The translations under genes were made by a program, and so were the position numbers. A DNA stretch of 40,168 nucleotides from Clostridiales bacterium (GTDB lineage: Bacteria > Bacillota > Sulfobacillia > Sulfobacillales > Sulfobacillaceae). Shown here in pieces: positions 1 through 40,168 of the stretch (its first letter is position 1; each line of letters opens with the position of its first letter). The notes below the pieces were generated by a model. That model was given only the letters and a program-made list of their open reading frames with translations. It searched no databases and was not told where the DNA came from. Location of the stretch: assembly GCA_027365485.1 (NCBI GenBank), contig DAHXNH010000051.1:1-40168 (forward strand). The letters are read 5' to 3'.

Positions 1-12
1 AGGCAGTTCATC

Positions 13-183
13 ATGGAAGCAGTGCGAACGCGAGGAGATTTTTCCACCAATATCGCCCCTAGATTCCAACAAGCTGCGAAGACAGAACGGCTTTCTGAAT
101 CCGATCTAATCCGTGGAGTCCTCGAAGAATATTTTCTTCAACGTCCTAGGCACAGTGAGGAGCCGAGCTTCGCCTCGCGTTAG
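13..183 (+). CDS. Possible ribbon-helix-helix (CopG-like) small protein, perhaps truncated by the window edge
   Basis: The frame is open from base 1 to the TAG at 181-183. The first ATG is at 13, giving 56 residues, but the true start may lie upstream of the window. After a short beta-like segment (FSTNIAPRFQQAA), the stretch LSESDLIRGVLEEYF resembles the second helix of ribbon-helix-helix DNA-binding proteins, in which a Ser-x-x-(D/E)-Leu-Ile-Arg turn precedes an amphipathic helix. Such proteins are often antitoxins or plasmid-type repressors. No toxin gene follows it. The RHH call is inferred from this short resemblance; it could also be a chance frame. Confidence 0.35.
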   Translation: MEAVRTRGDFSTNIAPRFQQAAKTERLSESDLIRGVLEEYFLQRPRHSEEPSFASR

Positions 184-1012
184 ACCTAGCGGGATGTGAA
201 CGACGTGGCCTAGGCTCAACGGATCACGATAACATCCGGGACATCAAATAGGAATTAGCTTCACCATCGAGAGATTTTTGGCCATGGTCGACAGGAAAGA
301 TTCGTGTGCTTGAGAAGCCGTCCCCTGGTACCCAAATGTTTTATCCTAACTTTACGCGAATGACTTCGTTTGTGGGGATTGCAGCAAGTGAGGCACGGCT
401 CTGCCATCATCTCAAAAGGTCGAAAATCTTTGGATGGTTGCAGCCAGCGCCGAGTGCGGAGTGTTCATTCTTTTGGATCCAATCTATCCATTGGTATAAT
501 GAACTGGAGTTTTCTAGATGATTGGTCGCTTGGCACCGAGGTTTAGGGATTTCCACAGGTTGAAAGACGTCCGTAAATATTAGATAGCAGAGGCCTTCCC
601 GATTTGTTTAGAGCATATTTCTAAGGCTGAACAAGCTCTGGGGCATGGACGTTGGGAAAGATATTGGAGTCCGAAGACGGATGATCGTCGTGGAACAGCG
701 CATCGTTGCCGGTTGGCTCGGCTGCAGTAAGGGCCTGGAGCACGGAGACCTTAGCAGTGATCGGGAGCCAGCGCTCGACCACCATGACCCGGCGCGGAAT
801 AAGGAGCGAGGACGGATGGACATCCGCCGACTCGCGATACGAATTCATCCAGGAAGGGAAGGAATCCTGGCTGGGTTTGTCGAAGAATTGGGCAACGGGG
901 TTAAGCCTGGAGACACGTTCGTGAGGTTCGGGACCCTGGTGGATAGGGTTTTTCCACCGTTGGGTCTGATATTGTGTGCAGAGGGACCCACTATTTTACC
1001 CGGAGGGACAAG
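184..1012. other. Gene-poor region upstream of ftsE
   Basis: About 830 bases without a convincing gene. Open frames exist (for example 306-521, and 645-1016 running into the ftsE start), but they overlap one another on both strands, lack good ribosome binding sites and show no recognisable domain. One promoter-like site is present near 492-500. No tRNA, rRNA or long repeat was seen. The stretch may be eroded DNA left by a past rearrangement. Confidence 0.4.
473..500 (+). promoter_or_regulatory. Candidate extended -10 promoter
   Basis: TGG directly precedes a consensus TATAAT (495-500), giving an extended -10 element. A weak -35 (TTGGAT, 473-478) sits 16 bases upstream. It reads toward ftsE, whose start is about 510 bases downstream, so it may drive ftsEX with a long leader or a gene that is now lost. 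Confidence 0.4.
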
Positions 1013-1699
1013 ATGATCCGTTTAGAGCATGTGGACAAGCGCTATGGCAATGGCCACATGGCGTTGTCAGGAGTCGATTTGGTGATTCGACGAGGCGAGT
1101 TTGTGTTTATTGTGGGGCCGAGTGGATCAGGCAAATCGAGCCTCATTCGCTTGCTCTACCGAGAGGAACTGCCGACTACGGGCGACGTCTACATTGACCA
1201 GTTTCATTTGACCCGAATGCGAAGAAGTCAAGTACCTCGGCTTCGCCGACAGTTAGGCGTGGTTTTTCAAGACGTTAAATTGTTGCCGCAAAGGTCAGTC
1301 GCTCAGAACGTGGCCTTTGCCATGGAAGTGGTCGGAGCCAGTTCCCGAGATATTGCCAAGCGGGTGCCGGCGGTATTGGAGTTGGTGGGGTTGGCGCGTC
1401 GGCGCGAATCGTTTCCCCACCAGTTATCGGGCGGGGAGCAGCAACGTTTGGGGATTGCCCGAGCATTGGTCAATAATCCAGTCTATCTGATTGCGGACGA
1501 GCCCACAGGGAACCTCGATCCTGATACCGCAGGGGAGATTATGCGTTTGTTTCTTGAGATTAATCGTCGTGGAGCGACGGTGATAATGGCTACGCATGCG
1601 CGCGATCTGGTCAATCAAGTTCAGCGGCGCGTGGTGGCGATTGAACAGGGGCGCATCGTCCGCGATGAACTTAAAGGAGCCTACGGCCATGAAGCCTAA
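1013..1699 (+). CDS. ftsE: Cell division ATP-binding protein FtsE
   Basis: ATPase of the FtsEX complex, an ABC-type system at the inner face of the membrane that couples ATP hydrolysis to activation of peptidoglycan hydrolases during division or elongation. The 228-residue length is normal. Visible motifs are Walker A GPSGSGKS (35-42), the ABC signature LSGGEQQR (138-145) and Walker B LIADEP followed by TGNLDP (about 160-170). The ATG at 1013 follows GGAGGG at 1002-1007. The gene overlaps ftsX by 11 bases, so translation is probably coupled. Assignment rests on the motifs plus the partner gene and is secure. Confidence 0.96.
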   Translation: MIRLEHVDKRYGNGHMALSGVDLVIRRGEFVFIVGPSGSGKSSLIRLLYREELPTTGDVYIDQFHLTRMRRSQVPRLRRQLGVVFQDVKLLPQRSVAQNVAFAMEVVGASSRDIAKRVPAVLELVGLARRRESFPHQLSGGEQQRLGIARALVNNPVYLIADEPTGNLDPDTAGEIMRLFLEINRRGATVIMATHARDLVNQVQRRVVAIEQGRIVRDELKGAYGHEA

Positions 1700-2576
1700 A
1701 ATACTCTGGTATTTTGGACGCGAGACCGGATATGGGCTGTGGCGAAATGGCTGGATGACGCTGGCATCCGTCAGTACGGTGGCGATTTCCTTGTTTGTTT
1801 TGGCGTTTTTTATTGTGTTAAGTGTCAATCTGAATCATGTCGCTGGGGTCTTGGAGAGCGAAGTGGAAGTGAGAGTCTTTATTCATCAACACGTACCCCG
1901 GACCAGTGAGATCCGTCTAATGAATGAGGCCAAGCATTGGCCTGACATTCGCCACATCACCTTTTTTACCAAGACTCAGGCGGCACGGCAGCTGCAATCG
2001 GAGTTCCCGGATCAGAAGGACTTATTGCAACTGATCGATCAATCGAATCCGCTCTTTGACGGCTATGACGTGTACACTCGGCAAGCTACTCAAATCCCTC
2101 AAGTGGCCAACCATTTTCGATCAAAGAAAATTGTTGAAAGTGTTGTCTACGAGGGACTAGTGGCAAAACGCATCGACCGCGTGACCGAGGTCGTGCGAGC
2201 CGTTGGCTGGGGAATCGAAGCATTATTGGCTTTGGCTACGTTATCCATCATCTCCAATACCATTCGGCTAGCGGTGTTTGCGCGTCGACGGGAGATTGGC
2301 GTGATGAAGTTGGTAGGAGCGACCGACTGGTTCATCCGTTGGCCTTTTGTCATGGAAGGGATGGTCTTGGGGCTAGTGGGGGCGGTGGCCGCGGATGTGT
2401 TGGTGAATTATGGATATCGGTGGGCGATTGGAGCTGCCGTATCGGCGATGCCCTTTTGGCCAGTAGCACCGTTGAGTATGGTCTTGGACCATACTATTTG
2501 GGTCACGATTGCTACAGGATTGGTGATTGGCGCATTGGGCAGTCTGGTTGCCGTGCGGAGATTTTTACGAGTGTGA
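1689..2576 (+). CDS. ftsX: Cell division protein FtsX
   Basis: Membrane partner of FtsE; transmits the ATPase cycle to extracellular wall hydrolases. It is 295 residues long with the expected plan: a short cytoplasmic N-terminus, a first transmembrane helix (about 24-46), an extracellular domain of about 120 residues, then three further helices in the last third, including the conserved cytoplasmic loop with RRREIGVMKLVGAT before the third helix. The ATG at 1689 has AAAGGAG about 9 bases upstream, inside the end of ftsE. No hydrolase gene is adjacent, so the downstream effector is not identified here. Confidence 0.95.
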   Translation: MKPKILWYFGRETGYGLWRNGWMTLASVSTVAISLFVLAFFIVLSVNLNHVAGVLESEVEVRVFIHQHVPRTSEIRLMNEAKHWPDIRHITFFTKTQAARQLQSEFPDQKDLLQLIDQSNPLFDGYDVYTRQATQIPQVANHFRSKKIVESVVYEGLVAKRIDRVTEVVRAVGWGIEALLALATLSIISNTIRLAVFARRREIGVMKLVGATDWFIRWPFVMEGMVLGLVGAVAADVLVNYGYRWAIGAAVSAMPFWPVAPLSMVLDHTIWVTIATGLVIGALGSLVAVRRFLRV

Positions 2577-2579
2577 GTA

Positions 2580-2608
2580 TTTGTTCGCGCGGCGGGCGGT
2601 GGTATACT
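2580..2608 (+). promoter_or_regulatory. Candidate promoter for uvrBAC
   Basis: TATACT (2603-2608) is preceded by TGG, an extended -10. TTGTTC (2581-2586) lies 16 bases upstream as a weak -35. Transcription would start near 2615 and give a leader of about 140 bases before uvrB. I looked for the Bacillus-type LexA box (CGAAC-N4-GTTCG) here and found only a GTTCG half (2583-2587), so SOS control is not supported. Confidence 0.4.
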
Positions 2609-2754
2609 GAAGTCAGACATTGCAACGACCAACCTCGGAGTGCCGAGAATGACGGGATGCTAGGTTAGATGTGCAGACCACCGGGACAGAAGTCTCGGGT
2701 TCTTTTGGTGGATAATGGTAGCACGTTTACTCTGTGGCCCGAAAGGAGGGTGCA

Positions 2755-4752
2755 GTGACCGCATTTAAACTGGTCAGTCCCTATCAACCGACCGGAGATC
2801 AGCCGCAAGCGATTGACGGCATTATGGCGGCTATGACTGCGGGTCAGTCTAAGACTGTGCTGTTGGGAGTCACGGGGTCGGGTAAGACTTTTACCATGGC
2901 CAACGTGATTCAAAAATTAGGTCGGCCCACCCTGGTGATGGCGCCTAATAAGACGCTGGCCGCGCAATTGGCAGGCGAACTCAAGGCATTCTTCCCCGAG
3001 AACGCGGTCGAGTACTTCGTGAGCTACTATGATTATTATCAACCCGAGGCCTACATTGCTCAGACCGACTTATACATTGAAAAAGACGCCCAAATCAATG
3101 ACGAAATCGATAAGTTGCGTCACTCGGCCACCTCGTCTTTATTAGAGCGCGACGATGTCATTATCGTAGCTAGTGTGTCTTGTATTTATGGTTTGGGTTC
3201 GCCGGTCGATTATCGCGATTTGGTGCTTTCGCTGCGGCGAGGGCAAACCAAAGATCGGCAAGACATCTTACGTAAGCTGGTGGAGACGCAGTATCGTCGC
3301 AATGACCAAAATTTTGTGCGAGGCACCTTCCGCGCGCGTGGCGATGTCATTGAAGTGTTTCCCGCGAACCAGAGCGAGCAGGCGATTCGAATTGAATTAT
3401 ATGGCGATGAAATTGAGCGCATTCGGGAGTTTGATGCCCTTACCGGTGAAGTCGTGGGAGAACGAGAGCATGTGGCGATTTACCCCGCCTCTCACTATGT
3501 CATGGATAGAGAGCGGCTGAAGCCGGCATTGGCCGCCATCGAAGAGGAACTGGAGCACCGCCTGAAGGAATTGAAAGGGTTGGGTAAGGACTTGGAAGCC
3601 CAACGCTTAGAGCAGCGGACGCGCTATGATCTGGAAATGCTGCAGGAAGTCGGGTTTTGTTCGGGTATTGAAAACTATTCTCGGCACTTTACCGGACGCA
3701 AGCCCGGCGAGCCGCCCTATACCCTTTTAGACTACTTTCCTGAGGACTTTCTGACTATTATTGATGAATCTCACGTCAGTGTGCCTCAGGTGCGCGGTAT
3801 GTATGCGGGCGATAAATCCCGCAAAGAAAGTTTGGTCGACCATGGCTTTCGCCTACCCTCGGCGTTTGATAACCGTCCGCTAACCTTTGACGAGTTTGAC
3901 CAGCGAATCGGCCGTGTGCTTTATGTCTCGGCAACTCCGGGCCCATACGAACTTAAAGCTGCGGACCGGGTGGTGGAGCAAATTGTTCGTCCTACGGGAC
4001 TGTTGGATCCGAAGATCAGCGTGCGTCCCACCAAGGGACAGATTGATGATCTGCTCGGAGAAATTCGGGGACGGGTGGCTCGGGACCAACGCGTCTTGGT
4101 GACCACGCTGACCAAAAAAATGGCTGAAGACTTGACGGAATACTTTCGCGAGTCAGGAACGCGAGTGCGCTATTTGCATTCGGATGTCGATACCCTAGAA
4201 CGGATGGCCATCTTACGCGATTTGCGATTGGGTGAGTTTGATGTGCTGGTGGGCATTAATCTCTTGCGCGAAGGTCTGGATTTGCCTGAGGTGGGCTTGG
4301 TGGCCATTTTAGATGCGGATAAGGAAGGCTACTTGCGGTCCGTGACGTCGTTGATACAGACGATTGGTCGAGCCGCTCGCAATCTCGAGGGGTCGGTCAT
4401 TATGTATGCCGACCGGGTGACTGATTCGATGCAGGGAGCGCTCGACGAAACCGATCGACGACGTAAAATTCAGGCGCAATACAATCTAGACCACGGGATT
4501 ACCCCAGCTACGGTCAAGAGTGCGGTGCGAGACATTATTCAAGCTACCAAAACCGTGGAGGAAAAGCACATTGAAGACAAGCCGATTCGCGACTTGAGCG
4601 CGCGTGAGCGTGTGCGCATGGCCAACCGGCTTCGCAAGGAGATGAAAGAGGCCAGTCGCAACTGGGAATTCGAACGTGCGGCGGCGCTGCGGGACCTGTT
4701 GATGCAGGTGGAAGCTGAGCGTCCGATCACCGTGGGGGCAGGGGAGGACTAA
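2755..4752 (+). CDS. uvrB: UvrABC excinuclease subunit B
   Basis: Damage-verification helicase of nucleotide excision repair: loaded onto DNA by UvrA, it then recruits UvrC. The preferred start is GTG 2755, placed 5 bases after AAGGAGG (2743-2749), giving 665 residues; an earlier in-frame GTG at 2734 lies before this site. Visible features are Walker A GVTGSGKT (38-45), the aromatic beta-hairpin ([10 protein letters not shown] and following, about 90-115) that threads DNA, the helicase motif DESHVS, the conserved GLDLPEV segment, and a C-terminal UVR domain ([20 protein letters not shown]) that contacts UvrC. First gene of a uvrB-uvrA-uvrC cluster. Confidence 0.98.
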
Positions 4753-4756
4753 AATC

Positions 4757-7597
4757 GTGGCGGACACGATGATACGGGTGCGAGGTGCCCGTCAGCACAA
4801 TCTTCAAGGAATTAATGTTGATATTCCCCGAGATCGGCTCGTCGTCGTGACCGGCGTGTCAGGGTCGGGAAAATCGTCCTTGGCGTTTGACACCATATAT
4901 GCTGAAGGACAACGGCGCTATGTGGAGTCTTTGTCGTCGTATGCTAGGCAATTTCTGGGCCAAATGGACAAGCCGGATGTGGACAGCATTGAAGGGTTGT
5001 CGCCGGCGATATCGATTGATCAGAAAACGACGAGTCACAACCCGAGGAGCACGGTGGGTACAGTCACGGAGATTTACGACTATCTGCGCTTGCTCTATGC
5101 TCGGGCCGGGGTGCCCCACTGCCCCAAATGCGGGCAATTGATTCGGCAGCAAACGATTGAACAGATGGTCGACCGGATTATTGATCGTCCGTCGGGGACC
5201 CGCCTTGAAATCCGAGCACCTTTAGTGCGTGGGCGCAAGGGCACTCATGATAAGGTGTTGGCGGAATTGCGCCGAGAAGGGTACAGCCGTGCCCGCATCG
5301 ATGGCAAGCTGTGGGAATTGGAGGAAGCCCCGGCATTGAACAAGAACCAAAAGCACACCATTTCAGCCGTCGTGGACCGAATTATCGTGCGCGATGACGT
5401 GGCCTCACGGTTGGCGGAGTCCTTGGAACATGCCCTGAATCTTTCCGGGGGCGCGGTCGAGGTGGGTGAACCGGAAGGACCCGAAGAACTTTTCTCCCGG
5501 GATTTGGGGTGCGCTACCTGCGGGATTGCCTTGGAAGAGCTCTCGCCGCGGATGTTTTCCTTCAATGCCCCCTATGGGGCTTGTCCTGCTTGCACGGGTC
5601 TTGGGTTTAAATTGGAACTTGACCTTGCCCTCTTGATCCCCGATCCCAGCTTATCGGTGCGGGCCGGGGCGATAGCGCCGTTCTTCCGTGCCCCCAGCCG
5701 ATTTTATGCAGATTTATTGGAAGCCGTCTTAGCGGTAGCGGGAATTGATGCCGATGCGCCTTATGAAACTCTTTCGGCCGAAGCCAAGACCATTATATTG
5801 TCCGGATATCCGGACCCGGTACCGTTCGAGTACGAAGGGGGATTTGGTCGACGCAGTGACAAAGCCATGCGCTATCAAGGGGTCATTCCGATTCTAGAGC
5901 GGCGATATCGGGAAGGCACTGACGCGATTAAACAGGACGTCGAAGAATATATGACTTCGCGCGCCTGTCAAGATTGTCACGGCCAGCGCTTGCGCCCAGA
6001 AATTTTAGCGGTGACGGTGGATGACCGATCGATTGCCGAGCTGACCGATCTGTCGGTCACCGAGATGCGACGGGTATTGTCCTCGGCTCAGTGGGAGGAA
6101 CGAGAACAACCCATCGTGGGACCGATTCTTAAAGAAATTTTAGAACGCTTGGGATTTCTAGTCGATGTCGGTCTCGGCTATTTGACTTTGTCGCGACAGG
6201 CCGGTTCGCTGTCTGGGGGCGAGGCACAGAGAATTCGTCTCGCTACCCAAATCGGATCTTCGTTGGTAGGGGTGCTTTATATTTTGGATGAACCCTCGAT
6301 TGGCTTGCATCAACGCGATAACGCTAAGCTGATTCGGACCATGAAACGCCTGCGCGATCTCGGCAACACCTTAATTGTAGTCGAGCATGATGAAGAGACC
6401 ATGCTAGCGGCCGATTACCTCATTGACATTGGGCCCGGACCCGGAGTCTATGGAGGCCGGGTGGTAGCCGAGGGAACCCCCGAAGAAGTGCAGCGTTCGC
6501 CCGAGAGTTTGACAGGGCGCTTCTTGTCGGGGCGTGAGGAGATTCCTGTGCCCGAGACCCGGCGCTCCCCGGGCGAGCGCCGACTGGTGGTCGAAGGCGC
6601 TACGGAGCATAATTTGGCGGAGGTCACCGTCGCTATTCCCCTCGGATGTTTTGTGGTGGTCACCGGAGTGTCAGGTTCAGGAAAATCGACGCTCGTGAAT
6701 GATATTATTCGTCAACGATTGGAGTTGGACCTGAATCGAGCCCGCAGTCGCAGAGTGGGAGCGCATCGTCAGATTCGAGGCAAAGAATGGCTAGACAAGG
6801 TGATTGCCATCGACCAGAGCCCGATTGGACGGACGCCCCGCTCTAATCCAGCCACCTATACCGGGGCCTTTGACTTGATTCGCGAGGTCTTTAGCCAGAC
6901 CAATGAGGCAGCAGTCCGAGGATATCGTCCCGGGCGGTTTTCGTTCAACCTGATGGGAGGACGGTGCGAAGCTTGCCGGGGCGATGGGATTTTGAAGATT
7001 GAAATGCACTTTTTGCCAGATGTCTATGTCCCGTGCGAAGTCTGCAAGGGGCGGCGCTACAACCGAGAAACGCTCGAAGTGCATTACCGCGGCAAATCCA
7101 TCGCAGACGTCTTGGACATGACAGTGGATGAAGGGTTGGAGTTTTTCCTCCACCATCCGCGCTTGCAGCGGAAATTGAACACCTTGGCCGAAGTCGGTTT
7201 GGGCTACGTGCGCTTGGGACAGCCAGCGACCACGCTTTCTGGAGGGGAAGCCCAGCGAGTGAAACTGGCGACGGAACTCTCGCGACGCTCCGAAGGGCGA
7301 ACGCTGTACATTTTAGATGAACCGACCACCGGACTTCACGCGGCCGATGTCCGTCATCTGCTCCACGTGCTCCAGCGGCTGGTCGATCAAGGTGATACGG
7401 TCTTGGTGATCGAGCATAATTTGGATGTGATTAAAACCGCCGACTGGATCATTGATCTTGGGCCTGAGGGTGGCGACGGGGGGGGCCGGGTGGTGGCGGT
7501 GGGGCCACCAGAACAAGTGGCGGAGGATCCCGAATCCTTTACGGGTCAGTACCTGGCGGGTTATCTTGCTCGGCATCAGGAAAGGGTCCTAAAATGA
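4757..7597 (+). CDS. uvrA: UvrABC excinuclease subunit A
   Basis: Damage-sensing ATPase of nucleotide excision repair. It is 946 residues with two ABC ATPase modules: Walker A GVSGSGKS at 33-40 and again near 636, and signature LSGGEAQR near 485 and 827. Zinc-binding Cys pairs are visible (CATC near 252 with CPAC near 276; CEAC near 736 with CEVC near 760), as is the glycine-rich damage-insertion region. It begins at GTG 4757, only 4 bases after the uvrB stop, with the purine-rich end of uvrB (GGGGAGG) acting as ribosome binding site. The length and all motifs are typical. Confidence 0.98.
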
Positions 7598-7673
7598 AGG
7601 GACAGCGCAGCGGTATCTGGCAGATCCAAAATGGGGCCAGTTCGAAGCATAGGCGGTAAAGGAGGTGCAGGTG

Positions 7674-9581
7674 GTGGCTGAGGAGCCAGAAGCCCATCCG
7701 CTCAAGGAGTCGGTTGCCCGTTTGACCACCCAGCCCGGAGTCTACCTGATGAAAGACGCGGCTGGGGTGGTCATTTACGTAGGCAAGGCCGTCAATCTGA
7801 AGAACCGGGTGAAGAACTATTTTCAAGATCCTGCCCGTTTAGCGCCCAAGGTGGCGGCGATGATGCGCCATGTGGCTGACTTCGAGGTGATTAGCACCGA
7901 TACCGAGGTGGAAGCGCTGATTTTAGAGGCGACATTAATCAAAGCCCGCCAGCCTCGCTATAATATTCGGCTCAAAGATGACAAGGCGTACCCGTATTTG
8001 CGTTTGACTTGGGAAGAACCATATCCTCGACTGTTGATTGCACGGCGGCGGGGTCAAGACAAGAGTCGCTATTTCGGGCCGTATACGCATGCCCAATCGG
8101 TTCATGACACCATTCGCCTTTTGCGCAGAATTTTCCCTATTCGCAATTGCAGCAATCAGAAATTCAAGAATCAATCCCGCCCCTGTTTGGAGCATTTTAT
8201 TGATCGCTGTCAGGCTCCCTGTCAAGCCATGGTCAGTGTCGAGGACTATCGGGCGATGATGCAGGAAGTGGAGTGGTTTTTGGAAGGCCGATCCGATGTC
8301 GTAGTGAAGGACTTGAAACAGAAACTAGAAGCGGCGGCCGAGCGTTTGGAATTCGAACGGGCGGCCCAACTAAGGGACCAAATCCGCGCGGTCGAGGAAA
8401 TTACCAGCCAGCAAAAGGTGTCATCCGAAGCTGGGCGCGAATTGGATGCCATTCATTGGGCGGTGGACGACCATGACGCATTTGTGCAGGTCTTTACGGT
8501 TCGCCAGGGTCAGCTGACCGGACGCGATGCGTTTACCCTCACGGGCATTGATCAGACCGATGAGGCGGAGTTGGCGCGGGCGTTTTTGCTGCAGTACTAC
8601 GGACAGGCGCGGGAGATCCCCCAAGAGCTATTGCTTCCGATAACTCCTGGGGATCACGATGGGCTGAAGGCGTGGCTGACTGAACTCAAGGGATCCCGGG
8701 TAAAAATCGAGGTGCCCCGCCGCGGTGAAAAGGAACGGCTGTTGGCCATGGTGGGAAAAAACGCTGAACTCTCTCGCGATGAGGCCCATCGTCGCATGCA
8801 AACCCGAGACCGTGATCGCGAGGAGGGATTGCTCGGATTGCAACACGCGCTAGGACTCGACAAAGCGCCGGAGCGTATGGAATGCTACGATATTTCGAAT
8901 ACCCAAGGGACCGAATCCGTGGCCTCGATGGTGGTGTTTACGGCTGGCCGACCGGACAAGAGTCAGTATCGCAAGTTCAAGATTCGGACGGTGGAAGGGG
9001 CGAATGACTTTGCCTCAATGGCCGAGGTGATCAGCCGTCGCTTTCGCCATGTGGAGGAGGCGACCGCAGCTCCGGGCAAGGCTCGATTTGCCACTCGACC
9101 TGACTTAATCATCATCGATGGGGGCAAGGGTCAACTGGGATATGCCGTTCGCGCGATGCGCGAGGCAGGATTTGGCGACATCCCGGTTTTCGGTTTAGCC
9201 AAGCGCTATGAATGGTTGTTCGAGCCTGACCGATCCGAGCCGATTATCTTGGACCGTGATTCGGGTGCGCTGAAGTTGGTTCAGCAAATTCGCGATGAGG
9301 CGCATCGATTTGCGATCACGTTTCACCGCGACCTGAGAACCAAGCGCAACTTGAAATCGCTCCTCGACGATATTCCAGAGATTGGTCCCAAGCGAAAGCG
9401 GCAGTTGGTGGCCCACTATGCGCGAACGGAAGATCTAGCGTCGGCCTCGGCGGAGGAGCTGGCCCAGTTGCCGGGGATGACCAGGAAAGCCGCCGAAAGT
9501 GTCCTCGACTACCTCAAGGACACACGTGGGTCAGACTCTGCCCGCACTGAGACCACGACCAAGGAGGAGGGTTTGCTATGA
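7674..9581 (+). CDS. uvrC: UvrABC excinuclease subunit C
   Basis: Nuclease that makes both incisions around a lesion held by UvrB. Domains in order: GIY-YIG nuclease (GVYLM at 22, IYVGK near 34) for the 3' cut, a Cys-containing region (CSNQ, CLEHFIDRCQAPC), a UVR domain near 205-240 (LEFERAAQLRDQI) that binds UvrB, the RNase H-like endonuclease core (ECYDISNTQG, IIDGGKGQL) for the 5' cut, and helix-hairpin-helix motifs at the end (IPEIGPKRKRQL, LPGMTRKAAE). Several GTG codons cluster here; 7674 lies 8 bases after AAGGAGG (7659-7665), with 7671 as the alternative. It is 635 residues. The stop overlaps the next start (ATGA). Confidence 0.97.
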   Translation: MAEEPEAHPLKESVARLTTQPGVYLMKDAAGVVIYVGKAVNLKNRVKNYFQDPARLAPKVAAMMRHVADFEVISTDTEVEALILEATLIKARQPRYNIRLKDDKAYPYLRLTWEEPYPRLLIARRRGQDKSRYFGPYTHAQSVHDTIRLLRRIFPIRNCSNQKFKNQSRPCLEHFIDRCQAPCQAMVSVEDYRAMMQEVEWFLEGRSDVVVKDLKQKLEAAAERLEFERAAQLRDQIRAVEEITSQQKVSSEAGRELDAIHWAVDDHDAFVQVFTVRQGQLTGRDAFTLTGIDQTDEAELARAFLLQYYGQAREIPQELLLPITPGDHDGLKAWLTELKGSRVKIEVPRRGEKERLLAMVGKNAELSRDEAHRRMQTRDRDREEGLLGLQHALGLDKAPERMECYDISNTQGTESVASMVVFTAGRPDKSQYRKFKIRTVEGANDFASMAEVISRRFRHVEEATAAPGKARFATRPDLIIIDGGKGQLGYAVRAMREAGFGDIPVFGLAKRYEWLFEPDRSEPIILDRDSGALKLVQQIRDEAHRFAITFHRDLRTKRNLKSLLDDIPEIGPKRKRQLVAHYARTEDLASASAEELAQLPGMTRKAAESVLDYLKDTRGSDSARTETTTKEEGLL

Positions 9582-9919
9582 TACGGGGGCTTTGGGTTTG
9601 GGCGATTACTGCCTTGGGACTCGCTGTCATTGCCCATCTTAACATCGGGATTCACGCGACGTCGGCGGTCAGTGTGATTATCGCGGCATTGGCGTTAGGG
9701 TTGCTGAACACGTTCATTCGCCCCATCTTGCGTTTAATTGCGATTCCGATTACCTTTTTGACGTTGGGTCTTTTTGGTTGGATTATTAATGGGCTCATGC
9801 TGTGGCTCGTGTCATGGCTGGTTCCTGGGTTTCATGTGGCGGGGTTTGTGGCGGCCGTCCTTGGTTCGATGATCTTAGCGATTATTTCGGGGGTGATGCA
9901 TTGGATGGTCAGACGATGA
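9578..9919 (+). CDS. Phage holin family 4 / YvlD-like four-helix membrane protein
   Basis: A 113-residue, almost wholly hydrophobic protein with four predicted membrane helices separated by very short loops. The segment LGLLNTFIRPILRLIAIPIT and the following LTLGLFGWIINGLMLW are characteristic of the phage_holin_4_2 / YvlD family. Despite the name, members on bacterial chromosomes are not lysis proteins, and their function is unclear; some are linked to envelope stress. It starts at ATG 9578, overlapping the uvrC stop by 4 bases, and overlaps the next gene by 4 bases, so it is probably co-translated with both. Confidence 0.85.
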   Translation: MIRGLWVWAITALGLAVIAHLNIGIHATSAVSVIIAALALGLLNTFIRPILRLIAIPITFLTLGLFGWIINGLMLWLVSWLVPGFHVAGFVAAVLGSMILAIISGVMHWMVRR

Positions 9920-10761
9920 TTCGCTTGGTTGCCCTCGATTTGGACGGGACCAGTCTTTGTCACGGGGGGGTGATTAGCCCAGGCCTTGGGGAGGCGGTGG
10001 CGCGGGCGCAATCGGAGGGAATTCGGGTGATTTTGGCCACTGGGCGCATGGCCCAGTCCGCCGACGTCTTTAGGCGGGCTTTAGGCGTATTACCGGGTCC
10101 GATGATTAGCTATAACGGGGCGGAAGTAGTCTCGATGCCGGAAAACGCGGTGTGGGTGCGCCATCCGGTGGACGAAAAGGCGGCGCGGGCGTTGGTGACT
10201 TTGGCCCTTACGCATAACATTTTGGTGCAAGTCTACGTCGCCGACGAACTCTGGGTGTCGCGGGATGCGGAACGCGTTCGCGACTACGTCAAAAATAATC
10301 ACGTGCCGGTGTCGGTGCGAGATCAAGAGGCACTTTTAGACTGGCCCGAACCCCCCGTAAAGATCTTATTGCAAGCGGAACCCGAGGTGGTCGATGGGTT
10401 TCGCCAAGTGGCGGAACGCCACATGGCCGATTATCCGGTGCGATTGTTCAAGTCGCAGTTGGACTATTTGGAGATGGTCGGGGAACAGGTCGGCAAAGGC
10501 CGAGCCTTGGCTGAAGTGGCAGCTCGACTCAAACTTTCGGCCAATCAAGTCATGGCCATCGGCGACAACGAAAATGACATGGACATGTTGGCCTGGGCGG
10601 GGTTGGGGATAGCCATGGGACAAAGTCACGATGACATCAAGGCGGTGTCGGACTTTGTGACCGCCAGCGTCGATGAAGGCGGAGCCGCAGAGGCCATGGG
10701 CCACTTCCTCTGGGGAGTGTCTAGCCCAAGGATCGAGGCGGGGGGCAAAGTGTTGCGCTAA
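9916..10761 (+). CDS. Cof-type HAD-superfamily phosphatase
   Basis: Haloacid dehalogenase-fold hydrolase of the Cof (IIB) subfamily, cytosolic, typically dephosphorylating sugar phosphates, nucleotides or cofactor intermediates. Motif I is DLDGTSL near residue 8, with the nucleophile and acid Asp separated by one residue. Motif II-like ILATGR follows, and motif IV is GDNENDMDML near 217. The central cap domain is the alpha/beta type IIB expected at this length (281 residues). The start ATG 9916 overlaps the previous stop (ATGA) and lies immediately before motif I, as usual. Substrate cannot be predicted from sequence. Confidence 0.9.
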   Translation: MIRLVALDLDGTSLCHGGVISPGLGEAVARAQSEGIRVILATGRMAQSADVFRRALGVLPGPMISYNGAEVVSMPENAVWVRHPVDEKAARALVTLALTHNILVQVYVADELWVSRDAERVRDYVKNNHVPVSVRDQEALLDWPEPPVKILLQAEPEVVDGFRQVAERHMADYPVRLFKSQLDYLEMVGEQVGKGRALAEVAARLKLSANQVMAIGDNENDMDMLAWAGLGIAMGQSHDDIKAVSDFVTASVDEGGAAEAMGHFLWGVSSPRIEAGGKVLR

Positions 10762-10981
10762 TGGCACCAGGCGGTTGGAGTCGGAAGCATAGAGCGGTCG
10801 CCGGCGGGAGGACGGCAGAGTGCGACTGCGACCGTTTCGCCGCTGCCGGTAGCTGGTTGGTAGGAAGTGTCCCTTGCGGTCGTCGTCTCACTTCGTGGTG
10901 AAAGGGTCTAAAGGGTCTTCAGATCGCCTCCGAGGTCGAGAAAAACAGAGAAAAACAGAGAAGGCAGGGAAGGGGAGCGAC
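10762..10981 (+). other. Leader region with short tandem repeats before the glycosidase-like gene
   Basis: 220 bases with no clear gene. Two perfect short tandem repeats stand out: AAAGGGTCT twice at 10901-10918 and AAAAACAGAG twice at 10941-10960. The reading frame of the next gene stays open back to TTG 10874, so some of this could be an N-terminal extension of 36 polar residues, but the ribosome binding site favours the ATG at 10982. No confident promoter was found. Confidence 0.4.
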
Positions 10982-12976
10982 ATGCCGGTGCCGGATGCAA
11001 TTTCGATTGCGCTCGAGGTTGGTGCCGATGACGTCAGGGTTCTCATCTTGACGCTTGCACCCGACGAGGACCACGCGGAGGCTCGGGCCGATGGTTGGCA
11101 CCTGCGAATCTCGGCGAAGGATGAGACGGTCGGAATCCGGGCGTTTCAAGTGCAGGTGACCCACGAAGGCTCTCATCCGCAGGATCTAGGCATCGTGGTC
11201 CGATGGGAATTTTGTTGCCGTCGACCGCCGGAGTGGATGATTCCAGGGATGTTTTATGGCGAAAACCGGACTCAGGAGAGCGCACGCTTATATCCACGGT
11301 TTGTTGCGGATCCGGGGGCAGCTCGGGATGATTGGAGTTCGAGCTACTGGGCTTTTCGTAGTGACCGGACGCCCCTTCCGGCCGTGATGGCTTGGACGTC
11401 CGAGCCTAGCCGCCAGGTAGGCTTGGCGACGCGGGCAGAGGTCCAAGGGGACTTGTCGGGAGTCGGGTTTGGGTTTGATCGAACGGTGGGTCAAGCCTGG
11501 ATCGGTCTCGATTTTCCCTATATCGAAGAGCCGGTGGCGTATACCACCAACGTGCGCGCGCCCTGCCGCGAGCGCTCCCAGTTTCATTTGGAGCCAGAAG
11601 AGACCGTGACCGTAAAATTTTGGAGTTTCATCGGCGAGTCGGATCCGCATAGCTACGACCCGTTTATCCGCTTCTTGTATCAACGCTTTCGTGCTGAGGC
11701 TCCACTCCATCCTTGGATGGGAATCGAAAAGGCGGCGGAACTCGGTGCCTACGGACTGTTTCGCTGGCATTACGATGCTGATGACCGAGCGCTTTACGAA
11801 ACCATCGCTTTTGATCGGGAAGGGTATGATGGGGATCGCCGCCATATGCACGTTGGCTGGGTAAGCGGGGTGCCACACGCCTATGCCCTGTTGGCGCACG
11901 GATATCGGGTGGGCAAAAAGGAGTATGTGAACGCGGCCCGAGCGGTGATCGATCACATTGTCGAGGCCACGGCCCCCGCTGGTATTTTATGGGGCGAATG
12001 GAGGAAAGAGACCGGGTTTGGGCCGGGATGGACCAACCAGCCCGGAGCCATTCATACGCGCACCATTGGGGAAGCTCTCTGGTTTTTACTGCGCGCACTA
12101 GAACTTGAAGAAGCCCACGGCCTCCTCCATCCTCGATGGGAAGCGGTGGGCTTAGCGCATCTTCAGTATCTGGCCAAGATTCAGCGTGCCGACGGGAGTT
12201 TAGGCACCTATTACGATAGCGACGATGCGCAGGGCAAAGTCTTGCGCTGGGAAGGATCGGGAGGGCTGATCTGGATTCCCTTTTTGTTGTTGGCGGCCAG
12301 ACGCTGGGCCGAATCAGAGTGGATGGACCGGGCTATTGCAGCCGGGCGCTATTATGAGCGCTCAGTCCGCGCCGGCTACCTTTTCGGAGCGCCCGAAGAC
12401 GTGGACATGAGCCCTACCTCCGAGGATGGATACAATGCCATCATCGCCTACGTGCACCTGTATGAAGGACAGTGCGGCCAAGAAGAGTTGTGGTTGGATT
12501 TGGCCAAATTGAGCGCCAATTGGACGATGACGTTTCGGTTTGCCGAAAATCTTCGCTTCTCCTCAGAAACGCGCCTCGGAGCCTACGATTTTCGCACGCG
12601 AGGAGCCGATTTGGCGTCTCGCGCTAACAATCATCTGCATAGCTATGGCCTTATCGCCTTGCCCGAGATGCTGCGACTGGCCGAGTACGCGAACGATGAT
12701 TACTATCGGCAAAGAACTCAAGACAACTTAGCCTGTTTTTTGCAGATGATTGCGCGCCAGGATGGGGATTTTAATGCCCAACGAGGGATGGTCAGTGAGC
12801 GTTATTATCAGACCGATTGGGCTCAGGCCAAAGGCAAACTCTTAGGGCTGTCCCACGCTTGGTGCATCGGCTTATTGCTCTATGCCTGCGAACATCTCCT
12901 GGACCAAGGCATCGAACTGGTGGCTCAGGATGGCGCTTGCATCGCATCGTGCCTAAACGATCCCGGTTTTAGGTAG
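10982..12976 (+). CDS. Uncharacterised protein, probable six-hairpin (alpha/alpha-barrel) glycosidase fold
   Basis: I do not recognise a named family. The 664-residue protein starts at ATG 10982, 4 bases after an AAGGGGAG run. Residues 1-240 look beta-rich with many Trp and Tyr, like the beta-sandwich of many glycoside hydrolases. Residues 245-640 form successive helical pairs with acidic and aromatic loop residues: HVGWVSGVPHAYALL (290-304), GAIHTRTIGEALWFLL (355-370), ADGSLGTYYDSDD (403-415), TSEDGYNAIIAYV (479-491) and AQAKGKLLGLSHAW (614-627). This pattern fits six-hairpin glycosidases such as glucuronyl hydrolases or lyase-like enzymes. There is no signal peptide or membrane helix, so it is probably cytosolic. 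It stands alone with no sugar transporter nearby. Function is inference only; a structural search would decide. Confidence 0.6.
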   Translation: MPVPDAISIALEVGADDVRVLILTLAPDEDHAEARADGWHLRISAKDETVGIRAFQVQVTHEGSHPQDLGIVVRWEFCCRRPPEWMIPGMFYGENRTQESARLYPRFVADPGAARDDWSSSYWAFRSDRTPLPAVMAWTSEPSRQVGLATRAEVQGDLSGVGFGFDRTVGQAWIGLDFPYIEEPVAYTTNVRAPCRERSQFHLEPEETVTVKFWSFIGESDPHSYDPFIRFLYQRFRAEAPLHPWMGIEKAAELGAYGLFRWHYDADDRALYETIAFDREGYDGDRRHMHVGWVSGVPHAYALLAHGYRVGKKEYVNAARAVIDHIVEATAPAGILWGEWRKETGFGPGWTNQPGAIHTRTIGEALWFLLRALELEEAHGLLHPRWEAVGLAHLQYLAKIQRADGSLGTYYDSDDAQGKVLRWEGSGGLIWIPFLLLAARRWAESEWMDRAIAAGRYYERSVRAGYLFGAPEDVDMSPTSEDGYNAIIAYVHLYEGQCGQEELWLDLAKLSANWTMTFRFAENLRFSSETRLGAYDFRTRGADLASRANNHLHSYGLIALPEMLRLAEYANDDYYRQRTQDNLACFLQMIARQDGDFNAQRGMVSERYYQTDWAQAKGKLLGLSHAWCIGLLLYACEHLLDQGIELVAQDGACIASCLNDPGFR

Positions 12977-13398
12977 GCCCTGATTTAAGCCTACAGTCGG
13001 TAAAGGAAGGCGGTCGCCCTACCTGAGCGCCTATCGGGTGACGACCGATCACAGGGGCTCATCCGCCAGTTCCGAAAGGTGGAGCCTCGTGGTAGCGGCG
13101 GGGTGCGGCGGATAGTCGTCGGAGCCAGGCGCTATGACCTCGAAGTCATTCTCGACGAATCCTATATCGGCTGACCATAAAATGACAATGAACAGGCAGT
13201 GCCGGGGGTGGCACCCTACGGAATAATCCCGATTGCGGATGGAGTCACCTGGGTCGAGGTGTGCCTCCAAGCGCAGGGCGCGAAAGCAGAAGTCGTATTG
13301 CCAAAGACTTTACGGAGCCAATTCCACTGGCCGTGTGGCTAGAGGCCGCCAGCGAAGAGCCGGTATCATCGGCAGGGCGAATCCCACCACCTGGCCAA
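12977..13398. pseudogene. Intergenic region with possible gene remnant
   Basis: About 420 bases without an intact gene. On the plus strand the same frame reads from 13004 to a stop at 13172-13174, then, after a second stop at 13178-13180, on to 13345. The two pieces (for example SQGLIRQFRKVEP, then VAPYGIIPIADGVTWVEV) look protein-like although no start or ribosome binding site is seen. This may be a decayed gene interrupted by stops, or chance. A reverse-strand frame (13049-13270) is also open but begins at TTG without a binding site. No known family was recognised. Confidence 0.25.
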
Positions 13399-13611
13399 TT
13401 ACAGGTGGGGAATGAGGTGGGCGACAGGGCTTCGTAGCACTAAATAGACGACCGTAAAAATAATGATGACAAAAAATATGACGGCAAAGATAGTTTCGGT
13501 TTGATGCTCTCGCTTCGCCCGATCGCGTTCTTGGCGAGACGGCCGACCCTCGGTTGACGGAGTCTGCCGACGATTGCTGCGCGGGTAGTCTGGGGGATGG
13601 GTGGCGGCCAT
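13399..13611 (-). CDS. Small single-pass membrane protein
   Basis: A 70-residue protein read on the reverse strand. The ATG at 13611 is preceded 7 bases earlier by AGGAGG, a strong ribosome binding site; an alternative ATG at 13617 is too close to it. Residues 1-40 are polar and rich in Arg, Pro and Gln (RPSRQERDRAKREHQ), followed by one hydrophobic helix (IFAVIFFVIIIFTVVYLVL) and a short tail. This fits a tail-anchored membrane peptide with a positively charged cytoplasmic part. No family is recognised. It is the only reverse-strand gene between ftsE and ubiB and would be transcribed divergently from rapZ. Confidence 0.55.
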   Translation of the reverse strand: MAATHPPDYPRSNRRQTPSTEGRPSRQERDRAKREHQTETIFAVIFFVIIIFTVVYLVLRSPVAHLIPHL

Positions 13612-13732
13612 AATCATACCTCCTGAGTCTTGGATTAGAATGCAATGATACCGTCTTTCACCCTATTTTACACTACGGGTCGAAGTTCGAGTATGGATCC
13701 CGTCGGCAGAAAATGAAAAAAGGCCGCGAACG

Positions 13733-13765
13733 GGCTTGAATGGAGGCATGCGGTCCATTCAAGCC
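13733..13765. repeat. Perfect 12-bp inverted repeat (hairpin) upstream of rapZ
   Basis: Arms GGCTTGAATGGA (13733-13744) and TCCATTCAAGCC (13754-13765) are exact reverse complements separated by 9 bases. Read on the reverse strand, the hairpin is followed after 11-12 bases by a run of six T (the plus-strand A run at 13715-13721). It could therefore be a reverse-strand terminator, the end of a small RNA, or an operator between rapZ and the small membrane protein. Confidence 0.6.
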
Positions 13766-13850
13766 GATCTGAAGGCACGCTGCGAGGCATAGAACGGGTG
13801 GCGATTTCAGAGCCGTCCTTAGATCCCGATCATGCGTCCTGACGACAGAC

Positions 13851-13859
13851 TGGTATGAT
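13851..13859 (+). promoter_or_regulatory. Candidate extended -10 promoter for rapZ
   Basis: TGG followed by TATGAT (13854-13859) forms an extended -10 with no good -35 at the usual distance. Transcription would begin near 13866, some 35 bases before the rapZ start, and pass through the strong ribosome binding site TAAGGAGG (13884-13891). Confidence 0.45.
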
Positions 13860-13900
13860 GAGATCACAAGATAGGGAAAGCTCTAAGGAGGGTTGAGATC

Positions 13901-14761
13901 ATGTGCCGTTTGGTCATCATCACCGGACTGTCGGGAGCTGGACGCACCGAAGCCATGCGCGTATTTGAAGACCTGGGATATTTTTGCGTGGATAACTTGC
14001 CTCCGGAGTTGGTCCCTAAGTTTGCCGAACTGATTCAGAAGGGACCCGAGGTTCGAGGCGCCGCCTTGGTGATCGATATGCGTGGGGAAGCCTTTTTCGG
14101 AGATTGGCAGTCAAGTTTGGAGGCGCTGACCTCAGAGAACGTGTTGCACCAGACTCTCTTTTTAGAAGCCGATGAAGAGACCTTGATTCATCGCTATCAA
14201 CTCTCCCGGCGGCGTCATCCCCTGGAGACTGAAAATTTGGGATTGGTCGAGGCCATTCGCCATGAGCGCCGGGCCATGATGGATATTCGAGGTAAGGCCG
14301 ACGTGGTCATTGACACCTCCAATTTGACGGCTCGGCAGCTGAGCCGGCGGATTACCGAGGTGTTTCGGTTGGATCAAGTAGAAAGCGGCTTGCGCCTGCG
14401 CATCGTCTCATTTGGTTTTAAGCATGGCTTGCCCAAGGACTCGGATCTGGTGTTGGACGTCCGGTTTATTCCCAATCCGCATTACGTCGAAGCCTTGCGA
14501 GAAAAAAACGGCAATGATGTCGAAGTGGAACGGTTCGTCTTCAGTTCGGCGGTGGCCTTGGAAACTCTCTCGCGGTTCATCGATCTCATCGATTATCTGA
14601 TTCCTCAATATCAACAAGAAGGCAAACCACAAGTCACCGTCGCCGTCGGCTGCACCGGAGGCCAGCATCGTTCGGTGGTCTTTGCCAATCATTTGGCTAA
14701 ACACCTGGAGGAATTAGGCCTCAGAGTCTCCTTGGAGCATCGTGATGTCGAGCGAACCTAA
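13901..14761 (+). CDS. rapZ: RNase adapter / nucleotide-binding protein RapZ (YvcJ)
   Basis: P-loop nucleotide-binding protein of the RapZ/YvcJ family, 286 residues, usual length. Walker A GLSGAGRT lies at 9-16, the DLGYFCVDNLPPELVP signature follows, and the C-terminal domain carries VGCTGGQHRSV near 247-257. In Escherichia coli RapZ presents small RNAs to RNase E to control glmS; in Bacillus subtilis YvcJ binds GTP and affects competence. The ATG is 8 bases after AAGGAGGG. It is the first gene of the conserved rapZ-yvcK-whiA cluster and overlaps yvcK by 17 bases. Whether the enteric RNA role applies in this organism is unknown. Confidence 0.96.
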   Translation: MCRLVIITGLSGAGRTEAMRVFEDLGYFCVDNLPPELVPKFAELIQKGPEVRGAALVIDMRGEAFFGDWQSSLEALTSENVLHQTLFLEADEETLIHRYQLSRRRHPLETENLGLVEAIRHERRAMMDIRGKADVVIDTSNLTARQLSRRITEVFRLDQVESGLRLRIVSFGFKHGLPKDSDLVLDVRFIPNPHYVEALREKNGNDVEVERFVFSSAVALETLSRFIDLIDYLIPQYQQEGKPQVTVAVGCTGGQHRSVVFANHLAKHLEELGLRVSLEHRDVERT

Positions 14762-16064
14762 AGAGAAAAGGCGCAGCAGCATTCGCCGTCTCTTGTATCC
14801 TGGAGTCCGGGTCAAACGCTACCTAGCGGTGGTGGCGTTAGGATTCTTTTTGCTTGGATTTGCCGTGGGCGTCGCTGCCGCCACCCATCGCGTGCGCTTC
14901 GTGGTTCGCCATCAGTTGATCTTTAGCGGCGTCGTTGCGTTGGGTATTGCGTTGGTCGTGTTTGGGGCATGGGAACTGTGGCGATCGGTCAATGAGGGGA
15001 TTGGATCCAGCCGTTGGACGGCAAGATTTTACTCCCGACACTTGGCGCGCGGCCCAAAAGTGGTGGCCATGGGTGGCGGGACCGGGCTTCCCGCCGTGCT
15101 CCGAGGGTTGAAAAACTACACCGGAAACTTGACCGCGGTGGTTACGGTGGCGGACAACGGGGGCAGTTCAGGACGGCTTCGGGGGGCGTTGGGGATTTTA
15201 CCGCCAGGGGACATTCGCAACTGCATGGTGGCCTTAGCCGACACCGAGCCGTTGATGGAGCGCCTCTTTCAGTATCGCTTTGAAGGTGGGGAACTGGCCG
15301 GACATTCTTTCGGCAACTTGTTCCTGGCGGCAATGGAAGAAGCAGCCGGTGACTTTGTGAGCGGACTGCGGGCATCGAGCCATGTCCTGGCGGTGCGGGG
15401 CCGGGTGCTTCCGGCCACGTTGGATCAAGTGGAACTGAGCGCGGAACTCGACGATGGCCAGGTGGTGGTGGGGGAAAGCCAGATCGGAGACAGTTCGGCG
15501 CGCATTCGACGCGTCTGGATGAATCCTGCGGACGCTCGTCCCTTGCCCGAGACTATCGAGGCCATAAAGAGCGCGGACTTGATTGTGTTGGGACCGGGAA
15601 GCCTCTATACCTCGGTCATTCCTAATTTACTGGTTCAGGAAGTGGTCGAAGAGATTCATCGCAGTCGCGCACTCGTAGTGTATGTGGCCAACGTGATGAC
15701 GCAACCGGGAGAAACTAGCCATTTCAGCGTAGAGGATCATGTCGAGGCGATTACTCGCATCTTGGGCAAAAATGTGGTGGACGTGGTCTTGGTGAATAAT
15801 CGCGCCGTACCCCCGGAGATTGCTAGCCGTTATTCCGAAGAGGGAGCGGAGCCCGTCGTCATCAGGGATCCGGGCAAGATTTCAGGCAAGACAAGGATTG
15901 TCGCAGAGGACTTGCTGCTCGAGGATGCGGTGGCTCGCCATGATCCAGAAAAACTGGCCAAGAGCCTGTTGAAGACACTGAATCGATTTTATCCAGAGTG
16001 GGCCGAGGGCCATTTCTTCGATTCTCTTTGGCTGGATTCGCGCTTGCGAGAGCGAAAGTCGTGA
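14745..16064 (+). CDS. yvcK: YvcK/GlmR family gluconeogenesis and cell-wall precursor regulator, membrane-anchored form
   Basis: CofD-like protein of the YvcK (GlmR, CuvA) family, needed in Firmicutes for wall synthesis during growth on gluconeogenic carbon. In B. subtilis it stimulates GlmS and binds UDP-GlcNAc, and in Listeria the homologue binds c-di-AMP. The core starts near residue 104 with VVAMGGGTG (107-115) and VADNGGSSGRLR (135-146). Unlike the soluble B. subtilis protein, the first 100 residues hold two membrane helices (about 27-47 and 58-78) after a basic start, so this form is probably tethered to the membrane. ATG 14745 follows TGGAG; GTG 14742 is an alternative. It is 439 residues and overlaps rapZ and whiA. 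Confidence 0.94.
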   Translation: MSSEPKEKRRSSIRRLLYPGVRVKRYLAVVALGFFLLGFAVGVAAATHRVRFVVRHQLIFSGVVALGIALVVFGAWELWRSVNEGIGSSRWTARFYSRHLARGPKVVAMGGGTGLPAVLRGLKNYTGNLTAVVTVADNGGSSGRLRGALGILPPGDIRNCMVALADTEPLMERLFQYRFEGGELAGHSFGNLFLAAMEEAAGDFVSGLRASSHVLAVRGRVLPATLDQVELSAELDDGQVVVGESQIGDSSARIRRVWMNPADARPLPETIEAIKSADLIVLGPGSLYTSVIPNLLVQEVVEEIHRSRALVVYVANVMTQPGETSHFSVEDHVEAITRILGKNVVDVVLVNNRAVPPEIASRYSEEGAEPVVIRDPGKISGKTRIVAEDLLLEDAVARHDPEKLAKSLLKTLNRFYPEWAEGHFFDSLWLDSRLRERKS

Positions 16065-16909
16065 AAGGGTGGGCGTATTCGCGCGAGGTGGCGGAAGAAC
16101 TTGGACAGCGCCCGCTCGAGTCGCGCGAGAAGCTTGTGGCAGAATTATTGGGCATGGGCTTGGGTCAAACGATCAGTGACGAAGGGTTTTTCTGGACGAT
16201 GGCCTCTCCGCTGGCCATGCGCCGAGCCTACCGCATCGTAAAAGCTCTCAATTTGACGGTAATGGTCCAATTTGAGGGCCGAGAACGACGGATTAGCTAT
16301 GGGTTGGAGGTGCATGGGGATGTGGGCGAACTGCGGCGGATCTCAGTCCCCCATGTGGGCGCGTTTCTGCGTGGCTGCTTTCTGACCCACGGCTATATGA
16401 ATAGTCCCGAACGCGGACCCCATTTGGAGTTTCGGGTGCCGACGGCCCAAGCTCCGAAGCTTATCGAAGTCATCCGCAAGGTTCGGGTGAAAGCGGGGAT
16501 GGTGCCCCATCACGGCGGAATGACGGTGTATGTGAAGGGTCAGGAGGACATTCTCCGGTTATTGGCAGAGATGGGAGCCCATCGCGCGTTACTAAGAATG
16601 GAAAGCCTGCGAGTGGTGCGTGCGGTTAGGAACCAGGTCAATCGACTGGTCAACTCCGAAACCGCCAATCTCGCTCGAAGCGTAGAATCAGGGGTCGAGC
16701 AGGCCCGAGCGCTCACTCGCCTGGCGGCTACGTTACGTTGGCAGACGCTCCCCGAACGCTTGTTAGTCGTCGCCAAGGCGCGTTTAGAACACCCGGACTG
16801 GTCGCTCAAGGAGATAGGGCAGGGCCTGAACCCGAAGCTGACTAAATCCGCGGTAAACCACCGCATGCGCCGCTTATTGGAGATTGCCGAACAGGAGGTG
16901 GGAAGCTAG
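16061..16909 (+). CDS. whiA: DNA-binding protein WhiA
   Basis: WhiA has a LAGLIDADG homing-endonuclease-like N-terminal domain lacking nuclease function, and a C-terminal helix-turn-helix. It controls sporulation genes in Streptomyces and affects division and nucleoid organisation in B. subtilis. Here the N-domain shows the expected HVGAFLRGCFLTHGYMNSP region (about 112-130). The C-domain has NRLVNSETANLARS near 190 and the helix-turn-helix LKEIGQGLNPKLTKSAVNHR near 245-265. The likely start is GTG 16061, whose last bases overlap the yvcK stop, giving 282 residues. Third gene of the cluster; no sporulation genes are nearby. Confidence 0.93.
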   Translation: MKGWAYSREVAEELGQRPLESREKLVAELLGMGLGQTISDEGFFWTMASPLAMRRAYRIVKALNLTVMVQFEGRERRISYGLEVHGDVGELRRISVPHVGAFLRGCFLTHGYMNSPERGPHLEFRVPTAQAPKLIEVIRKVRVKAGMVPHHGGMTVYVKGQEDILRLLAEMGAHRALLRMESLRVVRAVRNQVNRLVNSETANLARSVESGVEQARALTRLAATLRWQTLPERLLVVAKARLEHPDWSLKEIGQGLNPKLTKSAVNHRMRRLLEIAEQEVGS

Positions 16910-17301
16910 GCCGTGAGCGGATCTGGCCAGGCGGAACCAACGTTCGGGCTGCAGAGCGATCCGTTGTAAAAATGACGGATCTTCAGGGGATGCCACCTCG
17001 AGCGATCGTCATCTGGCGGTGCCGACAGACGCGGCGAAAGCGGCTTGAGATCATTTTCCGCGCTGACGGGTGCGATGGTGGAATCGGGGCGGCTTAAGAC
17101 AGTCACGACGACGGGGACGATTTGTTCATGAGAGCATTTGATTCCCTGGCACGAATTGTTAGAATGATAGGCGGTGCACAGATCGACGTTTTTGTTAAAG
17201 AACGCTATAATCGCTATGTGAAAGGCGGAACAATACGCCGCTCTAGCCTAGGATGAATTTCCAGGCGATGGCCATTCTAATCCGAAAGGAGGTGTGCCGT
17301 C
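16910..17301 (+). other. Intergenic region carrying the nuo operon promoter
   Basis: About 390 bases without a supported gene between whiA and nuoA. The first two thirds show nothing recognisable. The last third holds a good promoter (17183-17211) and the nuoA ribosome binding site. Two TTGTTA-type half-sites, at 17156-17162 and 17192-17198, resemble one arm of Rex operators, but neither has its inverted partner. Confidence 0.5.
17183..17211 (+). promoter_or_regulatory. Probable sigma-A-type promoter of the nuo operon
   Basis: TCGACG (17183-17188), 17 bases, then consensus TATAAT (17206-17211). Start expected near 17218, giving a leader of about 85 bases before nuoA. The spacer contains TTGTTAA (17192-17198), a Rex-like half-site, and rex itself ends the downstream gene string. 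Confidence 0.6.
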
Positions 17302-17642
17302 ATGAACCAGTATGTTGCGTTGCTGATTTATCTGATCGTGTCGGTCTTAGTCGTTTTGAGCATGTCCTTCGCATCGGAGATGATGGGCCCAAACGTTCCG
17401 GGCGGACTAAAGAAACTAACGTACGAATCCGGAATCGTGCCCGAAGCGCCGGTGGGTTACTTTTCTGTCCGGTTTTATCGGGTGGCTATGTTATTCATGA
17501 TTTTTGATGTCGCTATCATGGCTTTATACCCATGGGCTACGACGCTTAGCAGCTTGAAAGCCCATGGATTTTACAACGGGCTGGCCTTTTTTGCGATTAT
17601 GGCCGTGGCCTTTGTTTATGTCTGGCGCAAGGGGGGATTCCA

Positions 17643-17652
<10 letters not shown>
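17302..17652 (+). CDS. nuoA: NADH-quinone oxidoreductase subunit A
   Basis: Small membrane subunit of complex I, which oxidises NADH, reduces quinone and pumps protons. It is 116 residues with three membrane helices. The long loop after the first carries the conserved [19 protein letters not shown] segment near the quinone tunnel, and the acidic [15 protein letters not shown] helix is present. ATG 17302 follows AAAGGAGGT. First gene of a complete A-to-N set; it overlaps nuoB by 10 bases. Confidence 0.96.
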
Positions 17653-18156
<504 letters not shown>

Positions 18157-18173
<17 letters not shown>

Positions 18174-18624
18174 AGTAGACAGTGTACTGGCACGTCTTCA
18201 GGCCAGGTTTCCCGGGGAAGTCACCCGCACTCAGACGAAAGATCAGCCCACATTCATGGTGCCCCGGGATTCGGCGCTCTCGGTGTTCGAATATTTGAAG
18301 ACCGATGAAGGCTTTGCCTTATTGCTTGATGTGTTGGCGGTGGACTTTTTCCCGGCGCGACCCCGTTTTGAACTGGTTTACCATTTGTATCATCCTATTG
18401 AGTTCCTTCGCGTCCGTTTGAAGGTCAAAGTCGGGGAAGACCAACCGATGGCGTCGGTGACGGGAATTTGGCCCGGAGCCAACTGGCCCGAACGTGAGGC
18501 GTATGATTTGTATGGCATCGTATTTGAGGGTCATCCGCACTTGACCCGAATTTATCTGCCCGATGACTGGGAGGGGTATCCGTTGCGCAAGGATTACCCA
18601 ACCACCGGCAAGCGGTCCGACTAG
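18157..18624 (+). CDS. nuoC: NADH-quinone oxidoreductase subunit C
   Basis: Peripheral-arm scaffold subunit (30 kDa family), separate from NuoD here rather than fused as in E. coli. It is 155 residues with the family signature near the end ([19 protein letters not shown], then [20 protein letters not shown]). It holds no cofactor; it stabilises NuoB and NuoD. It starts at ATG 18157, just after GCGGAGG and still inside nuoB. Confidence 0.95.
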
Positions 18625-18639
18625 GGAGGAGGGAAGCAT

Positions 18640-19878
18640 ATGGGCAGCACGACGGGGTTTTTTACCCCCGATTATAGCGATGAGATCGCCACCTCGGCCA
18701 AAGAAGTCAAAAGTGACACCATGATCATCAATTTGGGGCCTCAGCATCCCTCGACCCATGGGGTGTTGAGAGTGCGATTGGAACTAGACGGCGAGCGGGT
18801 TGTCGATGCGCAGCCGGTGATTGGTTATCTCCATACTGGCTTTGAAAAAACGGCAGAAAGTCTCAGCTATCAACAATGCAATACGATTACCGACCGTCTA
18901 GACTATTTGGCACCGATGACTAACAACTTGGCTTACGTGTTGGCGGTGGAAAAGTTGATGGACATTGAGGTGCCTAAGCGGGCGCAATATATTCGGGTCT
19001 TATTTTCGGAACTGACGCGGATTGCCAGCCACTTAGTCTGGTTGGGGACTCACGTCATGGATTTGGGGGCGATGAGTCTCTTCTTTTACACCATGCGCGA
19101 ACGGGAAATCATCTTGGACATGATCGAGGCGGCCTCAGGAGTGCGGATGAATCCCAGCTATTTCCGGGTCGGGGGCTTAGCTTACGATCTTCCCGATGGG
19201 TTTATGGAGAAACTCCAGGAATTTTTGAAAGACCTGCCGCGCTGGATGAAGTCGTTTCGCACCCTATTCGAAGATAACCCGTTGATTAATGAACGCCTCA
19301 AAGGCATAGCCACCATCACGCAAGAGCAGGCGCTGGCATGGTCGGTGACCGGGCCAAACTTGCGAGCCACTGGGCTCAATCTGGACTTGCGCAAGGCTGA
19401 ACCGTACTCCGGATACGAGGATTTCGAGTTTTCGGTGCCGCTCAAGACGGGATGCGACGCCTACGCCCGGTTTTGGGTACGGGTAGAGGAAATGTACGAG
19501 AGCGCAGGGATCTTGGAACAATGTCTGAGTAAGATTGAACCGCGAGGGGTCTATATGACGAGTGACCGCAAGGTAGCGCTTCCCCCGCGGGATCAGATCT
19601 ACGGGGACATGGAGGCTTTGATTCACCAGTTTAAACTAGTGACGCAAGGATTCCCGGTACCGGAGGGCGAAGTCTATCAATGCGTCGAAGGACCGCGCGG
19701 AGAGATGGGCTTTTATATCGTCTCCGACGGAGGGCCGCGGCCCTATCGTTGGAGAGCTCGAACGCCATCGTTTTATAACTTGCAGACGATGCCGATTATG
19801 TGCAAGGACGGCCTGGTTGCCGATGTCATTACGGCGATTGGCAGTATCGATATCATGTTGGGGGATGTCGACAAATGA
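18640..19878 (+). CDS. nuoD: NADH-quinone oxidoreductase subunit D
   Basis: The 49-kDa subunit forming the quinone-binding pocket with NuoB. It is 412 residues. The beta-hairpin motif GPQHPSTHG (H36 and H40) and the conserved Tyr in DRLDYLAPM (Y89), which contact the quinone head group, are present, as is the C-terminal DIMLGDVDK. The first 25 residues, before the core, are a polar extension. ATG 18640 lies after GGGAGGAGGG, 15 bases downstream of nuoC. The stop overlaps the nuoE start by 4 bases. Confidence 0.97.
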   Translation: MGSTTGFFTPDYSDEIATSAKEVKSDTMIINLGPQHPSTHGVLRVRLELDGERVVDAQPVIGYLHTGFEKTAESLSYQQCNTITDRLDYLAPMTNNLAYVLAVEKLMDIEVPKRAQYIRVLFSELTRIASHLVWLGTHVMDLGAMSLFFYTMREREIILDMIEAASGVRMNPSYFRVGGLAYDLPDGFMEKLQEFLKDLPRWMKSFRTLFEDNPLINERLKGIATITQEQALAWSVTGPNLRATGLNLDLRKAEPYSGYEDFEFSVPLKTGCDAYARFWVRVEEMYESAGILEQCLSKIEPRGVYMTSDRKVALPPRDQIYGDMEALIHQFKLVTQGFPVPEGEVYQCVEGPRGEMGFYIVSDGGPRPYRWRARTPSFYNLQTMPIMCKDGLVADVITAIGSIDIMLGDVDK

Positions 19879-20342
19879 AACCAGAGTGGGAATTGTGGGC
19901 TCAAGAGGCGAAGGCAGAATTCCCCAAGGCGAATTCTGCGCTTTTGCCGTTGCTGCATCGGATTCAAAGCGAAGAGCACTACTTGTCTGAGGATACCATC
20001 CGCGATGTCGCGGTATTGTTGAAGTTGCCGGTGCCCTATGTGGAATCGGTGGCCTCGTTTTATAGCTTGTATTATAAAAATCCGGTAGGCAAGCGCATCA
20101 TTCATGTCTGTGTGGGACTGAGTTGTGCCTTGAATGGCTCGGATGAGCTGATGCATCACCTCGAAGGCAAGCTCGGCATTCAAGAGGGTCAAACCACCCC
20201 CGACGGGGAAGTGAGCCTCCTCGAAGCGGAGTGTTTGGCCGCCTGTAACCTGGCTCCGGTCGCCCAAGTCAACTTGCGTTTTGTGGGCCCGGTGACTGAG
20301 GATACGGCCGATCAATTGTTGACCGGGGAGGTGAAATCGTGA
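19875..20342 (+). CDS. nuoE: NADH-quinone oxidoreductase subunit E
   Basis: The 24-kDa thioredoxin-fold subunit with 2Fe-2S cluster N1a, next to FMN in NuoF. All four ligands are visible: C79 and C84 (HVCVGLSC) and C120 and C124 (ECLAAC). It is 155 residues. The start is ATG 19875 in an ATGA overlap with nuoD; a longer in-frame reading exists upstream but would lie inside nuoD and add non-homologous sequence. It overlaps nuoF by 4 bases (GTGA). Confidence 0.96.
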   Translation: MKPEWELWAQEAKAEFPKANSALLPLLHRIQSEEHYLSEDTIRDVAVLLKLPVPYVESVASFYSLYYKNPVGKRIIHVCVGLSCALNGSDELMHHLEGKLGIQEGQTTPDGEVSLLEAECLAACNLAPVAQVNLRFVGPVTEDTADQLLTGEVKS

Positions 20343-21631
20343 CCCAAACGTTCTATTTGCTTAGGAATAAAGCCGTGCCGGATATTGACCGAATCGAGGT
20401 CTATGAAGCCAATCAAGGCTATCAGGCTTTGAGAAAAGCATTGAAGGAGTATGAACCCAAGGCTTTGGTCGAAATGGTCAAGGCTTCTGGATTGCGTGGC
20501 CGCGGCGGCGCTGGCTTCCCCACCGGAATGAAGTGGTCCTTTTTACCCGACGATGGACGGCCTCGATATTTGGTGGTCAATTCCGACGAGGCGGAGCCCG
20601 GAACCTTTAAGGACCGAGAACTGATTGAGAAAAATCCGCACTTATTGATTGAAGGCATGATTATTTCCAGCTATGCCACCGGTGCCAGAGAAGCGTACAT
20701 CTATTGTCGCGGTGAGTTTTTATTCGGATCGGAACAACTGAAACGGGCGGTGGCCGAGGCGTACCAGCGGGGATATTTGGGTGAAAACATTCTCGACAGC
20801 GGTTTTTCCCTGGATATCAAGGTCTATCGTGGTGCCGGGGCGTATATCTGCGGAGAGGAATCGGCCCTCTTGGAGTCGCTGGAAGGAAAGCGGGGCAATC
20901 CTCGCTTAAAACCTCCGTTTCCGGCCGTGGCTGGGCTCTATGGAATGCCTACCGTGGTCAATAACGTAGAAACGATCTGCAATTTGCCTCCATTGGTCGA
21001 AAATGGGCCGGAGTGGTACCGCAGCATGGGCACGGAAAAGAGCCCGGGGTTGAAAATCATGTCGGTTAGTGGCCATGTCAATCGCCCCGGCAATTACGAG
21101 ATCCCTCTAGCGACGCCGCTTCGCACCTTGATTGAAGAATATGCAGGCGGGGTGAAGGGTGGACGCCAGGTGAAGGCGGTGATTCCCGGAGGGAGTTCAG
21201 TTCCGGTGATGACGAGGGACCAACTCGATACGCCACTAGATTATGAATCCATTTTAGCCGCAGGGTCGATGCTCGGATCCGGAGGCTGTATCGTGATTGA
21301 CGATCAGACGTGTATGGTGGCCGTCTCGGCACGTCTATTGAAGTTTTACCGTGAGGAGTCGTGCGGAAAGTGCACCCCTTGTCGCGAGGGAACGTTTTGG
21401 ATGACCGATGTGTTGGAGCGGATGGAAGCCGGTGAGGGGACTCAGCGTGACCTCGACCTCATCCGAGATATGGCCGACAATATTGCTGGCAAGTGCTTTT
21501 GCCCACTCGGCGATGCGGCATTGGGGGTTGTGGTCAGTGCGATGAAATATTTTCCGGATGAGTTCGAGGCCCACGTAACGGAACACACCTGTCCGATGGG
21601 AGCGAGGCTTTATGATACGGTTAACCATTGA
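20339..21631 (+). CDS. nuoF: NADH-quinone oxidoreductase subunit F (NADH-binding)
   Basis: The 51-kDa subunit that binds NADH and FMN and holds 4Fe-4S cluster N3. It is 430 residues. The NADH/FMN glycine-rich loop GLRGRGGAGFPTGMKW (51-66) is intact, the segment GAGAYICGEESALLES (166-180) is present, and cluster ligands C342, C345 and C348 (SCGKCTPC) with C388 (CFCPLGD) are all there. GTG 20339 overlaps the nuoE stop. It overlaps nuoG by 20 bases. Confidence 0.97.
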   Translation: MTQTFYLLRNKAVPDIDRIEVYEANQGYQALRKALKEYEPKALVEMVKASGLRGRGGAGFPTGMKWSFLPDDGRPRYLVVNSDEAEPGTFKDRELIEKNPHLLIEGMIISSYATGAREAYIYCRGEFLFGSEQLKRAVAEAYQRGYLGENILDSGFSLDIKVYRGAGAYICGEESALLESLEGKRGNPRLKPPFPAVAGLYGMPTVVNNVETICNLPPLVENGPEWYRSMGTEKSPGLKIMSVSGHVNRPGNYEIPLATPLRTLIEEYAGGVKGGRQVKAVIPGGSSVPVMTRDQLDTPLDYESILAAGSMLGSGGCIVIDDQTCMVAVSARLLKFYREESCGKCTPCREGTFWMTDVLERMEAGEGTQRDLDLIRDMADNIAGKCFCPLGDAALGVVVSAMKYFPDEFEAHVTEHTCPMGARLYDTVNH

Positions 21632-23948
21632 CGATCGGGAGATCACGGTGCCCGAAGGGACCATGGTCGTTGACGCCGCCCAAGAGCTGGGAATCGATGT
21701 CCCGATCTATTGTTATCACCAGGCATTAGGTCCGCTCGGCGCGTGTCGTATTTGCTTGGTGCAAGTAGAAAAAATGCCGAAATTGGTCACAGCCTGTACC
21801 ACCGCGGTCCAAGAAGGCATGGTCGTGCATACTCGAGGAGCGGCTGTAGACAAAGGGCGGCAGGGTGTGTTGGAGTTTCTCTTAATCAACCATCCGCTCG
21901 ACTGTCCGGTATGCGATAAAGGTGGAGAATGTTTTCTGCAGGATTATACCTTCCAGTACGGGTCGGCCGCTGGTCGTTATGACGAGCCGAAGATTCACAA
22001 GCTCAAGGATGCGGCGATCAACGAATTCATCATCATCGATCAAGAACGGTGTGTACTTTGCCAACGGTGTGTGCGCTTTATGGGCGAGTACGTTGGGGAA
22101 GAGCAATTATTGCTAGAAGGCCGTGGGGTCGAAACGGTGGTCTCCACCGTCGGCCATCAGGCCATGGATAGTCAGTTTTCTGGAAACGTGATTGATCTCT
22201 GTCCGGTCGGGGCGCTATTGTCCATCCCCTATCGATACAAGGCGCGGCCCTGGAACTTGGAGCGGGAAGAGTCGGTATGCCCGCATTGCCCCGTCGGCTG
22301 CACCACCTCGGTCACGTCGCGAGAAGGCCATGTCATTCGGGTCGAGGGTCGTCCGATTCCGGGTCACAATTGGGGATGGCTTTGTGATCGAGGGCGATTT
22401 GGCTACGATTTTGGCTACGTCGAAGATCGCCTGTTAAATGCCTGGATTGATGGTGAGATGACTTCCGCGGCCGAGTCGACGCGGACCATTGGATCCTGGT
22501 TAAATGACACCCTGGAACAGCACGGCAGAGATTCGGTAGCTTTTTTGGTGGGTGGGCAGCAAACCATGGAAGAGGCGTATCAGATTCGACGGTTTGCTGA
22601 CGAGGTGGTGGGCACGTCGAAGGTGGCCGTCAGTCGATCGGTCAAAGGTTATTTGCCTACCGGACTCAATGGAACCTTCGAAGACCTGGACCGCGCGGAT
22701 ACCATCGTCTACTTAGGTCAAGATCCCTATGACGCGGTGCCGGTGGTGCATCTGAAAGTCCGCGACCGTCATCTCGACAATCCCGGACTCAAGGTGATCG
22801 GGGTAGGTGCCTATGATCTGACTCGTTCGACGGTGCCGGGCGATGCCTTCGTCATCGAACCGGGTGAGGAAGCTGCGTTCTTGGCATACGCGCTGGCTAA
22901 GGTGGCTGCTTCGGACCCCATCATCGCTCGCTTGGGCGCAGAACTCGGCGATTTTTCTCCGACCTTCAAGGGGTCGACGAGTGAGCAAGACGTCGAGAGG
23001 TTGGGGCATCAGTTGCTCGAAAGTGAACACCTGGTCTTGCTCTGGGATGGCAAAGATCCGCATGTGGAGTCGGTGCTCTTAGCCCTTCGTGGGCTGCGTG
23101 AGGATGTGACCGCGGTGTTGCCGACGTTTGGCCCATCCAATTGGAGGGGATTCGAACGGGCGGGAATTGCGGTCGATTACGACCGTCTCGAGGCCATTGT
23201 CGAAGAAGCGATTCAAGGTAAGATTCACCTGTTGTTTTCGATCGGGGCGGACTTGCTGCGGGACTATCCTGACCGCGAACGGGCTAAAGCGGCGCTGGCG
23301 GCGATTGACCGGGTGGTATCGGTGGGCCTGTTTTTCCCCGAGCAGCGTGAGCTTTATCACGCCGTCGTCCCGGGTGCGGGATGGAGCGAGGTGGATGGCA
23401 CCTATACCAACATGGAAGGCCGAATGCAGGTGGCCAAGGCTACGGTCCAACCGCCGGGGCAATCTCGACCGGTGAGGACCTATTTGGGGTCGTGGGCGCA
23501 TGCGTTGAAAAAGAGCTTCGTCTTGGAACCCGAGTGGGATCCCTTTGACAACAACGCCGGCGACCTGATTGCCAGCGTTGTTCTACCGGAAGTGCGGTCG
23601 GTGCCAAGACCCGCTCGGCCCGCGATGAAAGACGGAGCGCTTCGCCTGGTCGGGACGGCCCTGGTGATGGAGAACGGCATGCCGTCGGAAATCTTGCAAC
23701 CACGAATGCCGAGGTATCCCGGGCGTATTTCTCTCGCGGACGCTCGCCGTTTGGGCATTGGCGAGCCAGGCGGGGAACTCGGGCTCCGCGGGCAGCAGGG
23801 CGTGATCTCGGTGATGGTGGCGGTGGACGAGCGCATTCCCCAAGGGGTCTTGGTTTTGCCTTACGGAGTGGTTGGCAGTCCGCTGAACCAACTCGGCGAC
23901 GGTGCCGTGGTGGAAGCCGTGAGCTTGGAGGAGGTTTCGCTGCGATGA
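21612..23948 (+). CDS. nuoG: NADH-quinone oxidoreductase subunit G
   Basis: Largest peripheral subunit, 778 residues, carrying a chain of iron-sulphur clusters. Ligands seen: C34, C45, C48 and C62 (2Fe-2S N1b); H94, C98, C101 and C107 (N5); C147, C150, C153 and C197 (N4); and a further set C223, C226, C230 and C258, matching the off-pathway N7 cluster, which is lost in mitochondria. The rest is a molybdopterin-oxidoreductase-like domain that has lost its cofactor in this family. The N7 ligands place it with bacterial forms such as those of Thermus and E. coli. It overlaps nuoF and nuoH. Confidence 0.96.
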   Translation: MIRLTIDDREITVPEGTMVVDAAQELGIDVPIYCYHQALGPLGACRICLVQVEKMPKLVTACTTAVQEGMVVHTRGAAVDKGRQGVLEFLLINHPLDCPVCDKGGECFLQDYTFQYGSAAGRYDEPKIHKLKDAAINEFIIIDQERCVLCQRCVRFMGEYVGEEQLLLEGRGVETVVSTVGHQAMDSQFSGNVIDLCPVGALLSIPYRYKARPWNLEREESVCPHCPVGCTTSVTSREGHVIRVEGRPIPGHNWGWLCDRGRFGYDFGYVEDRLLNAWIDGEMTSAAESTRTIGSWLNDTLEQHGRDSVAFLVGGQQTMEEAYQIRRFADEVVGTSKVAVSRSVKGYLPTGLNGTFEDLDRADTIVYLGQDPYDAVPVVHLKVRDRHLDNPGLKVIGVGAYDLTRSTVPGDAFVIEPGEEAAFLAYALAKVAASDPIIARLGAELGDFSPTFKGSTSEQDVERLGHQLLESEHLVLLWDGKDPHVESVLLALRGLREDVTAVLPTFGPSNWRGFERAGIAVDYDRLEAIVEEAIQGKIHLLFSIGADLLRDYPDRERAKAALAAIDRVVSVGLFFPEQRELYHAVVPGAGWSEVDGTYTNMEGRMQVAKATVQPPGQSRPVRTYLGSWAHALKKSFVLEPEWDPFDNNAGDLIASVVLPEVRSVPRPARPAMKDGALRLVGTALVMENGMPSEILQPRMPRYPGRISLADARRLGIGEPGGELGLRGQQGVISVMVAVDERIPQGVLVLPYGVVGSPLNQLGDGAVVEAVSLEEVSLR

Positions 23949-24934
23949 TCCTTGAGATCGTAGTTTTGGTGGTCAAGATTTTGGTGTTGGTCGCGATTTT
24001 GATGGGTGGATTTGCCTATACTATGCTTTTGGAACGACGCCTGTTAGGATTCTTTCAGCTCCGCTTGGGCCCGAATCGGGTGGGTCCAGGCGGCATGCTG
24101 CAGCCGATAGCGGATGCTTTAAAAATGATGCTGAAAGAAGACATGATGCCAGCGGGAGCGGATTCCCTCGTCTACCGATTGGCTCCGGTGATTGCAGGAT
24201 TCGCGGCGTTGTCGGTGGATGCCGTGATTCCTTTCGGCGCTCCGATTCATCTGTTTGGCTTAACCATTAGTTTGGACATTGCGAACCCCAGCATTGGGCT
24301 GTTGCTCGCCTTTGCTTTAAGTTCGCTCGGTGTGTACGGGATTGTGCTGGGTGGCTGGGCTTCGCAGAACAAGTACTCGCTCTTAGGAGGGATTCGGGCC
24401 ACGGCTCAAATTATCTCCTATGAATTGGCGATGGGCCTATCCGTGATGGGCGTGCTGTTGATGTCGCACACTGCCAGCCTGGAAGGCATCGTTTTGGCTC
24501 AGAAGGCGCAGGGATGGTTTTGGCTGCCCCAGATTGTGCCTTTCCTGATTTTCATGGTGACGGCCATTGCCGAGACCAATCGCACGCCGTTCGACTTGCC
24601 TGAAGCCGAATCGGAATTGGTCGCAGGCTATCACACCGAATATTCAGGCATGCGCTTTGCGCTCTATTATGTGGCCGAGTACATCAACATGATTACCCAG
24701 AGCGGCCTTATCGTGACCCTCTTTTTTGGGGGGTGGCTGGGACCCAGTTTCTTGCCGCCGATTATTTGGTACTTCATTAAGGTGATTATTGCCATCTTTG
24801 TATTCGTCTGGATTCGTGCTACCTTGCCGCGGTTTCGTTACGACAAGCTCATGTCATTTGGCTGGAAGATCTTATTGCCGATTGCCTTTCTCTATTTCGT
24901 GGGCACGGCCGCCTTTGTCAGCGGGGTCTTATAG
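23945..24934 (+). CDS. nuoH: NADH-quinone oxidoreductase subunit H
   Basis: Membrane subunit that anchors the peripheral arm and forms the entrance of the quinone tunnel. It is 329 residues with about eight helices. Characteristic segments are RLGPNRVGPGGMLQPIADA near 37-55 and the acidic loop ETNRTPFDLPEAESELVAGY near 213-232 with the following HTEYSGMRFA, important for coupling. The start ATG 23945 overlaps the nuoG stop. A 64-base gap, the longest within the operon, separates it from nuoI. Confidence 0.97.
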   Translation: MILEIVVLVVKILVLVAILMGGFAYTMLLERRLLGFFQLRLGPNRVGPGGMLQPIADALKMMLKEDMMPAGADSLVYRLAPVIAGFAALSVDAVIPFGAPIHLFGLTISLDIANPSIGLLLAFALSSLGVYGIVLGGWASQNKYSLLGGIRATAQIISYELAMGLSVMGVLLMSHTASLEGIVLAQKAQGWFWLPQIVPFLIFMVTAIAETNRTPFDLPEAESELVAGYHTEYSGMRFALYYVAEYINMITQSGLIVTLFFGGWLGPSFLPPIIWYFIKVIIAIFVFVWIRATLPRFRYDKLMSFGWKILLPIAFLYFVGTAAFVSGVL

Positions 24935-24998
24935 GCAGGGCTGAACGACGCGTGATGGCAACAAGTGGAGGTACGACTTTGGTTAAGGAGGGTCAATT

Positions 24999-25436
24999 AT
25001 GCTAGAAGGCGTCAAGGCGATCGCCAAGGGAATGGGCACGACGTTTAAGGCGTTGACCGAACCCCGGGATACTATCGCCTATCCAGAAAAGCGACGGGAA
25101 TATGCGCCTCGGTTCCGGGGCAAGCACATGCTGGCTCGGGATGAAGATGGGCACGAGCTTTGTGTCGGTTGCGGTTTGTGTGAAGCGGTATGTCCGGCTC
25201 AGGCCATCCGCGTGGTCGCGGCGGAAGCGCCGACGGATAAGCCGGTCTCTTGGACCAACCGTTATTCCGTGGACTACGAGGTCGACCTCATTCGCTGCAT
25301 CTTTTGTGGGATGTGTGAAGAGGCGTGTCCGACCAATGCGGTGCGGCTGACCCCGTTTAATGAACTGGCCGCTTTTAATCGCTTGGACATGATTGCGGAT
25401 AAAGAGGAACTGCTATCGCCGCCAGTGCGCAGATGA
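24999..25436 (+). CDS. nuoI: NADH-quinone oxidoreductase subunit I
   Basis: Peripheral ferredoxin-like subunit holding 4Fe-4S clusters N6a and N6b, passing electrons to NuoB. Two classic motifs: C55, C58, C61 and C65 (CVGCGLCEAVCP), and C100, C103, C106 and C110 (CIFCGMCEEACP). It is 145 residues, somewhat short but complete. ATG 24999 follows TAAGGAGGG, one of the strongest sites in the operon. Confidence 0.97.
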   Translation: MLEGVKAIAKGMGTTFKALTEPRDTIAYPEKRREYAPRFRGKHMLARDEDGHELCVGCGLCEAVCPAQAIRVVAAEAPTDKPVSWTNRYSVDYEVDLIRCIFCGMCEEACPTNAVRLTPFNELAAFNRLDMIADKEELLSPPVRR

Positions 25437-25452
25437 GGGGGCTTGAAGCTTT

Positions 25453-26019
25453 ATGGTAGGCATCTTCATTATTGGAATTCTGATGTTGGTGGGCGCGGTT
25501 TCGGTGGTGGTGGTGCGCCAGCCGGTGCATAGCGCGCTGGCCTTGATCGGAGTCACGATTGGCCTGGCCATGATCTATTTGATTTTGCAAGCCGAGTTTT
25601 TAGCGGTGGCTCAGGTCATCGTGTACGCCGGGGCGATCATGGTTCTGTTCTTGTTCGTGGTGACCTTGTTGACTGCCGGTAAGGAAGAGATGGAGGCAGA
25701 AGATACGCTGTCCGGGCAGCGCTGGGCCGGGATCATCACCGGGCTAGTGGTAGGGTTGGGCTTGGCCGTAGTGATCGCCACCCATTCCCCGGTGAAGCTC
25801 TCGACGGCGCTTTCGGGATCGTTCGGCGGCCTGCACGACTTAGGGCATCAACTCTGGGGTCCATACTTCGCGATGTTAGCCGGAGTCGCGCTGATGTTGT
25901 TGACCGGGGTCATCGGGGTCTTAGTGCTCAATCGGCCCGACCAAGTGAACTACAAGTCTAGGCTTGACTTGCCTTCGGGGGTATCGTTAGTCGATGCGGA
26001 GCAGGAGGGCAAAAAATGA
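25453..26019 (+). CDS. nuoJ: NADH-quinone oxidoreductase subunit J
   Basis: Membrane subunit with five predicted helices, 188 residues. The third helix carries the conserved AEFLAVAQVIVYAGAIMVLF segment, whose pi-bulge takes part in coupling quinone reduction to proton movement. The C-terminal tail after the last helix is polar. It starts at ATG 25453, 16 bases after nuoI, and overlaps nuoK by 4 bases. Confidence 0.95.
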   Translation: MVGIFIIGILMLVGAVSVVVVRQPVHSALALIGVTIGLAMIYLILQAEFLAVAQVIVYAGAIMVLFLFVVTLLTAGKEEMEAEDTLSGQRWAGIITGLVVGLGLAVVIATHSPVKLSTALSGSFGGLHDLGHQLWGPYFAMLAGVALMLLTGVIGVLVLNRPDQVNYKSRLDLPSGVSLVDAEQEGKK

Positions 26020-26318
26020 TTTCGGTGCAATATGTGGTTGCGCTGGCGGCGCTTCTGTTTATGGTGGGTGCGGTCGGCGTGCTGGTGCGTAAAAATCCGC
26101 TGATTATGTTTATGTCGGCCGAGATGATGTGGAATGCGGCGGCTTTGGCGTTTATCGCCTTTGCCCGCAACTACCACGACATGAGCGGCCAAGTCATGGC
26201 CTTTTTGATTATCGGCACGGCGGCGGCTGAGGTGGGCATTGGACTCGCCCTGATCGTCGCGGTCTATCATCGCCGCCATCGTCTGGACATCGACGAAATA
26301 TCCAGGCTGAAGGGTTAA
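26016..26318 (+). CDS. nuoK: NADH-quinone oxidoreductase subunit K
   Basis: Small three-helix membrane subunit related to MrpC of cation antiporters, 100 residues. The second helix contains the key glutamate (SAEMMWNAAALAF) and the third another (GTAAAEVGIGLALIVAVY), both needed for proton translocation. ATG start overlaps the nuoJ stop (ATGA). Confidence 0.96.
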   Translation: MISVQYVVALAALLFMVGAVGVLVRKNPLIMFMSAEMMWNAAALAFIAFARNYHDMSGQVMAFLIIGTAAAEVGIGLALIVAVYHRRHRLDIDEISRLKG

Positions 26319-26344
26319 ACGGCCACAGAAAGGGCGTCGAAGGA

Positions 26345-28216
26345 ATGCAAGGCTTGACAGAACTCTTACTCTTGCCGTTAGTCGGCGCGGTGACGATTGG
26401 GGTGTTCAAGAGCGTGGTCCCCAAGCGTTTCGCAGGCATCTGGGCGAGCGTGTTGCTCGTCGCCAGTTTCGCACTCGCGGTCCTGGCCGATATCCACTTG
26501 GCGGGGCTTCCCGCCGGGCATCGTGAGATTAGCGGTACGTTGTTTAATTGGGTGACTGGATTTGGGCCCAAGATTGGCTGGAATGTCTATCTTGATCCCT
26601 TGTCGGGGATCTGGCTTCTGGTCATTACCGGCGTGGGGGCGCTCATCCATATTTATTCCAACGGATACATGCATGACGATCCTGATCGCGGTCGGTTTTT
26701 CGGCTACTTGAATTTCTTTATCTTTTCGATGCTGCTCTTAGTCCTTGCCGGTAATCTTCTAATCTTGTTGATTGGCTGGGGCTTAGTCGGTCTCGCCTCG
26801 TACTTATTGATTGGCTTTTGGTACCATCGTCCGTCGGCCGTACGCGCGGCCAAGAAGGCGTTTGTGATGAACACGGTCGGCGACGTGGGCATCCTGATTG
26901 GGTTGGCGCTCCTCTACGTCCGCTTTCACGCCGTAACCTACGCCGGCCTCTTTGCCTCGTTTGCCCATGCCACGCCGAATACGGCTTTCTTCGAATGGAC
27001 GGCCGTCTTACTCTTTATTGGAGCGATGGCCAAATCGGCGCAATTTCCCTTAAGTGGTTGGTTGGTGGATGCCATGGAAGGCCCCACGCCGGTGTCGGCC
27101 TTGATTCATGCCGCCACCATGGTCACGGCCGGGGTGTATTTGATGGCGCGCTTGTATCCCTTGCTGCGCTTGGCACCGGATGTCCGGTATGCCGTGGCCG
27201 CGATTGGCGCTTTTACGGCGATTTATGCGGCCAGTTGTGCGTTTTTCCAACAAGATATCAAAAAGGTATTGGCGTATTCGACGCTAAGCCAGTTGGGCTA
27301 CATGTTCTTGGCCATGGGAGTGGGCGCTTATACCGCCGGGGTGTTTCATTTCATGACCCATGCCTTCTTTAAAGCGTGTCTTTTTCTAGCCGCAGGATCG
27401 GTGATTCATGCTTTGGGAGGAGAACAAGACCTGAATCAAATGGGAGGACTCTATAAAAAGATGCCCTGGACGATGGCTAGCTTTTTAGCCGCGACTTTGG
27501 CCATTTCAGGCATCCCTCCATTTGCGGGCTTCTTTAGTAAAGAAGCCATTTTAGCCGAGGCGTTCAATCGAGGCTATACGGTGTTATGGGCCGTAGGGGT
27601 GTTTACTGCGGGAATGACGAGTTTCTACATGTTCCGACTATTCTTTCTCACCTTCTTCGGCAAGCCGCGCAACCAGAAGCTATACGATCATGCCCATGAG
27701 GCACCGGCGGTGATGACGATTCCGGTGGTCATCTTAGGGATTTTGGCGGTGATCGGTGGATTCTTTGGCGCTTGGCTTAACGGTTGGCTCGCTCCGGTGT
27801 TCCATCAATATCCCGGAGCGGTCCACGCTGCCCTAGAACACGGACCATTCTTCGGCACGGCGTTAGCTGTGGGGCTTGCGGTGGTGGCGTTTTTGGTGGC
27901 CTACTGGCTCTACATATCAAAGAATACGCCCGCCCGCGCTGGAATCGGTCAGTGGCCCGGACGTTGGATGTTTGCTGCCTATGGGCTAGACACGGGCTGG
28001 CGTTATGTGACCATTTTGCCCATTCAGGTCGTGGGCAGTTGGTTTCGGGATCAACTGGAACGCGGCATTTTGGCCAGCGTGGTCGGTGTGGCTAACGGGA
28101 TCTGGTTATGGGCGGAAGACTTGCGACCGGTGCAGTCGGGCTACGTGCGCCGTTATGGGTTGTCAATCATGGTTGGATTGGGCGTCGTCTTAGCCTACTG
28201 CTTGACTCGGGTCTAG
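26345..28216 (+). CDS. nuoL: NADH-quinone oxidoreductase subunit L
   Basis: Distal antiporter-like proton-pumping subunit, 623 residues with many helices and the long C-terminal region expected to contain the lateral helix. Family hallmarks include GWGLVGLASYLLIGFWYHR with its Glu replaced by Gly-Leu context, KSAQFPLSGWLVDAMEGPTP with the key Lys, SALIHAATMVTAGVYL, and DIKKVLAYSTLSQLGYM. Start ATG 26345 follows GAAGGA, 26 bases after nuoK. Confidence 0.96.
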   Translation: MQGLTELLLLPLVGAVTIGVFKSVVPKRFAGIWASVLLVASFALAVLADIHLAGLPAGHREISGTLFNWVTGFGPKIGWNVYLDPLSGIWLLVITGVGALIHIYSNGYMHDDPDRGRFFGYLNFFIFSMLLLVLAGNLLILLIGWGLVGLASYLLIGFWYHRPSAVRAAKKAFVMNTVGDVGILIGLALLYVRFHAVTYAGLFASFAHATPNTAFFEWTAVLLFIGAMAKSAQFPLSGWLVDAMEGPTPVSALIHAATMVTAGVYLMARLYPLLRLAPDVRYAVAAIGAFTAIYAASCAFFQQDIKKVLAYSTLSQLGYMFLAMGVGAYTAGVFHFMTHAFFKACLFLAAGSVIHALGGEQDLNQMGGLYKKMPWTMASFLAATLAISGIPPFAGFFSKEAILAEAFNRGYTVLWAVGVFTAGMTSFYMFRLFFLTFFGKPRNQKLYDHAHEAPAVMTIPVVILGILAVIGGFFGAWLNGWLAPVFHQYPGAVHAALEHGPFFGTALAVGLAVVAFLVAYWLYISKNTPARAGIGQWPGRWMFAAYGLDTGWRYVTILPIQVVGSWFRDQLERGILASVVGVANGIWLWAEDLRPVQSGYVRRYGLSIMVGLGVVLAYCLTRV

Positions 28217-28235
28217 GAAGGGAGGGGGATTGGAC

Positions 28236-29675
28236 ATGCTTTGGATTGTCCTGTTAGGCATTCCGTTAGTCGGTGCGTTTTTCGTGTTGTCGGTGAAAGA
28301 TTCGGCGGCGAAGACCACGGCAGCGGTGGTGGCAGCGCTCGAAGTGTTGGCCTTTGTCGCTTTCTTAGTGGGGCCCAAACCGACGCTTGATCTGAACTGG
28401 ATTTCCACTTGGGGCATACGCTTTCATTTATCCGCCGATGGTCTGGCACTTTTCCTGTTGGGTCTGACCGCGGTGATGACTTTGGTGGCCATCTTGGCGT
28501 CTAAGCCGGAATACGGCAGAACGTACTTCTTTTGGATCTTGTTTATGGAGTTTGCTTCGATGGGTCTCTTTGGTGCCGTGGACCTCTTTCTGTTTTATGT
28601 GTTCTGGGAAGTCGTCCTGATCCCGGTATTCTTCTTGTTGACGGGATGGTCTGGGGTCAAGGGCCGCGTGGCCGCCTTAAAATGGCTGATTATGAACTTA
28701 TTTGGCAGTCTTTTCATGCTCATTGGCGTGGTTGCGGTAGCGGTGATTTATCAAGAAAATACCGGGCACTTTAGTTTCGAGATTAGTCATCTCACCCACC
28801 TGGCGATTGCCCCGGCGGCGCAACCTTGGATTTTTGGGTGTTTTGCCTTGGCGTTCGCGATAAAGGCCCCACTGTGGCCCTTTCATGGGTGGATGCCTGA
28901 CGCTTACGGTGAGTCGCCGGCTCCGGTGACCGCGTTGGTGGCGGGTGTCTTGTCTAAATTTGGAGTGTTTGGCTTTCTCCGAGTAATGTTGCCCATCTTT
29001 GCTCCAGAAATGGCGCGTTATGAGACCGGGCTGTTGATTTGGGTGGCCGCCGGTTTGGTCTACGGAGCGTTCATGGCCGTGCGGCAAAAGGATATGAAGA
29101 TGGTTACGGCGTACGCGTCGCTGTCCCACTTGTCGATGATTGCGCTCGGGATCTTTTCCCTGACCGCGGCTGGAATTTTAGGGGCGACCTTCTTAATGGT
29201 AGCCCATGGGCTGATGGTCGGAGGGCTGTTCTTAATCTTGGGTGTGGTCGAGGAGAAGGTAGGGCACCGCCAGTTCAGCGGATTAATGGGATTAAATCAA
29301 GGGGCGCCGCGACTGGCCACCTACTTTATGTTCTTTGCCCTGGCCGTGCTGGGGTTGCCGGGACTGCCAGGGTTTGCCGGCGAATATATGATTATTCAAG
29401 GACTCGTAGTTCACGAAGTGGTGTTTGCCGTCATCGCCGGCGTCATCATGGTGCTGGCAGCGTGGTATATGTTGAGGCTATTCCAGGGGATTATGCAAGG
29501 ACGACCGGACGCTCCGGCCGTGGCCGATCTGAGCCGGGGGCAAGTGGCCTGGCTGATTCCGGTGGCACTGTTGGTGGTGCTGATTGGGGTCTGGCCGGCT
29601 GGGATCACCTCGCATGCTGTACCCTCGCTGTTTCATGCCGTGCACTTCGTGGCCGAGCAGGGAGGAATAAACTAA
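28236..29675 (+). CDS. nuoM: NADH-quinone oxidoreductase subunit M
   Basis: Middle antiporter-like proton-pumping subunit, 479 residues. The helix with FYVFWEVVLIPVFFLL contains the conserved Glu; KAPLWPFHGWMPDAYGESP contains the key Lys; and KDMKMVTAYASLSHLSMIAL is typical of NuoM. ATG 28236 is about 7 bases after AAGGGAGGGG; a TTG at 28230 is too close to that site. The stop shares one base with the nuoN start (TAATG). Confidence 0.96.
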   Translation: MLWIVLLGIPLVGAFFVLSVKDSAAKTTAAVVAALEVLAFVAFLVGPKPTLDLNWISTWGIRFHLSADGLALFLLGLTAVMTLVAILASKPEYGRTYFFWILFMEFASMGLFGAVDLFLFYVFWEVVLIPVFFLLTGWSGVKGRVAALKWLIMNLFGSLFMLIGVVAVAVIYQENTGHFSFEISHLTHLAIAPAAQPWIFGCFALAFAIKAPLWPFHGWMPDAYGESPAPVTALVAGVLSKFGVFGFLRVMLPIFAPEMARYETGLLIWVAAGLVYGAFMAVRQKDMKMVTAYASLSHLSMIALGIFSLTAAGILGATFLMVAHGLMVGGLFLILGVVEEKVGHRQFSGLMGLNQGAPRLATYFMFFALAVLGLPGLPGFAGEYMIIQGLVVHEVVFAVIAGVIMVLAAWYMLRLFQGIMQGRPDAPAVADLSRGQVAWLIPVALLVVLIGVWPAGITSHAVPSLFHAVHFVAEQGGIN

Positions 29676-31087
29676 TGCGGTATTTGATTCCCGAAGTGGT
29701 GGTGGCGGGGGGTGCGCTCCTAGCGCTTTTGGCCATCGTTTTGGTGCCGAAAGCGAAATCACTGGGGTCATGGATTGTGCTGCTGGCTCTGTTGGCAGCG
29801 GGCATCGATGCCGCCACGATGTGGCATGTCACCGCCAGCTTATTCATGTCTAATACCCTAGCGATTGACCAGTATAGTATTTTGGTGACCGAACTGGTGC
29901 TGTTAGCGGGAGTGTCCAGTTTGCTTTTGGCTTGGGACGCGGACCGCTTTGGTGACGAATTTCCCGTGTTATTAGCCCTTTCTGTCTTAGGCATGATGGC
30001 ACTCGGGGCAGCTGCCAACTTGATGGTGATCTTCATTGGGATTGAGCTCTTGTCTTTGCCGCTTTATATTTTAGCGGCGAGTTCTCGGACTCAGGCGGGC
30101 GGCGAGGCGGCGCTCAAATACTTGTTGTTAGGCGCATTTTCATCCGGGATTCTGCTGTTCGGGATGGCTCTTTTATATGGCGCGACCTCGACTTTGAGCT
30201 TTGTCGCCTACCCGTCGATTACATCTGCCAACACCTGGTTGTTGTGGCCGGGACTGGCCTTGGTGCTCGTGGGAATTTCGTTTAAACTGGCTATCGTTCC
30301 CTTTCATATGTGGGTTCCCGACGTTTATGAAGGCTCACCAACCCCGGTCACCAATCTCATGGCGTTTGGCACCAAAGTGGGTGCGGCGGTTATTTTGCTC
30401 CGGCTGTTGGCCTTTGGTTTTTATACCCAGGATGGTTCTTGGGGGACCTTGATTGGCTACCTGGCGGTCTTGACCATGATTGTCGGCAATTTGCTGGCTT
30501 TGCCGCAGATGAGTTTGAAGCGGTTGTTAGGGTATTCCGGGATAGGGCATGCCGGATTTTTACTGGTGGGTATTGCCACCCACAGCGTGGAAGGCGCTGA
30601 GGCGATGATGTTTTACCTATTGCCTTACGGGTTGGCGGTGATGGCGGTGTTTGGAGTGTTGCGTTTGATTGAGGGGAACGGCGACGAAGTGACCGTAGGC
30701 GACCTCAAAGGCATGGCCTATCGACGCCCCTGGTTAGCCGCAGTCCTCATCGTGGGCATGTTGTCCTTTGCGGGGATTCCACTGACTGGCGGATTTGTCG
30801 GTAAATTTTTCCTCCTGCAAGCGGCGTTGTTCGCCAGCCAACCCGGGCTGGCGGTTGGCATTGTGGTCGGCACTTTGGTCGGGTTGTTTGCCTATCTGCG
30901 TCCGTTGCAGACGATGTTTCAGCGTACTGAACCTTCGGAAAAGGTACAAAAAGTCCGGTGGACAGTGGCCAGTGTGGTGGTGTTGACCGTAGCCGTGGTG
31001 GGCACCATTGGCCTTGGTGTCTACCCTGAACCCTTCGTGCATATCGTAAGTCATTCCGCCGACTTTTACTGGCTAACGGGCGGTTAA
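29675..31087 (+). CDS. nuoN: NADH-quinone oxidoreductase subunit N
   Basis: Antiporter-like proton-pumping subunit next to NuoK, 470 residues, last of the complex I genes. Hallmarks are MVIFIGIELLSLPLYILAA, EAALKYLLLGAFSSGILLFG, KLAIVPFHMWVPDVYEGSP and KRLLGYSGIGHAGFLLVGI. The start ATG 29675 overlaps the nuoM stop and follows GGAGG. The frame stays open 636 bases further upstream, but that part lies inside nuoM and has no homology to this family. Confidence 0.95.
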   Translation: MRYLIPEVVVAGGALLALLAIVLVPKAKSLGSWIVLLALLAAGIDAATMWHVTASLFMSNTLAIDQYSILVTELVLLAGVSSLLLAWDADRFGDEFPVLLALSVLGMMALGAAANLMVIFIGIELLSLPLYILAASSRTQAGGEAALKYLLLGAFSSGILLFGMALLYGATSTLSFVAYPSITSANTWLLWPGLALVLVGISFKLAIVPFHMWVPDVYEGSPTPVTNLMAFGTKVGAAVILLRLLAFGFYTQDGSWGTLIGYLAVLTMIVGNLLALPQMSLKRLLGYSGIGHAGFLLVGIATHSVEGAEAMMFYLLPYGLAVMAVFGVLRLIEGNGDEVTVGDLKGMAYRRPWLAAVLIVGMLSFAGIPLTGGFVGKFFLLQAALFASQPGLAVGIVVGTLVGLFAYLRPLQTMFQRTEPSEKVQKVRWTVASVVVLTVAVVGTIGLGVYPEPFVHIVSHSADFYWLTGG

Positions 31088-31132
31088 GAGCTGCTCTGGG
31101 GAGGGAACGCTCCTGAGCCGAAAGGAGATATA

Positions 31133-32083
31133 GTGGCGGTATTTTCGTTGGTGGATTCCGGGTTGCGGGATGTCGATGTGATGTTGTCGGACGTGCTCCG
31201 GCGGGACAATCTGTTAATGGCGGAGGTTTCAGAGCACTTGCTGAAGGCAAGTGGCAAGCGGCTCAGACCGGCTCTGGTATTGCTGTCGGGTACGTTCGGA
31301 GGGGAACCCTCCGAACGTTTGACTCGGGTGGCGACGGCCGTCGAGCTCATTCACATGGCCACCTTGGTCCATGACGACATCATTGATGACGCATCGATGC
31401 GGCGTGGGGTCGCGTCGGCCCGCCAGCGTTTTGGCGACGCAGTCGCGGTGCTGGCCGGTGATTTCTTGTTCGCTAAGGCATTTCAATTGTTTGCCAGTGT
31501 GAATGATCCGCGGGTGGTCCATGAGGCGGCCCAAGTGGTTGGAATCATGTGCTCGGGGGAGATTCAGCAGCAACTCGATCATGGACGAGTTGCGTCGGAG
31601 GCCGAGTACTATTCCCGTATTGAGGCCAAGACGGCCCGGTTTATTGAATCCAGTTGTCGCTTAGGGGCGATGGCAGCGGGGTTGGCATTACAGGACGAAG
31701 AGCTTTTAGCTCGATTTGGCCACGAAATTGGCATGGCTTTTCAAGTGGTCGATGACATTTTGGATTGGTCGGCGGACCAGGAGTCGCTGGGAAAATCGGT
31801 GGGCGAAGATATCGGGCAAGGGGTCTACACTTTGCCCTTGATTCACGCCTTGGAACAAGCCGATTGGAGTGATGAACTGCGGGTGTCTTTGGCCGACCCC
31901 AAGAATCCTCCCGTAGCCCAGATTCGGGAACTGTTGTCGCGAAGCGGTGCCATTCATTACGCCAAGACCGTGGCGGCGTCCTATGTGGAATCGGCGAAGG
32001 CGAGCTTAGAGGCATTGCCGGCGGGGCCGACTCGTTCCTCCCTGCAAGCCCTCGCCGAGTTTATTGTGGTCAGAGATCATTAG
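31133..32083 (+). CDS. Polyprenyl diphosphate synthase (heptaprenyl/octaprenyl type)
   Basis: Trans-isoprenyl diphosphate synthase, 316 residues, extending allylic diphosphates with isopentenyl diphosphate. Both Asp-rich motifs are intact: D81-D82-x2-D85 in HDDIIDD and D207-D208-x2-D211 in QVVDDILDW. GKRLRPALV near 41 and a small residue (Ala) before the first motif region suggest a long-chain product such as a menaquinone side chain. GTG 31133 follows AAAGGAG by 5 bases. It lies 45 bases after nuoN and before rex, which fits supply of quinone for complex I. The exact chain length cannot be read from sequence. Confidence 0.92.
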   Translation: MAVFSLVDSGLRDVDVMLSDVLRRDNLLMAEVSEHLLKASGKRLRPALVLLSGTFGGEPSERLTRVATAVELIHMATLVHDDIIDDASMRRGVASARQRFGDAVAVLAGDFLFAKAFQLFASVNDPRVVHEAAQVVGIMCSGEIQQQLDHGRVASEAEYYSRIEAKTARFIESSCRLGAMAAGLALQDEELLARFGHEIGMAFQVVDDILDWSADQESLGKSVGEDIGQGVYTLPLIHALEQADWSDELRVSLADPKNPPVAQIRELLSRSGAIHYAKTVAASYVESAKASLEALPAGPTRSSLQALAEFIVVRDH

Positions 32084-32156
32084 ATTAAGCTTAAGCGGTA
32101 GGTAGGATCCGGAGCGGTAGCTTCGGGCGTGGAATTGGCGATGGAGATGAAATGGT

Positions 32157-32816
32157 ATGGTGCAGCGTAGGGCTAACATGAGAAGAATACCGGACAGCAC
32201 GATTCGTCGGTTGCCAGCATACCTTCGTGTACTGGAGAGCCAAAAAGAGGAGCGTACCACGTCAGTGGCGCTCGGGGAACGCACGGGATATTCATCAGAA
32301 CAGGTGCGCAAGGACTTAGCCTATTTTGGGGCCTTTGGAACTCGGGGGGTGGGATATGATGTCAGCCAGCTAGGTCATCAAATCCGCCATATTTTAGGAT
32401 TGGATCGGCGTGTAACCGCGGTGTTGGTGGGAGTAGGACACTTGGGCACCGCGCTTCTAAGATACACCCAAGAGGGTGTGCGTGATGTACAGTTTGCGGC
32501 CGCATTAGACAACAACCCCCAAGTGATCGGTGGCGCCATTGGAAGTATCGTGGTCGAAGACATTAAGCATTTGGAGTCGGTGGTACAAGAGCGAAAAATC
32601 CGCTTGGCGGTCCTGACCGTTCCGGCAGGGGCCGCGGAGTCAGTCGCTGCGCGACTGGCCGAAGCCGGAGTGGGAGCGATTTTGAATTTCGCTCCGGTAC
32701 CGATCCTGACTGACCAGGATCGAGTGCTGGTGCAAAATCTGGATTTAACCCTAGAAATGCAGGCCATGGCCTATTTTGTCACCGAGCATGATGATCTACA
32801 GCCGCCGGTGAGTTGA
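32157..32816 (+). CDS. rex: Redox-sensing transcriptional repressor Rex
   Basis: Rex senses the NADH/NAD+ ratio: NADH binding releases it from operators of respiratory and fermentative genes. It is 219 residues: winged helix at about 12-70 (IRRLPAYLRVLE, SSEQVRKDLAYFGAFGTRG, GYDV) and a Rossmann domain with GVGHLG at 92-97. The Asp in ALDNNP ends the second strand, and the domain-swap C-terminal helix is present. It starts at ATG 32157, with a second possible ATG at 32178. It follows the prenyl synthase by 73 bases and may be the last gene of the nuo transcript. It converges on ubiB with only 4 bases between. Confidence 0.95.
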   Translation: MVQRRANMRRIPDSTIRRLPAYLRVLESQKEERTTSVALGERTGYSSEQVRKDLAYFGAFGTRGVGYDVSQLGHQIRHILGLDRRVTAVLVGVGHLGTALLRYTQEGVRDVQFAAALDNNPQVIGGAIGSIVVEDIKHLESVVQERKIRLAVLTVPAGAAESVAARLAEAGVGAILNFAPVPILTDQDRVLVQNLDLTLEMQAMAYFVTEHDDLQPPVS

Positions 32817-32820
32817 AGGG

Positions 32821-34470
32821 CTAGGATCGGCGACGACGAATCCACGTGAGCAGGCTGGCCAAAATCGCCAGAATCAAGGCGCCGCCGGCGAGCCGGGGGC
32901 GGCCTTGGCCCAAAAGCAACACGGCCGAAAACAGCAGGGCGAGAACGTATAGGGAATGAGCGACCGCATCCACCGATTGGCGTAGTCTCCGGATTTCCTG
33001 ACTTCCCTCGGTCCATCGAATTTGGCCGTCTAGATCGCCTTCGTCGATGCGACGCAGCACGCGACTGGCTAGGCCGGGAAGCTCGAAGGCGTCGAGCGCC
33101 ATCGAACGGGCCTTAGAGGCGGCGAACCCCGCCATACCCCCGTTGTCTTCGGTCACAAAGCGGCGAGCGTAGGGGGCAAAGAGACGAATCAGATTGATGT
33201 CGGGATCGAGCGTGGTGGCCAAGCCGACCAAAATGGCGATCGCTCGACCCAGAAAAGCGAGTTTGCCTGGGACTTGAATCGCGTCATCATGGAGCAAGTT
33301 CTCGAAGTCTCTAAGCAGTCGGGGAATATCGAGACTGGCTAGTTGATTGAGCGTCTCGGCGTAATAGCGCTCGAGCATGTAGGTCAAGCGCTGGCGCAGT
33401 TGAACGCGATCGGCGTTAGGCAAGATCATGCCGAGTGCGTCCATGCTTTCCAGCAAGGCTTTGGCGTTTCTTCGGGAGATAGCCACGAAGAGCTTGCGAA
33501 TTTGCCGCTTGAAACCAAGATCTAACTGACCCACCATGCCGTAATCAAAGAGGACGAGATTGCCGTCCCAGTCGACCCAAATATTGCCGGGATGGGGGTC
33601 GGCGTGGTAAGTGCCTTCGCCCATGACCATGTGTAAGTAGATTCGAATGAGTTGTTCAGCCAGGCGCGTGGGATCGATGCCGTGCTCGCGCAAAACATCG
33701 ACCTGAGTAATCTTGATGCCCGATTTAAACTCCATGGTCAGGACTCGCGCGGTCGACCAGCGGGCATAGGTATGTGGGACTTGAACAAATGAATATTCGG
33801 CTAGGACCTCGCGGATCTTTTCCGTGTTGGCTGCCTCGGCAAGATAGTCCAGTTCCTCGGCAATGCTTTGCCGAAATTCGCGGAGCACGGTATAAAGGTC
33901 GAAGGTACGTCCAAACCGCGAGAAACGAACGGTTAAAGCCACAATGACGGCAAGCGCGCGCATATCCGCGCCAACCTTGGCTTCAATGCCGGGTCGACGC
34001 ACCTTCACCGCCACGTCGCGACCATCCGGCAAGACGGCGCGGTAGACTTGACCCAGGGAAGCCGAGGCCAACGGTGTTTGTTCAAATCGAAGAAATCGAT
34101 CCTCCAGCGGGCCTAAGTCTTCACCCAGAATTTTGGCGATAGGCTCCCATAAAGAGGGTTCTACATGATCTTGCAAGGCCTGGATTTCGTCGATGAAGGA
34201 TTTGGGCAGAAGATCGACCCGGCTTGACAGAAATTGGCCGACTTTAATCAGAATACCACCTAAAGACTCTGCCGTCTGTCGAAAACGAATTGCCTGCCTA
34301 CGGTACATGGCGTCCCGCTGGGTTTCGGTATCGGGCCCGGGCCGACTCCAGGCATGGTTCCACCATATAGCCACGACCATACTGAAAAAGAGCCAGATCA
34401 CCTGAATGATCCGGGCCAGGGTGGCAAACACACCGAGAGTAGGTTCTGGAACCGCATTCATTTTGGCCAT
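32821..34470 (-). CDS. ABC1/UbiB family kinase-like protein (AarF)
   Basis: Atypical kinase-like protein of the UbiB/COQ8/ADCK family, membrane-bound, which supports quinone biosynthesis or lipid handling. It is 549 residues. Family motifs are KVGQ (76-79), the Ala-rich loop ASASLGQV (135-142), Lys156 in VAVKVRRPG, the EELDYLAEA region (205-213), DPHPGN (291-296) and DYG (309-311) in place of DFG. One N-terminal helix (about 21-37) and two C-terminal helices followed by RRRR fit membrane anchoring. ATG 34470 follows GAGGTG on the reverse strand. Its position beside the quinone-related genes suggests a role with menaquinone, but this is inference. Confidence 0.92.
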   Translation of the reverse strand: MAKMNAVPEPTLGVFATLARIIQVIWLFFSMVVAIWWNHAWSRPGPDTETQRDAMYRRQAIRFRQTAESLGGILIKVGQFLSSRVDLLPKSFIDEIQALQDHVEPSLWEPIAKILGEDLGPLEDRFLRFEQTPLASASLGQVYRAVLPDGRDVAVKVRRPGIEAKVGADMRALAVIVALTVRFSRFGRTFDLYTVLREFRQSIAEELDYLAEAANTEKIREVLAEYSFVQVPHTYARWSTARVLTMEFKSGIKITQVDVLREHGIDPTRLAEQLIRIYLHMVMGEGTYHADPHPGNIWVDWDGNLVLFDYGMVGQLDLGFKRQIRKLFVAISRRNAKALLESMDALGMILPNADRVQLRQRLTYMLERYYAETLNQLASLDIPRLLRDFENLLHDDAIQVPGKLAFLGRAIAILVGLATTLDPDINLIRLFAPYARRFVTEDNGGMAGFAASKARSMALDAFELPGLASRVLRRIDEGDLDGQIRWTEGSQEIRRLRQSVDAVAHSLYVLALLFSAVLLLGQGRPRLAGGALILAILASLLTWIRRRRS

Positions 34471-34662
34471 CTTTCACCTCATTAATAAGTCTAGCATATT
34501 CACCGATTGTTAAAGGTTTCATGAGAACTGACGCCAGAGTGCGGCAATTGGTCCATAATATAAAGCGAGAAGGAAAGGCGCACCGAAGAGTTCGGCTTTG
34601 TCGGCAGATGTGGTACCCTGAAAGAGATATGGCGGGGTTGCACCAAAAAAGGGTGGGATTTG

Positions 34663-35493
34663 GTGTTTCAGTTTATTGACGGTCTAACGTGGTCATCCGC
34701 TAGTTTAGCCGTTATTGACATTCTTATTGTCGCCTATGGCTTTTATCGGTTGTTTTTGCTGATTCGCGGCACTCGAGCCGTGCAACTGGTGAAAGGCATT
34801 GTGGCTGTGTTGATCGCGGTCCCGGTTTCCAAATGGCTCCACCTCAATGCCACCCACTACGTCCTGCAAGAAATTCAGGTGATGTTAGTGGTCGCGATTC
34901 CAATCGTGTTCCAGCCGGAGTTGAGGCGGGCCTTGGAGACGATTGGACAGGGGCGGTTTTTTTCTCCGGAATCGATTTTTCGACCACACGAAGAGACCGA
35001 TTGGGGTCGGGTGGTGGATGAGATTGCACGTGCCAGCGACCACTTGGCGCGCTCGCGGACCGGGGCTTTGATTGTGCTTGAGCGAATGACTGGGCTCAAC
35101 GAGTATGTCGCGACCGGGACGCCGATTGATGCACGGATTTCTAGTGCCTTGCTCGAAAATATTTTTGTACCCAACACTCCACTGCACGATGGAGCCTGTA
35201 TTGTACGCGGGGACAGGGTGGTGGCTGCAGCCGCGTTTTTGCCCCTGACTGAAAGCGCAGGACCTGGGAGCGAATTAGGCAGTCGGCATCGGGCCGCATT
35301 AGGCATCAGTGAACAATCGGACGCGGTGGTGGTGGCGGTCTCGGAAGAGACCGGGTGGATTTCATTGGCTGTCGCTGGTCGACTGCAACGCCGCCTGGAA
35401 GACCGCGCCCTCCGCGAAGTGTTAACCAGGCTGATGGTGCGGCCACGCACCTATCCGAATTTTAAATTGTGGCATCGAGGGACCGACCAATGA
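34663..35493 (+). CDS. cdaA: Diadenylate cyclase CdaA (c-di-AMP synthase)
   Basis: Makes the second messenger c-di-AMP from two ATP; controls potassium, osmolyte and wall homeostasis. It is 276 residues: three N-terminal membrane helices (about 15-35, 40-58 and 68-84) and a DAC domain with the catalytic motifs DGA (176-178, in TPLHDGACIV) and RHR (208-210, in GSRHRAALG). GTG 34663 is chosen, after GGGTGGG; TTG 34660 is an alternative. The gene heads the conserved cdaA-cdaR-glmM order, in which CdaR and GlmM bind CdaA and adjust its activity. It overlaps cdaR by 4 bases. Confidence 0.96.
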   Translation: MFQFIDGLTWSSASLAVIDILIVAYGFYRLFLLIRGTRAVQLVKGIVAVLIAVPVSKWLHLNATHYVLQEIQVMLVVAIPIVFQPELRRALETIGQGRFFSPESIFRPHEETDWGRVVDEIARASDHLARSRTGALIVLERMTGLNEYVATGTPIDARISSALLENIFVPNTPLHDGACIVRGDRVVAAAAFLPLTESAGPGSELGSRHRAALGISEQSDAVVVAVSEETGWISLAVAGRLQRRLEDRALREVLTRLMVRPRTYPNFKLWHRGTDQ

Positions 35494-36440
35494 TGGACCG
35501 GCTGTTGGAAAATGATACGGTGCTCAAAATTCTTTCGGTGCTGGTGGCCATCTTCCTCTGGTTGCAGGTGGATGGGGTCACTAGTCATCCTGTGCAAAAA
35601 CGAGAGTTTCTGGATACCCTTTCTGTCCAGTGGAGTTTGTCTAAAGCGACCGGGTTAAGCGTGGTCGCGCTGCGACCGGCGACGGTCGATGTTCAGTTGC
35701 AAGGGACATCGAAATCGCTCGGCGGAGTCAATAAAGATAACGTAACGCCTTATGTGAATTTGAGCGGGATTACTCGGGCGGGCGTCTATACCCTCCGGCT
35801 GAGCGCTGCCGTGCCCTCGGGCACGCGAACGGTCAGCATTTCCCCCCCGCAAGTGACCGTGTCCTTGGATACCATCGGCTCGCGCCGGGTTCAGGTGTCA
35901 GTGGCGCCTCAAGGCAACGTTCCCCCAAAGTATGAGGTGATTAGTATGGTCCCCTCGGTAGGAGAAGCGACGCTGTCGGGGCCTACACAAGATCTCAATC
36001 AGGTGAAACGAGTGGTGGCGGTGGTCCCCTTGTCAGGGCATACTCAAGGATTTGAGGATCAAAGCCTTTTGCTGCCAGAAAGTGCCTCCGGAGCTCAGGT
36101 ACCCCATGTTGAGGTCAACCCGCCCATGGTTTCGGTCTCCTCGGTGATCCGTCAAAAGCCTCCTCAGGTGACGGTGGGGGTTGTGGTGCGGGTGAGCGGA
36201 CATCCGGCCGTGGGATACAAGATATCGAGCATCGTGGTGAATCCTAATCAAATCAGCATTACCGGACCCAGTAGCCTACTTCGAAAAATTACTACGGTGT
36301 ACACGTCCGCAATTGACGTGTCTGGAGTGACTGGCCCGGTCACCGGAGCCCTTCCGGTGAGCCTGCCATCAGGAGTGTCCCCGGTTTCTGGGCATAATTT
36401 GGTTCAAGTGACGGTCAACGTGGAGCCGAAGTCGCCTTGA
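35490..36440 (+). CDS. cdaR: CdaA regulatory protein CdaR (YbbR)
   Basis: Single-pass membrane protein with an extracytoplasmic array of YbbR domains, which modulates CdaA. It is 316 residues: one N-terminal helix (VLKILSVLVAIFLWLQV, about 9-25), then about three to four beta-rich YbbR repeats of 80 residues each, recognisable by recurring VSxxPxxVTVSGP-like segments (VPSVGEATLSGPTQDL; VVNPNQISITGPSSLL). The start is ATG 35490, overlapping the cdaA stop and 6 bases after GAGGGAC; ATG 35493 is adjacent. Its extracellular sensing ligand is unknown. Confidence 0.94.
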   Translation: MMDRLLENDTVLKILSVLVAIFLWLQVDGVTSHPVQKREFLDTLSVQWSLSKATGLSVVALRPATVDVQLQGTSKSLGGVNKDNVTPYVNLSGITRAGVYTLRLSAAVPSGTRTVSISPPQVTVSLDTIGSRRVQVSVAPQGNVPPKYEVISMVPSVGEATLSGPTQDLNQVKRVVAVVPLSGHTQGFEDQSLLLPESASGAQVPHVEVNPPMVSVSSVIRQKPPQVTVGVVVRVSGHPAVGYKISSIVVNPNQISITGPSSLLRKITTVYTSAIDVSGVTGPVTGALPVSLPSGVSPVSGHNLVQVTVNVEPKSP

Positions 36441-36455
36441 TCTCGTCAGCCGATG

Positions 36456-36484
36456 GTGACCAAACATAGTAAAGCTCTTATAAT
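36456..36484 (+). promoter_or_regulatory. Probable promoter for glmM-glmS
   Basis: GTGACC (36456-36461), 17 bases, then consensus TATAAT (36479-36484). Transcription would start near 36491, about 30 bases before glmM. This gives glmM and glmS their own promoter in addition to any read-through from cdaA-cdaR. Confidence 0.6.
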
Positions 36485-36519
36485 AGCCATATGGTAAGCA
36501 GTAGGGGGTAAGCGCATAG

Positions 36520-37872
36520 ATGGCATTGTTTGGTACCGATGGGGTCCGCGGAGTCGCGAATGAGGAATTGTCGCCAGAATTGGCCCTGGCCATTGGCAAG
36601 GCGGCAGGGTCCGTGCTTGAGACCGGCAGTCAAGTGTTGATTGGCCGAGACACGCGGATTTCGAGTGGCATGTTGGAGGCGGCTGTGGCTTCCGGCCTCG
36701 CCGCTCTAGGCATTCAGGTCTGGATGTGCGGGATGTTGCCGACGCCGGCTTTAGCGTACCTGATCAAGGCGATGGGGGCGCAAGCTGGAGTCATGATTTC
36801 CGCATCGCACAATCCCCCCCAATATAACGGGATTAAGTTGCTGGATGGATTAGGAAGGAAATGGGATCCAGAGCAAGAGGGCTTGGTCGAAGACCGGGTG
36901 AGCGCTTCTTCGACGCTGATGGCTTCCGCACCGATGATTGGGGCGATTCATCATCTCGAAGAGGATGCTGTTTACCGCTATCGCCATTACTTGATGCAGT
37001 GTTTTTGGGGCCAGATACCGCGGTTGCACGTGGTGGTGGATTTGGCCCATGGCGCCGCCATCAGCACTGCCGTGCCGGTGTTGGAGCATCTGGGAGCGAG
37101 GGTGACCGCGCTCTACCCGGAACCCTTGGGAGAACTTATTAACCAAGAGTGCGGAGCCACCCATCCCATTCATTTGCAGCAGGCGGTGCTTCGCCACCAG
37201 GCTGACCTGGGCATGGCCTTCGATGGGGATGCCGATCGGCTGATTGCCGTCGATGCCCAGGGTCAGGTTGTGGATGGCGATGCCATTTTGTATGCCTTGG
37301 CTTGTGGATTGAAAGAACGCGAGCGCCTCGAGGGGGACCTGGTCGTGGCCACCGTCATGTCCAATTTGGGACTGGAACGCGCTCTGCAAAGGCAAGGGAT
37401 TTCATTGTTGCGCACGCCGGTCGGGGATCGTTGGGTGGCTGAGGCCATGCACCAACACGGTGCGGTGTTAGGGGGCGAGCAATCGGGCCACATAATCTTG
37501 CAGGAGTGGGGGCAAACCGGCGATGGACTCTTGACGGGGTTGGCCTTGCTCGCGGAAATGCATCGCCGACGGGCTCCCTTGGCTGAACTGGTAGAGCCTC
37601 TAGAGCGCTATCCTCAGGTCTTAAAAAATATTCACTTGAAAGCGCCCTTAACCCTTCCTTGGCAAGAATTGCCCGGTCTTTTTAGCGCGGTAGAAGCCGC
37701 TCAACAAGACTTGGGCGAGGAAGGTCGGGTGTTGATCCGACCTTCGGGTACCGAGCCCTTACTGCGGATTATGATCGAGGGGCGTCAGCAAGCACAGATT
37801 GATCGTTGGATTCAAACCTTGGTGTCGACCGTAGAGTCTCATCTCGGTTCATCTGAACTTCCGATTGGGTGA
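36520..37872 (+). CDS. glmM: Phosphoglucosamine mutase
   Basis: Converts glucosamine-6-phosphate to glucosamine-1-phosphate on the route to UDP-GlcNAc; also a known inhibitor of CdaA in Firmicutes. It is 450 residues, normal length. Phosphoserine loop ISASHNPP with S96 as the phosphorylated residue, metal-binding DGDADR (235-240), sugar-binding GGEQSGH (318-324) and phosphate-binding RPSGTEP (about 407-413) are all present. ATG 36520 follows a GGGGG run. It is followed 51 bases later by glmS, the enzyme of the preceding step. Confidence 0.97.
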   Translation: MALFGTDGVRGVANEELSPELALAIGKAAGSVLETGSQVLIGRDTRISSGMLEAAVASGLAALGIQVWMCGMLPTPALAYLIKAMGAQAGVMISASHNPPQYNGIKLLDGLGRKWDPEQEGLVEDRVSASSTLMASAPMIGAIHHLEEDAVYRYRHYLMQCFWGQIPRLHVVVDLAHGAAISTAVPVLEHLGARVTALYPEPLGELINQECGATHPIHLQQAVLRHQADLGMAFDGDADRLIAVDAQGQVVDGDAILYALACGLKERERLEGDLVVATVMSNLGLERALQRQGISLLRTPVGDRWVAEAMHQHGAVLGGEQSGHIILQEWGQTGDGLLTGLALLAEMHRRRAPLAELVEPLERYPQVLKNIHLKAPLTLPWQELPGLFSAVEAAQQDLGEEGRVLIRPSGTEPLLRIMIEGRQQAQIDRWIQTLVSTVESHLGSSELPIG

Positions 37873-37923
37873 AGAGGGTCGTGGGGTTCCTCTGGCCTGG
37901 CGCAAAAACGAGGGGGCATTTCG

Positions 37924-39735
37924 ATGTGCGGCATCGTGGGGTACGTAGGCGATCAAGATGCGTTGCCTATTTTAGTGCGAGGACTAAAACGCCTGGAGTA
38001 CCGAGGTTATGACTCTGCCGGAGTGGCGTTGGTCGCCCCGGCCGGAGTGGCGTTGGCCAAGTCTCAAGGTAAAGTTTCCATGCTAGAGACGCGGCTTAAT
38101 CTCTTGCCCGATTCGACGCCGTGTGGCATCGCTCATACCCGGTGGGCCACCCATGGAGCGCCAACCGATGAAAATGCGCATCCGCACGGCGACTGCTCTG
38201 GGGAAATTGCGGTGGTGCATAACGGCATTGTCGAAAATTATGCGGACTTGCGCCAAGAGCTGATCGCCAAGGGCCACCACTTTATCTCGGAAACCGATAG
38301 TGAAGTCATTCCGCATTTACTCGAGGAGTACGGGGGGACGGAGGATCTGCTGGCCGCCGCCCAGAAGACCGAGTTGCGTCTTCAAGGGGCATACGCATTT
38401 TTAGCCGTAGCGGCCGGTCAGCCAGATCTGGTCGTGGCCGTGCGCCGCGCCAGCCCCCTAATCATTGGCTTAGGGGAGCGGGCCAATTATATCGCTTCGG
38501 ATTTCAGTGCTTTTCTTGATGATACCCACCGCGCGTTGATTTTAGAAAATGGGGATATGGCGGCGGTGAGTTCACGTGCCGTTCAAGTGTGGGACGCGGC
38601 GGGCGATGCGGTCGAACGTGAGCCCCTGGTGATTAACTGGGACATTCGCCAAGCGGAGCGAGGCGGTTATGCCCATTTCATGCTCAAAGAGATTATGGAA
38701 CAACCGGAGGCATGGGCGGATTGTCTCCTCGGTCGAATCCAAGGCGATGGGATTCAGGTCGAGTCGATGGGACTGTTGTCCGAGGACCTGACCCGATGGC
38801 GGCGGGTGCAAATTGTAGCCGCTGGCACCGCCTATCATGCAGGATTAGTGGGCAAAGCGCTCATCGAGAATTTGGCAGGTATTCCGGTTGACGTCGACGT
38901 GGCCTCAGAGTTTCGTTACCGTCATCCACTGTTATTTCCGGAGACTCTGGTCTTAGCGGTCTCTCAGTCTGGGGAAACCGCGGATACCCTGGCTTCCGTA
39001 TATTTGGCCAAGGAGCAAGGGTTTCCCACCTACGCGATTACCAACTCGGTGGGATCCACCTTAGCTCGAGAAGCTGATGCCGCGGGATATACTTATGCCG
39101 GGCCTGAAATTGCGGTCGCATCCACCAAAGCCTATACCACTCAAATATTGATGTTGTCTTTGCTCGCCTTGGCGTTGGCTGCGGCTAGAGGTCGTGCGCG
39201 ACCGGACTTGGTCCGTCAACTAGCGTTGCTGCCGGCATTGGGGGAAGAGTGGCTGGAGGAGTCCGAAAGCCTTCGCGATTATGCTGAGCGGCTAGCCAAA
39301 TCCGATCAAATGTTTTATATTGGTCGCGGCATCGATTACGCCGTGGCCATGGAAGGCCAACTGAAAATGAAGGAAATTAGCTACATTCATGCGGAAGCGT
39401 ACCCTGCCGGGGAACTGAAACACGGAACCCTCGCCTTAATCACCAAGGGCGTGCCAGTCGTGGCCATCGCGACCCAGCCGGATCTTGCGGTCAAGCTGTG
39501 GTCGAATGTGGCGGAGGTGAAAGCCCGAGGAGCCAGCATCTATGGGGTCATCGATCATTCCCAACGTAGGCTATGGGGTGAGGATGCGATTACCGAGGTG
39601 CGCTCCCCCTCTCCTTTCTTGGCCCCGGTGTTGGCGGCGATGCCGCTTCAACTCCTGGCCTATTGGGCGGCGGTGGCTCGCGGAGAAGATGTGGATAAGC
39701 CGAGGAATTTGGCCAAGAGCGTGACGGTAGAGTGA
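37924..39735 (+). CDS. glmS: Glutamine-fructose-6-phosphate aminotransferase (isomerising)
   Basis: Makes glucosamine-6-phosphate from fructose-6-phosphate and glutamine, the first committed step to UDP-GlcNAc. It is 603 residues: N-terminal Ntn glutaminase with catalytic Cys2 (MCGIVGYVG), the RWATHG and HNGIVENY segments, then two SIS sugar-isomerase domains (SQSGETADT; STKAYTTQ; EGQLKMKE), ending in the nearly universal KPRNLAKSVTVE. ATG follows GAGGGGG. The 51-base spacer after glmM is too short for a glmS ribozyme. A near-tandem 24-base duplication (38017-38032 and 38041-38056) gives the repeat AGVAL twice. The 3' end of this gene is the recognition site for Tn7-family insertion. Confidence 0.98.
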   Translation: MCGIVGYVGDQDALPILVRGLKRLEYRGYDSAGVALVAPAGVALAKSQGKVSMLETRLNLLPDSTPCGIAHTRWATHGAPTDENAHPHGDCSGEIAVVHNGIVENYADLRQELIAKGHHFISETDSEVIPHLLEEYGGTEDLLAAAQKTELRLQGAYAFLAVAAGQPDLVVAVRRASPLIIGLGERANYIASDFSAFLDDTHRALILENGDMAAVSSRAVQVWDAAGDAVEREPLVINWDIRQAERGGYAHFMLKEIMEQPEAWADCLLGRIQGDGIQVESMGLLSEDLTRWRRVQIVAAGTAYHAGLVGKALIENLAGIPVDVDVASEFRYRHPLLFPETLVLAVSQSGETADTLASVYLAKEQGFPTYAITNSVGSTLAREADAAGYTYAGPEIAVASTKAYTTQILMLSLLALALAAARGRARPDLVRQLALLPALGEEWLEESESLRDYAERLAKSDQMFYIGRGIDYAVAMEGQLKMKEISYIHAEAYPAGELKHGTLALITKGVPVVAIATQPDLAVKLWSNVAEVKARGASIYGVIDHSQRRLWGEDAITEVRSPSPFLAPVLAAMPLQLLAYWAAVARGEDVDKPRNLAKSVTVE

Positions 39736-39759
39736 GAGATGGGTCCACGAAACCGGATT
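39700..39759 (+). other. attTn7-type attachment site, with presumed 5-bp target duplication
   Basis: The last 36 bases of glmS (encoding PRNLAKSVTVE and the stop) correspond to the region bound by TnsD in Tn7. The transposon end begins at 39760, after 24 intervening bases, matching the roughly 25-base distance of Tn7 insertions in E. coli. The 5 bases before the end, GGATT (39755-39759), should be the target-site duplication and should recur just outside the far end, which is not in the window. Confidence 0.8.
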
Positions 39760-39765
39760 TGTTCA

Positions 39766-39825
39766 GTGACAAAAATTACGTGAACCGAACAATAATTATC
39801 TTAACTGGACAAAAAATAGCTTGAC
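39766..39825 (+). repeat. Three abutting 20-bp TnsB-type binding repeats
   Basis: Repeats at 39766-39785 (GTGACAAAAATTACGTGAAC), 39786-39805 (CGAACAATAATTATCTTAAC) and 39806-39825 (TGGACAAAAAATAGCTTGAC). Shared bases are A4 C5 A6 A7, A9 A10, T12 A13, T16 and A19 C20, closely resembling the TnsB sites of Tn7 (RACAAWAA...AAC). The exact 20-base period places all sites on nearly the same helix face pattern, like the overlapping sites of the Tn7 right end. Identification by pattern; binding itself is inferred. Confidence 0.82.
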
Positions 39826-39842
39826 TGCAGTAGGGGAACATG

Positions 39843-39885
39843 GCACAGTTGAAACAAGTGTTCTGGTTGTTTCAACTGTGCTTTT
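39843..39885 (+). terminator. Strong intrinsic terminator hairpin inside the transposon end
   Basis: A perfect 15-bp stem (39843-39857 with 39867-39881; arm GCACAGTTGAAACAA) with a 9-base loop is followed by TTTT (39882-39885). It acts on plus-strand transcripts, so it would stop glmS read-through before tnsA and may replace the glmS terminator displaced by the insertion. If the tnsA promoter lies upstream of it, it could instead attenuate transposase expression. Confidence 0.85.
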
Positions 39886-39922
39886 GTTATATCTGCGGGT
39901 TGTTGGGGAGAAGGAGACCTTT

Positions 39923-40168
39923 ATGGCCAAACGCAAACGTGAGAATACATCCGGCACCATTGAAGGGCGAATTAAAGAGGGACGGGGTACCGGACGAGGG
40001 GTCGATTACAAACCGTGGCTTTTGGTACAAGACGTTCCGTCCCAAGGATTGGCCAGTCGTACCAAGGGCGTAAAGACTGGCCGCGTCCATCATCTGTTCA
40101 GTCAACTGGAGTATCGGTGCTTTTTGATTCTGGATTGGTCGGAGCACGTTACAGATATTCGCGAACAG
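39923..40168 (+). CDS. tnsA: Tn7-family transposase endonuclease subunit TnsA (N-terminal part, cut by window edge)
   Basis: TnsA cleaves the 5' ends of the transposon while TnsB cleaves the 3' ends, giving cut-and-paste movement. The 82 codons seen include GRGTGRGVDYKPWL (20-33), DVPSQGLASRTKGVKTGRVH (37-56), HHLFSQLEYRCFFILDW and VTDIREQ, all typical of the TnsA N-terminal endonuclease domain. E63, in SQLEY, matches in position and context the catalytic E63 of E. coli TnsA. The remaining catalytic Asp and Lys (D114 and K132 in Tn7) would lie beyond the window. ATG 39923 follows AAGGAG (39911-39916). Fusion to tnsB, known in some Tn7-like families, cannot be excluded. Confidence 0.9.
   Translation, partial: MAKRKRENTSGTIEGRIKEGRGTGRGVDYKPWLLVQDVPSQGLASRTKGVKTGRVHHLFSQLEYRCFLILDWSEHVTDIREQ

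Follow-up and report, generated by a model that had tools for sequence, protein, structure and literature searches.

Within the window, that is, the whole stretch of 40,168 nucleotides from a Sulfobacillaceae genome that was analysed here, a single gene of unassigned function stands in a block of housekeeping genes, which raises the question of what its product does and to which family it belongs. The gene, whose 664-residue product a first-pass annotation had singled out, was confirmed upon inspection of the open reading frames to be one uninterrupted frame (664 codons plus stop; Table 1), and its ATG is favoured over an upstream TTG at 10874 because of the preceding AAGGGGAG and because homologues start near the ATG. 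Relative to the nearest relative (G001), dN/dS amounts to 0.35 for residues 1-363 and to 0.18 from residue 387 onward, for comparison with 0.16 for the neighbouring HAD gene; between the copies of G015 and G007 it is 0.13, and dS was saturated in the G000-G010 and G010-G015 pairs. The frame is thus real and under purifying selection, and not a chance ORF.

Table 1. Features of the window discussed in the text, with their positions and the evidence for each.
Feature	Position	Strand	Evidence
Family gene	10982..12976	+	664 aa plus stop; open frame, homologues, dN/dS well under 1
Shine-Dalgarno-like AAGGGGAG	10970..10977	+	4 nt 5' of ATG; read from sequence
N-terminal region, residues 1-240, plausibly beta-rich	10982..11701	+	Alignments A6, A14; beta character from low-confidence model only
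C-terminal region, residues 243-650, putative alpha/alpha barrel	11708..12931	+	GH127 Pfam matches, hhalign, PDB toroids
Motif GAPEDVDMSPTSEDGYNA (residues 469-486), holding the candidate catalytic acids D473 and E481	12386..12439	+	A6, A14
H551, candidate active-site residue	12632..12634	+	12/13 rows of A6
E606, candidate catalytic acid or base	12797..12799	+	12/13 rows of A6
HAD-IIB (Cof-type) hydrolase, part of the conserved uvrC-holin-HAD-rapZ block	9919..10761	+	PF08282 E 2.3e-51; synteny
Gene taken to be rapZ, other border	13901..14761	+	Synteny

The protein itself remained without a match in Pfam, NCBIfam, and the PDB at E <= 10, in keeping with the earlier view that its family cannot be named, and a search of the literature by text (not by sequence) found no description of the family. 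A signal peptide, likewise said to be lacking, was not seen either, as a simple hydropathy scan revealed no signal-peptide-like hydrophobic N-terminus, and the core family members are leaderless as well. The family thus has no name in the Pfam, NCBIfam, or PDB collections searched, and its sequence relationships suggest a known kind of enzyme.

Five of the 61 relatives searched carry the gene, the own genome included (G000, G001, G007, G010, and G015). A four-row profile matched nine of the 154 genomes of the class, namely these five, G518 and G521 (both at E ~1e-207), and two weak, partial cases; in a sample of the phylum, matches were found in six of 398 genomes, five of them weak and the sixth being the own genome. 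Two of 72,556 plasmid records gave a match, namely to proteins of Nonomuraea gerenzanensis (42 % identity over residues 50-640) and Segatella hominis (21 %). A viral origin of the gene was considered and rejected, with no relatives among phage records and no confirmed relative in three scans of viral_contigs. The core family (40-64 % identity) is found in the close relatives, in one other family of the same class, and in a single actinomycete; when aligned with the window protein, its members are 40-63 % identical to it. The nearest relative with a name is the Bacillota MAG FK_Sedi_B_Bin.94. Distant relatives, all of them unnamed and related over most of the length, occur in Bacteroidota, Alteromonadales, Deinococcus, and Bacillota. 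In profile-profile comparisons, the core was connected with a Segatella/Bacteroides/Catenovulum group (probability 99.5, E 4.5e-23, 475 columns), a G505/G508/Deinococcus group (99.7, E 6.3e-26, 579 columns), a G224/G195/G122 group (98.2, E 3.8e-14, 508 columns), and L031, a distant paralogue of 752 aa on contig 93 of the own genome, in a frame of 764 codons (97.4, E 9.3e-12, 275 columns). Control alignments against the core gave probabilities of 0.2 for sulfatases (E 0.34), 0.1 for GH2 (E 0.53), and 0.1 for a presumed membrane protein of the window (E 0.61). At its own locus (L031:3181-7385), the paralogue matches GH127 and GH76 models and is followed by a sulfatase-like gene with a Cys-type motif.

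As to the fold, a helical-hairpin barrel had been proposed from the letters of the window protein, and the profiles of its relatives partly bear this out. The GH127 catalytic model PF07944 was matched by four of the six core members, the best of them at 27.2 bits vs. a cut-off of 24.9; this sole member above the cut-off is a relative with 46 % identity, and the window protein gave no match. When the 16-row family alignment was compared by hhalign with a GH127 alignment from the same genomes, a probability of 93 resulted (E 2.9e-7, 115 columns), with values of 68-93 across the family alignments; the controls were negative, at 0.1-0.2 (E 0.34-0.61). In the PDB, the 16-row profile found GH76 mannanases (E 1.8e-6), LanC (1.4e-5), and the GH105 protein YteR (1.2e-3). 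The core-only profile found no toroid above noise in the PDB, its best matches being 9m3b DgpC1 (E 0.0053, in the N-terminal half) and 7tkv (E 0.13), and the Pfam models of GH76, GH88/GH105, and AGE did not match the window protein and gave weak single matches in relatives only. AlphaFold, supplied with the window protein and two fragment rows only, reached a pLDDT of 33.9 for the full length and 35.9 for the barrel part alone. Taken from the profiles, an alpha/alpha toroid is likely, with the restriction that the matches to known toroids (GH76, GH127, GH105, and LanC) are confined to about residues 325-520 and do not cover the whole barrel. The beta-rich N-terminal domain of the first-pass annotation was not substantiated to the same degree: with its beta character coming from the low-confidence model, it is only plausible.

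A barrel of this type could conceivably also serve a phosphorylase or a sugar isomerase or epimerase. GH65/GH94-type phosphorylases have a beta domain followed by the barrel, and one single family member matched the GlcNAc 2-epimerase model (PF07221, E 0.0043). However, hhalign against the AGE epimerase family, another toroid, yielded a mere probability of 13 (E 0.002), and no Pfam match to GH65 or GH94 was obtained, so that we regard such an activity as quite improbable.

Two alignments were used to search for residues that might form an active site, A6 with 13 rows including L031 and A14 with 16 rows without it. E182 and E481 are invariant throughout A6 (13/13 rows), and D473, H551, and E606 are each found in 12 of the 13 rows, the exception always being L031. 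In A14, D473 and E481 never vary, and H551 and E606 hardly do; the conserved Asp and Glu residues that had been anticipated in homologues do exist, accompanied by a histidine. Y92, N95, R129, and E182 of the N-terminal region are invariant or near-invariant in A6 and A14. Judging from this conservation, E481, D473, H551, and E606 are candidate catalytic or active-site residues.

Further information on function comes from the surroundings of the gene in other genomes. In G015 and G007, it lies between a gene for a hydrolase of the alkaline phosphatase (AP) superfamily, with an ATGA stop/start overlap, and a GH78 gene. GH2 is encoded immediately upstream in G521 and G518, the former additionally having GH38 and sugar ABC permease genes nearby, and in Nonomuraea the upstream GH38 gene overlaps the family gene by GTGA, with GH84 and ROK genes in the vicinity. 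The Segatella, Bacteroides, and Catenovulum relatives are found amid GH43, GH2, GH88, GH130, and TonB/SusD (SusC/D) genes, each locus with its own subset. The earlier remark that sugar-related neighbours are lacking consequently applies to the window copy, whereas other genomes place the gene in sugar loci. The context differs between lineages, and therefore no single substrate is implied. The AP-superfamily neighbour of G015 and G007 was also considered as a sulfatase; this was rejected, as it has Thr at the site where we take the formylglycine sulfatase motif to require Cys or Ser, and the same Thr is present in the copies of this protein in G000, G001, G004, and G010 (L027:1423-2850 in G015). 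A gene that appears Uma2-like by eye lies 3' of the family gene in G010 (L028:11634-12185) and G518 (L030:8753-9343).

The main rival to a hydrolase is a lyase or dehydratase that acts on uronic acid or related residues of oligosaccharides and prepares them for another enzyme. A precedent exists in GH154, which had been filed as a glycosidase family before members were shown, according to an excerpt of PMC12269599, to act as uronate dehydratases together with GH88. A GH88 gene is indeed located directly before the distant B. finegoldii member, and an exopolygalacturonate lyase in the PDB is matched by both the A6 (E 1.4e-6) and A14 (E 8e-4) profiles. However, neither GH88 nor GH105 was found among the scanned neighbours of core members, which are part of all neighbours, and none of the PDB matches was recognised as a GH154 chain. 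We consider this reading unlikely, yet worth keeping in mind.

The preferred reading, to which we assign a probability of roughly 0.6, is that of an enzyme which processes glycans in the cytoplasm and is most likely a glycoside hydrolase with exo action, from a six-hairpin (alpha/alpha barrel) family that is as yet undescribed and has a presumable N-terminal beta domain. Such an enzyme would act on oligosaccharides or glycosides after their import, by exo-hydrolysis in the cytoplasm. E481 and D473, on one barrel loop, are the candidate catalytic groups; E606 and H551 may reside on later barrel loops, and E182 and N95 from the N-terminal domain might close the pocket. By analogy with known six-hairpin families in which a beta domain precedes the barrel, an inverting mechanism may be guessed for the present family. 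The new intracellular carbohydrate-active alpha/alpha-barrel family envisaged by the first-pass annotation is upheld in part, as regards the lack of a curated model, the toroid profiles, the leaderless core, and the sugar loci, and is qualified by the low-confidence models, by the partial coverage of the barrel, by a beta domain that is only plausible, and by a chemistry that we infer; the searches that were run produced neither a confident match to a characterised family nor a different fold.

A more specific role is hinted at by G015 and G007, where the gene is embedded in a sulfosugar-type module. In varying completeness, this module comprises an SftI-like sulfoquinovose isomerase, a class II aldolase, an FGGY kinase, and Gfo/Idh/MocA and IolE-like proteins; it spans L027:360-14767 in G015 and is also present in G007 (L026), G000 (L092), G010 (L093), G004 (L094), and G001 (L095). 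The modules of G015 and G007 additionally hold SuyAB/SlcC/ComC-like genes. The SftI-like isomerase of G015 matches NF048012 at E 1.2e-93 (314 bits vs. a cut-off of 700), and the best model for its Ldh_2 enzyme is that of L-sulfolactate dehydrogenase (266 bits vs. a cut-off of 500); the same locus encodes, besides the class II aldolase and the FGGY kinase, a GD_AH dehydratase-type subunit and a D-2-hydroxyacid dehydrogenase, with a small SAF subunit recognised in G007. All three key module proteins stay below their equivalog cut-offs. Overall, the G015 locus resembles the sulfo-EMP2 and SlcC/ComC/SuyAB schemes as outlined in excerpts of PMC12890257 and PMC12421959. These two loci point to a possible mineralisation of a sulfonated sugar by some of these Bacillota, with the family gene inside the locus. 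In the own genome, the isomerase-aldolase-kinase module is located on another contig, with the AP hydrolase and without the family gene.

Strong isomerase matches (E < 1e-100) occur in eight of the 61 relatives (ten at E <= 0.001, the weak matches in G044 and G003 being left out of the strong count), and all five genomes with the family gene are among these eight. The formal chance of this is 9.4e-6 when genomes are counted and 0.0017 when genera are counted, in a test that was prompted by G015 and G007; with both left out, the values calculated by hand are about 6e-4 for genomes and 0.01 for genera. The co-occurrence arises in part because the genomes are near relatives. In G004 and G013, the module is present and the family gene missing; G518 and G521 possess the family gene but no isomerase. 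The GD_AH large subunit was found at an identity of at least 76 % in six of eight genomes tested and is absent from G010 and G026. GH31 genes (of any subtype) are present in all eight genomes tested, which precludes an argument from absence for a missing glycosidase. For the Gfo/Idh/MocA neighbour, the best PDB match is the generic dehydrogenase 3ezy, followed by 8qc3 (E 6.6e-15), presumably SqgA, and membership in GH188 is one possibility. Many sulfoquinovose clusters lack a classical sulfoquinovosidase, and GH188 fills the gap in many of these, as stated in an excerpt of PMC10755693. The family might then be the missing glycosidase of the sulfosugar pathway in these Bacillota, for instance a sulfoquinovosidase of a third type in addition to GH31 and the NAD-dependent GH188, whose product would enter the module through the SftI-like isomerase, the class II aldolase, and the FGGY kinase and pass to the SuyAB/SlcC/ComC-like sulfolactate genes; we deem this quite improbable.

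The window copy itself is an orphan without a sugar-related neighbour. It is preceded by uvrC, a gene for a holin-like membrane protein, and the HAD hydrolase gene, and followed by rapZ, which starts about 3.1 kb 3' of the HAD gene. Of 27 relative loci that lack the family gene, 16 (G007 and G015 included) have rapZ within 365-709 bp of the HAD gene; the remaining eleven show no rapZ within the stretch covered. G000, G001, and G010 all have the family gene immediately after the HAD gene. No mobile-element borders were seen at the window gene, with no long terminal repeats, no tRNA in the window, and no Rfam match in 9000-15000. The HAD-IIB hydrolase (9919-10761) could be a sugar phosphatase, but the block to which it belongs is also conserved where the family gene is absent.

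Conceivably, the copy in the window is a decaying leftover without current function, whatever the role of its ancestor. It stands alone among housekeeping genes and is absent from most relatives, and the copy of the nearest relative, G001, is split by an insertion and also carries a 1-nt insertion: its homology ends after residue 363, where the frame runs on into DNA that starts with a MerR-type helix-turn-helix (PF00376, E 5.1e-18), and the rest lies on a second contig that opens with foreign sequence and has one extra base (a frameshift) further on. The interruption, of which part of the element was seen, fits an IS607-like insertion. At the break sites (L003:8747-8960 and L002:1-68), no target duplication is found, and IS607 elements are described without target duplications in an excerpt of PMC6188088. 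Against decay, however, the window copy has an unbroken frame and a good ribosome site, its motifs are conserved, and dN/dS stays below 0.4, which makes this explanation improbable. Under the hydrolase reading, the family gene would have left, or never joined, a sugar locus in this genome, and now stands alone between the HAD gene and rapZ. If the hydrolase reading is correct, a family without a curated model acquires a likely fold, candidates for its catalytic residues, and genomic contexts of several independent kinds, which would render "hypothetical proteins" of gut and marine polysaccharide loci testable.

Among known systems, GH127 (PF07944) and the six-hairpin group are similar in part of the barrel, as recognised for four of six core members with one above the cut-off. 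In contrast, only about residues 325-520 align, the window protein itself is unmatched, and the barrel is C-terminal in the family. GH127 moreover has a conserved Cys pair (C424 and C425 of the GH127 alignment), which we take to be the conserved active-site cysteines, whereas no invariant Cys exists in A6 or A14. GH76 alpha-1,6-mannanases are the top PDB match of the wide family profile; the match, however, covers about 80 residues, the best four GH76 chains are shorter (341-362 aa), and core members have no GH76 Pfam match. GH154 offers the parallel of a carbohydrate-locus enzyme initially taken for a glycosidase, the family having been proposed to consist of uronate dehydratases once this activity had been shown for two members (excerpt of PMC12269599), but no similarity was recognised in the PDB searches, which ran on sequences and profiles rather than on family names. 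Finally, the polysaccharide utilisation locus (PUL) proteins of Segatella (WP_218456581.1) and Catenovulum (WP_268076505.1) differ in their identity of about 20 %, their signal-peptide-like N-termini, and their setting in TonB/SusD loci, where they are annotated as hypothetical, yet they are related to the core over 475 columns, and the Segatella row has D473, E481, H551, and E606.
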